NCBI RefSeq assembly: GCF_002159915.1
Contig: NZ_NFJP01000001.1
Coordinates: 62,001-126,000 of the forward strand
Length of the DNA stretch: 64,000 bases
Direction: 5' to 3'
Source of the DNA: Gordonibacter sp. An230
Lineage (GTDB): Bacteria; Actinomycetota; Coriobacteriia; Coriobacteriales; Eggerthellaceae
Shown: positions 1 to 64,000 of the stretch, piece after piece
Numbering within the stretch: position 1 is the stretch's first letter
Layout of the letters: each line of letters begins with the position of its first letter
Program-made: the position numbers and the translations under genes
The notes under the pieces: generated by a model
The model's database searches: none
The model's input: only the letters and a program-made list of their open reading frames with translations
What the model was told of the DNA's origin: nothing

Positions 1-126
1 GCAGCGACTTTGGAGGCAGACTCGGATATCGAAGCTGCCGAGCTTATGGAAGAGGTTGCAGGCCCCTCTCGTGAAGAGGAATATTTCTCGCTTGTGAGCA
101 CGTATGAGCTGTTGTATACTACGTAG
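1..126 (+). CDS. C-terminal end of an unidentified protein (5' truncated by window)
   Basis: Frame 1 is open from the window edge to TAG at 124-126 and gives 41 residues, rich in Glu and Asp, ending in YELLYTT. There is no recognisable motif in this fragment. It lies about 40 bp before tRNA-Ser(GGA) and is read in the same direction. The rest of the gene is outside the window, so no function can be given. Confidence 0.5.
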   Translation, partial: AATLEADSDIEAAELMEEVAGPSREEEYFSLVSTYELLYTT

Positions 127-166
127 CTGCTGCATGGTCGGACGACCATGCGCCTGTCGGAGATGC

Positions 167-258
167 GGAGAGATGTCCGAGCTGGCCGAAGGAGCACGAT
201 TGGAAATCGTGTATACGCCACAAGCGTATCTGGGGTTCGAATCCCCATCTCTCCGCCA
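167..258 (+). tRNA. tRNA-Ser (GGA)
   Basis: The acceptor arms pair (GGAGAGA with TCTCTCC), the T-arm carries GGTTCGAATCC, and the anticodon loop reads TTGGAAA with anticodon GGA. A long variable arm, as expected for class II tRNAs, lies between the anticodon and T arms. The 3' CCA is encoded. Confidence 0.97.
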
Positions 259-288
259 CTGAGATGGCAGGTACGGCATCACCCGTGC

Positions 289-381
289 GGAAGGGTGGCA
301 GAGCGGTTGAATGCGGCGGTCTCGAAAACCGTTTCACCGGTAACCCCGGTGACCAGGGTTCGAATCCCTGCCCTTCCGCCA
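289..381 (+). tRNA. tRNA-Ser (CGA)
   Basis: The acceptor stem GGAAGGG pairs with CCCTTCC, the anticodon loop CTCGAAA gives anticodon CGA, there is a long class II variable arm, the T-arm carries GGTTCGAATCC, and the 3' CCA is encoded. It lies 30 bp after tRNA-Ser(GGA) and is probably in the same transcript. Confidence 0.97.
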
Positions 382-390
382 GTAGACTGA

Positions 391-413
391 AAGCGCCCTA
401 AGGGCGCTTTTCT
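391..413 (+). terminator. Rho-independent terminator after the tRNA-Ser pair
   Basis: A hairpin of AAGCGCCC with GGGCGCTT, closed by a short TAA loop, is followed by a T-rich run. Confidence 0.9.
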
Positions 414-779
414 TATTGCTCGAGTTCGATCTAAAAGGGTTTGGGGAGCGGTTGCGACGGTCGATGGTTTCAGGTTGCGCGTTCCGGTTCCGAAGCATAT
501 CATCGGAGGTGTCGTGCGAGGGCGATTCGGGGGATTGAAAGCTGTGGCGACGTGGCATGCCCAGCATTCTGCACGAACTGCGCTTGAAGGGTCGCGGGAT
601 ACGGCAGCATCCCCGCATCGGCGCCTTCGCGTGCAGAAGCGTTTCGAACCTCTGCGGGCTTCCCGGGCGGCTCGGGAAGGCGTCCGCAGCAGTCCTCGAA
701 AAACGGCTTAGGGATTACGACGACTCCCTTGAGCGACTGGTTAGGGAGCCGAGGTCGTTTCTTCCGATTTTTTCTTGCT
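414..779. other. Spacer with no supported gene
   Basis: Open frames exist here but they are short, arginine-rich and overlap in all directions. None has a convincing start or composition. Confidence 0.5.
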
Positions 780-900
780 TCATCTATGGCATATTTATTC
801 ATAGATAATGAAGACATATCAAATAATCAGGCAATATTATTAATCAATGAATATACTCGAATAATAGAATACTCGATATTGGCAAGTCGTATAGTAATGC
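780..900 (+). promoter_or_regulatory. AT-rich promoter/operator region of the MarR-type gene
   Basis: This stretch is strikingly AT-rich against its surroundings. It holds a direct repeat ATACTCGA at 853-860 and 869-876 and a TATAGT at 890-895 that could serve as a -10 box. Such a region upstream of a MarR gene is a natural place for autoregulation, but the exact operator is inferred. Confidence 0.4.
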
Positions 901-935
901 TTGCATGCAACGACCTGCGAGGAAAGGAATCCCGC

Positions 936-1406
936 ATGAACGAATCGACGAAGACTCTTGCCCAGTTGAAAAAAGCGAGCAAGCTCGTTCGGCTTGCGTT
1001 TCGCAAAAACGGCCCGAAAAGCTTCAAGCGCGGACAAGGCGCCCTGCTCAATGCGCTCGTTGAGAACGACGGAGCCACTCAGCGTGAGCTCGTGCGCATT
1101 CTCGGCCTGAATCGCGGCGACCTTAAGGATGTCGTGAAGAAAGCTGCGCGCAACGGGTATGTGACCATCGAGAACACGGACGAGAAACGCACCTATGCGG
1201 TGAAACTGACCGACGAGGGTCGCACCGTTGCAGAAAAGCGCGTGCTGGCCAACGACAGAACGGCTGACGACATCCTTTCCTGTCTGACCGACGACGAGAT
1301 TGCGCAGTTGAACGTGTTGACAGAGAAGATCATCCTTTCAATGAAAGATAAAGGCGTGAACGGGAAAAAGAAAGGCCGCAAAGCGAGAGGATGCCGCTGT
1401 CGCTAG
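936..1406 (+). CDS. MarR-family winged-helix transcriptional regulator
   Basis: The 156-residue product is a small DNA-binding regulator. The start chosen is ATG 936, which has a GAGGAAAGGA ribosome-binding site 5' of it; the upstream in-frame extension is AT-rich promoter DNA. Residues 33-100 have the MarR-type winged helix pattern: a helix, then TQRELVRILGLNRGDLKDVV as recognition region, then a wing containing ENTDEKRTYAVKLTDEGR. The C-terminus is a lysine/arginine-rich tail (KGKKKGRKARGCRCR-like), which is unusual. No effector can be inferred. The nearest neighbours are tRNAs and a parS palindrome, so the target operon is not obvious; autoregulation at the AT-rich upstream region is likely. 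Confidence 0.8.
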   Translation: MNESTKTLAQLKKASKLVRLAFRKNGPKSFKRGQGALLNALVENDGATQRELVRILGLNRGDLKDVVKKAARNGYVTIENTDEKRTYAVKLTDEGRTVAEKRVLANDRTADDILSCLTDDEIAQLNVLTEKIILSMKDKGVNGKKKGRKARGCRCR

Positions 1407-2570
1407 CCGATGATTGAGGACCACGCCGCTCGCGGTTTTGCGCTGTGAGCGGACAGCGGACATGGATCGGTGCGGAAATGGGAGGAACAGGTCGCGTGTC
1501 AAGCGTTTTGGTGCTTGGCGAAGCCTTGAGTGTTTCACGTGAAACACTCAAGGCTTCTAACATCTAGCTCGGTGCGGAGGGGGTGAAGAGTTGGCCAACG
1601 AGCTGCGTATCGTTTGCAACGCGCTTTCTGCCCCATGCTGCGATTTGCGTTACCCATGGTCTGTCGCCGATGGCAAGCTCTGTGCCCCTGTCCGCGCCTT
1701 TCGCTATTCGCCGTTTGTGATCTGCTTCCGCCTTCTGTAGTCCGCGCTGCGTGCTCCTATTGCTATCTGCGCCCGACGTCGCCGGCAAAAAGACGTTGCC
1801 CCATTGTACGGCGCGAACGTCGCGCCCGTCCGGTATGAGCTCGTCATTCGCGCTCGTGCTTCGCCTCGTGCGAGCGGAGGCCGTCGCGGCAAGCCCGTGT
1901 TCGGTCGCGACGCTCGCGCCTGCGTCCCTGCGTGCCGACGATGCTGCGTGTTCCGCCCGCTTCGGCGGCGGTCTTGCCGCCCTTCGCCGACGATGTCGCT
2001 GTGCTCTTTCCATTTGCGATAGTCCGTTATTCCTCCGATGACGCGCCTGCTGCTGTTTCGGCTCCTGCATCCGCATTGGCTTTCGCCTCCCGCTCCCCAA
2101 AGCGTTCGCCAGCGGCACAACCCGTTGTTCGCCGTTTGCAATGTTTGCGGCCTTTTCTGGGAAGATTGTTGCAATGTTGGCGGAAATCCGATCACCGGTT
2201 CTCATCTGCTGTAGATCAGCCGTTTTGACGGGATTGGCGAAATGCTGGAGTTTCCGGTTCTCACCTGCTGTTGACCCGAGGGCTGGATATCTTCTCTTTC
2301 AGGTTCTGACGCTTTAAAGCGGAAAAACTTCCTTGTTATCGTGCATCTCCGCGTCCTTTTGGAGAGCGTTCTCATGATGCTTTCCGTTCTGCCGGTCATG
2401 CGTGGGAAGCGCTTGTCATTTTCGACGCGGCGACAACCTGTGCTCGGCATTTTTTGAAGATACGCCGAATAACCCCACTGGTTCGCCGTTCGACATCCGC
2501 CCAAGCTCTACACTGAACCGAAACGAAAATGTCCCCGCAGAGACGGGGGTGCTGTTGAAAGGACGAGGAA
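1407..2570. other. 1.2 kb spacer without a supported gene
   Basis: It holds the parS palindrome at 1520-1557 and two imperfect direct copies of CCGGTTCTCAYCTGCTGT (about 2193 and 2252). Long open frames on both strands are arginine-rich shadows. A hairpin CCCCG/CGGGG at about 2533-2548 precedes the next gene. Confidence 0.5.
1520..1557. promoter_or_regulatory. parS site in a 38-bp perfect palindrome
   Basis: TGTTTCACGTGAAACA at 1531-1546 matches the bacterial ParB-binding parS consensus. The symmetry continues outward for 11 bp on each side (GAAGCCTTGAG / CTCAAGGCTTC), far beyond a standard parS, so it could also act as a hairpin in RNA. Confidence 0.85.
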
Positions 2571-3113
2571 ATGGCCGATCGAGTAGTTGAGAGCTCCGAC
2601 GTCGAGGTGCCCGAGATTCCCGAAACGCTCGAAAAGGTTCTGCTCTTCTCCTTGGACGAAGCCAAGGAGAAGATGCAGGCCGGTGAAAACGTGGTGCCCT
2701 TCACGGCTCTCGTGGTGAAGGAGAACCTGTTCATAGAAAACCATCCGGGAGAATCATCCGACGAGTGCTTCAATTTCGCACGCCACACGGTGGAGCATGC
2801 CAGGGGCGCCGAGGCCTATGCGCTTTGCTACGACGGTTACGTCGAGGTGGACGATGGAGAGAAGGATGCGCTCATCGCCGAAGGCGGAGTGCCGGGTGGT
2901 GACCATGGCTATGCAGCGGGTTATCTGTACGAGGTTGGAGAGGATGGGTCGGTGACGTTCGAAACCGAGCCCGTCTACATCGGAGAAGCGCCGAATTTCA
3001 TGATTGCCCTGCAAAATGCCGAGTCTTACACCGACGAGGATATAGACGAGAAGTACCTCGATGGGGAAGGGCGTGAATCCGAGGCTGAGCTTGAGGCCAA
3101 GTCCGAGGAATAG
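2571..3113 (+). CDS. Hypothetical acidic cytoplasmic protein
   Basis: This 180-residue protein has a good ribosome-binding site (GGACGAGGAA) just before ATG 2571. It is strongly acidic throughout and ends in a Glu-rich tail (EAELEAKSEE). There is no signal peptide or membrane segment. The middle (residues about 45-140) is a mix of aromatic and acidic residues that suggests a folded domain. I do not recognise the family. It is transcribed alone: a terminator follows directly, and the ribosomal cluster starts 760 bp further on. Confidence 0.75.
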   Translation: MADRVVESSDVEVPEIPETLEKVLLFSLDEAKEKMQAGENVVPFTALVVKENLFIENHPGESSDECFNFARHTVEHARGAEAYALCYDGYVEVDDGEKDALIAEGGVPGGDHGYAAGYLYEVGEDGSVTFETEPVYIGEAPNFMIALQNAESYTDEDIDEKYLDGEGRESEAELEAKSEE

Positions 3114-3134
3114 AGGGAATTCCGATGAAGGGCG

Positions 3135-3165
3135 AGCGCCATGGTGTTTGGGCCATGGCGCTTTT
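3135..3165 (+). terminator. Rho-independent terminator
   Basis: The stem AGCGCCATGG / CCATGGCGCT is followed by TTTTC, 20 bp after the hypothetical acidic protein gene. Confidence 0.88.
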
Positions 3166-3820
3166 CTATGTGTGGACTGCTGTCATTTGCTGCTATGTTC
3201 GATTCTATGGCGGTGCTTCCGAACGGGTCGGTTTGAAGATCGGCCGCCCAAAAGCGAGCGCTCGGCAGGATGCTTTCCTGGCAAAGACGAGTCGTTTAGC
3301 AGGGTCTGTCTCGGAGCAAGAGTTGCTAAGAGCCGGCCTTCCGCTTTCGCATAGCAGCTCGCCGTGAAACGAGTTGTAAGCGAGCGCATTCCAAGACGTT
3401 GGAACTTTCTCATTTGTCTCCTTGCGTTGGATATGCGTTGAAACCGCGTTCGGACCACGGCGGATCGGGAAGGGCGATCTGCACGCTTTATATGAAAACC
3501 GGGCGGGATGCCTGTAAGAGTGACGGGGCGATACGTTGGACGCACGCCATGCCCGCAGAAGATCCGCTCGCTATGATGGTTTCACGATGTTCGGCACGCA
3601 AGCTGGGCAGAGGCGAGTCCCGACTGGTTCGCGCGAGCGCACGCATTCCTGCGCAACTAACCGCGAGGAGCGATGCGTTGCGCGCGGATCCGCCGGGGTC
3701 GGTGGCGAAGGGTTCGCTTGCAACGGGCGATAGAGTATGACGAAATGGTGAAAACGGGCTTTCGGCAAGGTTTAAATGCTGCGACCTGCGTCTTTTTGCT
3801 AAAATAGTCAGGCTAATCCT
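3166..3820. other. Spacer upstream of rpsF; no gene seen
   Basis: No frame with convincing coding character was found. A TAAAAT box at about 3800 lies upstream of the rpsF leader and could be its -10 element, but no clear -35 box is visible. Confidence 0.4.
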
Positions 3821-3852
3821 GCCCCGGTGTATTGCCTTCACCGGCCCGGGGC
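3821..3852 (+). promoter_or_regulatory. Candidate S6:S18-binding leader hairpin of rpsF
   Basis: GCCCC pairs with GGGGC around an inner GGTG/CACC stem with an asymmetric GGCCC bulge, just before the rpsF ribosome-binding site. A leader structure bound by the S6:S18 complex is known upstream of rpsF in many bacteria. Assignment here rests on position and shape only. Confidence 0.45.
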
Positions 3853-3877
3853 CGTCTAGTCCAAAGGAGGTGAGCTG

Positions 3878-4171
3878 ATGAAGGCTTACGAATTGCTGTT
3901 TTTTGTCGCTCCGTCTACCGACGAGGAAACTCGCGCCGCTGTTATGAAGCGTATCGAGACGACGATCTCCAGTGCCAAGGGAACGGTCGATAACGTCGAT
4001 AATTGGGGCAAGCGCAAACTCGCTTACGAGATCAACGGTCTGACCGATGGTGACTACACTCTCGTCGATTTCCATGCCGATCCCGCTGACGTTGCCGAGC
4101 TCGATCGTATCCTGCGCATTACCGATGCCGTGGTGCGTCATATGATCGTCAAGCGCACGGATCGCGACTAA
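3878..4171 (+). CDS. rpsF: 30S ribosomal protein S6
   Basis: The 97-residue product has the family's usual length and begins MKAYELLFFVAPSTDEE, with the typical WGKRKLAYEINGLTDGDY central strand. A near-perfect Shine-Dalgarno (AAAGGAGGTGA) precedes ATG 3878. S6 binds S18 on the platform of the small subunit. The order rpsF-ssb-rpsR-rplI is the conserved bacterial arrangement, and all four genes are closely spaced in one operon. Regulation by the upstream leader hairpin is plausible. Confidence 0.98.
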   Translation: MKAYELLFFVAPSTDEETRAAVMKRIETTISSAKGTVDNVDNWGKRKLAYEINGLTDGDYTLVDFHADPADVAELDRILRITDAVVRHMIVKRTDRD

Positions 4172-4228
4172 GGAGACGTTCAGGGCCTGGGCGAATACCC
4201 AGGGCTGGCATGAGAAGAGGTGGGCTAC

Positions 4229-4702
4229 ATGAGCATCAACCGAGTGATAATAAGCGGGAACCTTACGCGCGACCCCGAGCTGCGCTCCACGGCGGGCGGC
4301 ATGCCCGTGCTCGGCTTCGGCGTGGCGGTCAACGACCGCCGCAAGAACCAGCAGACCGGCGAGTGGGAGGACTACCCGAACTTCATCGACTGCACGATGT
4401 TCGGCGCCCGCGCCGAGGCTCTCTCGCGCTACCTCAGCAAGGGCACCAAGGTGTCCATCGAGGGCAAGCTCCGCTGGAGCCAGTGGGAGCGCGAAGGGCA
4501 GAAGCGCAGCAAGATCGAGGTCATCGTGGACGAGCTGGAGTTCATGTCGAGTCGCAGCGACTCGTCGTCGTACGGCGGCGGTATGGGAGGCGGTTACTCC
4601 GCTCCCGCACCGGCAGCCCCTGCGGCGCCTGCGTACGCTCCTGCTCCCGCACCGGTAGTCGACGCCTCTTCTTCGGTCTATGACGAAGACATCCCGTTCT
4701 AG
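4229..4702 (+). CDS. ssb: Single-stranded DNA-binding protein
   Basis: The 157-residue protein has an N-terminal OB fold (about 1-110; [19 protein letters not shown], then W-rich [11 protein letters not shown] and [11 protein letters not shown]). A flexible Gly/Ala/Pro linker follows and the acidic tip ends DEDIPF, which in the family recruits partner proteins. Start ATG 4229 is preferred over GTG 4220 because AGAAGAGG sits eight bases before it and the family starts with MSINRV. It lies between rpsF and rpsR, the standard position. Confidence 0.97.
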
Positions 4703-4722
4703 CGATACGAAAGAGGTTTGAA

Positions 4723-4983
4723 ATGTCCGATTACGCGAAGCAGCCGCGTCGCAAGTACTGCCAGTTCTGCAAAGAGGACGTGCAGTACGTCGACTACAAA
4801 GACACCCAGATGCTGCGCAAATACGTGACCGACCGCGGGAAGATCAAGCCGCGTCGCGTGACGGGTGCCTGCACCCAGCACCAGCGCGACATCGCGAACG
4901 CCGTGAAGCGCGCTCGCGAGATGGCTTTGATGCCCTACGCGGTTCCCGCCATCAGCGGACGCGGCGACCGTCGCAACCGCTAG
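4723..4983 (+). CDS. rpsR: 30S ribosomal protein S18
   Basis: The 86-residue protein carries the S18 core ([17 protein letters not shown] and PRRVTG). An N-terminal CQFC pair marks the zinc-binding (C+) form. It is preceded by an AAAGAGG ribosome-binding site and lies 20 bp after ssb, in the same operon. Confidence 0.97.
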
Positions 4984-4998
4984 GCGCAAGGAGGAACC

Positions 4999-5571
4999 AT
5001 GAAAGTCATCCTGCTCCAAGAACTGAAAGGCAAGGGCGGTGAGGGCGACGTTGTTGACGTGGCTCCCGGTTTTGCCAACAACTACCTGCTTCCGCAGGGA
5101 ATTGCCATCCTTGCGACGAAGGGCAACCTGAGGCAGCTTGAGGATCGCAAGCATAACATCGCCAAGCGCGAGGAGAAGCGCATTGCCGACGCCAATGCGG
5201 TGAAGGCGGCGCTCGACGGCACCACCGTCAAGGTGATCGCCCAGGTGGGCGACGAGGGTCAGCTGTTCGGATCCGTCACTGCCCAGATGATCGCCGATGC
5301 CATCAAGGAGAGCTCGGGCATCGAGGTGGACAAGCGCCGCATCGAACTTGGTCATGCCATCAAGACGGCGGGCGAGCATGAAGTTTCCATCTCGCTCTAC
5401 CGAGAGATCAGGACCACGGTGAACGTGCTCGTCGGCGGGGAGAACGACGCTCCCGTTGCCGAGGAGGCCGTGGACGCCGAGGAGACCGAGGCTGGGGAAG
5501 CTGAGGTTACCGTCGAGTCGGAGGCCGGAGAGGCCGAGGCGGTCGAAGCTTCCAAGGAGGCTGCGGAGTAG
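4999..5571 (+). CDS. rplI: 50S ribosomal protein L9 with acidic C-terminal extension
   Basis: The first 150 residues are a standard L9: MKVILLQELKGKGGEGDVV, the conserved NNYLLPQGIA signature, a long connecting helix and the C-terminal RNA-binding domain (GQLFGSVTAQMIADAI). The total is 190 residues because a tail of about 40 residues, almost all Glu, Ala, Val and Gly, is added. The tail is low complexity and probably disordered. The ribosome-binding site is AAGGAGG. It closes the rpsF operon, with a strong terminator after it. Confidence 0.97.
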   Translation: MKVILLQELKGKGGEGDVVDVAPGFANNYLLPQGIAILATKGNLRQLEDRKHNIAKREEKRIADANAVKAALDGTTVKVIAQVGDEGQLFGSVTAQMIADAIKESSGIEVDKRRIELGHAIKTAGEHEVSISLYREIRTTVNVLVGGENDAPVAEEAVDAEETEAGEAEVTVESEAGEAEAVEASKEAAE

Positions 5572-5591
5572 TTTCCGCTGCGAACTTGCTC

Positions 5592-5645
5592 AAGGCCCCG
5601 AAACGGTGTCGAAGATGTTCACGGCACGTTTTCGGGGCCTTTTTG
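5592..5645 (+). terminator. Rho-independent terminator of the rpsF operon
   Basis: AAGGCCCCGAAA pairs with TTTCGGGGCCTT across a loop of about 27 nt, followed by TTTT. Confidence 0.88.
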
Positions 5646-5673
5646 CATCTAAGCGCTTTGTTTGCGTCTAGAC

Positions 5674-5687
5674 GTTTCGCTTGAAAC
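5674..5687. promoter_or_regulatory. parS-like site, two mismatches
   Basis: GTTTCGCTTGAAAC differs from the parS core GTTTCACGTGAAAC at two positions. It sits in a longer inverted repeat, AGACGTTTC / GAAACGTCT. Confidence 0.4.
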
Positions 5688-6263
5688 GTCTCTTTTTGGC
5701 CGTGCGAGGGGTTGGGTGCCGCATGTCGAGGTCGTCCGAGCGGTCGAATCCTTCGAGCTTGGCGCCGTCCGAGCGGTCGAACGTGGCAAAGTGCAGGGCC
5801 TGGTCATGAGGTTTTCGCGAGATACCCGGGGTCGACGACGCCCTTGGCGCTTCCAGTGAACGCGACGTCTCTGACTCTTTTGATGCTCTTGACATCTCCG
5901 AAGCCTCGGCTACCGAGGTTTCCAGACGCTTTGAAGTTCCCGGCATTCTTGATGTCACGATGTTCCTGACGTTCTCAAAAGCTGAGATGGCGTTGTGGAT
6001 TTCCACGCTCACGACGCACTTGGCGCACTGGGGTATTCGATACCCTTGGGTTTTGCGGGTGAATTGAAGGGTTCGGTCCCGTGCAGGCGCCCGCATTCGG
6101 AGAGATTGCCTTGAGATCCGTACGGTGCGTTTGATATTGGATTCGGCTTGACCTTCTTCGCATGGGCCGTCTCGCAATGTTTCGGCCTGCCCTGCGTTTC
6201 TCCATTCCCACCCTCCCCTTGCAAATATCGCGTTCCACCTGTGCGAGAGAACGAAAAGCAGAG

Positions 6264-6279
6264 TGTTTCACGTGAAACA
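6264..6279. promoter_or_regulatory. parS site
   Basis: Perfect TGTTTCACGTGAAACA; the palindrome extends to 6261-6282 (GAG...CTC). Confidence 0.85.
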
Positions 6280-6754
6280 CTCATCTGCACTTTCTTGCCA
6301 AACGTTGATCGAAGCAGGCGAAAGACCGCCTTTCCCCGCTTTTTCTTCCGATGCGGTACCTGATCCTTCTGACGGCGGCGGCTTGGCTCATGCGTTGCCA
6401 GATCCTGCTTCTTCGCTCCCGCCTGAGCAGGTCAAGCGTTGCAGAGCGATCATGAAGGTTGCCATCCTTGCACACTCTCGATGGCTTTGCTTCTGAGCGG
6501 ACGATCATGTTGGGGCCTTGGGGTTTCGAGGTCTATTGGTGCAACAACGTTCGAGTTTGAGCTATGGCGCACGGGCGCAGGTTAGCTGGCCATATCGGGC
6601 GACCGAACTGAGCGACTTCGAGTTTGCGTGACGGCGAGGGGCGCTGGTGGATATCGGATCGAAGAGCCCCGAACGTTCCGGCGCACGCTTTCGAGCGGTT
6701 GAGCTCGGAATGGCGAGACTGAGCTGGGAGGCAAGCGGGAACGAGGGGTAGGCT

Positions 6755-6905
6755 AAAGGGCGAGAAGGGAAGAGGGGATGAGATAGCGGTCAAGAAGGGC
6801 GGAGGGGAATGGTGCAGAGGTAGGGTAGGAGGGGAAGGGATGTGCGGTGGAGAAGGAGAAGGTCGAAGAGAGGATGAAGGGAAAGGGAGGCCGAAGGGGG
6901 CGAGT
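6755..6905 (+). other. Polypurine tract upstream of dnaB
   Basis: About 150 bp are dominated by G and A on this strand, with GGAGGGGA and GAAGGAGAAGG runs and only isolated pyrimidines. The function is unknown; such tracts can form unusual DNA structures. Confidence 0.5.
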
Positions 6906-7068
6906 GGCTCGACTATGCCCCGACAGAGCCTGACTTTGAGTCGCGCTCCCCGCTCGTTCCCGCAAAAAGGAGGGGGCGAACGATTCGCTCGTGTTTTGGA
7001 GGGATGCTCGCTTGAAGGCTCCCGATGAAGTATTATAGGGTCTTCCACGAACGAGAGGAAGATAGCAC

Positions 7069-8481
7069 ATGCCCGGTCCCGTCGCCCCTTACAACGCGGA
7101 TTTTGCCCCCGAAGAGGAGGTAGCCGACCGTCGCAAGCTTGAACCGCAGAACATCGAGGCGGAGAAATCAGTCCTCGCCGCATGCATGCTCACGCAGGAG
7201 GCCATCGAAGAAGTGGCCGCGAAGCTCGTTTCCGATAATTTCTATCGTGCATCTCACCAGCGCATCTTTGAATCGATGCTCGATCTGTATGCCCGCCACA
7301 TCCCCATCGACCACATCTCGTTGGCCGACAATCTCAAAGGCGCGGGCCAGCTTGAGGCTGTGGGGGGGAAGGCGTACCTGCTCGAGCTCGCTGATAACAC
7401 ATTTGCGTTGACCAACTGGCAGAACCATGTGGAGATCGTCAAGCGCACGTCCATCCTGCGCGATCTTATCCGCGCTTCCGAGTCCATCAAGTCGCTGGCT
7501 TACGATGCGCCCGACGATTTGGACTCAGTCGTCGAAGATGCGGAGAAGACGCTGTTCAACGTTACGGAAAAACGCGTGTCGTCGTCGTTCCAGAAAATGA
7601 ACACCCTCGTGATGGATGCGTACGAGGAGATTCAGAAGGTGGCGGCCCAAGAGAACAAAATCGTCGGCGTTGCGTCGGGTTTCCGGGATGTCGACGACCT
7701 GTTCCACGGCTTTCGCGGCGGTGACCTCGTTATATTGGCGGCGCGTCCCGGCGTTGGCAAGACATCGTTCGCCCTCAATCTGACCACCAACGCGGCGAAG
7801 CTTGGCGCCACGGTGGCGTTTCTGTCGTTGGAGATGAGCGCATCGCAGCTGGTGCAGCGCATCCTGTGCGCCGAGGCCCGCGTGAGTTTGGCGAACGTGC
7901 GCGCCGGCAAGGTGCACGATGCCGACTGGGCGGCCATAGTGCAAGCGTCGAGCGACTTATCGAACCTCAACATCTTCATCGACGATACCCCGGCGTTGTC
8001 CATCCTCGAACTGCGCGCGAAGGCCCGTCGCGAGTTGCGCGATGCAGAGAAGGGTCTCATCGTTGTCGACTACCTGCAGCTCATGCAGCCTCCCAAGGCT
8101 CGCGCCGACGGTAACCGTGCCGTCGAGGTGGGCGAGATATCGAGAGGTCTCAAGGTGCTTGCGAAGGAGATGGACATGCCCGTGATCGCCTTGTCGCAGC
8201 TCTCGCGTGCCGTGGAGATGCGTGGCAAGAAGCGCCCGATGCTTTCCGACCTGCGCGAATCGGGCTCGATCGAGCAGGATGCCGACATTGTGGCCTTCAT
8301 CGACCGAAGCATGGATGAAGCCGAGGCGGAGAGCGAGGATCGCCCCGATCTGGGCACGGCGCAACTTATTGTGGCGAAGCATCGCAACGGTCCCACGCGA
8401 GACATACCTCTCGCGTTCAATGCCGAGTACACCCGTTTCATGGATTTCATCGACGATTCGCGCGTGGCCGGCATGATGTAA
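7069..8481 (+). CDS. dnaB: Replicative DNA helicase DnaB
   Basis: The 470-residue protein is the hexameric helicase that unwinds the fork. The N-terminal primase-interacting domain (about residues 25-130) starts with PQNIEAEKSVLAA. The RecA-like domain follows: Walker A ARPGVGKTSF at about 224-233, the H1a region LSLEMSASQLVQRIL, Walker B GLIVVDYLQLM, then SQLSRAVEMR and the arginine-finger region RESGSIEQDADIVAFIDR. Length and motifs are typical, and no intein is present. The ribosome-binding site is GAGAGGAAG. Its position after rplI is the common order, but here a long spacer separates it from the ribosomal genes. Confidence 0.98.
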   Translation: MPGPVAPYNADFAPEEEVADRRKLEPQNIEAEKSVLAACMLTQEAIEEVAAKLVSDNFYRASHQRIFESMLDLYARHIPIDHISLADNLKGAGQLEAVGGKAYLLELADNTFALTNWQNHVEIVKRTSILRDLIRASESIKSLAYDAPDDLDSVVEDAEKTLFNVTEKRVSSSFQKMNTLVMDAYEEIQKVAAQENKIVGVASGFRDVDDLFHGFRGGDLVILAARPGVGKTSFALNLTTNAAKLGATVAFLSLEMSASQLVQRILCAEARVSLANVRAGKVHDADWAAIVQASSDLSNLNIFIDDTPALSILELRAKARRELRDAEKGLIVVDYLQLMQPPKARADGNRAVEVGEISRGLKVLAKEMDMPVIALSQLSRAVEMRGKKRPMLSDLRESGSIEQDADIVAFIDRSMDEAEAESEDRPDLGTAQLIVAKHRNGPTRDIPLAFNAEYTRFMDFIDDSRVAGMM

Positions 8482-8517
8482 AGTTCTCTTGCGTCGTTTC
8501 GCGCTACACTGGGGCCA
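8482..8517 (+). promoter_or_regulatory. Probable leaderless promoter of yhaO
   Basis: TACACT at 8505-8510 lies six bases before ATG 8517, so transcription would start at or next to the start codon. There is no Shine-Dalgarno sequence in the gap. A -35 box is weak. Confidence 0.5.
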
Positions 8518-9803
8518 TGTCCGAACGCATCACATTCATCCATGCTGCCGATCTGCATCTCGGCGCGCCGTTCCGCGGCTTGAGGGCCCTTTCAGATGCG
8601 TGGGCCGACCGCTTGCTCTCGGCCATTGCCGAGGCATACGACCGCGTCATCGACGCAGCGCTCGCGCGCGAGGTTGACTTCGTGGTGATCGCGGGCGACA
8701 TCTTCGACTCGGCACGTCCATCTTATGGCGACTATCTGCACTTTTTCAAAGGCCTCGAGCGCTTGGGGGCGGCGGGCATTCCCGCGTACCTCGTAACCGG
8801 CAATCATGATCCGTACACCACGTGGCAGCACGACTTCTTTTCGTTGCCTCCGAATGCCGTCATGCTTCCTGGCGATCGTCCCGGCTATGAGATCTTCGAG
8901 AGAGACGGCAGGCCGCTGTGCCTTATTGCCGGACGGGGATACTACAACCAAACCTGGCCTGCTGACGAATGCATTGCCGATGGGGTGACCCGCGCCGATG
9001 CGGTCTCCGCGCTTGAGGGTAAGCTTCCAGAGGCGGGGGAGGTTCCGTTTGCCGTGGGCGTGCTGCATGCCGGACTGCATCTCGATCCTGTGAAGGCGCC
9101 GGTCGATCCCGAAACGCTCATGCGTGCGGGCATGGACTACTGGGCGCTCGGGCATATTCACCAAAAGTACGCCCATCCGTCGTTCGATGATCCGCGCATA
9201 GCGTTTTCGGGCTGCATTCAAGGACGCGATATCAAGGAGACGGGCGAGCGCGGCGTGCTTCATGTGACGTTGCGCGAGGGAGCCCCGAACGAAGCCGAAT
9301 TCATCCCCACGGCGAGCGTGGTGTGGCAGCGCATGCGCGTGGACGTGTCCGACTGCTCCAACCTGCCCGACGTCACCGACAAGATCATGCGCGAGCTGTT
9401 CCATGAAAACGGCAAGGCTCGCTGCGAGGAGATGGTGGTGCGCATCGCCTTAGAGGGCGCCACCTCCCTGCATCCCCTTTTGGAGCAGCCCGATGTGCTG
9501 TGCGAATTGCGCAAACATGTGAACGATGCGTACTCGGAGTTCTTCTGCGACGCGCTCGTTGATGCCACTGTGCTGCCGTGCGACAAAGAAGCCCTGCGTG
9601 CGGAGGGCCTGTTCCCGTCAGTGCTCCTCCAAGTTGCAGAGGCGCAAAGACGAAATCCCGACGACGCGGTGGCGTACCTGCAGGATGAGTTTTTGCGCAA
9701 GAACGTGAAGCTTCCCAGTTCCTGCACGCGCATGATCGACGAGTTGTCCGACGATGCGGAAAACCTTGTGCTCGACCTTCTGTTGCAAGGGAACGAGCGA
9801 TGA
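8517..9803 (+). CDS. yhaO: SbcD/Mre11-like DNA repair exonuclease (YhaO type)
   Basis: The 428-residue metallophosphoesterase carries the five calcineurin-type motifs: HAADLHLG near the start, GDIFDSA at about 60, GNHDPY at about 98, LHAGLH at about 183 and GHIHQKY at about 211. These residues bind the two metal ions of Mre11-family nucleases. The C-terminal third is a family-specific capping region. It overlaps the next gene by four bases (ATGA), so the nuclease and its SMC-like partner are translationally coupled, as in the Bacillus yhaO-yhaN pair. A direct role in double-strand end processing is inferred from the family. The start appears leaderless. Confidence 0.88.
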   Translation: MSERITFIHAADLHLGAPFRGLRALSDAWADRLLSAIAEAYDRVIDAALAREVDFVVIAGDIFDSARPSYGDYLHFFKGLERLGAAGIPAYLVTGNHDPYTTWQHDFFSLPPNAVMLPGDRPGYEIFERDGRPLCLIAGRGYYNQTWPADECIADGVTRADAVSALEGKLPEAGEVPFAVGVLHAGLHLDPVKAPVDPETLMRAGMDYWALGHIHQKYAHPSFDDPRIAFSGCIQGRDIKETGERGVLHVTLREGAPNEAEFIPTASVVWQRMRVDVSDCSNLPDVTDKIMRELFHENGKARCEEMVVRIALEGATSLHPLLEQPDVLCELRKHVNDAYSEFFCDALVDATVLPCDKEALRAEGLFPSVLLQVAEAQRRNPDDAVAYLQDEFLRKNVKLPSSCTRMIDELSDDAENLVLDLLLQGNER

Positions 9804-12061
9804 ACGCGCCATTCCTCAAGCACATAAAGATACAGAGCTTTGGCGCATTCACCGACCGCGTTGTGGGGCCGTTCGATTCTCGTCTCAACGTGGTGTTCGG
9901 ACGAAACGAGGCGGGAAAGACAACGCTCGCGTCGTTCGTGGGCGGTGTGCTATTTGGTTGGGAGGATGCGCGGGGAAACCGCAACACCTACCGTCCGGCC
10001 AATGCCGAGCGCGCCGGATCGCTCTTCTTCGCGTCTCGTGCCGTTGGGGATTCGACCGAGGCGGGTCGGCGGCCGTGCGAGGAGGACGCCGATCTCGTAC
10101 GAGACGTGTCGGCGGTATGCGATTCTGACGATCTTTTCGAGATAGAACTTTCCCGCGCGCGCAACAGCGAGGGGCTTCAGGGGGACGTCTCGCTTGTGGG
10201 AGACATCGACAAGGAGACGTTCCGCACGATGTTCTCGCTCACGAGCGACGAGCTCCGGAGTTTGCGCAACACCACTGACGTCACGGCGAAGCTGCTCACG
10301 GCGGGATCGGGCACAGGGGCTTCGCCTGCTCGCGCTCTCGCTCAGGTGCAAGAACGCCTTGCCGAGTACACGTCGCGTGCGACGGGCGTGGAGCATTCGC
10401 TCGTGCGGTTGGAATCCGAGCAGAATGAACTGCGCGCGGCCATGGCAGCCGCCGCCGACGAAGCGGAGCGTTTCAAGCGCGAAGACAAAGAGTTTCACGA
10501 TCTGGGTCCGCAGCGAGACGAGCTGAACGCGCGCCTCGATGAATTGAACGCTGTCATCGAGGCGCTTTCTGCTCAACGCGTTCATGTGGAAAGGCTAGAT
10601 CGCGAGATCGCCGAAATGCAGGAGCAGGTCGTTGCATTGCGCGAAGAGGAAGAGCTGCTTGCAGCCGAACGTCGCGCGATGGATGCGGGATATCCCGAAC
10701 TTGTATCCCTTTCCTCTTCGGATGAGCGTGCTCTGCGCGATCAGATAGAGGCTCTTACCGTGGAAGAGGCGAAGTGCGAGCATGCCGTGGACCTCGCGCA
10801 GGATAACTTCACCACTTCGAAGGCCGCATACGAGGCTTTACTCGAATCCGAGGACGAGCGAGCTGAGGCCGAGCGACGCCGCCGACAGCGCAGCGTGCAG
10901 GTGGGGCTGTCCATTGCGCTGCCTCTCGTGTTCGTATTGGCCGGCGTCCCGCTGTTCGCGCACGGTCGCGAAATCGCCAGCTTGTCGTTCACTGCGTTGG
11001 GTGTTGGCCTGCTCGTGTTCGCGGTGATGCTGGCCTTGGCGGCGTTGGTCATGCTGTTCAGGCCCGACAAAGAGGTTGAAGCTAAGGAGGCGCGCAAGAA
11101 GGACGCGCATTGGGTGATGCTTCAGGACAAGAAAAAACTCGAAGCATGCCTCGAGGCGCGGGCTGCCTTCAAGGAGCGCATCGTCGTTCAGCTTGGGAAA
11201 GCGGGGTTGGGTGAAGCGCAGGGGTCGCTTCGTCGCTCTAAGATGCTGCTCGACGAGGCGCAGCGGACTCGCTCCGAGCTCAATATGTTCCAGCAGCGCC
11301 ACCAGGCGCTCGTGTCTCGCCGTACTGCGCTCGAGGACCGGCTTTCCCTCGCTCGCCGCCAGCGTTGTCTTCTGTTCGAAGACGTAGAGGTGCGCTCCGA
11401 AGCCACGGTTGAGGCCATCGAAGGGGCCATCGAGCAGAAAACTCGGCAGCGTGCGGGCCTCCGCGAAACGAGTGAGAGTTTGAACCGGCGATATGGCGAG
11501 CTCAAGCAGGAATTGTCCCGAGCCGAGCATCTGCGCGATTTCGATCAGATCAAGCTGCGCTACCAGCAGGTGCGCACGCGCTTTGACGAAAGCGTGCAGG
11601 ATTACGCGCGACTGCTGCTGGCAAAGCGCATGCTGGAGGCGGCCATCGCCGCATGGGAGAGCAAAAGCCAGCCGCAGGTCTATCGCCGGGCTAGCCGTTT
11701 GCTTGCGCTCATGACCGATGGACGATGGACGAAGGTCTCCCTGTCGTCCGACGGTCGTTTGGAGGTTGTCGACGCCGTAAAAACCACGCGTGAGCCTGTC
11801 CATCTATCGCTAGGAACGTGCCAGCAACTTTACCTGGCTTTGCGCATAGCGCTGCTCATGGAAGCCGACAACGTGGGGCGCGCCATCCCCATCCTTGCCG
11901 ACGACATCCTCGTCAACTTCGATTCGTCGCGCCGCGCCGGTGCGGCGAAAGCTCTTGTCGAACTGGCAAGCTGCCGCCAAGTGATCCTGTTCACCTGTCA
12001 CGAAGAGATCGTCGAGGCTTTGCGCGAGGCCGATCCGACGCTCAACGAGGTAAGGCTGTAA
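9800..12061 (+). CDS. yhaN: SbcC/Rad50-like ATPase with internal membrane segments (YhaN type)
   Basis: The 753-residue protein opens with an AAA domain (Walker A GRNEAGKTT at about 34-42). A long coiled-coil region interrupted at about 369-421 by two hydrophobic segments follows, and the C-terminal half holds the ABC signature LSLGTCQQLYLALR and Walker B PILADDILVNFD. The membrane hairpin in the middle of the coiled coil separates YhaN proteins from true SbcC and suggests membrane attachment. It is shorter than Bacillus YhaN (about 960). It is coupled to the upstream nuclease gene and probably forms a complex with it. Confidence 0.87.
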   Translation: MNAPFLKHIKIQSFGAFTDRVVGPFDSRLNVVFGRNEAGKTTLASFVGGVLFGWEDARGNRNTYRPANAERAGSLFFASRAVGDSTEAGRRPCEEDADLVRDVSAVCDSDDLFEIELSRARNSEGLQGDVSLVGDIDKETFRTMFSLTSDELRSLRNTTDVTAKLLTAGSGTGASPARALAQVQERLAEYTSRATGVEHSLVRLESEQNELRAAMAAAADEAERFKREDKEFHDLGPQRDELNARLDELNAVIEALSAQRVHVERLDREIAEMQEQVVALREEEELLAAERRAMDAGYPELVSLSSSDERALRDQIEALTVEEAKCEHAVDLAQDNFTTSKAAYEALLESEDERAEAERRRRQRSVQVGLSIALPLVFVLAGVPLFAHGREIASLSFTALGVGLLVFAVMLALAALVMLFRPDKEVEAKEARKKDAHWVMLQDKKKLEACLEARAAFKERIVVQLGKAGLGEAQGSLRRSKMLLDEAQRTRSELNMFQQRHQALVSRRTALEDRLSLARRQRCLLFEDVEVRSEATVEAIEGAIEQKTRQRAGLRETSESLNRRYGELKQELSRAEHLRDFDQIKLRYQQVRTRFDESVQDYARLLLAKRMLEAAIAAWESKSQPQVYRRASRLLALMTDGRWTKVSLSSDGRLEVVDAVKTTREPVHLSLGTCQQLYLALRIALLMEADNVGRAIPILADDILVNFDSSRRAGAAKALVELASCRQVILFTCHEEIVEALREADPTLNEVRL

Positions 12062-12096
12062 GGGGTCGCCATTCGCCAGAGCGCGCGCGAGATTGA

Positions 12097-13758
<1,662 letters not shown>

Positions 13759-13788
13759 CGCGTGAAGCGGCCCGGTGCCGACGGAGCA

Positions 13789-13804
13789 TGTTTCACGTGA
13801 AACA
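13789..13804. promoter_or_regulatory. parS site upstream of purD
   Basis: Perfect TGTTTCACGTGAAACA; symmetry extends to GCATG/CATGC. A second partial copy, GTTTCATGCGAAAC (two mismatches), lies at 13838-13851, and both sit in the purA-purD gap. Confidence 0.85.
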
Positions 13805-13909
13805 TGCGCTCCTTTATCGCACGACATCGCAACAAGCGTTTCATGCGAAACATCGAGTTGTCAATGTGCCGTGCGCGGAGAAAAACGATTTGGGTTGAAA
13901 GGAACGGCA

Positions 13910-15199
13910 ATGAACATCCTGGTTTTGGGCGGCGGTGGCCGCGAGCATGCCATCGCGTGGGCGCTCGCGAAATCTCCGCGCACCGACAACCTCTACGTGG
14001 CTCCTGGCAATGGCGGTACGGGGCATATCGCGAGCAATGTGAGCGGCCTCGACGTTGAGGACGGCCGCGCCGTTCTGGCGTTCGCCAAGGAGCATCGCGT
14101 CGATTTGGTGGTTGTCGGCCCTGAGGCGCCGCTGGTGGCGGGCGTGGCCGATGCGCTGCGCGAGGCGGGCGTGGCCGTATTCGGCCCTGACGCGCAGGGC
14201 GCGCAGCTGGAGGGAAGCAAGACGTTCAGCAAGCGGTTCATGGAGGCCCACGGCATTCCTACCGCGCGTTACGCAAGCTTCACTGAACTCGAGCCGGCGC
14301 TGGCCTACGTGCACGAACTGGGCGCTCCCATCGTGGTGAAGGCCGACGGCTTGGCTGCGGGTAAGGGCGTCGTGGTGGCAGAGGACGTTGAGGATGCGGA
14401 AGAGGCGCTGCGCGACTGCTTCGACGGCGCGTTCGGACAGGCGGGTTCCACCGTGGTGGTAGAGGAGTGCCTCGCCGGGCCGGAATGCTCGTTGCTCGCG
14501 TTCGTGAGTGGAGGCAAGGCGCACTGCATGGCCACGGCCCAAGATCACAAGCGCGCCTTCGACGGCGACCGCGGGCCGAACACGGGAGGCATGGGCGTGT
14601 ACTCGCCGGTGCCCATCGTCACATCCGAAGAGCTGGCGTCCATGCACGAGATCATGGAGAAGGCCGCCGCTGCGACGGCTGAGGAGTTCGACTGCGACTA
14701 TCGCGGTGTGCTGTACGGCGGCTTCATGCTGACGCCCGAGGGTCCGAAGGTGCTCGAGTTCAATGCGCGCTTCGGCGACCCCGAAACGCAGGTGGTGCTG
14801 CCGCGCTTGGAGACCGACCTGGTGGACATTATGATGGCCGTGGCCGAGGGGCGTCCTGACGACATCGATCTTCGTTGGAGCGAGCGGTGGGCGGTGTGCG
14901 TGGTGCTGGCGAGCGAAGGCTATCCGGGGTCGTACGAGAAGGGCAAGGTCATTCTCGGCATCGACGAGGCTGAACAGATCGATGGGGTGACGGTGTTCCA
15001 TGCCGGCACGGCCAAGAACTTCGACGGCGAGCTGGTCACTGCTGGTGGTCGCGTGCTCAACGTGGTGGCCTTGGGCGACACCTTTGACGAAGCGCGCGAA
15101 AAGGCCTACGAAGCGTGCGATCTCATCAACTTCGAGGGAAAGCAGTACCGCTCGGATATCGGCAAACGAGCTGCTGCCGGTCGTGGAGCATGGAAGTAG
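13910..15199 (+). CDS. purD: Phosphoribosylamine-glycine ligase
   Basis: The 429-residue ATP-grasp enzyme makes GAR from phosphoribosylamine and glycine, the second step of purine synthesis. The start at ATG 13910 follows GAAAGGAA and gives the standard N-terminus MNILVLGGGGREHAIAW. Further family motifs are VVGPEAPLVAG, the ATP-grasp strand VVKADGLAAGKGV, DHKRAFDGDRGPNTGGMG and LEFNARFGDPETQ. It is near but not overlapping purA; the pathway genes are scattered in this genome. Confidence 0.98.
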   Translation: MNILVLGGGGREHAIAWALAKSPRTDNLYVAPGNGGTGHIASNVSGLDVEDGRAVLAFAKEHRVDLVVVGPEAPLVAGVADALREAGVAVFGPDAQGAQLEGSKTFSKRFMEAHGIPTARYASFTELEPALAYVHELGAPIVVKADGLAAGKGVVVAEDVEDAEEALRDCFDGAFGQAGSTVVVEECLAGPECSLLAFVSGGKAHCMATAQDHKRAFDGDRGPNTGGMGVYSPVPIVTSEELASMHEIMEKAAAATAEEFDCDYRGVLYGGFMLTPEGPKVLEFNARFGDPETQVVLPRLETDLVDIMMAVAEGRPDDIDLRWSERWAVCVVLASEGYPGSYEKGKVILGIDEAEQIDGVTVFHAGTAKNFDGELVTAGGRVLNVVALGDTFDEAREKAYEACDLINFEGKQYRSDIGKRAAAGRGAWK

Positions 15200-15227
15200 T
15201 TCCGTCCGGCCTCGCTATTGAGCGGAT

Positions 15228-15260
15228 GGGCGGCGGATGTCATCGACATCCGCCGCGCCC
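15228..15260 (+). terminator. Strong hairpin after purD, no U tract
   Basis: A 12-bp continuous stem (CGGCGGATGTC region) with an ATC loop, extended by two more pairs past a one-base bulge. It may terminate or stabilise the purD transcript, but the poly-T tail of a classical terminator is absent. Confidence 0.5.
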
Positions 15261-15445
15261 CTCCCCTTCACCGTTCGCTTCAGACGTGCTCGTCGCGCAA
15301 GCATGCTGCTTGGGTCGTGACCGCGCGCGTCGAACGGGGCGGCCGAATCGTCTATCCGGTCGCTTTCCGTGGAACGGGACGATGCGCGGTGCTGCGCATG
15401 CTTTACCGACTTGCTACGTCAATCTGTACGTTCATGGGAGAACCT

Positions 15446-16771
15446 ATGGTATCTGAACGCTTGCTCACTTACGTCGTGCGGGAATGCACAAAGCGCTACC
15501 TGAAGCTTCAACCCACCGACGACGGGCGTGTGCCCGTCCCCGAGCCTGGGCGAAAGTACATGCTGTACATGCATGTGCCGTTCTGCGAACGGCTGTGCCC
15601 GTATTGCAGCTTTAACCGCTTTCCGTTCTCGGAAGAGCGCGCCCGACCGTACTTCGCAAACATGCGGCGCGAGATGCTCATGCTTAAGGACTTGGGCTAC
15701 GATTTCGAGAGCCTGTATGTAGGCGGCGGTACGCCTACCATCATGATCGACGATCTGTGCGACACCATCGATATGGCGCGCGAGACGTTCTCCCTCAAGG
15801 AAGTGTCGAGCGAGACGAATCCGAACCATCTGATCCCATCGTATCTGGATAAGCTGCAAGGACGTGTGCAGCGCCTTTCCGTGGGAGTGCAGAGCTTCGA
15901 CGACGGGCTGCTCGAGCAGATGGACCGTCTTGAAAAGTACGGCTGCGGGCAGGAGATCATGGAGCGCATCCAGGATGCCAGCCCGTACTTCACCTCGATG
16001 AACGCAGATATGATATTCAACTTTCCTGCTCAAACCGAGGATATTCTCATCAGCGACATCGAGCGTGTGGTGGAAAGCGGCGCCAGCCAAACCACGTTCT
16101 ACCCGCTCATGGCGTCGCCGAGCGTGGCGCGCTCGCTGGCGCGCACCGTGGGTCCGGTGGACTATCGTCGCGAGCAACGGTTCTACGAGATCGTCTGCGA
16201 GCTTTTGGCTGGCGGCGATGCGCCGCTGTTCGAGTACGGCTCGGCGTGGACGTTCAACCGCCGCGGTGGTGGGGCGGATGGCGAAGACGCGATGATCGAC
16301 GAGTATGTGGTTGATTACGAGGAGTATCCGGCCATCGGGTCGGGCGGCATCACGTATCTGGGCGAGAATCTGTATGTGAACACGTTTTCGGTGAGGGATT
16401 ACAACGCAGCCATCGAGTCCGGCCGCATGTCGCTCATGGGCAAGACGACGTTCAGCAAGCGCGACCGCATGCGTTACCGTTTTATGATGCAGCTGTTCGG
16501 ATTGCGGTTGGACAAGGTGGCGTGGGAGCGTGACTTTGGCTGCACGGTGGAGGCCGGGCTTCCCGCGGAGATGGCATTCATGAAGGCTGCGGGCGCGTTC
16601 GATCGCGACACGCGAGACGAGCTGACGCTCACGCCGCGCGGTCGCTACCTCATGGTGGTGATGATGCGTCAGTTCTTCATCGGCGTGAACAATCTGCGTG
16701 ATCAGGCTCGCGCTGCTCTTACCGGCGAGGAAAGGGAGTTGATTTTCGGCGATGGTTGCGCGAGCGAATAG
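15446..16771 (+). CDS. HemN/HemW-like radical SAM protein (coproporphyrinogen III oxidase family)
   Basis: The 441-residue protein carries the radical SAM cluster motif CERLCPYCSF (Cx3Cx2C) at about residue 47, followed by YVGGGTPT, the SSETNPNHL strand and RLSVGVQSFDDGLL, which together are the HemN/HemW signature. A second half of about 190 residues is not the standard HemW C-terminus and resembles heme-related relatives such as the ChuW/HutW group. The exact substrate is unknown: it could act in heme synthesis, heme breakdown or heme insertion. ATG 15446 follows a short GGGAG site; ATG 15434 is an alternative. It forms a single transcription unit. Confidence 0.82.
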   Translation: MVSERLLTYVVRECTKRYLKLQPTDDGRVPVPEPGRKYMLYMHVPFCERLCPYCSFNRFPFSEERARPYFANMRREMLMLKDLGYDFESLYVGGGTPTIMIDDLCDTIDMARETFSLKEVSSETNPNHLIPSYLDKLQGRVQRLSVGVQSFDDGLLEQMDRLEKYGCGQEIMERIQDASPYFTSMNADMIFNFPAQTEDILISDIERVVESGASQTTFYPLMASPSVARSLARTVGPVDYRREQRFYEIVCELLAGGDAPLFEYGSAWTFNRRGGGADGEDAMIDEYVVDYEEYPAIGSGGITYLGENLYVNTFSVRDYNAAIESGRMSLMGKTTFSKRDRMRYRFMMQLFGLRLDKVAWERDFGCTVEAGLPAEMAFMKAAGAFDRDTRDELTLTPRGRYLMVVMMRQFFIGVNNLRDQARAALTGEERELIFGDGCASE

Positions 16772-17067
16772 CGCGCGATGGCACGTGCTCTTCGTGCTTG
16801 GAGGACGAGGGGCACGATTCGGTCGGTATTCGCGTCGGACCGGTTTTCGTGCGCTTTGCAGCTGCCTCGCGCCATGCTCCCGCTTCGTGCTGCGCTCCCG
16901 TCTCGCGCTTTGCGCCACCCATGGCGCGCTGCGAAACCCGGAAACGACCGCTCGCGCTTCGCTCTCGCATTGCACCTTGTGAACGCCCCGCGTCTTCCGC
17001 CTCGCGCTCTGCTTGTCTCGCGCCTTGCTCTCGCAAGCGTTTCACGTGAAACATTTGCGGGCAGTGC
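16772..17067. other. Spacer with a parS core
   Basis: No gene was found. The stretch is rich in CTCGCGCT-like runs. A perfect 14-bp parS core (GTTTCACGTGAAAC, 17039-17052) ends 15 bp before the tRNA-Phe promoter. Confidence 0.6.
17038..17053. promoter_or_regulatory. parS site upstream of tRNA-Phe
   Basis: The 14-bp core GTTTCACGTGAAAC is perfect; the outer base on one side is C rather than T. Confidence 0.8.
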
Positions 17068-17096
17068 TTGACCGCCGGACGGGCGACCGGTACAAT
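17068..17096 (+). promoter_or_regulatory. Promoter of tRNA-Phe
   Basis: TTGACC and TACAAT are separated by exactly 17 bp, near consensus for the main sigma factor, 28 bp before the tRNA. Confidence 0.85.
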
Positions 17097-17123
17097 ATCG
17101 TCTCGCGCTGTAAAGGCGTTTCC

Positions 17124-17199
17124 GGTCGGGTAGCTCAGTTGGTAGAGCAGGGGACTGAAAATCCCCGTGCCGGCGGTTCAAGTCCGTCTCCGACCACCA
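17124..17199 (+). tRNA. tRNA-Phe (GAA)
   Basis: A 76-nt cloverleaf: acceptor GGTCGGG with TCCGACC, D-arm GCTCAGTTGGTAGAGC, anticodon loop CTGAAAA with anticodon GAA, T-arm GGTTCAAGTCC, encoded CCA. Confidence 0.97.
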
Positions 17200-17206
17200 C
17201 ACATTG

Positions 17207-17233
17207 AAGGGAGCCGCAAGGCTCCCTTTTTTG
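17207..17233 (+). terminator. Rho-independent terminator of tRNA-Phe
   Basis: AAGGGAGCC pairs with GGCTCCCTT, followed by a TTTTTT run. Confidence 0.93.
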
Positions 17234-17591
17234 CGTGCGACGAGCCCCGTTCGCGCGATTTCCGTTTCGCTGACCAGCATCAGGGAGGGGAAGGTCGCCC
17301 TACCGCTGACTGGCGAGGCGGCTGCGCACGGTCAGCGCCCGGTCTTCAAGGTGGCGAAATCTCATTTGGAAAGATCGCTTCCGGTAAGCCATAGGCGGCG
17401 TGCGAAAGGGGCTTTCACTCGTCAAGGTTGCGGCAGGATCGCTCCAAGGGGGTTACGAGGAAGGGCTCCCTCTCGTAGAGGGTGCAGAACGTGCAGCATC
17501 CCCATGCGCACCCGCTCGTGGCTTCGACGATGGGCGTCCAGCGTTCGGAGGCCGGTCGCCATGTGCGTCCGGAGAATTTCGCGGGTTCCCC
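17234..17591. other. Spacer, no gene seen
   Basis: No supported frame was found between the tRNA-Phe terminator and the convergent radical SAM gene. Confidence 0.5.
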
Positions 17592-18467
17592 TCACAGCGA
17601 GCGGATGCGGCGGCGGTAGTTTCTCAGATCGCGTTCGTCGTAGGTGTCGATAGCGTGATCGAGAGCCGAGAGGATGCCGGCCCGATCGTTCGGCAGCATT
17701 CCCTCCACATGGACGGTGTCGGACACGTGTGCAGTGGACAGAAGCGTCTCGATCTCGAGGCTCGCAGCCAACTCGCGCACCTCTTTGAGGCGTTCCAACT
17801 CGCCAGCGGGCGCGAAACGTCCCTCTTCAACGTCGAGCGCAAGGCGCGAATCGGGGAACAACGTCATCGAAAGCACGCTGATGATGCGCGGCTTCGTCTG
17901 ATTGAACGTCTCGGCGCTTGCCCGTGCGGCTTCGATGCAGCGTCCGGCTCCGGCCATTCCCGAAAGGTAGAAGAAGTAATAGCCGATGCCCGCCGCGTCG
18001 AGCCTGCGGCACTGCTGCACGATATCGGCTGCTGTATGGCCCTTCTCCATAAAGTCGAGCGAAGGATCGTGGCCGCTTTCAACGCCGATGGTGAGGCCGT
18101 CCACGCCGAGTTCGGCCCAGCGGGCCAGATCGTCGTCGGTCTTGCGCCGCAGATCGCCGATGCGCACGAAGCCCCCGATGCTTCGCACGCTCGAAAGCGC
18201 CGCTCTGACGCTTTGCAAGATGGGCGTGAGCTTCGTCTCGCTGATGCCGAAGGGGTTCGCGCCGGTGAGCCACACGCGGCGCGCGTGCGGGTGGAAGCGC
18301 CGTATCTCGGCGAGGTCGGCTTCCACCTCCGAAAGCGGCGAGAGCGAAAACGGGTCTTGGTAAAGCGAGCAGAAACGGCAGCGATGGTGCGTGCAGCCGA
18401 CGGTGACCTGCAGCAGTGCCGAGCCCGCTTCGTAAGGGGGCCGCCAAATCGTTCCGGTGAAATGCAT
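17592..18467 (-). CDS. Radical SAM protein of unknown substrate
   Basis: The 291-residue protein has the SAM-cluster motif CTHHRCRFCSLY near residue 25, where the first two cysteines are five apart. This is followed by a glycine strand (WLTGANPFG), RIGDLR and GVDGLTIGVESGHD, which is the typical (beta-alpha)6 radical SAM barrel. The start has an excellent AGGAAGGAG site on the minus strand. It is compact, with no extra domain or second cluster, and resembles the small Elp3/YhcC-like family rather than a peptide-modifying enzyme. No partner gene is adjacent. The upstream side holds a palindrome TGCCTTAAGGCA at about 18508. Confidence 0.85.
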   Translation of the reverse strand: MHFTGTIWRPPYEAGSALLQVTVGCTHHRCRFCSLYQDPFSLSPLSEVEADLAEIRRFHPHARRVWLTGANPFGISETKLTPILQSVRAALSSVRSIGGFVRIGDLRRKTDDDLARWAELGVDGLTIGVESGHDPSLDFMEKGHTAADIVQQCRRLDAAGIGYYFFYLSGMAGAGRCIEAARASAETFNQTKPRIISVLSMTLFPDSRLALDVEEGRFAPAGELERLKEVRELAASLEIETLLSTAHVSDTVHVEGMLPNDRAGILSALDHAIDTYDERDLRNYRRRIRSL

Positions 18468-19485
18468 GGTGTCTCCTTCCTATGGTTTCGTCTCGTGCGA
18501 AACTATGCCTTAAGGCAATAGAAAGAAACAGTACTGTCCTTTTTTGGAGTAAAAGGATTCTTGACGGCGCATGACGGGGCGGCGCCGGTTTCGTCCCTTT
18601 GCTGGAGCTTGCGACAAGAGGGGGAGCGCTGAGGTGCCGGGCGCATGCTCGTAGCGGCTTGACGCGGGCGGAGACCTTCCGCTGTTAAACCATCGCCGAC
18701 GCAAACCCGCGTTCGCCGGGCTTCGAGCCGAGCCTTTTCCGGCTGGTTGTTGCGAGGCCCTCCCTGTTTGGCGGGTGGCCCTTTCGAAGCGCTGGCAGAA
18801 GCTTGTGCAACGGGTCGTCTTGGCCGATGTCAATGGCGGTTTAACAGCGGAAAAGGCCCTAACTGGCACGAATCGCGCTTTGTGCATGGATTTTCGGCGC
18901 CGGAAAGGGGGCTGGGCCAAAGGCGGTCGGCATAAACCCAGGTCGGGGGAAGTCGGAGGGAAGCCGAGCGTCGCAGATGGGCCGCAGATCCATGCACAAA
19001 GCGTGATTCGTGCCAGTTCGCGGCGGTGTCTATGCCAAACCGCCATTGGCGTATTCCCGGTCGGCTTTCGCATGCGGCCTCGTCGGCGTCGCGTGGCCCC
19101 CTCTCCCGACGGGCATTCCGCGGCGTCCGCCCGCAAGGGGCCTGAGCGCGAGACTGATCGAGCGCAGGCTCGCATCAACGGCGGCTTGACATGGACAAAC
19201 GACTTTCCTTGAAGGGTTTGCTTCGATTCCGATCAGATGCGTCATGAGGTTGGGTCGGCAAGCTTGTTCGCGATTGCGTATGTGGGATGCGCGGAAGCGA
19301 AGCGGAGTCCTCGCAGGATAATCCGATACGGAAGCCGTTTTCGCGCTCATGATCGGCTGTGCTTGGGCGCAAGGCGCGATTCTTGCGGCATTCGTCTTCG
19401 CGGCACTGCACCCTGTGACGTTCGGACTTGCGGCGCCGCACGTCGTGCCGCGCCTCCCGCCCTTTCGACCTCGCAGCTTCGCGCG
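18468..19485. other. 1 kb intergenic region with nested inverted repeats
   Basis: There is no supported gene; open frames are arginine-rich shadows. It contains the inverted-repeat element at 18831-19048, and a further inverted pair TCCGCTGTTAAACC (18678-18691) with GGTTTAACAGCGGA (18838-18851). Confidence 0.55.
18831..19048. repeat. Inverted-repeat element (same arm family as 62521-62665)
   Basis: Inner arms at 18862-18890 and 18989-19017 are 29 nt and identical but for one base when one is inverted. Outer arms at 18831-18842 and 19037-19048 are 12 nt and perfectly inverted. Each inner arm is itself a near-palindrome of the form GCACNAA...TTNGTGC. The same arm sequence occurs in a second inverted pair at 62521-62665. 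Confidence 0.7.
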
Positions 19486-20250
19486 CTATCCGACGCGCTC
19501 TCCGGGATGCGTCCATTGACCGTGCCGTTTCGTACGGGGGCCGCGTTGGATGGCGAAGACGGGACAGCGGTGCAGGCAGCCGAGGCATTGCGCGCACGTG
19601 CTGCTTGCCCAGACGGGCATCCCCTCGCTCATGCGGATGGCGTCCGAGGGGCACTCGCGTGCGCACCTGCCGCAGCCTATGCACGCGTCGCTCACCGAGA
19701 AGGGGGCGGTGGAGCGGCCGCGTCTCCATAGGGCGTGGATGGCGCGCGCCTCGAGCAGCGGACCTGTTCGAAGGCGGTAGGACCCTTCCTCCCGTCTGCG
19801 GATGCGCGCCGCGATGTCGTCGATGCGCGTGTCGGCTTCGCGCGTGATGCGCAAAGCGCGCTCGCGGTCGGACACATCGAACCAAGGCGTCCACGTGTCC
19901 ACCATGCGCACACCGAAGGCGGCGGCCAGCCGGATGCCGTGCCTTTTCAGGGCCTTTGCGGTCATGGCTCGCGTCGTGCCGCTGAAGTTGCCGAACGTGG
20001 CTACGAGGTAGACATAGGGTTCGCCTTCGACGTCCAGTTCGAGCGCGTCGAGGAAGTCGGACATGAGGGTGGGCAGCCCCATGAAGTATGTCGGTGTGAC
20101 GAGGCCGAGCGGCTCGCCCGCCGGCAGCGCGAACGAGGTGCGGCTCTCCGCGCGGCAGTCCAAGACGGAGACGGCGGTGTCGTCGAGTGCCGCGGCGAGC
20201 CGTTTGGCCGCGTGCCGGCTGTTTCCGGTGGCCGAATAGTAGAAGATCAT
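19486..20250 (-). CDS. EFR1-type flavodoxin/2[4Fe-4S] ferredoxin
   Basis: The 254-residue protein has an N-terminal flavodoxin-like domain (IFYYSATGNSRHAAKRLA binds the FMN phosphate; TPTYFMGLPTLMSDFL follows) and a C-terminal ferredoxin with two clusters, CIGCGRCARECP and CAQCLGCLHRCP. Proteins of this shape transfer electrons in anaerobes; no specific partner is known. The start at 20250 follows GGGAGGA; an upstream in-frame extension lacks flavodoxin features. It is divergent from a TetR gene 262 bp away, which probably controls it. Confidence 0.87.
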   Translation of the reverse strand: MIFYYSATGNSRHAAKRLAAALDDTAVSVLDCRAESRTSFALPAGEPLGLVTPTYFMGLPTLMSDFLDALELDVEGEPYVYLVATFGNFSGTTRAMTAKALKRHGIRLAAAFGVRMVDTWTPWFDVSDRERALRITREADTRIDDIAARIRRREEGSYRLRTGPLLEARAIHALWRRGRSTAPFSVSDACIGCGRCARECPSDAIRMSEGMPVWASSTCAQCLGCLHRCPVFAIQRGPRTKRHGQWTHPGERVG

Positions 20251-20410
20251 CGTATCCTCCCGTGTGCGCGCCATCGCGTTTCGCCCTCGTTGCGGCCTCG
20301 CTCTGCCTTCGTTGGCCGGAAGGGCGCAATGCGGGGGCGGGCTCGGTTTCGAGCGCTTGCCAAGAACCGGGGACAACCATAGAATGCCGTGCGAAGCGAT
20401 GCAAGAGACA

Positions 20411-20495
20411 GGTTGACCCGTTTTGCCCATCGTTGGACGGATCGGTCGAAACTGTCCATGTTCGAATCGGCTGCGGTTATGGTCGGGTCAAAATC
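20411..20495. promoter_or_regulatory. Divergent promoter/operator region of EFR1 and TetR genes
   Basis: TTGACCC (about 20413-20419) and GGGTCAA (about 20485-20491) form an inverted pair flanking the centre of the divergent gap. This is a candidate operator for the TetR protein. Confidence 0.35.
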
Positions 20496-20512
20496 GGGCC
20501 AGGGGGGTTGGG

Positions 20513-21082
20513 ATGAAATACGACGTGACGAAAAAGCCCACGCGCGGGGCGCAGCGCACGCTCGATGCGTTCTCCCGTGCGCTATTGGAGCTGGTGGCCG
20601 AGCAGCCGTTCGAGCGGGTGACGGTGAACGAGCTGTGCCAGCGTGCGGGGTATCCGCGCGCGACGTTCTACAACTACTTCGATGACAAGTTCGATCTGCT
20701 GAACTACGGGTGGTCGCGTGTCGTTGCGCATCTGCGGGCGAAGGAGGACCCTTCGATGGGCGCGGAGGAGAGCCTGCATGCGCATTTCGACCGCGCTTAC
20801 GACCTCTGTGCCGCCCATCTCGACGTGGTGAGGCGCACGCTTGCCTGCAACGAGGATTCAGGCTATCTGCTCAGCTGCCTGCGCGGCATCGTGCGCGCCG
20901 AGGTGCGTGCCGCCATGCGCGCCTGTCCGGCACGTATGGCGGGACCGGTGCCGACCGGTCTGGTTGCCGATCATTTTGCCAACACGCTGCTCCTCGTGTT
21001 GGAGTGGAGCCTTTTGGGCGACCGTCCCTGCACGAAGGTCCAGGCTCATAGCCACCTGCATCATCTGCTGGCCGGCGTGTGA
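20513..21082 (+). CDS. TetR/AcrR-family regulator
   Basis: The 189-residue protein has an N-terminal helix-turn-helix (residues about 8-55: TVNELCQRAGYPRATFYNYF followed by DDKFDLL), the classic TetR DNA-binding signature. The C-terminal ligand domain is alpha-helical and unlike the other TetR in this window. ATG 20513 follows GGGGGGTTGG. Because it is divergent from the ferredoxin gene, it most likely represses that gene and itself. The inducer is unknown. Confidence 0.88.
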   Translation: MKYDVTKKPTRGAQRTLDAFSRALLELVAEQPFERVTVNELCQRAGYPRATFYNYFDDKFDLLNYGWSRVVAHLRAKEDPSMGAEESLHAHFDRAYDLCAAHLDVVRRTLACNEDSGYLLSCLRGIVRAEVRAAMRACPARMAGPVPTGLVADHFANTLLLVLEWSLLGDRPCTKVQAHSHLHHLLAGV

Positions 21083-21622
21083 GCGCCCCGTCATTTGGCT
21101 CGCGGAGGAGCGCTGCCGGCGCGCCCGCTGCGGGCAAGGCAGGCTGCGTATCGGGGGGCGCGGGGTGGGGCTGGCGTGGACGGCTGCGCATGGGGAGGAG
21201 CGGGATCGGCGGGACAGCTTTGCATGGGGGATTGGCGGGATTGGCGGGGCAGTTGCGCATTTCGGCATTCTGCACATAGCCGCCCGCTCCGCGTCAGCTT
21301 CGCCGTGCGTCTGATCGTCACTGCGACATCGCGCCGTGCACCGTCATCGTTGCAGCATCCTGTCACGCATCTGCCCGTCGCCGTGGTATGCGTCGCATGC
21401 CCGCTACCGTTGCGGCGTCCTGTCGCGCGCCTCGAGGGTGTCGTCCGCTCCGGCGAGCGCCGCCCGCTCCTCCGCTGCGACGCGGTGCGGCAAAGTGCGT
21501 GATGTCGGCCTCGTTTTTTGCCGCATTCCTTCGCCGCGCTGTATCATGCGCACGTAAGAAGTGCGCGACGCCGGCGCGGTCGGTCCGGCTGCGTTCTCGC
21601 ATGCGAAAGGAGGCGGTGGCGA
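21083..21622. other. Spacer with G-rich short repeats, no gene
   Basis: Contains imperfect repeats of GGGATTGGCGGG around 21170-21255. No convincing coding frame was found. Confidence 0.5.
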
Positions 21623-21967
21623 ATGGCGGTAAGGCAAGGCGAGCTGGTGGCACGTTGCCCCTATGTTTCCAAGGTGCAGGCGGTGGTGGGCGGCAGATGG
21701 AAGATCGAGCTGCTGTACTATATCGGCATCAAGGGCGTGCGGCGTTTCGGCGCTATCAAGCGCTGCGTCGGAGGCATCTCCGATTCGACGCTTTCCAAGC
21801 AGTTGCGAGAGCTGGAGCGCGACGGCCTTATCTCGCGTCACGACTTCGGCGAGATGCCGCCACGTGTGGAGTACCGCCTCACGCCGCGCGGCGAGGGCTT
21901 TGTTCCCGTGTTGGAGGCGCTGCGCGAGTGGGGAGAACGGGAGTTCGCCGAGGAAGAGCCGTCGTAG
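21623..21967 (+). CDS. HxlR-family winged-helix regulator
   Basis: The 114-residue protein matches the compact HxlR family: CPYVSKVQAVVGGRWKIELLYYI near the N-terminus, including the typical Cys; FGAIKRCVGGISDSTLSKQLRELERDGLI as recognition helix; then a wing with RVEYRLTPRGEGFVPVL. Start ATG 21623 follows AAAGGAGG. Many HxlR proteins sense redox state or aldehydes through the N-terminal cysteine, but the signal here is unknown. No divergent target gene is adjacent. Confidence 0.9.
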   Translation: MAVRQGELVARCPYVSKVQAVVGGRWKIELLYYIGIKGVRRFGAIKRCVGGISDSTLSKQLRELERDGLISRHDFGEMPPRVEYRLTPRGEGFVPVLEALREWGEREFAEEEPS

Positions 21968-21991
21968 GCGCCTGTGCGCGGCCCGACGCGG

Positions 21992-22005
21992 TACAATAGG
22001 GGCGA
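21992..22005 (+). promoter_or_regulatory. -10 box seven bases before an ATG, upstream of purE
   Basis: TACAAT at 21992-21997 precedes ATG 22005 by seven bases. The ATG opens a 97-codon basic frame of doubtful coding value, so this may simply be the purE promoter with a long 5' UTR. Confidence 0.35.
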
Positions 22006-22023
22006 TGGCTCCTGCGCATCGGA

Positions 22024-22039
22024 TGTTGCATGTGAAACA
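22024..22039. promoter_or_regulatory. parS-like site, two mismatches
   Basis: TGTTGCATGTGAAACA differs from parS at two positions; it lies between the HxlR gene and purE. Confidence 0.4.
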
Positions 22040-22336
22040 CCTGATCGCTGATAGGGGCGCGCTGCCGGTCGGAGCGTGCGGCGGCATTGCGTGGAAAGCG
22101 GCGCGGGCAGTGCGCTCGGGAGCGTCGCGCGAAACGAGTCGCGCGAGTGCGTCGTTTGGAAGCCATCGCACGGGATATGCCGCAGGGAATCGCCGCGCAA
22201 AATGCGCCGCGCGGAAGTCGCCGCACGGATGCGCAGATCCCTGGGGTTTTGGCGCGCGGGCTGCGCGGAAGGGGCGTGCGGAAGGCGCCACGTAGACGGG
22301 CAGCGCGGTTGAAAGGATTTTCGGGAAGGAACGCAC

Positions 22337-22807
22337 ATGGTTTGTGAAAAGGGTAAGCCGGTGGTGGGCATCATCATGGGAAGCACGTCGGACATGCCGG
22401 CGATGGAGCCGTGCATGCAGCAACTGGAGGAGTTCGGCGTGCCGTACGAGGTGAAGGTGGCAAGCGCGCACCGCAAGCCGGCCGAGGTGCACGAGTGGGC
22501 GAGCGGCGCGCACGAGCGCGGCATCCGCGTCATCATCGCGGCGGCGGGCAAGGCGGCGCATCTGGGCGGCGTCGTGGCGGCCTACACTCCGAACCCGGTG
22601 ATCACCGTTCCTATGAAGACGAGCGACCTCGGCGGCCTCGACTCGCTGCTGTCGATGGTGCAGATGCCCAGCGGCGTGCCGGTGGCGTGCGTTGCCATCA
22701 ACGGCGCGAAGAACGCCGCTATTCTGGCTGTGCAGATGCTGGGCACCGGTTGTGATGGCGCGCGCCAGAAGATTATCGACTTCAAAGCCGCGATGGCCGA
22801 GGCGTAA
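22337..22807 (+). CDS. purE: N5-carboxyaminoimidazole ribonucleotide mutase, class I PurE
   Basis: The 156-residue enzyme converts N5-CAIR to CAIR in purine synthesis. It shows the PurE signatures GIIMGSTSDMP, ASAHRKP and AAAGKAAHLGGVVAAYT, the last including the catalytic region. Length is normal. Start ATG 22337 follows GGGAAGGA. It is not next to purK, purC or purA, so regulation is probably by its own promoter. Confidence 0.97.
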   Translation: MVCEKGKPVVGIIMGSTSDMPAMEPCMQQLEEFGVPYEVKVASAHRKPAEVHEWASGAHERGIRVIIAAAGKAAHLGGVVAAYTPNPVITVPMKTSDLGGLDSLLSMVQMPSGVPVACVAINGAKNAAILAVQMLGTGCDGARQKIIDFKAAMAEA

Positions 22808-23376
22808 GCAACGCGGAAGCACGTGCGCCTTTGCGGTGCGCTCGGCGGGCGGCGCATGGAAATCGTCCGAGGGAGGGCGAAGACGCCCGGATACTCGCCG
22901 AGCGCCGTGCGGGAAGGAGCAGTTCCCGCTGAGAGGCGTGCGGCAAAAAGAGGCCGCCCTCAGGGTTGCGTGCGGAAAGCGGCATGGCCCTCTTTGAGGA
23001 GAGTCGAGTGATTGGGGGCAGATATCCGCCAGCTTGCGCGGAGGTTGCGCGATGCTTTTGGCGGGCAGCGTGCGAGAGCGCCGAAGCGCGCAACGTCGTA
23101 GCACGGAGTCTTCCGAGATGCATGGTGTCCGGTGTCCGCGCGAAGTCGTTACGAGAAGTCGTTATGGACGGAAGCTTGCGCGCGGGTGGTTCCGATGTGC
23201 GGCTCGGGTCGCGCTGATGCGGAAGAGCGGCTGCGTCCAAGAGGCCGATCACTTTGGCGATGTCGGTAGCACGGTGCGGCTGCGGTGGGTGCGGGGCGCG
23301 GAGACGTGCGGTTTGACCGCGCCCCGTCGAATGTCGCGACCTTTGGCGCAGCGCTTGCGGATGATCGCGAGCTTGG
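22808..23376. other. Spacer, no gene seen
   Basis: Frames here are GC-biased shadows with no start signals; no repeat or hairpin of note. Confidence 0.5.
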
Positions 23377-23676
23377 TTAGTCGCCGAACTCGAAAAGGTC
23401 GCTCAAAAAGTCGCCGCGTCGCTTTTTCTTGTGGTGCTCGCGGTAGTCGTCATCGTATCGAGGATGTTTGTCGAAACGCTTTTCCGAGCGCCGGTAGCCT
23501 TCATCGTAGCCCATCGGTTGCGTATGCGGGGCGGCGGTGGGCGCCGAAGAGCGCTCGATGATCTTGTCCAACTCGCCGCGATCAAGCCAAACGCCGCGAC
23601 ATTGTGGGCAATAGTCGATTTCGATTCCTTGGCGCTCGCTCATAACCAGGTCGACATTGCAGAGAGGACATTTCAT
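23377..23676 (-). CDS. Small zinc-ribbon protein (zf-TFIIB type)
   Basis: The 99-residue protein starts MKCPLCNVDLVMSE and continues IDYCPQCRGVWLDRGELD, the two Cx2C knuckles and the WLDRGEL helix of the zf-TFIIB family. The C-terminal half is low complexity, rich in Arg, Lys, His and Asp, and ends SDLFEFGD. The start at 23676 places the first knuckle at residues 3-6. The role of these proteins is not established. It is divergent from iorA, with a parS site in the intervening 330 bp. Confidence 0.85.
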   Translation of the reverse strand: MKCPLCNVDLVMSERQGIEIDYCPQCRGVWLDRGELDKIIERSSAPTAAPHTQPMGYDEGYRRSEKRFDKHPRYDDDYREHHKKKRRGDFLSDLFEFGD

Positions 23677-23950
23677 GCGATACCTGCTTTCTCTCGAATC
23701 GCTGAGGCGTAGAGAAATGGTACCGAAATCTCGTCTGCATCTCTGCATGCCGCAGAAACCGTTACTTCGATTTGACAATCTCGAACTCCGTCAAGCGCCG
23801 TCTTGCGTGCTTTTTCGCGCGGCGGCATCCTCGGGCTGCGAACGTTCGCCGGCTCTTTTTCGGTCTGCGCTTCGTCCGCATGCCCAGCAAGCCCCTTTCG
23901 CAGATGTCTTCTGGCGGCTTCAGGTGCTTTTGCTATCATGGCGGAAACGA

Positions 23951-23966
23951 TGTTTCACGTGAAACA
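23951..23966. promoter_or_regulatory. parS site just upstream of iorA
   Basis: Perfect TGTTTCACGTGAAACA, 36 bp before the iorA start; symmetry extends to GATG/CATC. Confidence 0.85.
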
Positions 23967-24002
23967 TCCGTTCAGGTGACGAGAGTGGGGCGGGCGAGGG
24001 CA

Positions 24003-27000
24003 ATGGCGAAGAAGCTGCTGATGGGCAACGAGGCGTTCGCGCATGCGGCGCTGGAGGCGGGCGTGCGCGTGGCGGCGGGGTATCCCGGCACGCCGTCGTC
24101 GGAGGTTATCGAGACGATCGCGAAGCTGCACGCTGCCGGAAGCGCGCGCGGCGTGCATGTGGAGTGGTCGACGAACGAGAAAGCTGCGCTCGAGCTTTTG
24201 GCCGGTGCGTCATACGCCGGCGCGCGCTGCTTGTTCACGTGCAAGCAGGTGGGGCTGAACGTGGCGAGCGACGCTCTCATGAGCCTGAACTACGTGGGCG
24301 TGAAAGGCGGCCTCGTGCTGTTCGTGGCCGACGATCCCGGCCCCATCTCGTCGCAGACCGAACAGGATACGCGCCGGTTCGCCTCCTTTGCAAAACTGCC
24401 GGTGCTCGACCCTTCCACGCCTGAAGAGGGCTTCGCCATGGTGAAAGCTGCGTTCGATCTGTCCGAGCGTTACGGCACGCCCGTCATCGTGCGGCCCACG
24501 ACGCGCATCTGCCACGCTTCGACGTTCTTCGAGGTGGCCGACGTCACCGAAGCGCGTCCCGTTCCCGATGAGGGTTTCGTGCGCGATTCCAAATGGGTGA
24601 TCTTCCCCCGGCGTGCATGGGAGGCCCATGGCGAGATCAACGAGCGGCTGGGGCTGATCGCGCGCGATTTTTGCGCGGATCCCGTTTTGGCGGCGTTCAA
24701 TGCGCTTGTTGAGATGCCGGAGAGCGGCGCGGCGAAAGAGCATGCTGGGGCGGAAGAAGGCGGTAGTGCGGAAGAACTCGGCGCGATGCAGGAATCCCGC
24801 GCGGAGAAGGCGCACGTCGCCGCGGAAGGACGCGCTGTTGCGGAAGGGAGTGCCGTTGCGGGAGGGGTCCATGCGGAGAAGGCGTGCGCCGCAATGGGCG
24901 TTCCGCACGAAATGCCCGCCGACGAAAAAGCCATTCGCGAAGGAAGCGCCCTTCGGAAGGACGCCGCCGAAAAAAGCGGCAGCGAATCGGGGACCGATGG
25001 AGAAGCTGTTGGCGATCCGCGCGTGGGCATTCTTGCGGGGGGCGTGTCGGCGGCATACGCGCGCGAGGCGCTGCGGATGTTGGCCGAGCGCGTTGCAGCG
25101 GGCATAACGGTCGCGGTGGGTGCGACTGCTGCAGCAGGCGCGACGGCTGCTGCGGCTGTGGCGGACGCAACGGTTGCAGCTTCGGCGGCGCCGGCAACAG
25201 GCGCAGCGGTTGCCGCTGCGGATGCACAGCCGTCGTCGGAGGCGGCGTCCGTCGTGTTGCCAGCGTTTCGGTTCATGCAGGTGGGAACGCCGTACCCCTT
25301 CCCCGAAGACGCGGTGGCGCGCTTCGCCGAGGGCTTAGAGCGCGTGCTGGTGTTGGAAGAGCTCGATAACGTGCTGGAAGATGGCTTGCTGGTGCTGGCG
25401 GGCAAGGGTCGCGCGGCATGCGAGGTGTGCGGGCGGCTGACCGGTGACGCGCGTGACCGCGGTGAGAACGACGTGGACGACATCGCGCTCCGCATCGCAC
25501 GCTTTTTGGGCGCTGATGCGCTCATCTCGAGCACGTCGGATGTTTCACATGAAACATCCCCATCCGTTTCCCCTCTGCCTTCTTCTGTATTGCCTGCCTT
25601 CGCGGCATCCGATCCCGGTTCCTCATCGTCTTTCAAGGCTTCCGACGGGCGGGTTGCGAATGCCGTTCCTATGCTCGCGTCCGCATCCAATTCCGCATCG
25701 TCTTTCGTTGCAGAACCGCTTGCTCCCCCTTGCAGCGCATCCGTCGCGGAAGCGGATGCGGCGACTGTTGCGGTTTCTGTAAATTCAGCGCCCTCGGCCC
25801 CTCCGGCGCCCGCCATGGCTTCGGAGGCCGCTGCGCCCTCGGCATGCGCTGGACCTTCGGTGCCTTCCGCGCCCTCGGTGGTCATGGCATCTTCGGACAT
25901 CCTTGCGGCCGATTCCGTTTCGGCTCTTCGTGCGTCCGCTGCGCGCTCATGCGGAGAGGGCGCAGCGGACGCGTTTGACGCGCCTCTTCCCGTGCGTCCT
26001 CCGGTTCTGTGCGCAGGCTGCCCGCATCGCGGCAGCTTTTACGCGGTGAAACGTGCGCTTGGGAAAACGCCCGCCGTGCTGTGCGGCGACATCGGCTGCT
26101 ACACGCTAGGCAACGCCAAACCGCTCGATGCGGTGGACACGTGCTTGTGCATGGGCGCGGGCATCACGATGGCGCAGGGCTTCGCCGTGGCAGAACCGCA
26201 GAAGAAGCACGTGGCGTTCGTGGGCGATTCCACGTTCTTCGCCAGCGGGCTGACCGGCATCGTGAACGCCGTGTACAACGGCCACGACATCACCGTGTGC
26301 GTGCTTGACAACGCCACCACCGCCATGACCGGTTCGCAACCCCATCCCGGTACGGGCGCAACGCTGATGGGACCGCGTCGCGCGCCGTTGTCCATCCGGC
26401 GCGTGCTCGAGGCCTTCGGCGTCGAATGTATCGTGCGGGCCGATCCGCTCGACCTCGCTGCGGCCGAAGAGGCGGCGCGCGAGGCGCTGTCGTTTGAGGG
26501 TCCGTCGGCCATCCTGTTCGAGAGCCCGTGCGTGCAGCTGGTGCGCCCCGGCGCTCCGGCGCAGGTGGACGCGGATGTATGCACAGGCTGCAAGAAGTGC
26601 ATCACCGCGATCGGCTGTCCCGGCATCGGCTTCGATGCGGACGCTCGCGGCCCGAGGAGCCGCGAGCGCGGTCAGGCGTTCGTGGACGTGAGCCTCTGCA
26701 ACGGCTGCGGCCTTTGCGTGCAGGTGTGTCCGTTCGGCGCGCTGGGAATTCCCGTGCTGCAAACAGACGTTTTATGCGAATCATCCGATGGGAAGGCGCT
26801 GGGTGCTTCGTCGGATTTGTCGATTCGGTGTCAGCCAGCGGAAAAGCTTGCGGTGGAAAGTCCTGCTTCGGCAAATGGGAGCGCGGCGGAATGCGAGATC
26901 GCCGTACGGACGTCGATGGAAGACCTGTCAGTGGGAAACCTGTCGAAAGGATCGTCGATTGGGAAGCTGCCGACGGAGAAGCTTCCATCGACGGGGAAGA

Positions 27001-27029
27001 TGCGGACGGAAAGGGGCTTTCGTGCGTAA
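24003..27029 (+). CDS. iorA: Indolepyruvate ferredoxin oxidoreductase, alpha subunit, with large low-complexity inserts
   Basis: IorA/IorB oxidise aryl pyruvates to aryl-acetyl-CoA with ferredoxin as acceptor. At 1,008 residues this one is about 400 longer than usual. The core is intact: N-terminal pyrimidine-binding domain (residues 1-237, with AGYPGTPSSEV), TPP domain from about 669 (LCAGCPHRGSFYAVKRALG, GDIGCYTLG, GDSTFFASG, LDNATTAMTGSQPHPG), and two ferredoxin motifs near 860 (CTGCKKC) and 899 (CNGCGLCVQVCP). Inserts lie at about 238-336 (Ala/Glu-rich), 366-421 (Ala-rich), 503-667 (Ser/Ala/Pro-rich, containing a parS-like sequence) and 921-1008 (tail). They fall between domains, so the enzyme could still fold. 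Start ATG 24003 follows GGGCGAGGG. iorB overlaps by eight bases. Confidence 0.9.
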   Translation: MAKKLLMGNEAFAHAALEAGVRVAAGYPGTPSSEVIETIAKLHAAGSARGVHVEWSTNEKAALELLAGASYAGARCLFTCKQVGLNVASDALMSLNYVGVKGGLVLFVADDPGPISSQTEQDTRRFASFAKLPVLDPSTPEEGFAMVKAAFDLSERYGTPVIVRPTTRICHASTFFEVADVTEARPVPDEGFVRDSKWVIFPRRAWEAHGEINERLGLIARDFCADPVLAAFNALVEMPESGAAKEHAGAEEGGSAEELGAMQESRAEKAHVAAEGRAVAEGSAVAGGVHAEKACAAMGVPHEMPADEKAIREGSALRKDAAEKSGSESGTDGEAVGDPRVGILAGGVSAAYAREALRMLAERVAAGITVAVGATAAAGATAAAAVADATVAASAAPATGAAVAAADAQPSSEAASVVLPAFRFMQVGTPYPFPEDAVARFAEGLERVLVLEELDNVLEDGLLVLAGKGRAACEVCGRLTGDARDRGENDVDDIALRIARFLGADALISSTSDVSHETSPSVSPLPSSVLPAFAASDPGSSSSFKASDGRVANAVPMLASASNSASSFVAEPLAPPCSASVAEADAATVAVSVNSAPSAPPAPAMASEAAAPSACAGPSVPSAPSVVMASSDILAADSVSALRASAARSCGEGAADAFDAPLPVRPPVLCAGCPHRGSFYAVKRALGKTPAVLCGDIGCYTLGNAKPLDAVDTCLCMGAGITMAQGFAVAEPQKKHVAFVGDSTFFASGLTGIVNAVYNGHDITVCVLDNATTAMTGSQPHPGTGATLMGPRRAPLSIRRVLEAFGVECIVRADPLDLAAAEEAAREALSFEGPSAILFESPCVQLVRPGAPAQVDADVCTGCKKCITAIGCPGIGFDADARGPRSRERGQAFVDVSLCNGCGLCVQVCPFGALGIPVLQTDVLCESSDGKALGASSDLSIRCQPAEKLAVESPASANGSAAECEIAVRTSMEDLSVGNLSKGSSIGKLPTEKLPSTGKMRTERGFRA
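25541..25556. promoter_or_regulatory. parS-like site inside iorA, one mismatch
   Basis: TGTTTCACATGAAACA differs from parS at a single position and is translated as part of the third low-complexity insert (VSHET). Confidence 0.55.
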
Positions 27030-27618
27030 CGTGCTGTTGACGGGCGTGGGTGGGCAGGGAACCGTTCTTGCGGCAAAGGTGCTGGCTCAGGCTGCGCAGG
27101 AGAAGGGCTGGCAAGTGCGCACGGCCGAAACGATCGGCATGGCGCAGCGTGGCGGTAGCGTGGTGTCGCATGTGCGAATGGGCGATGCGAGTGAGGAGGT
27201 GCTCGCACCGTTGGTGGCGCATGGCACGGCCGATCTCGTCATTGCGTTCGAGCCGGCCGAAGGCGCGCGCGTGCTTTCGTATCTTGCGCCTGATGGCGTG
27301 CTGGTTTCCGCCACCACGGCTATACAGCCGGTGACGGCGGCGTTGTCGAACGAGCCGTACCGAGGAGAAGAGGTGGTGATCCGTTTGAACGCGCTTTTGA
27401 ACGACGGTACCGCGCGGCGTTTTGTGGCGGTAGACGACGAGCGTATCCTACGGCAGACGGGCGGTCGCAAGGCGCTCAACACCGTGTTGCTGGCGTGTGC
27501 GCTGAACACAGGAAGGCTTCCTCTGACCCTCGACGATCTGCGCCGTGCGATCTGCACGTGCGTGAAACCCCAGTTCGTCGATATCAACTTGGCTGCTATC
27601 GCCGCTGCGGTCTCGTGA
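27022..27618 (+). CDS. iorB: Indolepyruvate ferredoxin oxidoreductase, beta subunit
   Basis: The 198-residue protein is the gamma-type domain of the pyruvate:ferredoxin oxidoreductase family: VLLTGVGGQGTVLAAKVLAQAA at the N-terminus, then AETIGMAQRGGSVVSHVRMG. The start is GTG 27022, eight bases inside the end of iorA, with AAAGGGG before it; this is the only start that gives the conserved N-terminus. Length is normal, with no insertions unlike its partner. It forms one operon with iorA and acts in aromatic amino acid fermentation. Confidence 0.93.
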   Translation: MRNVLLTGVGGQGTVLAAKVLAQAAQEKGWQVRTAETIGMAQRGGSVVSHVRMGDASEEVLAPLVAHGTADLVIAFEPAEGARVLSYLAPDGVLVSATTAIQPVTAALSNEPYRGEEVVIRLNALLNDGTARRFVAVDDERILRQTGGRKALNTVLLACALNTGRLPLTLDDLRRAICTCVKPQFVDINLAAIAAAVS

Positions 27619-28535
27619 TGACGCTTCCACAGCATGTGCATCGAAGAGCGAAACGGCGCGGCCATCCCAGGGGGTAGCAACAAGTTCGCAAGCTGGTTGC
27701 GCGAGTGAGCGCAACTCGCTTTCGAGCGTTTCGTTCTTTGATAGGCTTCCCTTCATGCTTGCTTGTGGTCGCCATCGGCCGAACGTTCTCGATGGGAGGG
27801 TGCCTGTCCTTGAGCGACCATGACCCGTCGTGATGCGCTACTTCGATCTGGCATGCCCGTATGATAGCCGTTGCAGTGGCGCTCACTACGGATTGGTGCG
27901 CTCGCAAGATATCTGAAATGAGAGCAATCCCTTCGTGACGTTGCCCAATCGGGCGCCTCATTTGTCGTGTCCGAAAAAGAGTGAGGTGGCTGATGGGCGG
28001 ATGCGAACCGCTTGCAAACATAGAGCAGACCGAAACCGTACGCCTCTCGGTCGCAAAGGGCTTCGCTCGAGCATAGAGGGCAAATCTCGATCCGGGGTGG
28101 GGAAGGCGCGAAAGCGACGGTTTCCGAGCGAGGCGAGCCTGGTTTGCTTGACGTTTCGTGCGGTGGGGGGGGGGCTTTCGCAGCTTCATTATTGAAGTCG
28201 TCTGTCCTCGTGATTCGTTTGCGTGTCGTGCGCCTCTTTGTTGGGCGCACGACGAGGACCGCACGCCCCACGCGATGTCCACCGTCCTTTTAATGCCGAC
28301 ACAAAGCGTGCGGCGAAGACGGGGATGCACATATCATACGTTTTCCCATCAAAGTGCCGATGAGAATTCGAAGGGTCAAGAAACGCGGGAATCCAAAAAA
28401 GCATTACTTACTGTTCGTTTATTGTGCGCTTGCTAAATCAAAACGTTTGGCATAGCATAGCGGAGATTATATTCGTGCACATCACAAGTAATTCGAACCA
28501 TGTGACGCCATTTTCGGAAAAGAAAGGAGGAGGAG
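27619..28535. other. 0.9 kb spacer with a ten-G tract, no confirmed gene
   Basis: A run of ten G lies at 28165-28174. On the minus strand a frame starting MKLRKPPP near 28192 enters this run, and after a frame change would continue into a Cys-containing stretch (ICPLC). Coding is not established. Weak promoter-like TTGGCA/TATATT sequences lie at about 28447-28475 before the surface protein gene. Confidence 0.45.
28165..28174. repeat. Homopolymer of ten G (intergenic)
   Basis: Same length as the tracts inside the two surface-protein genes, and 370 bp upstream of the first one. Confidence 0.85.
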
Positions 28536-31500
28536 ATGCCTGCGTTCAGAAAGGCAACCGCCGTGGCGCTCTCCGTCGTGTTAGCGCTGGGCTTCGTCCC
28601 GGCCCAGGCACTCGCGAAGATTGATGTAGGGGGGGGGGTACTAGCTTCGTTCAATGAGTCTCCGTCCGAGACCCCTGCGGTAAACAGTGACCTTCAGGAC
28701 GGTACAGAGGTGGATTCTGCACCTGAGGGAGGCGATGCCGCAACTGGAAAGGACACCCCCTTGTTCCCCGATGGAGAGGATGCCGCTGAGGAAGTGCCGT
28801 CTTCTGCGGCGCAGGGGCAACAGGACGCTATCCAAGGAGGGGGTGCGATCGATCCCGTTGAGGAACGGAGTCTTCAAAGTGCCGGGGCGTCCGAAGCTCA
28901 AAGCGCCGTGGAGCCTGACGTGGGTTCGGAAGAGGTTATAGCTAAAAGCGATTCCAGAATTGATGAACTGAAATGCGAGTTCGAAGATGGCCACCTCATT
29001 ATCAAGGGCGGTAGGTGGAGGGGTGTCTGGCCGGTTGTCTTTGACGAAGGACAAGTGCTCTCTATAACCATCGAAGACACCGTTACCTCTGGTACGGGTA
29101 ACTTTGATTATCTGTTCGCCGGTTTCTCTTCGCTCACCAGGATTGAGGGGCTGGAGAATCTCGATATGAATAGCGCCTATTCTTGTACCAGCATGTTTCA
29201 AGAGTGTGAAGCTCTGACATCCGTAAAAGGCGTCGAGGACTGGGACGTCTCCAATGTGACGAGAATGGACGCGATGTTTAAGGGCGACCTTGCCTTGGAG
29301 TCCCTCGAGCCCCTGAGAAAATGGGACGTCTCCAATGTGACAAACATGATCGAGATGTTCAGCGGATGTTCGTCCGTGACATCCCTCGAGCCCCTGAGAA
29401 AATGGGACGTCTCCAATGTGACAGACATGAACGTTATGTTCAGCGGATGTTCGTCCGTGACATCCCTCGAGCCCCTGGGAGAATGGGACGTCTCCAATGT
29501 GCAGCTTCTAAACGACATGTTCGACCGTTGCACGGCCTTGACGTCGCTCGAGGGCCTTGAGAAATGGAAAGTCCAAAATGTGATATCGGCGCACAGGTTG
29601 TTCAATGGCTGCACGGGATTGACCTCCGCCGAGCACATTGCCGATTGGAAGATGCCGAATAATCCCACGATGTTAAATTTTTTTAACAATTGCTATTCGC
29701 TCGAGAGAGTTTCGCTGTCCATGAACCTAGAGAAGAATGTCGGGAACCACGAGGGCTTCTTTTCTGGCTGCAAGAGTCTCTGGATGGTTGAAGTGGGCGA
29801 AGGCGGAGTAGCGTTCCCTTCCGATGCTGCAGATATCGGACTCTCGGGCCTGTGGGCGAGAGGTGCCGATGCGGATGCCGCCTACGACTCCTTCGAGGTG
29901 CTCGACGCCAATGGCATTGCTGGCCTCCCCGATCAGTCGGGTACGTGGGTGCGTGTGCCCGACATCACCAGTTATGAAGTATCGGGCCTTTCCGATCCCA
30001 GTGAAGGTACGGAGCTCGACCGTGACGTGGCGGTTTCCGTCAAGCAGCGTTCCTTCCAGAGCGCTTCTCAGCTGAACGACTCTCAGCAGAACGACTCGAC
30101 GCTTTGGCATGGTCCCGATCCGGTCGTGGAGTCTGTTGAATGGCATGTCGGCGGTATCGATGGTGAGCTCGTACCCGAGGGCGAACCGGCTGACGCATCG
30201 AAATCGTACACCGCTCGCATCAAGATATCTATTCCGGCTTCGACTGCTGAGAAGGAACGCACGAATGTGACCCTCGATGGGGCTCAGGCCGATTACGTCA
30301 TAGAGGGCCGGTCGATTCTCATTACCAGATCGTTTCCTGCGACTGCGGCAGATGTGGACGTAACGCTCGACATCTTTGATGAGATTGTGAGTGTTTCGGG
30401 TGACGTTGCAGCTCCCTCCGACATTTCTGTTGAGGGTCTGCCCATGGGCGTCGAGCCCGACTGGAAGTTTAATGGAAAGGACGGCTGGTTTTTCAGCCTG
30501 GCTCCTGCGCTCGACTCGGATGAGTGGAAGGCCCAGGGCGACGTGCATCACGACTTGAGCCTTTCCGGCATCGGCAATTCAGGCAAGCTTTGGTCGCAGG
30601 ATTTGGCTGTTCACGGGCGTCCTGCCGCTCCGCAGACGGTTTGCACGCCGGCGGTGGGTTCGGCTTCGGGCGATCCCGGTGAGGGCTCGATATCGTTGCC
30701 TGACGATCAGCAGGGCCGTACCTACCAGTTCAGAGAGGTCGGCAATGGGTCGTGGGCCGAGTGGCCCAAAGAAGTGGTATCGGTTGCGGCCGGCTCCTAC
30801 GAGGCTCGTGTCACCCCCGTTCAGGTGGACGACCATGTGGGCTGGGCTGCTTCGGTGCCCGCATCTGCCGAGGTTAGCCAGATCTGGCCGGTCTCGTTGT
30901 CCTTCGTCGATGTCGCTACCGATGAGCCGCTTGGCACGGAGCCTGTGGGTGTACTGCGCGACGATGGGTCGGTCAGCTATGATGGTAAACCTAGTGACGG
31001 GCTGGTTACGGAGGGTCTTGGCTCCAAGCTCCCGGTGTTCTTTGAAGGTGAGGGTACGTTCGAGGTGCCCGGCTACGATATCGTCCGCATCGAGTGGAAT
31101 ATTCAGGAAGGGGAATCTCGCATCCTGGAAGGCGACGATCTTACGGAGGCCCTCGCAGGAGCCGGCCCCGCTGCGGACGGTCCCGTCGAGGCGAAGTACT
31201 ATCTTAAGGAGCGTCGCTACGACGTGTCTTGGATCGTAAACTTCGACAAATCGTCTACTGACGGAGAGGAGCCTAAGGGTTCGGTCGATCCCGGCATCCC
31301 ATCCGTTCAAAGCGTGGGGTGGACCGAAGAGACGCGCTGCGAGCTTCTGGTCGACCTGAAAGGGAGTTCATCGTACTGGAACCCCGACGACCCCACGTGG
31401 GTCGAAAAATACTTCCCCGACCTTGAGCCTGGCGATAAGCCTATCGATCCCACCGAGATCAGCTGGGGATCGTACGTGCGCGACCCTTGGGTGTTGCACC

Positions 31501-34235
31501 TTGCCGACGGAACCACTCGCCCCTTCCAGGTGGCTAGCTCCCTTTCCGTGATTGCGGAGGGGGGTATCTCGCCAGCCGATTTCGGCACGTCGTCGACAGG
31601 CGAGGCTGTCACGTGGCGCACGATGGACGGACTGTCGTTCTCGGCGACCTATCGTCAGGCCGTAGGCGTCTATGCGGGCCGTTTCTCAATTCCCGAGGAG
31701 TATTCCGCGCCGGATTCCGATGGGCGCTACGGTCCCTTGAAGAATGGCAACGGCAACAACTCCCGCACCTCGGCCCTCGACCCTGGGGCGTCTTTTGGCG
31801 AGCCGCCGATCTTCGACGCAGGTGGTAGCGCACCCGACGCGCAGGGCCTTTTCCGTTCCAGCGCTCTGGTGTTTTCTGGCTACTACTTCGATGTCAACGA
31901 GAAATACGACTTGGACGGCGACGAGGGTGCCGAGCGTCGCTGGGCCGAGACCGACTCCTCCGGCCCGGTCACGGTCGAGGACAATTTGGCTGCGGCTTAT
32001 GGCGAGCTGGTGGATTACGATCCAGATTCCTTCAAAGGCAGGCGTCCAATCTATATGGACTCTAAGGAGGGGGCCGGGCTGACGGGCGACCAGATTGCGG
32101 AGATAAAGCCGGAGGCGCTGTTCTCGCTGACTGCGCGCATTGAGGACGCTGGCCTGAAGTCATCGTTGTCCCTCGATGCTCCCGCCATAGAGGAGGGCGG
32201 GGCTTTGGACGGGGTGCTTTCGCTTTCGGCTCGCGACCTGTTCGACTCCGCTTCGGTTTCGGGTGCCAGCTCCGTTTCGTTCGAAGTGGGCCAGCCCTCG
32301 TTCACTCCGGACAAGGGCGACGGATCTTGGCTGCGCGCTTATGTCGCGAATGACGGGTACATCGGCACAGCACAGGATTCCGCTATGGTGTCTTTGTCGG
32401 TTCGCGGACTCAAGCAGGGTTCTTACGGCGGGACGCTGACCGTGCCCTACACCTACACCGATTCGATAGGTCGGACGCACAACCTTTCGCTTGAGCAGAG
32501 GATCGAGCTGGACGTCTATCCTGCCGGTGCCGTGACCGTCGCAGACGGCTGGGCTGTGGCAGCCCACCCCTACGCCACGACGACGGCGATGGCCTCCTTG
32601 GAGCTTGCCGATGACGCAGGGCTTGCCAAGGCATGCGGCCTGACCGTGTGGAAGGAGAATGGGGACGCTTGGGACGTTCAGGCCGCCGATTCCTATTCCT
32701 TCTCCGCCGAACCCTCCTCGCTCGCCGGCGCGGCGGCTGGCGTTCATGCCGTGCGCTTCGACGTGGTGCCAGGGACGGAGACGGCATCGCTGTCGGCTGC
32801 TGCCGACATCTCCCTCTTTGATGGGGGAGAGCCGAACCTGTTCTTCAACGATGCGGCTGTGACGTTGCCCGAGAAAGACGCTGAGGCTGCACTGGGCGAC
32901 GCGGCGCTCGGCGTATGGCTTGCCGCCGAGACCGGCGCGAAGGCTTTCAATCCGGCAGAGAACTGGGCTGAGGTGCCGGTCGTCGTGTCCGATCCTTCGA
33001 ATGTGAGGGATGCGGGTCCGGATGCTGTTGGCGGTCAGGCTTCCTTCGAGGCGTACTCGGTTGCTGGCGGTCCGGCGCACACGGCTTCGATTTCGTTCGT
33101 CAAGGCGCCGCTGCCTGCGGCACCCGTTCCGGGCAGCCAAGACGCTTCCGTCACCACCGATACGTCGCTGGCAGTGGGCGCTGCCTCATGGCGTGAGGCT
33201 CTTCCGGAGGGCTGGGCCGGTGCTGCCGAGAGTGGCGGTTACGCTCCGGGGTTGTCCTACTCCTGCGTGCCTTCGAGTGGCTCGCGTGCGGAGTCGGGCT
33301 CTCCGGCGTTCGAGGGGCTTGAGCCCAACTCCCGTCATGAGGTGAGCGCCTCTTGGACGCTCACCGATGAAGCAGCCCAGGTGTGGGAGGCGCCAGTGGA
33401 GCCTTCCGAGCCTGTTGTCGCTTGGACGCGTCCCTCGGCACCGGAATCGTCCGCTCTTCCTGCAGACGGGCTTGATGCGAGCTTCGATCTGACTGCCGGC
33501 ACGCTTGTCCTCTCGGGCGGTCAACAAGGTGGTGCGGGCTATGCGACTGTGGCCCGCGCTGCCGATGGATCCGAGCTTTCCGATGGCAGTGCCGTTCTGG
33601 GTCTCGCTGGGGAGCAGCTGTCCATTGTGCGTGTTGGTTCGGAGAGCGGCTTGGAGTCGGAGTCCGTCGGGCTTGCGGTTCCCGAGCGTTTCGCGGTTCC
33701 CGCACCCTCGCTTTTCGAACCGCAGGGTTCCGACGGCCCGGCATATCTCGTCGGGTTCGATCCGGCTACTGCGGCTGCGGGGCTCTACCTTGCTCGCGTC
33801 GACGGTGGCGCATGGGAGCCGGTGGCTGTGTCCGCCGATGGAACGCTTGAGGTTACGCGTGGCCACAGTTGGGAGTTCATGATCGCCGGCGGTGTGGTCG
33901 ACGGTGTGCCGCGCTTCTCGTCAGAGACGTCGGTTTCCGTGGCGGTTCCCGGTGCGACCGATCCCAATGAGCCGACGGATCCTGGCGAGCCTACGAACCC
34001 CGGCGGCTCCAACGGCCAGGGTGGCCAAGGCAGCCAGGAGGACGGGTCTACGAACTCCGGCGATTCCGATGCCCAGGAGGTGCAGGGTGGTGGACAGGCT
34101 CAGGCCGCTCTGGTGCGGACGTCCGACTCTGCAGCGCCTGCCGCGTCCTTGGCGGCCTCTGTCGCCGTGGCAGCCTTCGTCGGCATGATCGCGGCTACGT
34201 GGACGTCGCTGCGTCGGCGTGGCGGCGAGAAGTGA
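28536..34235 (+). CDS. Giant BspA-repeat (DUF285) cell-surface protein with phase-variable G tract
   Basis: The 1,899-residue protein has a Sec signal peptide (residues 1-27, cleaved near AQALAK). A run of ten G at 28629-28638 encodes GGG at about 32-34. An acidic low-complexity stretch follows. At about 215-400 there are BspA-type leucine-rich units with the core WDVSNVT.M..MF, three of them nearly identical at the DNA level with 81-bp period. A long series of beta-rich Ig-like domains follows. The C-terminus has a Pro/Gly/Asn linker, LVRTSD, a hydrophobic segment (about 1868-1888) and RRRGGEK, resembling a sortase signal although LPxTG is absent. RBS AAAGGAGGAGG. It is presumably exported and anchored; a role in adhesion is inferred from the fold. 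At ten G the frame is open. Confidence 0.85.
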   Translation: MPAFRKATAVALSVVLALGFVPAQALAKIDVGGGVLASFNESPSETPAVNSDLQDGTEVDSAPEGGDAATGKDTPLFPDGEDAAEEVPSSAAQGQQDAIQGGGAIDPVEERSLQSAGASEAQSAVEPDVGSEEVIAKSDSRIDELKCEFEDGHLIIKGGRWRGVWPVVFDEGQVLSITIEDTVTSGTGNFDYLFAGFSSLTRIEGLENLDMNSAYSCTSMFQECEALTSVKGVEDWDVSNVTRMDAMFKGDLALESLEPLRKWDVSNVTNMIEMFSGCSSVTSLEPLRKWDVSNVTDMNVMFSGCSSVTSLEPLGEWDVSNVQLLNDMFDRCTALTSLEGLEKWKVQNVISAHRLFNGCTGLTSAEHIADWKMPNNPTMLNFFNNCYSLERVSLSMNLEKNVGNHEGFFSGCKSLWMVEVGEGGVAFPSDAADIGLSGLWARGADADAAYDSFEVLDANGIAGLPDQSGTWVRVPDITSYEVSGLSDPSEGTELDRDVAVSVKQRSFQSASQLNDSQQNDSTLWHGPDPVVESVEWHVGGIDGELVPEGEPADASKSYTARIKISIPASTAEKERTNVTLDGAQADYVIEGRSILITRSFPATAADVDVTLDIFDEIVSVSGDVAAPSDISVEGLPMGVEPDWKFNGKDGWFFSLAPALDSDEWKAQGDVHHDLSLSGIGNSGKLWSQDLAVHGRPAAPQTVCTPAVGSASGDPGEGSISLPDDQQGRTYQFREVGNGSWAEWPKEVVSVAAGSYEARVTPVQVDDHVGWAASVPASAEVSQIWPVSLSFVDVATDEPLGTEPVGVLRDDGSVSYDGKPSDGLVTEGLGSKLPVFFEGEGTFEVPGYDIVRIEWNIQEGESRILEGDDLTEALAGAGPAADGPVEAKYYLKERRYDVSWIVNFDKSSTDGEEPKGSVDPGIPSVQSVGWTEETRCELLVDLKGSSSYWNPDDPTWVEKYFPDLEPGDKPIDPTEISWGSYVRDPWVLHLADGTTRPFQVASSLSVIAEGGISPADFGTSSTGEAVTWRTMDGLSFSATYRQAVGVYAGRFSIPEEYSAPDSDGRYGPLKNGNGNNSRTSALDPGASFGEPPIFDAGGSAPDAQGLFRSSALVFSGYYFDVNEKYDLDGDEGAERRWAETDSSGPVTVEDNLAAAYGELVDYDPDSFKGRRPIYMDSKEGAGLTGDQIAEIKPEALFSLTARIEDAGLKSSLSLDAPAIEEGGALDGVLSLSARDLFDSASVSGASSVSFEVGQPSFTPDKGDGSWLRAYVANDGYIGTAQDSAMVSLSVRGLKQGSYGGTLTVPYTYTDSIGRTHNLSLEQRIELDVYPAGAVTVADGWAVAAHPYATTTAMASLELADDAGLAKACGLTVWKENGDAWDVQAADSYSFSAEPSSLAGAAAGVHAVRFDVVPGTETASLSAAADISLFDGGEPNLFFNDAAVTLPEKDAEAALGDAALGVWLAAETGAKAFNPAENWAEVPVVVSDPSNVRDAGPDAVGGQASFEAYSVAGGPAHTASISFVKAPLPAAPVPGSQDASVTTDTSLAVGAASWREALPEGWAGAAESGGYAPGLSYSCVPSSGSRAESGSPAFEGLEPNSRHEVSASWTLTDEAAQVWEAPVEPSEPVVAWTRPSAPESSALPADGLDASFDLTAGTLVLSGGQQGGAGYATVARAADGSELSDGSAVLGLAGEQLSIVRVGSESGLESESVGLAVPERFAVPAPSLFEPQGSDGPAYLVGFDPATAAAGLYLARVDGGAWEPVAVSADGTLEVTRGHSWEFMIAGGVVDGVPRFSSETSVSVAVPGATDPNEPTDPGEPTNPGGSNGQGGQGSQEDGSTNSGDSDAQEVQGGGQAQAALVRTSDSAAPAASLAASVAVAAFVGMIAATWTSLRRRGGEK
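28629..28638 (+). repeat. Ten-G slippage tract in the surface protein gene (in frame)
   Basis: G10 starts about 93 bp after the ATG, just downstream of the signal peptide. Loss or gain of one or two bases would truncate the protein. Confidence 0.85.
29300..29545 (+). repeat. 81-bp tandem repeats encoding BspA units
   Basis: Three copies of CCCTCGAGCCCCTG-type units start at about 29302, 29383 and 29464 with near-identical sequence in between. A more divergent unit precedes them. Confidence 0.85.
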
Positions 34236-34264
34236 GAACTTGAGCACTGCGTCCGAAAACGAAA

Positions 34265-34297
34265 CGAGGGGCCCGGCGATGCCGGGTCCCTCGTTTT
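34265..34297 (+). terminator. Rho-independent terminator of the surface protein gene
   Basis: CGAGGGGCCCGGC pairs with GCCGGGTCCCTCG around a short AT loop, followed by TTTTT. Confidence 0.92.
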
Positions 34298-34650
34298 TCG
34301 CTGCGGCGCTTCATGCTCTTTCTGGGGGTATTGCGCAGCTGCTGAACCTGTGGCGCAAAGCCGGGCTCTCGTTCCGAGCGACACGCTCTCAGTCCTGCTC
34401 CTGCGGCGCCTCTCGGCACCATCCTGCGCGAAGGGCTTTTCAAGTTCGCGTTACAGCTGACGGTGATCCGTGCGCGCGAGACGCTTCGGATGCTGCGGTC
34501 TGATCGATGCCGTTCGATCCTCGCGTCGAGGCATGAGCGAAGGCGCGGAAAGAGTCATGCAGGGGAGGGTGAGCAGCGAGGGGCCGGGACGCCTCTGTGC
34601 AACGCGTCTTTCTCTTTGCATTCGCGATCCCTTCGCTTACAATGATGCGC
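34298..34650. other. Spacer before paaK, no gene seen
   Basis: No convincing gene was found; TACAAT at 34638-34643 is a likely -10 box. Confidence 0.45.
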
Positions 34651-34746
34651 ATGGTGAATACATTCGACATCCGCATCCTTCAAGCCGTGCCCCAGGGCTC
34701 GGCCGGTCGATGGCCCTTGCTTCAAGACTCGCGCAAGCGAGCTTGA
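34651..34746 (+). CDS. Possible 31-residue leader peptide upstream of paaK
   Basis: ATG 34651 lies seven bases after TACAAT (34638-34643), a leaderless arrangement. The 31-codon frame ends with TGA inside a strong hairpin at 34719-34749. There is no recognisable motif and no run of regulatory codons. It may be translated as a leader that affects the downstream hairpin, or may be chance. Confidence 0.3.
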   Translation: MVNTFDIRILQAVPQGSAGRWPLLQDSRKRA

Positions 34747-34749
34747 AGC
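34719..34749 (+). promoter_or_regulatory. Leader hairpin with GCAA tetraloop upstream of paaK
   Basis: GCTTCAAG pairs with CTTGAAGC, and CTCGC with GCGAG, around the GNRA loop GCAA; a single A is bulged. It lies 65 bp before the paaK start and could stabilise or control the mRNA. Confidence 0.55.
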
Positions 34750-34814
34750 GCTTCCACGCCGCATATCCGCGCGCAAATGGCCCATTATGCCCATCGCCTT
34801 GAAGGAGGTTTGCC

Positions 34815-36056
34815 ATGGAGCTTACGCCCAAGCAGTTCGACCTCGTCAAAGAGCAGTTCAGAACGCTTAAAGATCGCTCCCCTTTCTACGCTGAGAAGTT
34901 CGCGGACATCGATTTGGCCGATGTCCAAACTCAAGAGGATTTCGAGAAGCTGCCGTTCTCCGAGAAGGACGACCTGCGTCGTGCCTATCCGCTCGGTTTG
35001 CAAGCTGTGCCTGATGAAGAAGTCGTGCGCATCCACAGCTCCAGCGGAACCACGGGTACGCCGGTCATCATCCCCTATACGCAGCAGGACGTGACCGACT
35101 GGGCTGTTCAGTTCGCACGCTGCTACGAGACGGCGGGAATCACGAATGCCGATCGTATCCAGATCACGCCCGGTTACGGTTTGTGGACGGCGGGTATCGG
35201 CTTCCAGTTGGGCGCCGAGCGCCTAGGAGCGATGGCTGTGCCGATGGGGCCCGGCAACACCGAGAAGCAGCTGAAGATGATGCAGGACTTGAAGTCCACC
35301 GTGCTGTGCGCCACCAGTTCTTACGCGCTGCTTTTGGCGGAAGAGATCGCAGAGCGCGGAATCCGCGACACGCTGCACCTGCGCAAGGGCGTCATCGGCA
35401 GCGAGCGGTGGGGCGACAAGATGCGCCAGCGCATCGCCGGTGAGCTGGGTGTGGAGATCTTCGACATCTACGGCCTGACCGAGGTGTACGGCCCTGGCAT
35501 CGGCATTTCGTGTTCCGAACATCACGGCATGCATGTGTGGGCTGACTACGTGTACGCGGAGATCGTCGACCCGGCGACGGGCGCCCCCGTGCCCGACGGC
35601 GAGGTGGGCGAGCTAGTGCTCACCACGCTGCGCAAGCAGGGCGCGCCGCTCATCCGCTACCGCACGCACGACCTCACGCGCATCATCCCCGGCGACTGCA
35701 CCTGCGGCTTTGGGCATCGTCACCCGCGCATCGACACGCTCACCGGCCGTACCGACGACATGTTCAAGGTGAAGGGGTGCAACATCTTCCCCGCGCAGGT
35801 GGAGGAGGTCATCGCCGCCACCGACGGCACGAGCTCGGAGTACCAGGTGATGATAGAGAACATCAGCGGCAAGGACGTGCTCACCGTGCTGTTCGAGACC
35901 CCGCTCGACGGCGAGGCGAAAACCCGCGCCGAGGAGGAGCTGGCTCTCATCTTCAAGGCGAAGTGCGGCTGCACGCCGGATGCCAAGGGCGTCCCCATGG
36001 GCGAGCTGCCCCGTTCGGAGAAGAAGACCAAGCGCATCTTCGACAGCCGGTATTAG
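34815..36056 (+). CDS. paaK: Phenylacetate-CoA ligase
   Basis: The 413-residue AMP-forming acyl-CoA ligase activates phenylacetate or a similar aryl acetate with ATP and CoA. Motifs: the P-loop SSSGTTGTPVI at about 75, GIYGLTEVYG-like DIYGLTEVYGPG for the adenylate-binding core, YRTHDLTRII and GRTDDMFKVKGCNIFP in the C-terminal hinge region. A strong AAGGAGG site precedes ATG 34815. Length is somewhat below the 430-440 usual for PaaK but the motifs are complete. It probably works with IorAB in aromatic amino acid catabolism; the two loci are separated only by the surface protein gene. Confidence 0.95.
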   Translation: MELTPKQFDLVKEQFRTLKDRSPFYAEKFADIDLADVQTQEDFEKLPFSEKDDLRRAYPLGLQAVPDEEVVRIHSSSGTTGTPVIIPYTQQDVTDWAVQFARCYETAGITNADRIQITPGYGLWTAGIGFQLGAERLGAMAVPMGPGNTEKQLKMMQDLKSTVLCATSSYALLLAEEIAERGIRDTLHLRKGVIGSERWGDKMRQRIAGELGVEIFDIYGLTEVYGPGIGISCSEHHGMHVWADYVYAEIVDPATGAPVPDGEVGELVLTTLRKQGAPLIRYRTHDLTRIIPGDCTCGFGHRHPRIDTLTGRTDDMFKVKGCNIFPAQVEEVIAATDGTSSEYQVMIENISGKDVLTVLFETPLDGEAKTRAEEELALIFKAKCGCTPDAKGVPMGELPRSEKKTKRIFDSRY

Positions 36057-36210
36057 TTCCGTTTGCCTCCGGCAAACGGAACCAGCCGACGCTGCGGCCG
36101 GCTGAGGCACCCGATCTTCGCGCGATCCCGGAGGCTCGCGTACCAAAGTACGCGTCGCCTCCGCGATCCCACGAATCTCGGGCACCTCAGCCGGCCTCGC
36201 TGACTTACTA

Positions 36211-36487
36211 CGCCAACCTGCGAGCCCATCATGCGCCCTCCGGGCGCATGGCCGGGGCGCAGCGCCGCGGCCAACCAACCTGTGCGGCCGTTTTCACGCC
36301 TGCGGCGCGAAGGCCGCCCTGCGGGCGGCCGACGACGGCTCCCCCGTGGCTTTGCGCCTGTCGGCGCGAAAGGGCGCTCTGGCGGCGCCCTGCCCAACCT
36401 GCGAGCCTGTGCGCCGCGACGAGCTCGAGCAGATCGAGGCGCCCTGCCCAACCTGCGAGCCCGTTATGCGCCCTCCGGGCGCATGGG
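36211..36487 (+). repeat. Short dispersed repeats with a GCGCCC/GGGCGC palindrome
   Basis: The unit CCAACCTGCGAGCCC is followed by the inverted repeat ATGCGCCC...GGGCGCAT at 36211-36250 and 36446-36486; a third partial copy lies between. Confidence 0.75.
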
Positions 36488-36529
36488 CGGACTGCTTCGC
36501 TCCCGCCCGATCAACCTATGTGCCCCGAA

Positions 36530-36545
36530 TGTTTCACGTGAAACA
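36530..36545. promoter_or_regulatory. parS site
   Basis: Perfect TGTTTCACGTGAAACA; symmetry extends to GAATG/CATTC. Confidence 0.85.
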
Positions 36546-36625
36546 TTCGTTCGTTAGCGAGAGAATCGAGACGGCCCGCTCACTTTCTCGCTCGCCGAGG
36601 CGCTTTACTGTGGTAGAGTATGCGC

Positions 36626-36853
36626 ATGCATTCTGCGAGGGGACATATCTTCGTCGACGAGCGTTGGCGCCTCGAGCTGGCCGTCGCGGCTGCATGCCGC
36701 GCCTTCGCGCCGCGCGATTCCGAATGCCTCGCCCCGATGCCTTCTCCGCTCGATCCCGAATGCCATGCGTCGTCTTCCTTGCAGCATACGAGGGTCCATC
36801 AGGGCGACAGGATCTATTGCGCCCTTCCTTATTATTCCTATCGATACCTCTAG
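36626..36853 (+). CDS. Doubtful small ORF
   Basis: A 75-residue frame begins at an ATG six bases after TAGAGT (36614-36619), another leaderless-like layout. It starts MHSARGHIFVDERWRLE and ends YYSYRYL. No family is recognised and no ribosome-binding site exists. It could be a real small protein or a chance frame in a spacer. Confidence 0.25.
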   Translation: MHSARGHIFVDERWRLELAVAAACRAFAPRDSECLAPMPSPLDPECHASSSLQHTRVHQGDRIYCALPYYSYRYL

Positions 36854-36964
36854 CACATGGGTTTGCCCGTGGTGCTGCGACGTGTCGGAGCCCGGCACGC
36901 CGCGCCCGCAGCCGGCAAGGTCATGTGCGCCACTGCGCGGGCTCGTTCCTTCAGCCGTCGAAAA

Positions 36965-36978
36965 GTTTCATATGAAAC
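36965..36978. promoter_or_regulatory. parS-like site, two mismatches
   Basis: GTTTCATATGAAAC within a 22-bp perfect palindrome (36961-36982, AAAAGTTTC/GAAACTTTT). Confidence 0.45.
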
Positions 36979-37011
36979 TTTTGTTCTTAAATATCAGTAT
37001 ATTGTGGTAAA

Positions 37012-37027
37012 TGTTTCACGTGAAACA
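37012..37027. promoter_or_regulatory. parS site upstream of the symporter gene
   Basis: Perfect TGTTTCACGTGAAACA with symmetry extending to AAATG/CATTT. GTCTCACCTGAAAC, a two-mismatch copy, follows at 37058-37071. Confidence 0.85.
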
Positions 37028-37150
37028 TTTGTACGATCATTTGATGATGCGGCAAGGGTCTCACCTGAAACAAGCTGGAGCAACGGCCCGCACTCCAACG
37101 GAAAGCGAACGCGGGCGGGGCAGCCCGCATGAGACGATAGGGAACTACCG

Positions 37151-38689
37151 ATGATCGAAAAGATATGCATGGTGCTCATTTTCGTGGGCGTGGCGGTGGG
37201 CGTGGGCATCTACTGCCGACGCCACGCCGGCACCGTCGACGGGTTCATCCTGGGCGGGCGCAACATGGGGCCGTGGCTCTCCGCTTTCGCGTTCGGCACG
37301 AGCTACTTCTCCGCCGTCATCTTCGTGGGCTATGCGGGGCAGTTCGGCTGGAAGTACGGCATCGCGGCCACGTGGATCGGCATCGGCAACGCCATCCTGG
37401 GCAGCCTTCTGGCCTGGTGGGTGCTCGGCCCGCGCACGCGCGAGATGACGCACCGCCTGGGCGCGTCCACGATGCCCGAGTTCTTCGGCGCGCGCTTCCA
37501 GTCGAAGGGTTTGCGCATCGCAGCCGCGGCCATCATCTTCGTGTTCCTCATCCCGTACACGGCGAGCGTCTACAACGGCCTGTCGCGGCTGTTCGGCATG
37601 GCGTTCGGCCTGCCGTATGAGTGGTGCGTCATCGGCATGGCGGTTATCACCTGCATCTACGTGGTGCTGGGCGGCTACATGGCCACCGTCATGAACGACT
37701 TCATCCAGGGCATCGTCATGCTGCTGGGCATCGTGGCGGTCATCGTGGCGGTGCTGGTGAACAACGGCGGCTTCACCGAGGCCATCACGTCGCTTTCGCT
37801 CATCCCGGTCGAGGGCAGCGAAATGGCCGGCCCGTTCGTGAGCTTCTTCGGGCCGAACCTGCCCGACCTCATCGGCGTCATCATCCTCACCAGCCTGGGC
37901 ACGTGGGGCCTGCCGCAGATGGTGCAGAAATTCTACGCCATCAAGAGCGGCCCGGCCATCAAGCAGGGTGCCATCATCTCCACGGTGTTCGCCCTGATCG
38001 TGGCGGGCGGCAGCTACTTCCTGGGCGGGTTCGGCCGCCTGTACGGCGGGCAGGTGGAGATGACGGCCGCCGGCACGCCGGTGTACGACTCCATCATCCC
38101 CACCATGCTGTCCACGTTGCCCGACCTGCTCATCGGCATCGTGATCGTGCTGGTGCTGAGCGCGTCCATGTCCACGCTGTCGTCGCTCGTGCTCACGTCG
38201 TCGTCCACGCTCACGCTCGACCTCATCAAGGACAACCTGGTGAAGAACATGAGCGAGAAGAAGCAGCTGTCGTACATGCGCGTGCTCATCGTGGTGTTCA
38301 TCGTCATCTCGGCGGTGCTCGCGCTCGTGCAGTACAACTCGTCCATCACGTTCATCGCGCAGCTCATGTCCATCAGCTGGGGCGCGCTGGCCGGATCGTT
38401 CCTCGGCCCGTTCTTCTGGGGGCTGTTCTCCAAGCGCATCTCGCGCCCGGCCGTGTGGGCCAGCTTCATTGTGGGCGTGGGCCTGACCACGGGCAACATG
38501 ATCGCCGGGTTCGTGGGCACGGCGTTCATCGCCAGCCCCATCAACTGCGGCGCCATCGCCATGGTGCTGTCGCTGATCATCGTGCCGCTGGTAAGCCTGT
38601 TCACGAAGCGCGTGGACTTCGAGGTAGACCCGCCGCGCGTGGAAGGCGCCATCGATCGCGAGTACGAGCAGGAGCTGGAAGCGGAATAG
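37151..38689 (+). CDS. Sodium:solute symporter family transporter
   Basis: The 512-residue integral membrane protein belongs to the SSS (SLC5-like) family: about 13 hydrophobic helices, FILGGRNMGPWLSAFAFGTSYFSA near the N-terminus, and GYMATVMNDFIQG in TM5-6, the typical sodium-site neighbourhood. The charged C-terminal tail ends in EYEQELEAE. The substrate cannot be told from sequence; the family carries proline, pantothenate, sugars or organic acids. No strong ribosome-binding site is seen (TAGGGAA only). The gene stands alone between long spacers, 120 bp after a parS site. Confidence 0.9.
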   Translation: MIEKICMVLIFVGVAVGVGIYCRRHAGTVDGFILGGRNMGPWLSAFAFGTSYFSAVIFVGYAGQFGWKYGIAATWIGIGNAILGSLLAWWVLGPRTREMTHRLGASTMPEFFGARFQSKGLRIAAAAIIFVFLIPYTASVYNGLSRLFGMAFGLPYEWCVIGMAVITCIYVVLGGYMATVMNDFIQGIVMLLGIVAVIVAVLVNNGGFTEAITSLSLIPVEGSEMAGPFVSFFGPNLPDLIGVIILTSLGTWGLPQMVQKFYAIKSGPAIKQGAIISTVFALIVAGGSYFLGGFGRLYGGQVEMTAAGTPVYDSIIPTMLSTLPDLLIGIVIVLVLSASMSTLSSLVLTSSSTLTLDLIKDNLVKNMSEKKQLSYMRVLIVVFIVISAVLALVQYNSSITFIAQLMSISWGALAGSFLGPFFWGLFSKRISRPAVWASFIVGVGLTTGNMIAGFVGTAFIASPINCGAIAMVLSLIIVPLVSLFTKRVDFEVDPPRVEGAIDREYEQELEAE

Positions 38690-39457
38690 GGTTGCACCGT
38701 TACGCCATGCGAGGGAGGGCGCGCGTATCCAGCGCATGCGGACGTCTCGCTCGCGTGGATCGCATCGTCTGGGCGCATGGCGGGATGGCGCCCGCATGTG
38801 CGGCGCGTGCGGGCGCGTTGTCGTTGTGCGGCATGGCCGAGGCGGCGTGATAGGCGGCATCCGCAATCTCGGAGCGGCTATGTTCGGGGTGAGCGCTCGA
38901 GCATGGCCGCTCCGTGTGCTCATCGAGCAAACGGGTGTTTCACGTGAAACATTGGTTCTTGTGGCCCTCATTCGAAGAAGGTTGAGTCGGACGGAAGGCC
39001 CACCCGCCTAGCCTGCATCTCAGACGAGCTCCGACCGCTTCGCTCGCTTCCCAGGAGTTTCTCACGTGCTCTCCATTTGCTCCGAGGGACCCGCTATGAG
39101 CTCCAGCTGTTTTCGAAGGCCTCCTAATGGGTCGGTGCCCGTTTGATCAGGCGATCCTGTCAAAACCTGCCACTCCCTTTTTCAAAATCTCATTTACTCT
39201 CCGTTTGCTTCGAGGGCCCATTTTGGTTTCCTCGTCCGCATTTTGGAAACGTGATGCGATATGGCAAGCTCTGGAACAGGGAATACGCGGAGGGTGCCTT
39301 CATGGTCTCGATAAGGTTTCGCTTGCTCGCCATTTGCTTTTCGCTGGAAGAACTTGGGTAGCGTTGTGAGAAAAGAACAATTTGGCGACAGCAGTGCAAC
39401 GAACGCTATACTATCGAATGCTCGTGCTGCCCTCCCGTAATCGTCAAAGGTTCTTTC
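38690..39457. other. Spacer with a parS site and a diverged direct repeat
   Basis: parS at 38936-38951. The sequence CTCTCCRTTTGCTYCGAGGG occurs twice (about 39069 and 39196), followed by similar bases. TTGGCG (39382) and TATACT (39407-39412) form a probable promoter for the next gene. Confidence 0.5.
38936..38951. promoter_or_regulatory. parS site
   Basis: Perfect TGTTTCACGTGAAACA, 247 bp after the symporter gene. Confidence 0.85.
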
Positions 39458-40459
39458 ATGCTGCTCACGCTGCTGTCCATATACTTTCCTGCTCTGGTGT
39501 TCGGGTTCCTGTTCGTCAAGAACTACATCAAGGAGCCACGCCAGTTCCGCAACTCCCTGTACTTTTTGCTATTGTGCCTGTTCGGACTGTGGGGGTTGTC
39601 GGTTCAGCTTGATACGCCGTGGCTCGTGCTGCTGGCATTTGCAGCCATCCCCTTTGGCACGGTGGCCTTTGTCGTGTTCCTATTGGCGAACGCCTTTGTG
39701 ATGGTGAGGCGTGAAGGGCTTTCCCTCTCGCATCTGCTCCCGGCTTTTCTTGCGGTTGGCATCATAGCCGCTTGCGTGGGCGTGCCGTTGCTCATGCTGG
39801 TGCCGGCTCCTGGCGTCGTTGTTGCGCTTGCGCTGCTGGTGGTGATGGAGGGGTCGTATCTGGCATTCACGTTCACAGCTTTGCTTCTGTATTCGTGGCT
39901 GTATCGCAGGTTGCCAAAGCGTCGCGATTACGATTACATCGTGGTGCATGGCGCAGGTCTTTCGGGAACAAAACCGACGCCGCTTCTAGCTGGTCGTCTC
40001 GACAAGGGCGTTGAGTTGTGGGAAGCCGATGGCAAACGAGCGGTCATCATCGTCTCGGGCGGCCAAGGACCCGACGAGGAGATCCCTGAATCCACCGCTA
40101 TGAAGGCGTATCTTGTGAACGAGCGCGGCGTGCCCGCCGATGCCGTTATCGAAGAGGATCGCTCCACTACCACAATGGAGAATCTGCGAAACAGCAAGGC
40201 CATCATGGACGCGCGTTCCGGTGCTGGTGCCTATCGCTCTGCTGTGGTGACAAGCGATTTCCACGTGTTCCGCACCGCCGAGTACGCTCATAAGATCGGC
40301 CTTGTCGCCGACGGCGTGGGCAGCAAAACGGCGCGATACTTCCGCCCTTCCGCGTTCATCCGGGAGTTTGCGGCGGTGACCAAAGCTCATCTGTGGCCGA
40401 TCATCCTGATTTTCGTGCTATGGCTTGTGCCGTCAGGGTGCTCACTGCTAGCACGCTGA
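39458..40459 (+). CDS. YdcF/SanA-like (DUF218) membrane protein
   Basis: The 333-residue protein has five or so hydrophobic helices in the first 150 residues, then a DUF218 domain: YDYIVVHGAGLSGTKPTPLLAGRLDKGVELW, IIVSGGQGPDEEIPES, EDRSTTTMENLRNSK and VVTSDFHVFRTAEYA. These motifs are the DUF218 active-site loops. A final hydrophobic helix closes the protein. Family members affect envelope integrity; the reaction is not established. ATG 39458 follows AAAGG. Confidence 0.85.
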   Translation: MLLTLLSIYFPALVFGFLFVKNYIKEPRQFRNSLYFLLLCLFGLWGLSVQLDTPWLVLLAFAAIPFGTVAFVVFLLANAFVMVRREGLSLSHLLPAFLAVGIIAACVGVPLLMLVPAPGVVVALALLVVMEGSYLAFTFTALLLYSWLYRRLPKRRDYDYIVVHGAGLSGTKPTPLLAGRLDKGVELWEADGKRAVIIVSGGQGPDEEIPESTAMKAYLVNERGVPADAVIEEDRSTTTMENLRNSKAIMDARSGAGAYRSAVVTSDFHVFRTAEYAHKIGLVADGVGSKTARYFRPSAFIREFAAVTKAHLWPIILIFVLWLVPSGCSLLAR

Positions 40460-40628
40460 CGCCCCTTTCATCTCGCTGCCCTCTCGCGCAGGCTCCGTGC
40501 GCATTGAAGCGCGCTGTGCGGCGGCTCAGAGACGCGCATCCGTCGAGTGTAGGGGCATGGCTGCAAGCGCGGCCAACGGGGCGGATCGTTGCGGGTGCGG
40601 AGCGAGGCATTCGCTATGGCCCCGCAGG

Positions 40629-40663
40629 AACCGCGCCTTCCGGTATCCATGGAAGGCGCGGTT
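40629..40663. terminator. Hairpin between convergent genes (bidirectional terminator candidate)
   Basis: A 13-bp perfect stem (AACCGCGCCTTCC / GGAAGGCGCGGTT) with a 9-base loop lies between the ends of the DUF218 and cyclo-ligase genes. There is no T tract on either side. Confidence 0.55.
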
Positions 40664-40703
40664 CGAAGCACTCGAGCCATCCGAAATCGCACTCATTTGT
40701 CGT

Positions 40704-41324
40704 TCAGGCACTTATCACGCGGGAAAGTGGGACGTCGTGATGGTCGCGCGGGACGGACCTTACGCGCTGCTCTACGAATGCCACGCCCACAGCAAGCGCG
40801 TCGGGACGTAGCTTGGGCAGCAGACGATCGTAATTGCCACCCCCGTACCCTAAGCGACCACCCATTCTGTCGAACGCCACGAGGGGGACTGCAACGAAGT
40901 CGAGATCGCGCGGTTCTGCAAGCGCGTATCCTGCGCTGTCAAGCTCGTCGGAGGAGAAGCAGCACAGCGGGTGGGAGAGGAAGGCCCTGCGCGCATGCGA
41001 CATTCGCTCGGGCGGCACGCGGAAAAACTCCATGCGTGGCTTCTGCTGGGAGCGGTCGCGCACCATGCAGGGGAAGCAGACCGTCCAACCGCGAGTTTGC
41101 ATGTCGCGCACGAAGGCATCGAGGTTGACTTCGCTGCGCATGGCTGCATATGCTGCAACGAGGGGTGGGCTCTCTGCCGCACCCTTGGCCTCGCATGGGC
41201 AGAAGGCTTTCGCCAGACACGCTAGATCGCGGCAGATCTTCTCGCTTCTGCGTGCGCGCTCTTCCTCGGGGATGGCATCGCGTCGTTCGAGGACCGCCGC
41301 GCGCATGAGTGACTTGTCGTTCAT
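40704..41324 (-). CDS. 5-formyltetrahydrofolate cyclo-ligase family protein
   Basis: The 206-residue protein belongs to the family that converts 5-formyl-THF to 5,10-methenyl-THF with ATP. Signatures: KSLMRAAVLERRDAIPEEER at the N-terminus, and DLDFVAVPLVAFDRMGGRLGYGGGNYDRLLPKL, the conserved ATP/folate region, near the C-terminus. The start at 41324 lies six bases after a TATACT box on the minus strand, so the mRNA appears leaderless. It converges on the DUF218 gene. Confidence 0.93.
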   Translation of the reverse strand: MNDKSLMRAAVLERRDAIPEEERARRSEKICRDLACLAKAFCPCEAKGAAESPPLVAAYAAMRSEVNLDAFVRDMQTRGWTVCFPCMVRDRSQQKPRMEFFRVPPERMSHARRAFLSHPLCCFSSDELDSAGYALAEPRDLDFVAVPLVAFDRMGGRLGYGGGNYDRLLPKLRPDALAVGVAFVEQRVRSVPRDHHDVPLSRVISA

Positions 41325-41340
41325 GGCAAGAGTATACCAC
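41322..41340 (-). promoter_or_regulatory. Leaderless promoter of the cyclo-ligase gene
   Basis: Reading the minus strand, TATACT is followed by CTTGCC and then ATG, leaving no room for a ribosome-binding site. Confidence 0.55.
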
Positions 41341-41881
41341 CGGCCCCTCTGCCGCGAAGGCGTGCCCTTCCTCATCGGATTGGGCGTTCCGTGTGAAGCG
41401 TCAGGCGAAAGGAGGCACGGAGATACCGTTCTCGGTCGAGCAACCTTTGCTGTGCGAGCCCCTTGCGTGTGCGAGCCCCTTGTTTTTGGCTGGACGGCTT
41501 TCCAAGAGGGGCGCTCTCCGCCAAGGTGCTCTCCGCTAAACGGGCGGGCATCTTCGAAAACTTCCACGACAAACTACTTCGGTCGGGCGCGCCGTCTCGT
41601 TTGGCCGATCGATCTTCTTGGGCGCATCTCCTCAGGTGGACATCTTCTGCCAGGTGAGCGACCACCGTCGGGAGCGTTTCCCTCACTCGGTCGGGCGCGC
41701 TTTATCGGTGGTTAGCCCATGTGTGGATTCCTCCGACGAAAGGCTATGCGACCGCCTCGTGGTAAGATCGGGCTTCGAAACGCGGGCCACAGCTTGATGC
41801 CGGGGGCGCCGTACAGCGCCAGATTGCACAAACGTAACCGTTGCAATTCGATTTGACCTGCAAACCTGTCTTTGACCTTGC
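41341..41881. other. Spacer, no gene seen
   Basis: No convincing frame on either strand. Confidence 0.45.
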
Positions 41882-41893
41882 TATAATCGAACT

Positions 41894-41983
41894 ACATTGG
41901 GTACACTCGAACCACCTTGAAACTTCGGCCTCGTTTGCGGGGTTGGAGGAGCAAAACGACGCTGCTGCAGCGTCGTTTTGTTG
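41894..41983 (+). ncRNA. Candidate small RNA or attenuator leader
   Basis: TATAAT at 41882-41887 could start a transcript of about 90 nt that ends at the hairpin AAAACGACGCTG/CAGCGTCGTTTT (41953-41979) followed by a T-rich tail. It lies upstream of the Rrf2 gene. No known RNA family is recognised. Confidence 0.35.
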
Positions 41984-42001
41984 TATCAAGGGAAAAATGA
42001 T

Positions 42002-42019
42002 TTATATACTCATATATAA
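42002..42019. promoter_or_regulatory. Palindromic operator candidate before the Rrf2 gene
   Basis: TTATATACTCATATATAA is an inverted repeat (TTATATA/TATATAA) in an AT-rich promoter region, a likely site for autoregulation. Confidence 0.5.
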
Positions 42020-42073
42020 GTGAAAAAGTCACCGGATAACAGACCGGTGGTGAGACAAAGTAAGGAGACAGCA

Positions 42074-42550
42074 GTGCAACTGAAGGCATCAACCGATTAT
42101 GGTATGCGCACCATCTTGTACTTGGCTGCGCAGGGAACCACCTGCTCGTCGAAGGACATCGCCGAGGACATGTCCATACCGCGCGACTACCTCATCCAGC
42201 TTGCGCAGCTATTGCGCAATGCGGGCATCATCGAAGCGCGCCCGGGCAAGCACGGCGGCTATCGTTTGGCGAAGGAGCCTACCGACATAAGCATACTCGA
42301 GATCATGGACGCGCTCGACGAAGATGCCAAGCAAACCACGCGCGCTCGTCGCAATGCGCGCAAGGACAGCTCCATGGTGCAGGGCGTTAAAGAGGCCTAC
42401 GACCTGATAGGGGAGAGCATGAGCGCGTTTTTGTCCAGCATTACCGTGCAGATGATGCTGGATTGCGTTCGCGACGGGGAGAGCAAGTACGTTTTTCTCT
42501 CCAAGCGTCTCGAGGAAGAGAGCCGACGCCTGGCTGCCAAAGCCGAATAG
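42074..42550 (+). CDS. Rrf2-family transcriptional regulator
   Basis: The 158-residue protein begins with LKASTDYGMRTILYLAAQ and continues CSSKDIAEDMSIPRDYLIQLAQLLRNAGIIEARPGKHGGYRLAK, the Rrf2 winged helix. The loop that carries three cysteines in IscR and NsrR is here Arg/Lys-rich and has none, so an Fe-S cofactor of that kind is not expected. The start is GTG 42074, preceded by AAGGAGA. A weakly conserved C-terminal helix ends in Ala/Lys. The target is unknown; it converges on the NRMT gene. Confidence 0.9.
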   Translation: MQLKASTDYGMRTILYLAAQGTTCSSKDIAEDMSIPRDYLIQLAQLLRNAGIIEARPGKHGGYRLAKEPTDISILEIMDALDEDAKQTTRARRNARKDSSMVQGVKEAYDLIGESMSAFLSSITVQMMLDCVRDGESKYVFLSKRLEEESRRLAAKAE

Positions 42551-42730
42551 CCTCGCTTTGCTGCGTCGACGCCTCGTTGATGCCCGCTCCTTGGCTTCTC
42601 CACCTTCGCGTAGATTTGCCTGGTCCCACTCTGTGCTAATGCAAGGAACGAAAGCGCGCGGACGTGCGAGCGAAGGTGCTCGCCGCTCCGGCGGCGTGCC
42701 GACCGAACGGGCAGTGCACGGCGGGGGTCG

Positions 42731-42773
42731 AGGGTTCGAGCGAGGGCTTTCGCCGCGCCCTCGCTCGAACCCT
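42731..42773. terminator. Long hairpin between the convergent Rrf2 and NRMT genes
   Basis: A 17-bp stem (AGGGTTCGAGCGAGGGC with its complement) overlaps the last base of the NRMT stop codon. It could stop transcription from both sides, although there is no clear T tract. Confidence 0.6.
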
Positions 42774-44266
42774 CATTCGATGCCGAGCACCTGCATGACC
42801 AGCAGGGCCGCCGTCAATACGGTGACGATGCCCACGGTCAGCCAGATGAGCACGCGCGAAACCAATCTCGAACGGTGTCCGCCCATGATGCGCTTGTCCG
42901 CAGCGATGATGGCCATGAATACCAGCAGCACCGGCAGCACGAGGCCGTTCACGAACTGCGCCGTCAGCATGACTCCCATAAGGTCGATGCTCGGCACGAG
43001 CACCACCACGGCCGAAAACGCGATGACGAACGTGAAGATGCTCTTGAAAAGCGGCGCCTCGCGCCATTTGAAGGACACGCCCGCTTCCCAGCCGAACGCC
43101 TCGCAAATGACGAACGCCGTGGTGAGCGGCAGCACGCATGCGGCCAGAAACGACGCAGCGACCAGCCCGATGGCGAACAGCGCTTCGGCATAATGCCCTG
43201 CAAAAGGCGCGAGGGCGCGTGCGGCATCAGCTGCCGATTCGATCTCGATGCCCTGCGGGAACAGCACCGATCCGGTCGTTACGATGATGAACCACGCCAC
43301 AAGGCACGCGGCGATGGTGCCTGCCACCACGTCCACCTTCTGCGAGAAGAAATCCTTCGTCGAGACGCCCTTCTCGACCACGTTGCTTTGGTTGAAGAAC
43401 ATCATCCAAGGTGCGATGGTGGTTCCGATCATTGCTATGACCAGGGATATGAAGCTCGTCTCGCCGATGACGCGCGGTAAGACAGTGTGCTCGAGCGCAG
43501 CGTTCCAATCGGGCTGCGCCATGAACGCCGCCACCACGTACGTCACGAACACGAGCGACAGCGCCAAGAACACCTTCTCCGCCCTCTTGTAGCTGCCTCC
43601 CACGATGAGCAGCCACACGGCCACGGCGGCGACGGGTACGGAAAGGTACTTCGACACACCGAACATCTCCATTCCGCTTGCGATGCCCGCGAATTCCGAG
43701 AACGTGGTGGCTACGTTGCCGATGAGCAGCGCGAGCATGGCCAATGCTGTGAGCCGGATGCCGAAGCGTTCGCGGATGAGCGCGGCGAATCCTTTGCCGG
43801 TGACCGCGCCCATGCGCGCAGCGGTCATCTGCACAACGACGAGCAGCACGCACATAATGGGGATGACCCACAGCGTGGCGTAACCGAACTCCGCTCCCAC
43901 GGTGGAGTACGTGGAGATGCCGCCGGCGTCGTTTCCGGCCATGGCGGTGACCACGCCGGGGCCGAGCGCTGCCAGAACAAGCCAGAGCTTGCTCGGACCC
44001 TTCTTCGGCGCAGCTTCGAGCGTGCCTGTCTCGGTGCCCTCTTCGCACGTTTTGCGGCGCACCTTATCCTCGCTCGCTTCGCTTCCGTTGCGCACGATGC
44101 GCGCGTCTTTTCCGTTTTCGTCCGAGCCGCGTGCGTTCGAGAAAACTGGGGAAGCGGCGTCGTGCGAGGGGCTTGTCCCGCGTTTCGCGTTCTCGATGCG
44201 TCCTGTTTGGAATGTGCCCCACTCGCGTTGGGCGCTGTTGTGTCCGATGCGGTTCTTGGTCGTCAT
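42773..44266 (-). CDS. NRAMP-related magnesium transporter (NRMT type)
   Basis: The 497-residue protein has about 11 hydrophobic helices after a charged, low-complexity N-terminus of about 90 residues. It is related to NRAMP metal transporters (LGPGVVTAMAGNDAGGISTYS in TM1), but the DPGN motif of TM1 reads DAGG and the MPH motif of TM6 reads APW, so the metal-binding methionine is lost. These changes match the NRMT branch, for which an Eggerthella lenta member has been described as a magnesium transporter. The start at 44266 follows TTGGAGG; the preceding gene ends three bases upstream, so the two are co-translated. Confidence 0.88.
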   Translation of the reverse strand: MTTKNRIGHNSAQREWGTFQTGRIENAKRGTSPSHDAASPVFSNARGSDENGKDARIVRNGSEASEDKVRRKTCEEGTETGTLEAAPKKGPSKLWLVLAALGPGVVTAMAGNDAGGISTYSTVGAEFGYATLWVIPIMCVLLVVVQMTAARMGAVTGKGFAALIRERFGIRLTALAMLALLIGNVATTFSEFAGIASGMEMFGVSKYLSVPVAAVAVWLLIVGGSYKRAEKVFLALSLVFVTYVVAAFMAQPDWNAALEHTVLPRVIGETSFISLVIAMIGTTIAPWMMFFNQSNVVEKGVSTKDFFSQKVDVVAGTIAACLVAWFIIVTTGSVLFPQGIEIESAADAARALAPFAGHYAEALFAIGLVAASFLAACVLPLTTAFVICEAFGWEAGVSFKWREAPLFKSIFTFVIAFSAVVVLVPSIDLMGVMLTAQFVNGLVLPVLLVFMAIIAADKRIMGGHRSRLVSRVLIWLTVGIVTVLTAALLVMQVLGIE

Positions 44267-44268
44267 GG

Positions 44269-45621
44269 CTACCTCCAAGAATAGCCGATGATCTGGAACA
44301 ACGCGAGTGTGTACAGCGCGAGGAACAGCACGGCCGCCACGGCAATGCCCACGCCCTTGAGCACGTTGCGCTTCGTCTTGTCGCCGCTCACGTCCTCTTC
44401 GATGGCGTCCCAGGCGTCGTCGACGGTGACGATGCCCAGCATCATGTTGTGCTCGTCAACCACGGGCATGGCGGGAAGGTCGTACTTGAAGATGTCGGCT
44501 GCCACGTCCTCTTCCGTCTCGTCCGGCGGCACGGATATCACGTCGTCGAACATGACAGCGCTCACGCGTGTGGAGTCATCGGTGAGCACGAGGGTGCGCA
44601 GGCTCAGCACGCCCACGAACTCGTCGTATTCATTGAGCACGTACACGTAGTGCACGGTGGGATGGTCTTCGGGCAGCTCGCGCAGCACCTCGATCGTTTC
44701 GCCCACGGTGTCGTCGTCGTGCACGGCTACGAACTGCGTGGTCATCATGCCACCGGCCGTGCCGTCCTTGTAGCCTAGAAGGCGTCGAATCTCGGTGGCG
44801 TCCTCCATGCCCATGAGGCGCAAGAGCGTCTCCGCCTTTTCATAGGACAGGTCGCGCACGATATCGGCGGCGTCGTCGGGATCCATGTTGCCCAGAAGGC
44901 CTGCCGCGCGCTTGGTGTCGAGGTTCTCGATGAAGTCGGCCTGGTACTCGTCTTCCATCTCGGATATTGCCTCGGTGGCTTGCGCGTCGTCGAGGTGCTG
45001 GAAGACGTTGGCACGCTGCTGAGGGTCGAGCTGCTCTAGGATGTCTGCCACGTCGGCAGGGTGCAACTCGTCGAGGCGCTTGTGCGTGACCGACAGCTGC
45101 ACTTCGGACAGGTCGCGGTCGAGCAGGTCCATGTAGTTCCAAGCGATGATCTGCTCGTCGATCTTCTTGCCGAACGCGCGCGCCACGGCCACAACGGCGC
45201 GCTCGAGCCATGGGGCCAATCCGCGCAAGATGCCGCGCGTGCCCACCTCCGCGCCCAAAAGGCGCAGTTGCGAGCCGGACACGGACAGCTTGAGATCGTT
45301 CACGCGCACAACCTTCATACCCTGGGTGTCCACGATCTGGCGGTTCATCAGGTCGCGGGCGAGCAGCACCTCGTCGGGCTGCAAATAGCTGAAGCGGATG
45401 TCGTGCGCGGGAACGCCGAGGGTGATGCCGTTCTCGTCGAACCCCTCGACGTACTTGCGCCAGGAGATCATGAACGGCACTTTGCCCGGCCCTTGGAAGG
45501 CCAGGCTTGTGATGCGGGGAAATACCTCGCCGGTGGATATCGCCAAATCGGAGATCGTGCCGATCTTCTCGCCCGTGGCATCCACGACAGGCTTTCCCGT
45601 CATTTGAGAAAGATAAAGCAT
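44269..45621 (-). CDS. PRC-barrel/MgtE-N/CBS protein, probable magnesium-sensing partner of NRMT
   Basis: The 450-residue protein combines two N-terminal PRC-like barrels (about 1-140; MLYLSQMTGKPVVDATGEKIG), an MgtE N-domain superhelix (about 165-290; LHPADVADILEQLDPQQR), two CBS domains (about 300-415) and one C-terminal membrane helix. The transport channel of MgtE is missing. In MgtE these cytoplasmic domains sense magnesium and gate the pore. Here the module stands alone directly before the NRMT gene and may control or anchor it. The RBS AAGGGA is buried in a hairpin at 45630-45674. Confidence 0.87.
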   Translation of the reverse strand: MLYLSQMTGKPVVDATGEKIGTISDLAISTGEVFPRITSLAFQGPGKVPFMISWRKYVEGFDENGITLGVPAHDIRFSYLQPDEVLLARDLMNRQIVDTQGMKVVRVNDLKLSVSGSQLRLLGAEVGTRGILRGLAPWLERAVVAVARAFGKKIDEQIIAWNYMDLLDRDLSEVQLSVTHKRLDELHPADVADILEQLDPQQRANVFQHLDDAQATEAISEMEDEYQADFIENLDTKRAAGLLGNMDPDDAADIVRDLSYEKAETLLRLMGMEDATEIRRLLGYKDGTAGGMMTTQFVAVHDDDTVGETIEVLRELPEDHPTVHYVYVLNEYDEFVGVLSLRTLVLTDDSTRVSAVMFDDVISVPPDETEEDVAADIFKYDLPAMPVVDEHNMMLGIVTVDDAWDAIEEDVSGDKTKRNVLKGVGIAVAAVLFLALYTLALFQIIGYSWR

Positions 45622-45629
45622 GATGATGT

Positions 45630-45674
45630 CCCTTGCTGTGCGGAGCAGCCGCCCTCCGGCGGCCACAGCAAGGG
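45630..45674 (-). promoter_or_regulatory. RBS-sequestering hairpin of the magnesium operon
   Basis: On the transcript, CCCTTGCTGTG pairs over 11 bp with CACAGCAAGGG, with an inner stem GCCGCC/GGCGGC. The 3' arm contains the AAGGG ribosome-binding site of the PRC/MgtE-N gene. It could switch translation; no known magnesium riboswitch sequence was recognised upstream. Confidence 0.55.
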
Positions 45675-47107
45675 TGCCGGAGGAGAGCTACTTACTGTGA
45701 GGTTTCGATTTTCGAACCTTCAAGTACGTTCCTTTCCTTGGCCAATAAAAAAACCGCACGTGCTGCTGCCAGTCGTTGCGGGTTCTCCATGCTGCGATGG
45801 TGCGTCGCAAGGGGTTCGAACCTTGCGGTGTGCCGACTCGTGGCATCGCCTACCTCGTCGTCAGCGACCAAAACCAGCGTGCATATGATACATGCAATCG
45901 TGCCGGAACGCAACGATAGTGCAGGAAAACGGCTGTATTTCATATGTTTGCGAAAAACGGCGATGCCGCGTCCCGCCGCTTCGGGAAGGCTTGCGAGTCG
46001 ATTCGCGGGTCGTCCTCGATGCTGCCGGCCCTAGCTCAATATGCAACCGGCGCTTCGGGGAGCAATCGCGGTCTGCGAAGCAGGAGGCGGGTCCGTTCAA
46101 TGATCGCCTCGGCGATCGGGCTTGTGAAAGGAAGGACGCTTTTCGCCGCCAATATTGCGTATGCCGTCCATGTCGCCGAAGCGGATTGTTTCGGGGAGGG
46201 AGGAGGTGAAGCCCGGCGGTCGCTCTTCCAATGCGCTTGCCGCAAAAGGCGCAACCGTCAGTGCGACCGTAACGGTGGATGTGCCGGTCATCAACGATCT
46301 TGCCATCTGTTTTGATGCGCGTTCGTCGAACATCAGGGCGGTAAATACGGCTTCGGCTTCGTCGGCAAAGTGGCGGGTGTCACCGAAAACGAAGAGGCGA
46401 TAGCAAACGGAAGGATCGATAGGCCCTTTGTAAACGCCATTGCCTTTGACCTCTATACCGCAGCCCTCGTGAAGCGACTGCGCTTTGGCGAAGCGCTCGA
46501 AGACAGATTGAAGCCAGAACTGCAAGAATCAAAGGCCAAGAGCTTTCTTGTGATCGAAGATCCCCGGCCTTCGAGGGTGAAAATCAAAGAGATTGACCTC
46601 TCGATGGCGGCAGCTGCCGGGAGATCGAAACAGAGGTCTCTGACTTCATTGCAAGTAGGTTTTCCTCATCTGTCCCTGTCTTCTTCGGCTGGCATATGCT
46701 TCAAGTTGCGATCGCAAGCTTCCCGCGACGAATGCGTCGCCGAAGAGGGTGCTTGGACGGCCCTGCACGGTTGTCGGCAGGTCGCGGCGTGCTCGTCTTG
46801 GGCGGAGGCGGTCGAACTTGAAAGGCCACGCATGTGGGCGGAGCGAGGCGCCGCCTTCGCTGGTTCGGCGGGCGTTCAGGAGGAATCGAAACCGAATGCA
46901 AAGGAGCACGCTATCAAATATTTTCTTCGCTTACTTGTCAAAATTGCCTTAGCGCGCTCTTTTAATGCGTGCTATTCTACATCCGACTCATACATTCAAC
47001 CTTCCTGTGCGGATCGCACTTGCGGTTGAGGGAGGGGTGGGGCTGCGCATCCTCCGACAGAGCGGATGCTGCCCTGCCAACGACGAGAGAAAGAAAGGGA
47101 ATGCGGC
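45675..47107. other. 1.4 kb spacer, possibly with a decayed gene
   Basis: Inverted repeat CGCAAGG/CCTTGCG around 45807-45826. Minus-strand frame 46097-46525 (142 codons) has a more balanced composition than the usual shadows but no recognisable motif or start. The promoter of the surface protein gene should lie near 46950. Confidence 0.45.
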
Positions 47108-50100
47108 ATGAAGAAGCACGACCAGACGCTGGCGCGCAAGGCGACCGCCGTCGGCGTGGCGCTTGTCTGCGCGTTCGGCATGGTGCCTTCAGGGGCCTAC
47201 GCAGGCTCGTCTTCGTCTATTGAGCAGACGGGGGGGGGGTCTAATCTCGGCCAATGACGCCGAGGTTTCCGCGATGCCGGACGGCGTCGCGGAGGCCGGC
47301 AAGGCCGGTGAGGTCTCGCTGGCAGAAGCGTTTCCCAACGAGGCGTTCCGCGAATACGTCGCCGACCGTTTCGATCAGGACGGCAACGGCTCGCTCAGCG
47401 AGGAGGAAATCACCCAGGCGATCTCCATCTATATCACCGATGCCGAGATGGCGGGCGCCATTACAGATCTTACGGGCATCGAAACCTTGACGAATCTCAG
47501 TGATGTCACGATTTATGGGCTTGGCGCAGCGAATGTGGATTTGACCGGCAACGAGAACGTGACGTTCCTCGACATCTCGAACTCGCCCGCGGTGACGACG
47601 CTCGATATCTCCAATTGTTATCTCCTGACGAACTTGTCGATACAGAACACGGGTATCTCAGAGCTCGAGCTGCTCGACAGCGTGCGTTATCAGCTGTTTA
47701 TCGGCGGCTCTCGGATCAATGGCCTGGATGTGCCATCTAGAGCGGTGCAAATTACCCTCGATGCGGAGGGCGGCACGCCTCTCGCGTGGCTGAGCTCCGC
47801 CAATAAATACATGACCGTTCAGGCCGAAGAGAGCGTGGGCGGCAGCGCTTCCGAGATCGAGGAGTACTCCTCTACGGTTCCCGTGAAGGCTGCCGAGGAC
47901 GGCACGGTCAACCTCGAAGAATCGTTCCCGGGCCTCGATCCGAGCAAAGTTGACGGCGTCGTGGGCGCCGACTACGACAAAGCCACGGGCGTCCTCTCCA
48001 ACGTAACCGACACGGTGACCTACACCTATGAAACCGGCATCAACGACTTCACGCTCAACGTCACGCTCAACGTGGACACGTCCGATGTTCCCGTGCCGCC
48101 GGGCATCAACATCGCCGAGGCCTTCGCGAACGACGATTCGTTGCGCGAGTACTTCGAAAAGGTGAAAGACGAGAATGGGGACGGCTATCTGAGCGAGGAG
48201 GAGGTCGCCTCCATCTACGAGGACGGCGTCTGGCTCGACGCCATTGACGGAGGGGTTGGCGGCTGGTTCCCTGGCGGCGTTGAATCGCTCGACGACTTGG
48301 TGACGAATCTTCCCGGCCTCACGATTCTCCATGCTGGCAAAAACGCCATCCCGGGCGCCGATCTCACGGGGCTCGAGCAGCTCAGCAACCTCGATATGAC
48401 GGACGGCGAGGGCGGCAGCACGAGCCTCGGCTGGCTCAACGTTGACGGGCTCGAGAACCTCACGGCCGATAAGTGCATCCTGCCCACCACCACCAAGGCG
48501 CTCGAGCTTGCAAACGACGATCCGCGCACCACGAACCTCAAGACGCTCTTCCCGGGCATCGACCTTTCCAAGGTGGAGAACCCGCGTGGCGCTGGCGTCT
48601 ACGACGCGAAGACGGGCGAGCTGAGCGATCTTCTAGGTGGCGGCACGTTCACCTACACCTACAATGCCGGTACCATTGCGGATGGTCAGAAGGTCACGTT
48701 CGACGTGAACATTGAGGTTGCGGTCGAGGACACAGACGTTTCCGTCGACCCGATGAGTTTCCCCGACGATGCGTGGCGCTCCTATGTTGAGACGAATCTC
48801 GACAAAGACGGGGTTCAGAACTCCCTCACCGAGTATGAACGCTCGCTGGTCACCGAGCTTTCTGGTCTGCCTGAGGGCATCGAGGACCTCACGGGTATCG
48901 AGCATTTCGCAAACCTGGAGACGCTCGACTGCTCGGGGCTTTCGCTCGGGGCGCTCGACCTGTCGGGCAATTCCAAGCTGACGACGCTCGACTGCTCGGA
49001 CAACCAGCTCACGTCGCTCAGCCTTGAGCAGAACGCGGCGCTTTCTGCCATCAAGGTGGCGGGCAACCCGCTTATGTGGGTCAAATTGAGCCCCGAGGCC
49101 ACGATCACCGGATCCGACCTTGCGCAGGGCGGCGCGGGCTACGGTTTGACGGTGGATGGCGCGCCGTTCGACATGACTCTGTTTTTGCCAGGCATCGAGA
49201 TCGACCGGGTCAGCGACGTGGTGGGCGCAACGCTCACGGGCACCGAGCTTTCGGATTACTCCCAGGGAACGCCTGTCGCGTACAGCTACGACACCGGGGC
49301 CAAGGACGGCAGCGGCCAACCCGTGTTGTTCGCGGGCGAGCTCGACCTCACGGTGGGCGAACCCCAGTTCCCCGACCCTGTGTTCCAGGCGTACGTGAAC
49401 CGCAACTTCGAGAAGAACGGCCAGATCGGCCTGCAGCAGGACGAGCTTAAAGCCGTCAACAGCATCAACGTGAGCGGCTTGGGCATCAAGAGCCTTGAGG
49501 GCATCGAGCTGTTCACCGAACTGACGTCGCTTGATTGCTCGAACAACCAGCTTACCGAACTTGATGTCGCGCATAACACCAAGCTTGCAAGCCTCAACTG
49601 CTCGCACAACCAGCTGAGCGCGTTCAACCTTGCCAACACGGGTGGCAGCGCTGTTTCGACCAACATGCTTACGCAGCTCGATCTTTCGTACAACGAACTG
49701 CGCACCGTCGATCTGACGCAGCTGTGCAACGCCTCTGCGGGCGACGAGACGGTTACGGCGACGGTCAACCTCGAGGGCAACGACGCGCTGGTGGGAGTTG
49801 ACTTCCCGCCCAGCAGCAAGATTCACGTCGATGCGACCCTGCCGCAGGACAACGTGATCGACATTCCCCTGCCGGCAGGCGCGACGAGCTTTAATGTGAC
49901 GGACGAGCCGCTCGGTGTTGCTCCGTCCAACGTCTCCCTGCGGGGCGTGGAAGGCCACGTGGGCTACGATATGGCCACCGGCGAGGCTTCGGGTGTGGTT
50001 CACGGCGAGGCCATCATCATGACGTACCGTACTCACGGCTACGATGCGGACGGCGCGGCTATCGACTACGAGGTCACTTTGAACCCCGTGGTGGACGGCG

Positions 50101-51950
50101 GCGAGGTGGATCCGGGCATCGAGATCAGCGAGGCCAACTTCCCCGACGCGGCCCTGCGCGACTTTTTGGGCGGCTACGACGAGAACGGCAACGGCTTCCT
50201 GAACGAGGACGAGCAGCAGGCGCTCACCTCGCTGAACGTCAGCGGCAACGCGGACATCAAGAGCCTTGCCGGCATCGAGAAGCTGACAACCGTCAAATAT
50301 CTCGACATCAGCAACACCACGGGCATTGAGGCGCTCGACGTGTCCGCCATGCCCAGCCTGCAAATGCTCACGGCTCAAACCTCCGCCCTCAAGACGCTTG
50401 AGCTGGGCGAGGCTCCCGAGCTGGCAACGGTGAACCTGCTCGACTCGCAGGTGGAGAGCTTGGACATCGCGGGCTGTAAGAAGCTGGGATCGCTTTCGGC
50501 GGCGGGCAATCCGCTCACGAGCATCGCCATCGGCTCCCAGCCGGCGCTCGGCACGCTGGAGCTGGGCGGCACGGGCATCGCCGAGCTTGACGTGACGGGC
50601 TGCCCGAAGTTGCAGAACCTCAATTTCGACCAGACCGACGTGACTTCCATCGATCTCTCGCAGTGCCCCGAGCTCATGCACCTGTACTGCGGAAACGCGG
50701 CCATCGAGAGCCTGGATGTGACGGCCAACACGAAGCTCGAGATTCTGTGGGCTCCCGCGTCCCAGCTCTCCGGGCTCAAGATTGCGCCGGAGAACGATCC
50801 TGCGTTCAAGACGATCTACGTTTCGGGCACGCCTATGACCGATCTGGACGTCTCGATGCTGCCGCATCTTGAGGAGCTTCAGATGGAGGGCCTGGGCAAG
50901 GGCGTCGCCGGCTACGACATGGTGGGCTACGACACGACGGCGAACACCAACCTCTCGCTGCTTGAGATTGCGAACAACAACCTGGCGTGGATGCACATGG
51001 CCGACAACGAGACCACGAGGACGACCATGAGCCCCGGCTACTTCGACCTGGGGCTTCTGGACGACACGTTCGACATCGAGGAGAGGTTCCCCGGCCTGGA
51101 CGCCTCGCGCATCCGCTCCGTGGAGGGGGCCGTGCTCGACGGCTCCACGATGAGCGGCTACCGCGAGGGCGCGCCCATCGTGTACACGTACTACTGCGGG
51201 CGCTCGGGCGGCGACGCCGACTCGGGCGCCCCGGCGCCGGGCGACCAGATCCTCACGGTGACGCTGGACTTCCGCACGATCGGGGTGCGCATCGTCGAGG
51301 ACCTGAGCCGCCCGTGCGACGGCGCGCCGGTGCACGACCCCGCGACCGAGGTGCAGGGCGGCGCCGGCGAGCCCGAGCTCGCCTGGTACGAGCGCGACGG
51401 GGCCGCCGAGGGCGGCTGGCGCCTGCTGGACGGCCCGCCGAGCATGGCGGGCGACTACAAGGTCGTGGCGACCGTCCGGGGCGCCGCCGACGACGGGACG
51501 CCCGTCGTCAAGTCCGACGAGCGCCTGTTCACGATCTCGCGGAGCCCCAGCTCCATCGTGATCGAGGGCGACCTGTCCAAGGTCGAGGACGGCGAGCCCG
51601 TGGGGCTGCCGCCCTACAGCCAGACGGGCACCAAGGTCCCGCCGACGTGGACGTGGTGGGCCCTCGGGCCCGACGGCTCCTGGCGCAGGCTCGACGCCGC
51701 CCCGAGCGAGCCCGGCGACTACAGGCTCGTGGGCGAGGTGGCGGGCAACCGCTGCTACGAGGGCGCCCGCGTGGAGCAGGGGTTCTCCATCCGGGCCGAG
51801 GCCGAGCCCGCCCCGCCCGCCCCCGAGGGGCCCGCGGCGCCCCTGCCCGCCGCGGGCGACGCCGCGGGCCCGCTGGCGGCCGCGCTCGGCGCGCTCTGCG
51901 CCGCCCTGGCCGCCCTGGCCGCCGCGAGGCGGGCCCTCGGGCGCCCCTAG
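47108..51950 (+). CDS. Giant LRR/EF-hand surface protein, out of frame at a ten-G tract (phase OFF)
   Basis: ATG 47108 (after AAAGGGAATG) opens a clear signal peptide, MKKHDQTLARK, then a hydrophobic core ending SGAYAGSSS. The frame then meets ten G at 47230-47239 and stops at 47255. The rest of the protein is open in another frame to 51950. Removing one G (or adding two) joins them into about 1,613 residues. The body has five modules that start FPD..FR.YV followed by EF-hand-like loops (DQDGNGSLSEEE, DENGNGFLNEDE), each leading into leucine-rich repeats (LTSLDCSNNQLT). Two Ig-like domains follow, and the end has LPAAGD, a hydrophobic helix and arginines, a sortase-like signal. As sequenced, only a 49-residue peptide would be made. 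Confidence 0.82.
47230..47239 (+). repeat. Ten-G slippage tract (out of frame)
   Basis: G10 lies about 122 bp after the ATG, just past the signal peptide. With nine G the two frames join. Confidence 0.85.
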
Positions 51951-52495
51951 CCCCAGCGGCCGGCGCGCCGCGGGGCCCGGCCGGGAGGGGGTGGCTCGTT
52001 TTTGGGCTTTCTTCGCTTAGAACGCCCATCGCGGTGGCGGATCGGTGTTTGCGGTCTCTGCCTCCATCGTAGCCGAAGCAGTTGCATCGCGCTTCTCGCA
52101 TTTGGAGCCGGATGGCTCGTCGCTGCTCCATTCTGCGGGAAGCGCATCGGCTTCACCTGCGCTGACTGAGATCTCGCGCCTCTCTGCCGAAGTTCCCTAC
52201 GACGGTGTTGCGACTTTCATGTTGAAAGGAGATGCGGCGGTCTCTGCCGATTCGGCGGGAAGCTCGCTGGGCGCATTCAGCAGAAGTCGCTTGTTGGTGC
52301 TGATTAAGCGCTTTTTCGAAGGTCGCACTCGGCATCTTTAGCCTATCTCGAAACCAAGTTAGAACGTTCTTGAGTGCGTATGCAAAATCTCCATGCAGGG
52401 AGAGAGAAAATAATATTGCAACGAAACATGGAAAGGCGTTTGAACCGAGTTAGTGGGCCAATTTCGGCGATTTTTGGTCAAAACGTCCCTGTAAA
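51951..52495. other. Spacer, no gene seen
   Basis: Several CTCTGCCGA-type short repeats at about 52180-52250; no supported gene. Confidence 0.45.
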
Positions 52496-52529
52496 ACAAA
52501 AAATCAGAGCCTAAAAACCGGCTCTGATC
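52496..52529 (-). terminator. Rho-independent terminator of tRNA-Arg
   Basis: On the minus strand ATCAGAGCC pairs with GGCTCTGAT, followed by TTTTTTG. Confidence 0.9.
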
Positions 52530-52541
52530 TAGGATGACAAG

Positions 52542-52618
52542 TGGTGCGCCGTGAGGGATTCGAACCCCCGACGTACTGATTCGTAGTCAGTCCCTCTATC
52601 CAGCTGAGGTAACGGCGC
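52542..52618 (-). tRNA. tRNA-Arg (ACG)
   Basis: The minus strand gives acceptor GCGCCGT with ACGGCGC, D-arm CTCAGCTGGATAGAG, anticodon loop CTACGAA with anticodon ACG (read as ICG after TadA editing), T-arm GGTTCGAATCC and CCA. The tadA gene lies at the end of this window. Confidence 0.96.
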
Positions 52619-52833
52619 ACGTCGAAACAGCAAAGGTTATTATGCCGGTTTGGCGATCACCTGTCAATGAGAAATTGCGAAATCCGCGAAAACGAAAGCC
52701 GACAAAAGTTTGAAGCAAGGAAGATGAGGGAGTATTGGCGCAGGTTCGAAGCACGACGGTAGCCATCGGCCGGTCGACGGGTGCTGGTTGCCGACCGGCA
52801 TCGTTTCCGCCTTGCGTTCTTCCCCTCGCTCTC

Positions 52834-53631
52834 TCACACGCTCAGGTCGCGATGGGCGAACACGGCTACGGCGACGGCGAACAGCGCGATGGCGGCGACG
52901 AGCAGTACCACGGCGCCGCTGGCCGCCGTTGTCTCGCCTGCGGCCAAGCCATAGTAATCGAACAAGGAAAGCGGGTTGGCGTTTTCCAGGAACTCCAGCT
53001 TGTCGCTTACCTGCGAGACCATTTGCATGAGAAAGAACAAGATGCTCAATGCCCCGCCCGCCCATAGTGCTGCCGCGGTGTTCGGGAAGAGGCATGCCGA
53101 GAGAAAGCACAGGCTTGCCAGCGCCAACCACAGTGCGAGCAGGCCTGCGTTCACCCGCAGCAGCGCTTGCATGTCCAGCTCGCCGGGGAACAACGCTTCG
53201 GAAACTCCCACCTCCAACGATGTGACCACCACTGCAAGGCCCGCCAGGATGGTCGTCATCACGCCGATCATCGTGCATGCGATGCACGTGCGGCTGTTCG
53301 GCGTGGCAAGCAGGTACGCCATGGAGCCGCGGTCGAGGTGACGCACCATCACCTTGTTCGTCATGATCAGGATGAGCACGAGCACAAACGCGGTCAACAG
53401 AAACCCGTACAGGTAGTTCAGCATGAAGTCGATGAGGGTGGTGGTTTGCGTCGACATTCCGAACGCGGCGAACACCTCGGGCATGCTTTGCATCATCGCA
53501 TCGAGGCTCTTGCCCAGCTCCGGATCGTACATGCTGACGATCATGCCGATATACAAGGCGAGCACGGCGGCGATGATGCCGCCAGAAGGCAGGACGGCGC
53601 GCAGTTCCTTCGTAAACAGCGTCTTATTCAT
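52834..53631 (-). CDS. ABC-2 type transporter permease
   Basis: The 265-residue protein has six hydrophobic segments with the first after a short basic N-terminus (MNKTLFTKELRAVLPSGG) and a large extracellular loop, the ABC-2 permease plan. The start at 53631 follows a GGAG site and overlaps the ATPase gene by eight bases. It is the membrane part of the TetR-ABC operon. The substrate is unknown; drugs or peptides are usual for this type. Confidence 0.9.
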   Translation of the reverse strand: MNKTLFTKELRAVLPSGGIIAAVLALYIGMIVSMYDPELGKSLDAMMQSMPEVFAAFGMSTQTTTLIDFMLNYLYGFLLTAFVLVLILIMTNKVMVRHLDRGSMAYLLATPNSRTCIACTMIGVMTTILAGLAVVVTSLEVGVSEALFPGELDMQALLRVNAGLLALWLALASLCFLSACLFPNTAAALWAGGALSILFFLMQMVSQVSDKLEFLENANPLSLFDYYGLAAGETTAASGAVVLLVAAIALFAVAVAVFAHRDLSV

Positions 53632-54736
53632 GGCGATCTCCTTCGATGTGCTTTTCGTCGTGACCCGTGCGGTTTTCGCGCTCTGCCCGCAGTGCTGCGG
53701 AAGGGCTCTTTCCGTTCTTCGCCCATTCTCTCCGCTTTGCCGAAGCGGGGAATTGACCGACGCCTTCGCTTGTCCCTCCTGCGTCGAAGGGCTTTTCGTG
53801 AGGCTTGTCGTCGGAAGTGCCGTAGAGGTGCATGAACAGCTCTTCGAGCGTTTGCTCGCGTGCCGTAAGATCGATGATTTCGTAGGCGGCGAGGTCTTTG
53901 ACGAATGCGTCGAGGTTTCCGGCCACGGTCGCTTCGACGCGAGTGGCTCCGACCGGGCAAAGCTGAAGGAGAAGCTTCGCGTCGGCATGCGCGCGGACGT
54001 AGCGGTCGCGTGTTGCGGTATCGGCAAAGGAGACGGAGAACACGCGCTTGCGCGATTTCCTCACATCGTCCATGCGCATGGATCCGGCCAGTCGACCTGC
54101 GCGGATGAACGCTACGTGGTCGCACGTGCGCTCAACTTCCTCGAACAGGTGCGACGACAAAAGAATGGTGGCACCGCGGCGTTTTTCCTGCAACACGAGG
54201 TCGATGAAGCGGCTTTGCATGAGCGGGTCGAGTCCGCTTGTGGGTTCGTCGAGCAGGACGATGTCGGGCGAGCCCATGAACGCGCAAACAAGGCCCACCT
54301 TCTGTTTCGTGCCCTTCGACATCTTGCGGATGCGCCGCGAAGGGTCGAGTTCGAAATAATCCACCAACTCCTTCATGCGCGTGCGGTCCTTTAGTTTCTT
54401 CATGCGGGCCATGAACTCCAAGAAGGCCGTTCCGGTCATCTCGTCCATGCAGGCGATCTCGCCTGGCAGGTATCCCAGATGCTCTTGGATGCGAGCGCGT
54501 TGGTCAAAGCAGCTCAAACCGTTTATGCGTGCCGTTCCCTCTTCGGGGCGAATGAAGCCCATGAGGGTGCGCATCGTCACGGTTTTGCCTGCTCCGTTCG
54601 GGCCTAGAAAGCCGAACGTTTCGCCACGGTGCACGGCAAGCGACACGTCGAACACGCCACGTCCTTCACCGTAATCCTTCTTGAGCCCTCGAATCTCGAT
54701 AAGGGGGTTGCTTGCGGGGTCGCCCGGTTGGCTCAT
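53624..54736 (-). CDS. ABC transporter ATP-binding protein
   Basis: The 370-residue ATPase shows Walker A GPNGAGKTVTM at about 46, the signature MSKGTKQKV at about 145 and Walker B DIVLLDEPTSGLD. A C-terminal extension of about 65 residues after residue 305 is charged and low complexity. The start at 54736 follows AGGAGGAGT and overlaps the TetR gene by four bases. It drives the permease encoded next. Confidence 0.95.
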   Translation of the reverse strand: MSQPGDPASNPLIEIRGLKKDYGEGRGVFDVSLAVHRGETFGFLGPNGAGKTVTMRTLMGFIRPEEGTARINGLSCFDQRARIQEHLGYLPGEIACMDEMTGTAFLEFMARMKKLKDRTRMKELVDYFELDPSRRIRKMSKGTKQKVGLVCAFMGSPDIVLLDEPTSGLDPLMQSRFIDLVLQEKRRGATILLSSHLFEEVERTCDHVAFIRAGRLAGSMRMDDVRKSRKRVFSVSFADTATRDRYVRAHADAKLLLQLCPVGATRVEATVAGNLDAFVKDLAAYEIIDLTAREQTLEELFMHLYGTSDDKPHEKPFDAGGTSEGVGQFPASAKRREWAKNGKSPSAALRAERENRTGHDEKHIEGDRHE

Positions 54737-55362
54737 CGATACTCCTCCTTGTACGAATAGGATCTCAGCATTTCGCACCAGCAGCGCATCTCGCCTATCA
54801 TATCGTCGATGTCGAGGCGTTTTCGGAGCGCGCGCTGTTGGTGCAGGTAGCCATCGGCGAGCCAGATGAGCATGTTCAGCACATGCTTCGGATCGACGTC
54901 GTCGCGGAATCGGTCGAATCGTACGTTTTTAAAGTACGTGGCGAACATCGGCTCAATCTGGCTTTGCGTCCAGCCGTTCATGGCATCTCGAACGTCTTTG
55001 TGCTCTGGGTAGAAGGCTCGGACGGAGAACTCCAGCAAATGCGGGAATGCGCCCAAGACCCTGCTCTTGCTTTCGGCTGCGTAGATGAGCAGGTCGAAGA
55101 AATCGTCGATCTCGTAGAATGCATCGTCCACGACGATTCGGGCCACTTTGTCTGTAAGGTGCTCCATGAGCGAGAGGTAGAGCTCCTTTTTGTTCTTGAA
55201 ATAGAAGAAAAGAAGCCCTTTCGATATGCCCGCGCGCCGCGCGATGGTCTCGGTGGATGCGTTTTTGTAGTCGTTCTGCCCAAACGTTTCGACGGCGGCG
55301 TGTACGATGGCGTCGCGCCGGTTTTCCGGTAGGGCATCGAACGCGTTGCGCGGCTTGTCCAA
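54733..55362 (-). CDS. TetR-family regulator of the ABC operon
   Basis: The 209-residue protein has the TetR helix-turn-helix (TETIARRAGISKGLLFFYFKNKKELYLSL) at about 38-66 and an all-helical C-terminal ligand domain. A clear AAGGAGG site precedes the start. As first gene of the three it is probably autoregulated from the palindrome at 55418-55431 and controls the efflux genes. The ligand is unknown. Confidence 0.93.
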   Translation of the reverse strand: MDKPRNAFDALPENRRDAIVHAAVETFGQNDYKNASTETIARRAGISKGLLFFYFKNKKELYLSLMEHLTDKVARIVVDDAFYEIDDFFDLLIYAAESKSRVLGAFPHLLEFSVRAFYPEHKDVRDAMNGWTQSQIEPMFATYFKNVRFDRFRDDVDPKHVLNMLIWLADGYLHQQRALRKRLDIDDMIGEMRCWCEMLRSYSYKEEYR

Positions 55363-55417
55363 GGGAGCCTCCTTTCATGGCCGTGCGTTGATCTGTCGGC
55401 GGAGCAACCTTTCCTGT

Positions 55418-55431
55418 TGACCGTTCGGTCA
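55418..55431. promoter_or_regulatory. Operator of the TetR-ABC operon
   Basis: TGACCGTTCGGTCA is an inverted repeat (TGACCG/CGGTCA with two central bases), 56 bp before the TetR start, a typical TetR-type operator. Confidence 0.75.
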
Positions 55432-56385
55432 GCAGATCGCGCTTCATATTACGCCGTTGACTATTTTTGGGAAGGGGGCACGGAGGTAATTTCAGGGGCT
55501 GTTTGAAGACGGGAAATGAGAAAGGCTTGAAACTGCCAGAAGCGCGAGATGGTGATCAATGAGGTTCCGTTCGGAATTCGGCGCAGCTGTTCTAGAGGGA
55601 AGGTTGCCGGAAGCGAGGGGGAAGGCCTGAAGCGAGGAAGACCGTCGGAAGCGTGAGGACTGCGGTCGGAAGCGCGGAATGCGGCTGATGGGCGGGTCGG
55701 TCGTGCGCAGACGCAAAAAGATCGTTCGGCAGCCACGGTGTCGGCCTCGATTTTCGCCCGATTATGCGCAGGTGCGGCACGGAAGGACCCTCCTTGCTAT
55801 AACGGGAACGCTTCCGAGAGGGCGTGCGACGGGGGGCGGCGAGCCTTGGCCGCGCGCTCGGGGGCGTTCGCATGCTCCCCGATGCGCGAGAAGCCGGCAA
55901 GGGAGGCAGGCGGGAAGGGAAGGGGCCTTCGCGAACTTGCCATCGGGCCGTGTCGATTCCGGTTTCGTGGAAAAGCCCTCTCTTCTGTCTCAAAATCCGC
56001 CAGGTTGCTATCACTACCTGAGGAAATGCAAGTTCTTCAGGGCGCGCCTTCTCCGTCAGGATTGCCTTGCTTTGAGAGTCGTCCTCGCGAATGGGCGAAA
56101 CGTTGCAGATGCTATTTCGCGTAATCGCATCGCGGTAGCAATCTGTCGAACACTGCGTCGCATAAATGCCGTTTGCCGCTGAACCAAGATTGACAGGGGC
56201 TATACCGGCCCGCCGCGCAAATCTCATCGTTGTTTCGGAGAGCCCTCTTGCATCGCGGGGCGGTCTTTCGTCTCGTCTGCTCGCTGGGAGTTCGATCCAA
56301 AATCCGGCGAATGCGCGTTCGTGTCATCTTGGTTCGGCAGCGAAAAGGCTCTGGCGCGCACCGGGTCGCCCATTCTTGACGGCGC
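55432..56385. other. 0.95 kb spacer, no gene seen
   Basis: Several GGAAGCG-type short repeats near 55610-55680. Frames are shadows without starts. Confidence 0.5.
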
Positions 56386-57471
56386 TCATTCCGCATACGC
56401 CCCCTTTCTTTTTGCGACGAGCCTGTTGACGAAAGGGGCGGCGGGATCGTGCAGGACGTCATGCGGAGTGGCGTACTGAGCAACGTGGCCCCCTTCTATG
56501 ACGAGCATGCGGTTTCCCAGGTACAAAGCCTCATCGATGTCGTGCGTCACGAACAGCACGGTGATGCCTGTCTGCGCATGGATGCGCTTGATCTCGTCTT
56601 GCAAGGCGCTGCGCGTGATGGCGTCAACGGCGCTGAACGGCTCGTCGGCGAGCAGGATGTCGGGGCTTGCTGCCAAGGCGCGTGCGATGCCGACGCGTTG
56701 CGCCTGTCCGCCCGAGAGTTCGGCGGGGTAGCGATCACGCAAACCAGCGGCCAGTCCAACGAGGTCCATCCATTTCTCCACGGCCGCTTCGGTGCGGCGG
56801 CGATCGTCGCGGTTGAGCAGACTCGGCACGTAGGCTATGTTCTGCCCGACGGTGAGGTGGGGGAACAGCACGCTGCCTTGGATGACGTAGCCCACCGAAC
56901 GCCGTAGCTCGATGGGGTCGATTTCAGATGTGGCGCGACCGTGCACGAACACGCGGCCGGCGTCGGGCATGACGAGGGCGTTCACCATCTTCAGCAGCGT
57001 GGTTTTGCCGCAGCCTGAACTGCCGATGACCGTGACGAATGCGCTTTCGTCCACGGCGAGCGTCACGTCGTCCACGGCAGATGCGCTTCCGAACCGCTTT
57101 GTCACATGATCGAACGCGATGGCGGGCATGTCGTTTAGGGAGGCGTGATGATGGGGCGTGGCGGCAGATAGGTCGTCCTGGTCATTGCGGCGACTGGATG
57201 CGTTGACGTTTGAAAAAGGCCTTGCAGTTCCGGAGGCCTTGCGGGGATATTCTTCGGATCGTTTCATGTGCCCGGAGTAACGAGGTGAGGAGGCGTCGAA
57301 CCCTCGGTCTCTTCCATCTTTCTGCTGGATAGTGGCAGAGTCTTCGCTTCCTCTCCTGTTTTGATCGAATGCTGCAAAGTTGCGGCGCTCTCCGATCTCC
57401 TGACCGAATGCGGTGAGGCTCGGAAAGCCGGAGAGGCTCTCTCGTCGCGCTAGCGCGGTTTCGCTTGCCAT
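56386..57471 (-). CDS. Osmoprotectant-type ABC transporter ATPase (OpuCA-like)
   Basis: The 361-residue frame holds a full ATPase from residue 115: Walker A GSSGCGKTTLL, signature LSGGQAQRVGIARAL and Walker B ILLADEPFSAVD. The first 114 residues are charged, unlike the family, and low complexity. If translation starts at ATG 57471 it is one base after the upstream stop, which favours coupling; the internal ATG at 57129 gives the standard length but has no ribosome-binding site. CBS domains of OpuCA are absent. Confidence 0.85.
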   Translation of the reverse strand: MASETALARRESLSGFPSLTAFGQEIGERRNFAAFDQNRRGSEDSATIQQKDGRDRGFDASSPRYSGHMKRSEEYPRKASGTARPFSNVNASSRRNDQDDLSAATPHHHASLNDMPAIAFDHVTKRFGSASAVDDVTLAVDESAFVTVIGSSGCGKTTLLKMVNALVMPDAGRVFVHGRATSEIDPIELRRSVGYVIQGSVLFPHLTVGQNIAYVPSLLNRDDRRRTEAAVEKWMDLVGLAAGLRDRYPAELSGGQAQRVGIARALAASPDILLADEPFSAVDAITRSALQDEIKRIHAQTGITVLFVTHDIDEALYLGNRMLVIEGGHVAQYATPHDVLHDPAAPFVNRLVAKRKGAYAE

Positions 57472-57472
57472 G

Positions 57473-59107
57473 CTAGATCAGCCCCCTTTCGGCGAGGAAC
57501 GCGTCGGCGACGTCTTTCGGCTCCGTGCCCTGCGTCTCCACCTGGCTGTTCATGGCGGCCATGTCGATATCGGAGATGGCCCCCTCCAGCTTCAGCAGCT
57601 CGTCGCGCAGCTCGGGGTGCGCCTGCAGGGTGTCTTCGCGCACCACGTTGCAGCATCGGTACGACGGGTAGAAGTGCCGGTCGTCCTCCAATACGACGAG
57701 GCGCTCGTCGGTTACCTGGCCGTCGGTGGTCGACATGGTGATGGCGTCCACCTGCCCGTCGAACAGCGCCTGGAACTTCAGGCTCATATCCATGTCGGCA
57801 GTGGTGCCGAAGTTCATGCCGTAGGTCTCCTGCAGCCCGGGGTAGCCGTCTTCGCGGTCGTAGAAGTCCGGCTGCGCGCCGAACGTGAGGTCGCCCGCCA
57901 CCTTCGCCAAGTCGGAGTAGGTGCGCAGGTTGTAGCGCTCTGCCACGTCCTTGCGCACGGCGATGCCGAACGTGTTGTTGAACCCGTATTTGCCTATCCA
58001 TTCGAAGTCGAACTGGTCGCGGTACGCCTGCGCTAGCTCGCTGAACATCGACTCGTCGTAGAGTCCGTCGCGCTTGAGCACCGTGGTCCAGGCGGTGCCC
58101 GTGTACTCGGGGTACAGGTCGAAGTCGCCGCGCTCCATGCCAGTGTGGATGTTGTACGTGCCGCCGCCGATGCCCGGCACGATGTTCACGGAAAGGTCGG
58201 TGTCCTTCTCGATGAGCGTTTTCAGCATCTCGCTCAAAATGTACTGTTCGGTCATGGGCTTGGTGGCTATGGTGACAGTGCCGCTGTCGGCGATCCCGCC
58301 CGCGCTGCCGTCGGCGAAAAGGCTGCCGCGTTGCGAGTACGCGAACGCCCCGCCCGTCATCATCACGAGCGCGACTGCCAGGGCCGCTGCGGCAAGGACG
58401 CTTCGTCGCGATCCGAATGGATTCGAGCTTCTCGCCTCCAGAGGTGCGCGGCTTCGCCGCCGGGCGCGCGAAGGTTCCAGATGGCGACGCGTGCGCTTCT
58501 CCGCCAGGCCCAGCACAAGGTCCACCACGATGGCGAGCGCGGCGATGAGCACGCTGCCCGCCAGCGTCATAGCCAGGTTGTTCGTGGTTATGCCGCGGTA
58601 GATGGCCACGCCCAGCCCGCCCGCCCCGATGAACGAAGCGATTCCGGTCAGCGCAATGGTCATGGTGGTCATGTTGCGGATGCCGCCCATGATGACGGGC
58701 GCGGCCAGCGGCAGCTCCACGCGGTAGAGCAGCTGGCGGTCGGTGGACCCCATGCCGCGTGCGGCCTCGACGACAGCCGGCTCGATGGTGGTGAGCCCCG
58801 TGTAGGTGTTGCGCACCATGGGCAGCAGCGCGTACACGGTGAGAGCCACGATGGCGGTGAGGTCGCCGATGCCCGTGACCGGGATCAAAAAGCCGAACAG
58901 CGCGATGGACGGGATGGTGTACACGAAGTTCACCAGAGCGAGCACCGGCTTCGCGCCGCGCCGCCACTGCGCGATGGCTATGCCGAGCGCAAGGCCGATG
59001 ACGGCCGCCATCAGCACGGACGCGAGTGAGATGGCCACGTGCTGCATGAGCAGCTCGAAGAACCATTCACGTTTTTCGCTGAACAGAGTGAGCATAGTTT
59101 CGATCAA
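57473..59107 (-). CDS. Fused permease and substrate-binding protein of an osmoprotectant ABC transporter
   Basis: The 544-residue protein joins an OpuCB-like permease (about 1-215, with the EAA-type loop VVEAARGMGSTDRQLLYRV) to a periplasmic-type binding domain (about 270-544; VTIATKPMTEQYILSEML and the glycine-rich GIGGGTYNIHTG) through a membrane helix. Such fusions hold the receptor on the outer face. The likely substrate is a quaternary amine such as glycine betaine or choline. The frame starts with TTG 59107; ATG 59095 is an alternative. It is the first gene of a two-gene operon. Confidence 0.9.
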   Translation of the reverse strand: MIETMLTLFSEKREWFFELLMQHVAISLASVLMAAVIGLALGIAIAQWRRGAKPVLALVNFVYTIPSIALFGFLIPVTGIGDLTAIVALTVYALLPMVRNTYTGLTTIEPAVVEAARGMGSTDRQLLYRVELPLAAPVIMGGIRNMTTMTIALTGIASFIGAGGLGVAIYRGITTNNLAMTLAGSVLIAALAIVVDLVLGLAEKRTRRHLEPSRARRRSRAPLEARSSNPFGSRRSVLAAAALAVALVMMTGGAFAYSQRGSLFADGSAGGIADSGTVTIATKPMTEQYILSEMLKTLIEKDTDLSVNIVPGIGGGTYNIHTGMERGDFDLYPEYTGTAWTTVLKRDGLYDESMFSELAQAYRDQFDFEWIGKYGFNNTFGIAVRKDVAERYNLRTYSDLAKVAGDLTFGAQPDFYDREDGYPGLQETYGMNFGTTADMDMSLKFQALFDGQVDAITMSTTDGQVTDERLVVLEDDRHFYPSYRCCNVVREDTLQAHPELRDELLKLEGAISDIDMAAMNSQVETQGTEPKDVADAFLAERGLI

Positions 59108-59114
59108 GAGCGCC

Positions 59115-59216
59115 CTCGCTTTCGACGCGTGCGACCATCGTGAAACATTGCACGTGTGCGCTTCGAGACACGTGATGACGTCGAACGTACTCGCTTTCGA
59201 CGCGTGCGACTATTGT
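59115..59216 (+). repeat. Direct repeat pair next to the CRISPR-like array
   Basis: CTCGCTTTCGACGCGTGCGA begins at 59115 and 59190, 75 bp apart; the following bases also match (CYATYGT). Confidence 0.8.
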
Positions 59217-59400
59217 AGGAAAGGGTCGTTGGCCCTGGGGCTGCGGGATCGTGCGTTCCCCAACCGTCATCGCCCAGCGACGCAACGGCCACATGCGGGA
59301 ATGGTCCTGCGCGACGAGGTGGTCATCTCTGCGCATAGGCGGTATCGCACCGGGGCTGCTCTCGTGGCTATGGAAGGGTGCGTCATCCGTGCCCGCTTTC

Positions 59401-60080
59401 ATAGAACGGCGCTCTCTCGCGTGCACGGGAGCCTTGGGAAGGCAGGAGACCGACTCCCAAGACATCGTCGACGTGCCGTTTTCCAGCGCGTGCGCGGGAA
59501 GCTCGGGACGTTCCCGAGGTCGAGCCAGAGCCCCATTGCCGATCTGCCACGCGTGCGCTGGGCCTCTCGCGGACGGCCTGCATCCGCCCTGCCTCGGTGG
59601 TCGCTCTCTCGCGTGCGCGGGGGTGTGGCCAGGAAAGGACGGTCGACGTGTCCGTCACCATGCTCTCTCTCGCGTGCGCGGGAACGGCTTGGTGGCACGC
59701 GTATCCTGGACATGCTGGCAGGCGATGCTCTCGCGCGCGTGCGCGGGAACGACGCTCGCGAGCGCGCTGCAGCTCGTGCACCGAGCTGAGGCGATGCTCT
59801 CGCGCGCGTGTGCGGGAACGACGTGGAGGACCTGATGGGCGGTCGCCCCGGCCTGCTATGCTCTCTCGCGAGCGTGCGCGGGAACGACGGCGAATCCGGC
59901 GTTGAATCCGGCATCGTGCAGCCTATGCTCTCGCGCGCGGGAGCGGCAGAGGTACGCCGCCAGAAGCCCTGGCGCGAAGCGCTCTCTGGCGTGCGCGTTG
60001 CGGGAGGGGCGTGGCGAGGACGGCGATGAGCTTCCACGCGCACTCGCGCTCTCTCGCGTGCGCGAGTGTGCGTGGAGGCG
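59401..60080. CRISPR. Degenerate CRISPR-like array without cas genes
   Basis: About eleven copies of a GC-rich, partly palindromic unit (best form ATGCTCTCGCGCGCGTGCG followed by CGGGAACGAC) are spaced by unique sequence. Anchor T positions are near 59422, 59491, 59554, 59614, 59675, 59740, 59809, 59875, 59992 and 60059, with a truncated copy at about 59925. Periods are mostly 60-69 bp. The stem TCTCGCG/CGCGGGA (one G-U pair) and the GGGAAC end resemble type I-E repeats. Outer copies are eroded. No cas gene lies in the window. Confidence 0.5.
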
Positions 60081-60327
60081 GTGTGGCTCACCGGTACGAT
60101 GTGCCAGCCCCATCGCTCTCTCTTTTCGGCGAGTCGAGCCTCGCGGCCTGTGGTTTTCGCCGAGTAACCGATACTCGTTCATTGTGCGGCGCGGCGCGGC
60201 GCTTTATCATAAGCGAATAGACGTATGCTCCCTTTTGCCATATTCGCCAGAAGCCGCACGATCGGAAGGGCGGTCGTCACGTACATTTTGGAAGAGGGCC
60301 GCGCTCGCGCGGCAGGAAGGATGCGCC

Positions 60328-61674
60328 ATGGCCAGCGAAAAGCAGATCGCATTGTTCGAAAGCTTCAAAGCGATCAACTCTATCGAGGCGGCCGAATACG
60401 AGCAGTTCGATGTGAAGCGCGGTCTGCGCAACGCCGATGGCACGGGCGTCATCGCCGGGCTCACGAACATCGCGAACGTGCACGGCTACGTGGTGTCGGA
60501 CAACGAGAAGATCGCCGACGAGGGCCTTTTGCGCTACCGCGGTTACGATGTGTACGATCTGTTGGATGTCGAGGCGATCGACCGGCGCTTCAACTACGAA
60601 GAAGTGGCATACCTGCTGCTCATGGGCGAACTGCCCACGCAGGGCCAGCTCGACCGCTTCATTGCGGCTCTTGATGCTGAGCGCGAGCTGCCCAACGGAT
60701 TCACTGCTTCCATGATCATGCGCGACACGCCGCCCGACATCATGAACGTGCTCGCTCGATCCATTCTGCTGCTGTACGCTTACGACGCGCATGCCGAGGA
60801 GCGCTCGGCGCATCACGAGGTTGCCACAGCGATATCCCTCATCTCTCGCTTGCCGCGCATCATGGTGCTCACGTACTATGCGAAGCGCGCTCGCTACAAC
60901 AACGAGTCCATGATCATGCACCGTTTCGTTCCGGGGCAATCCACTGCCGAGACGATCCTGTCTATGCTGCGTGCCGACCGACAGTTCACCGCAAAGGAGG
61001 CGCGCATGCTCGACATCATGCTGTGTCTGCACGCCGAGCACGGTGGCGGCAACAACTCCACATTCACCACGCGGGTGCTGACCTCGGCCGACACCGATCC
61101 GTATTCCACGTACGCCGGCGCCATCGGCTCGCTCAAAGGCTGGAAGCACGGCGGGGCGAATCATCAGGTGCTCGCGATGCAGCGGGAGATCAAGCAGAAT
61201 GTCGAGCGGTGGGACGACGACGACGAGGTGGCCGCCTATTTGGCGAAAATCGTTAACAAAGAGGCGTTCGACAAGACGGGCCTTGTGTATGGCATGGGCC
61301 ATGCGGTGTACACCAAGTCCGACCCGCGCGCCGTTATTTGCAAGAAGTACGCAGAGAAGCTGGCGGTGGGCACCGAATACGAAGCTGAGTTCAATCTGCT
61401 CAAAAGCATCGAGCGCCTTGCGCCCGAAGTCATTTTGCAGGAGAAGGGCACGCGGAAGGATATGTGCGCGAACGTGGACATGTACTCGGGGTTCGTGTAC
61501 TCAATGTTGGGAATTCCCGAAGATCTGTTTACGCCGCTGTTTGCGTGCGCGCGCATGTCTGGTTGGGCTGCTCATCGTTTCGAGGAGATCGTGTCGGGCA
61601 AGCGAATCATTCGTCCTGCGTACAAGAGCGTGCATAAAGGCAAACGTGCTTACGTGCCGATGAGCGAACGATAA
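60328..61674 (+). CDS. gltA: Citrate synthase
   Basis: The 448-residue enzyme condenses oxaloacetate and acetyl-CoA; a 2-methylcitrate activity cannot be excluded. Motifs: GLLRYRGYDVYDLL, the substrate region HAEHGGGNNSTFTTRV, GSLKGWKHGGANHQV, and GMGHAVYTKSDPRA with the catalytic His. ATG 60328 follows AGGAAGG; the frame extends upstream through the repeat array but has no conserved sequence there. It stands alone. Confidence 0.96.
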   Translation: MASEKQIALFESFKAINSIEAAEYEQFDVKRGLRNADGTGVIAGLTNIANVHGYVVSDNEKIADEGLLRYRGYDVYDLLDVEAIDRRFNYEEVAYLLLMGELPTQGQLDRFIAALDAERELPNGFTASMIMRDTPPDIMNVLARSILLLYAYDAHAEERSAHHEVATAISLISRLPRIMVLTYYAKRARYNNESMIMHRFVPGQSTAETILSMLRADRQFTAKEARMLDIMLCLHAEHGGGNNSTFTTRVLTSADTDPYSTYAGAIGSLKGWKHGGANHQVLAMQREIKQNVERWDDDDEVAAYLAKIVNKEAFDKTGLVYGMGHAVYTKSDPRAVICKKYAEKLAVGTEYEAEFNLLKSIERLAPEVILQEKGTRKDMCANVDMYSGFVYSMLGIPEDLFTPLFACARMSGWAAHRFEEIVSGKRIIRPAYKSVHKGKRAYVPMSER

Positions 61675-61992
61675 GCGTGCGAGGATGAAGCGACTGCGCA
61701 GGAAGGTCGCGTTTGCATGGTGCGGTCTGTGAAACGATGGGCGGCGCGAGGCGTGACGGCTTGCGGGAAGGGGAGCATCGACTAGGTTGGGGTTTTGCGC
61801 TGCGTACGTTGCGGCGGTGTGATGCAGGGTGTGGTTCGAGGATGGCGCACTCGCGTCGCAGCGAGCTCGCGTGCGTTTCGACGGTGCGATGCGAAGGCTG
61901 AAGCGCGGAGCGCCCGCGCCGCTATGCGAGGTGTGGGGTCGGCGTGATCGCACAACGCAGAGGGGCTGTCGCGATGTGGCCGCGCTGCGTGT

Positions 61993-62024
61993 ACGGTGGA
62001 TGTTTCACGTGAAACATCCACCGT
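61993..62024. promoter_or_regulatory. parS site in a 32-bp perfect palindrome
   Basis: TGTTTCACGTGAAACA at 62001-62016 flanked by ACGGTGGA / TCCACCGT. Confidence 0.85.
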
Positions 62025-62520
62025 CTATCAGGTGGTATTCGACAGCAAGGCCGTTTCCTTCATGCGATGATCTGGCGGATGCTGCCGGCTGGGCGACGTA
62101 TGCCGAAATCGCGGTGCGGCGCAAGGGCCGCGAGGCTTCCTGCAATAGGCATGGGCTATCGTTCGTTGGGCGCATTCAGCAGCGAAGGGAGTCGTGACGA
62201 AGGAACGAAGATGATGCGATGAGGCATCGAAGTGATGTGGCGGCGATACGGCGGGGGCGGAAACGAGGCGCTGGAGCGACAGCGACGCGGCACAGCTGGG
62301 GTGCCGCAACGTACGGCGCGGCGACGACGCAACATGGAGAAGGGCGGCAGTTCCGCGACGTTCAGAAGCTTCGCAAGGAACGGTGTGGCGGGTGCAGCGA
62401 GGGGCAAGACGCAGCGGCGACAAAGCGGAGACGATGCCGTCTTTGCGGTGAAGCGAGTGGAGGGGCGCGGAGTTCCAAGAGGGGCGATCGGCTTCGGACG
62501 CGCGCAAAGAGATGTTCCGA

Positions 62521-62665
62521 AGTGGCACAAAATGCGTTTTGTGCATAGATCTCGCGGGTGAAAAGGTGCGCTTGGGATGAGCGACATGCAGTTTTGTCAT
62601 TGAGGAAGCGCAAAACTGTCGTTTCTGAAGCGAAAACCTATGCACAAAATGCGATTCGTGCCACT
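62521..62665. repeat. Inverted-repeat element (same arm family as 18831-19048)
   Basis: Arms at 62521-62548 and 62638-62665 (28 nt, four mismatches when inverted) share the GGCAC...TTTGTGCAT pattern with the element near 18.9 kb. The left arm is itself a hairpin, GCACAAAA/TTTTGTGC. A second inverted pair, CAGTTTTG/CAAAACTG, lies inside. Confidence 0.7.
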
Positions 62666-62756
62666 ATGGGAGCCGTCGGCGTCTCTGTTCCGTTTCGCGA
62701 AAGCCCCACGCTCGCATCGCGGGCGGGCGCGCGCCTCTCCCGAGACGGCGCACGAC

Positions 62757-62869
62757 GGCTCCCCGCCCGACGCAGCCTGGAGGACGCCAAAATACGGGGC
62801 GCCTGCCCGCGGATGCAGCCGAAAAACGACCGGAGCTCCCCGCCCGACGCGGCCTCGAGGGCGCCAAAA
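62757..62869 (+). repeat. Direct repeat, two copies about 77 bp apart
   Basis: CTCCCCGCCCGACGC and the following GCCAAAA occur at 62757-62792 and 62833-62869 with a few differences. Confidence 0.7.
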
Positions 62870-63267
62870 CCCGCCTTCTTCTTGCGCAAGAGCTTGGCGA
62901 CATGCTCTAAAACGCTTTCTGCGGCCTTCTCCCTCATTGGCGCTTTTCCGCAAATTGCATTGAAGGGGGGCTGCTTTTTGCATAGAGGTCTTAACGGGAC
63001 GGTCGTGTCGCATGCCAGAAGGCGGCGAAGAGCAAGCTTGAAAATGCGGGGAAGGCAAGGGGGCGGACGTCTGCCTCGCACGTTGGCGGGGGCGCCTGCC
63101 GTGCGAAGGCATGGGTCATGCGAAAGGCTCGTGCAAAAAACTTCCAGGCCAATTTACGGCAACTCTGAAGGCGCTTGGCGCTCTGTGGTGGGAAACCGAT
63201 CGCGCGAAAACCCCGACGGGCACATTGCCGGCAACGGTCACTCGTTTTTGCAAATCGGAGAAACGTA

Positions 63268-63355
63268 TGGCGGAGGCGGTAGGATTCGAACCCACGGACG
63301 CGCGAGCGTCAACAGTTTTCAAGACTGCCGCCTTCAACCACTCGGCCACGCCTCC
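63268..63355 (-). tRNA. tRNA-Ser (TGA)
   Basis: The minus strand gives acceptor GGAGGCG with CGCCTCC, anticodon loop CTTGAAA with anticodon TGA, a long class II variable arm, T-arm GGTTCGAATCC and encoded CCA. Confidence 0.97.
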
Positions 63356-63770
63356 GCATCGGATAGCTCGGAAAAGCATTGCGACCATCAGCGCAAACGC
63401 ACAGATTAGTCGTTACGCCGATGTCGAATATCACGCAGCTCGCTTGCAACAGCTTGCGATCATCCGCGCGTCGGCATTGGCTCGCAGCTTGCGTTGCCGG
63501 CTGCACGTCCTGCCCGCCGACCGCTCGCTTTCGCCTTGCGGCTCGTGAGGGCCCGACCGTCGCTCGCCCGCTTGCGACCTGCAAGTGTCCAGCCGTCGCG
63601 CAGTATCCTACGATCCGTGGTGGCTGTCCATCGCGCAAGTTGCGCGCCAAGCACCGCGAAACGTGGGAATGGCATACGATCCGATCCTTGCAGGATGTCC
63701 GCCATGCGTGCTGCTCGCCGTGCGTCGTGCTTTTTCGCTTCGCATTCCCGAACGCACAGGTAGGATACCA
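63356..63770. other. Spacer before tadA, no gene seen
   Basis: No supported gene; the minus strand should carry the tRNA-Ser promoter. Confidence 0.45.
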
Positions 63771-63784
63771 TATAATTGGCGCTA
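63771..63784 (+). promoter_or_regulatory. Leaderless promoter of tadA
   Basis: TATAAT at 63771-63776 is followed by seven bases and then ATG 63784. The gap has no Shine-Dalgarno sequence. The -35 region is weak. Confidence 0.6.
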
Positions 63785-64000
63785 TGATCGACGAAGACTA
63801 CATGCGCATGGCCATCGACGAAGCGCACCGTGCCGAGCGGCTGGGAGAAGTTCCCATCGGCGCCGTCGTCGTGTACGAGCCCATCGATCCGGCTACGCGG
63901 CGTCCGTTGGCAAAACCGCAGGTGGTTGCACGGGCGTGCAACCTGCGCGAGACGACGAAAGACCCGGCAGGCCATGCGGAGTTCCTTGCGATGAAGCGCG
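63784..64000 (+). CDS. tadA: tRNA-specific adenosine deaminase (3' truncated by window)
   Basis: The first 72 residues are visible: MRMAIDEAHRAERLGEVPIGAVVV is the family N-terminus and GHAEFLAMK holds the zinc-binding His and catalytic Glu (HAE). A 12-15 residue loop (YEPIDPATRRPLAKPQ) is inserted before the second strand. TadA edits A34 of tRNA-Arg(ACG), which is encoded at 52.5 kb. The PCxxC zinc motif would lie beyond the window. The start is leaderless. Confidence 0.92.
   Translation, partial: MIDEDYMRMAIDEAHRAERLGEVPIGAVVVYEPIDPATRRPLAKPQVVARACNLRETTKDPAGHAEFLAMKR

What the first reader, a model, noticed from the sequence alone, without database searches (positions are those of the whole stretch)
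47108..47300. Second giant surface protein is split by a ten-G tract: phase-OFF allele
A signal-peptide frame (start 47108) runs into ten G at 47230-47239 and stops at 47255. The long protein body, beginning right after the tract, is in another frame. Deleting one G fuses signal peptide and body exactly. The tract sits just past the signal peptide. Slippage at such tracts is an established on/off switch for surface proteins in other bacteria; applying it here is inference.
Basis: partly seen in the sequence, partly recalled or inferred. Interest (0 to 1): 0.9.

Follow-up and report, generated by a model that had tools for sequence, protein, structure and literature searches.

The report
Slipping G-run switches giant surface protein
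A gut bacterium (a Rubneribacter) carries a giant surface-protein gene cut in two by a run of ten Gs just after its export signal, and several sister genes in this and related species carry the same kind of run in other lengths, so the gene looks like a random on/off switch caught in the off position.

Summary
A signal-peptide frame starting at 47108 meets G10 at 47230-47239 and stops at 47255-47257. The long body is in the next frame, open for 1,569 codons; a tract of nine (or twelve) joins them. The genome is a Rubneribacter (Eggerthellaceae). Runs of 9-11 G form a separate length class in it (9: 60, 10: 61, 11: 18), mostly between genes. In three Rubneribacter genomes I found 11 large secreted-protein genes with such a tract in or just after the signal-peptide region: 4 in frame, 7 out of frame (one call ambiguous), all with undamaged bodies as far as read. 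In a VWA-protein family the tract sits at the same place in seven genes of four genera, with lengths 9-12. No MutS1 was found in the genus. Seven of the 11 genes carry a second G-tract upstream. Best reading: a slipped-strand phase-variable surface protein, assembled OFF. The closest precedent is the pilus G-tracts of Bifidobacterium breve. No reads or second strain could be tested, so switching itself is inferred. New member of a known kind.

The parts
47108..47257 (+). signal-peptide ORF, 49 codons, stop at 47255-47257 with the ten-G tract
   Evidence: purine-rich AAAGAAAGGG about 8 bases before the ATG
47230..47239 (+). G10 tract, the proposed slipping switch; 9 or 12 joins the two frames
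47241..51950 (+). body of the giant surface protein (LRR, EF-hand-like loops, LPAAGD-type sorting end), 1,569 codons in the other frame
28536..34235 (+). first giant surface protein, 1,899 aa, DUF285/PARCEL repeats, in frame (ON) as assembled
28629..28638 (+). G10 tract just after the signal peptide of the first giant
28165..28174 (+). second G10 tract, 464 bases upstream of the coding tract of the first giant

Best explanation
The locus is a phase-variable (contingency) gene for a giant sortase-type surface protein of leucine-rich repeats with EF-hand-like loops. Shown: the tract, the frames, the intact body, the recurrence of the layout in the genus, and length differences between homologous tracts. 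Inferred: during replication the G10 tract slips by one base at high frequency. Lengths of 9 or 12 join signal peptide and body and give a secreted, wall-anchored protein (ON). Lengths of 10 or 11 end translation soon after the signal peptide (OFF). The assembled allele is OFF. The absence of MutS1 probably lets slips go unrepaired. Sister genes would switch independently, so a population would carry many combinations of surface proteins.
For: Frame structure. Paralog on contig C50 with aligned signal peptide and aligned G9 tract, in frame, 1,844 aa open after it. First giant with G10 at the same place, in frame. Eleven Rubneribacter genes with the layout, 4 in frame and 7 not, close to the one third expected if length drifts freely. 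VWA family: seven tract-bearing genes in four genera with lengths 9, 9, 10, 10, 11, 11, 12; the same-genus pair G054 and G056 has 12 and 9. Two-peaked run lengths and genus-level abundance of G10 runs: 61, 52 and 23, against at most 21 in any other family genome and mostly under 10. Body constraint: dN 0.28, dS 0.65 against the paralog in well-aligned codons, GC3 0.855 against 0.857. Sorting-type C-termini, read by eye. MutS1 in 0 of 3 genus genomes, in 11 of 14 controls. Precedent in Bifidobacterium breve, where signal and LPXTG parts are split by a G-tract and slippage was measured (PMC9187656).
Against: No reads, second strain of the same species, transcripts or proteins were available, so no length change was seen directly. 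The genome is a 73-contig draft and one contig ends in a 73-G run that is probably an artefact. The focal gene lacks the second, upstream tract that seven of the eleven genes have. Most long G runs in this genome lie between genes, so general accumulation of G runs is part of the background.
Confidence: 0.85

Rival explanations
1. Sequencing or assembly error: the true tract is a fixed nine G and the gene is simply intact.
For: Draft genome in 73 contigs; a 73-G run at the end of contig C4 shows that G artefacts entered the assembly. Nine is the length of the paralog's tract.
Against: Seven genes in three separately assembled genomes would need errors at the same kind of site, while others with G9 and G10 are in frame. 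Homologous tracts differ in length in other genera too. Even a fixed nine would leave a slippage-prone tract.
Confidence: 0.07
2. Fixed frameshift: the gene is a pseudogene on its way out.
For: The assembled frame is broken and no strain with an unbroken copy of this gene was available.
Against: The body has 1,569 open codons with no other lesion, coding-like GC3 equal to its in-frame paralog and dN/dS below 1. The same single lesion at the same place recurs in other genes with undamaged bodies.
Confidence: 0.05
3. Programmed slippage: RNA polymerase or the ribosome slips at the G-run and makes a fixed fraction of full-length protein without DNA change.
For: G10 is a possible slip site, and a strong hairpin follows the focal tract (z about -3.6).
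Against: The hairpin is not shared: seven sister genes score -2.3 to +1.9. Sister genes in frame at 9 or 10 would be damaged, not helped, by such slippage. Lengths vary between homologs instead of holding one phase. It could still add a little protein to an OFF allele.
Confidence: 0.03

Closest known systems
Bifidobacterium breve UCC2003 sortase-dependent pilus loci bbr_0113 and bbr_1889 (PMC9187656)
   Same: Signal-peptide ORF and a large LPXTG-type ORF divided by a G-tract (G10 at bbr_1889); slippage joins them; also a gut Actinobacterium
   Different: Those are pilin genes in operons with a dedicated sortase; here the protein is an LRR giant with no pilin domain found by Pfam. Slippage was measured there and is only inferred here
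Neisseria opa genes (PMC3960869)
   Same: A repeat in the leader-peptide-coding region toggles the frame of many surface-protein genes independently
   Different: The repeat is CTCTT, not a homopolymer; Gram-negative outer-membrane proteins
Helicobacter pylori sabA (PMC2715451)
   Same: Repeat tracts in both promoter region and coding region, like the seven two-tract genes found here
   Different: Unrelated protein; the focal gene itself has only the coding tract
Eggerthella lenta capsule switching (PMC13174815)
   Same: Reversible surface variation in the same bacterial family
   Different: Works by DNA inversion; homopolymers are not mentioned

Membership tests
Simple-sequence-repeat contingency (phase-variable) locus | repeat tract longer than chance | tested here: met
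   two-peaked run-length counts
Simple-sequence-repeat contingency (phase-variable) locus | tract placed so that a one-base change turns the product on or off | tested here: met
   frame tables
Simple-sequence-repeat contingency (phase-variable) locus | rest of the gene intact | tested here: met
   1,569 open codons; GC3 and dN/dS
Simple-sequence-repeat contingency (phase-variable) locus | tract kept in homologs but with different lengths | tested here: met
   paralog G9 against G10; VWA family 9-12; between genes and species only
Simple-sequence-repeat contingency (phase-variable) locus | reversible length change within one strain | not testable with these tools
   no reads and no second strain of the species
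Simple-sequence-repeat contingency (phase-variable) locus | expression follows tract length | not testable with these tools
   needs proteomics or reporters
Bifidobacterium-type pilus G-tract switch | G-tract between signal-peptide ORF and sortase-anchored ORF | tested here: met
   the sorting signal was judged by eye
Bifidobacterium-type pilus G-tract switch | pilin domains | tested here: not met
   Pfam finds LRR and EF-hand families only
Bifidobacterium-type pilus G-tract switch | dedicated sortase gene in the operon | not tested
   genes downstream of 51950 were not searched for a sortase
Internalin J (NF033187) | score above the curated cut-off | tested here: not met
   159.6 bits against 1700

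The most novel reading that the evidence does not exclude
Rubneribacter and relatives in the Eggerthellaceae run a repertoire of giant surface proteins under two-level slippage control: a G-tract in or just after the signal-peptide region sets on or off, and a second G-tract 148-464 bases further upstream, in the probable promoter region, tunes expression. About 140 long G runs in this genome, mostly between genes, would make many other genes variable too.
Probability: 0.4. Interest if true: 0.65.

Novelty: new member of a known kind. Interest (0 to 1): 0.52.

Why it matters
It extends slippage-driven surface variation to a family of gut Actinobacteria where, in the open-access papers I could search, only capsule switching by DNA inversion in Eggerthella lenta turned up. 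Gut bacteria face phages and antibodies, so random on/off surface proteins could explain mixed behaviour in clonal cultures and why such genes look broken in single genome assemblies. Annotation pipelines are likely to call these genes shortened, frameshifted or lacking a signal peptide. It can be tested directly with existing strains and short amplicons.

Tried and rejected
A family-wide DNA pattern tied to the GxVPxxAxA signal-peptide ending plus eight or more G found only the two window genes and one G060 hit that I did not follow up; it was too narrow. A pattern for RKATAV found only the focal gene and its C50 paralog. Searching the focal protein in named genomes found nothing; purD was used instead to name the genus. 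One Pfam call failed because of wrong coordinates for L287 and was not repeated. RNA folding: a strong hairpin follows the focal tract (z about -3.6), but seven sister genes lack one of that strength (z -2.3 to +1.9), so a shared RNA-stimulated frameshift was rejected. Internalin J membership was rejected: 159.6 bits against a cut-off of 1700. Several weak census hits (L012, L017, L046, L107, L215, L305 and others) were dropped by judgement because start, hydrophobic stretch or body did not look like a secreted protein. No structure prediction was run; it would not bear on the switch.

Full report
OBSERVATION. The tract is GGGGGGGGGG at 47230-47239. From ATG 47108 the frame reads MKKHDQTLARKATAVGVALVCAFGMVPSGAYAGSSSSIEQTGGGSNLGQ and stops at 47255-47257. 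The body opens in the next frame and runs 1,569 codons to the stop ending at 51950. A tract of nine gives one frame from the signal peptide into the body; ten and eleven do not. No other start before or just after the tract gives a signal peptide.

WHERE IT IS. The window is 62001-126000 of contig C1 of a 3.88 Mb draft in 73 contigs. PurD of the window is 94% identical to that of Rubneribacter badeniensis, the closest named match, so I take the genome to be a Rubneribacter, family Eggerthellaceae. The held genus has three genomes, G000 to G002.

THE PROTEIN. Pfam finds leucine-rich repeats and EF-hand-like loops in the body. The C-terminus has LPAAGD, a hydrophobic stretch and arginines, a sortase-type sorting signal by eye. 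It is not an internalin J by the curated cut-off. The first giant (28536-34235) carries PARCEL/DUF285 repeats.

ARE LONG G RUNS UNUSUAL HERE? The genome has 60 runs of exactly 9, 61 of 10 and 18 of 11. In a 433 kb sample, counts drop to 3 and 2 at lengths 7 and 8 and rise to 7 and 6 at 9 and 10, so the long runs are a class of their own. Within the family, G000, G002 and G001 have 61, 52 and 23 runs of ten; no other listed genome has more than 21 and most have fewer than ten. Of 143 distinct runs of nine or more, about nine in ten lie outside called genes, although about two thirds of the sequence is called coding (my gene calls are crude). Long G runs alone are therefore background. What stands out is the few that lie inside genes at the signal peptide.

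THE LAYOUT RECURS. I took stretches round tracts in the three Rubneribacter genomes and looked for a start codon, a signal peptide and a long open body on either side of the tract, allowing the tract to change by one base. Eleven genes qualified by inspection. G000: 28629 G10 in frame; 47230 G10 out; C50:366 G9 in; C1:169939 G9 out; C41:5906 G9 in. G002: C80 G10 out; C13 G11 out; C73 G10 out (an upstream TTG start would make it in frame, so this one is ambiguous); C27 G10 out (GTG start, probable). G001: C43 G10 in; a second C43 gene G9 out. The tract lies either after the cleavage site or between the start codon and the hydrophobic core. Four of eleven in frame is close to one third; if such genes were normally kept in frame, this mix would be very unlikely. 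The bodies, up to 2,468 codons, are open as far as read. The census is not exhaustive for G001 and G002, where I mainly followed runs of ten.

HOMOLOGOUS TRACTS DIFFER IN LENGTH. The focal gene and its C50 paralog align through the signal peptide and into the tract, with ten and nine G. The VWA protein of C41 has homologs across the family. Seven genes of this family, in four genera, carry a G-tract between start codon and hydrophobic core: G000 C41 9, G002 C80 10, G002 C13 11, G032 10, G041 11, G054 12, G056 9 (alignment). For G041 the start codon is unclear. Other homologs lack the tract. G054 and G056, of one genus, have similar flanks but 12 and 9 G. This is what a slipping tract should look like over evolutionary time.

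SELECTION ON THE BODY. In well-aligned codons against the paralog dN is 0.28 and dS 0.65, and third-position GC is 0.855 against 0.857. The out-of-frame body is thus kept as coding sequence.

WHY IT MAY SLIP. No MutS1 match was found in the three genus genomes, while the same search rings in 11 of 14 control genomes. Lack of this mismatch repair would leave slips uncorrected; that step is inference. I did not test MutL or NucS.

RIVALS. An assembly error of a fixed nine cannot be excluded without reads, and the 73-G run at a contig end suggests that G artefacts occur; but it would not explain the out-of-frame genes in three genomes or the variable homologs. A dead gene is unlikely given the intact body. 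Transcriptional or ribosomal slippage could add some protein from an OFF allele; the strong hairpin after the focal tract is not shared by sister genes.

A SECOND TRACT UPSTREAM. Seven of the eleven genes have another run of ten or more G, on the same strand, 148-464 bases upstream of the coding tract. At the run density of this genome I expect about 0.1 in eleven 600-base stretches (my estimate). The focal gene does not have one. Helicobacter pylori sabA is a published case with tracts in both promoter and coding region (PMC2715451; abstract).

WHAT IS KNOWN. The nearest precedent is Bifidobacterium breve UCC2003, where the Sec signal and LPXTG parts of two pilin genes are separate ORFs divided by a G-tract. 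Length mixtures were measured there, including the G10 locus bbr_1889 with about 10-12% additions and omissions in mouse gut, and joining the frames gave pili (PMC9187656). Neisseria opa genes switch by CTCTT repeats in the leader-peptide region (PMC3960869). For this family my searches found only capsule switching by inversion in Eggerthella lenta (PMC13174815), which does not mention homopolymers. Subscription papers were not searchable.

VERDICT. A phase-variable surface-protein gene, assembled OFF, is much the best explanation. The mechanism is known; the bacterial family and the protein types are new as far as I could search.

Noticed in passing
window 28165-28174; L111:3677; L131:12451; L335:1208; L127:4089; also upstream in L221 and L287: A second long G-tract, same strand, lies 148-464 bases upstream of the coding tract in seven of eleven genes; in L111 and L127 promoter-like sequence follows it (read by eye).
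   Followed up: partly
whole genome G000: About 140 runs of nine or more G, mostly between genes and some close upstream of starts; a possible set of variable promoters far beyond the surface proteins.
   Followed up: partly
L012:1502-1511 (contig C7, minus strand): A G10 run ends three bases before an ATG start, between it and the upstream sequence, where its length would change ribosome-site spacing.
   Followed up: no
L120:11047 (contig C4:81047): G10 about 150 bases upstream of a 2,061-codon secreted-protein frame; tract upstream only, not in the coding part.
   Followed up: no
L048:6632 to contig end (C4): A 73-G run at the contig end, probably a sequencing artefact.
   Followed up: no
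genus Rubneribacter: No MutS1 match in any of three genomes.
   Followed up: partly
window 47243-47293: Strong RNA hairpins just after the focal tract (z about -3.6), not shared by sister genes.
   Followed up: partly
L094:301-310 (G106) and L098:900-908 in reverse orientation (G112): G10 and G9 tracts, both in frame, in signal-peptide regions of large proteins in other genera of the family.
   Followed up: partly
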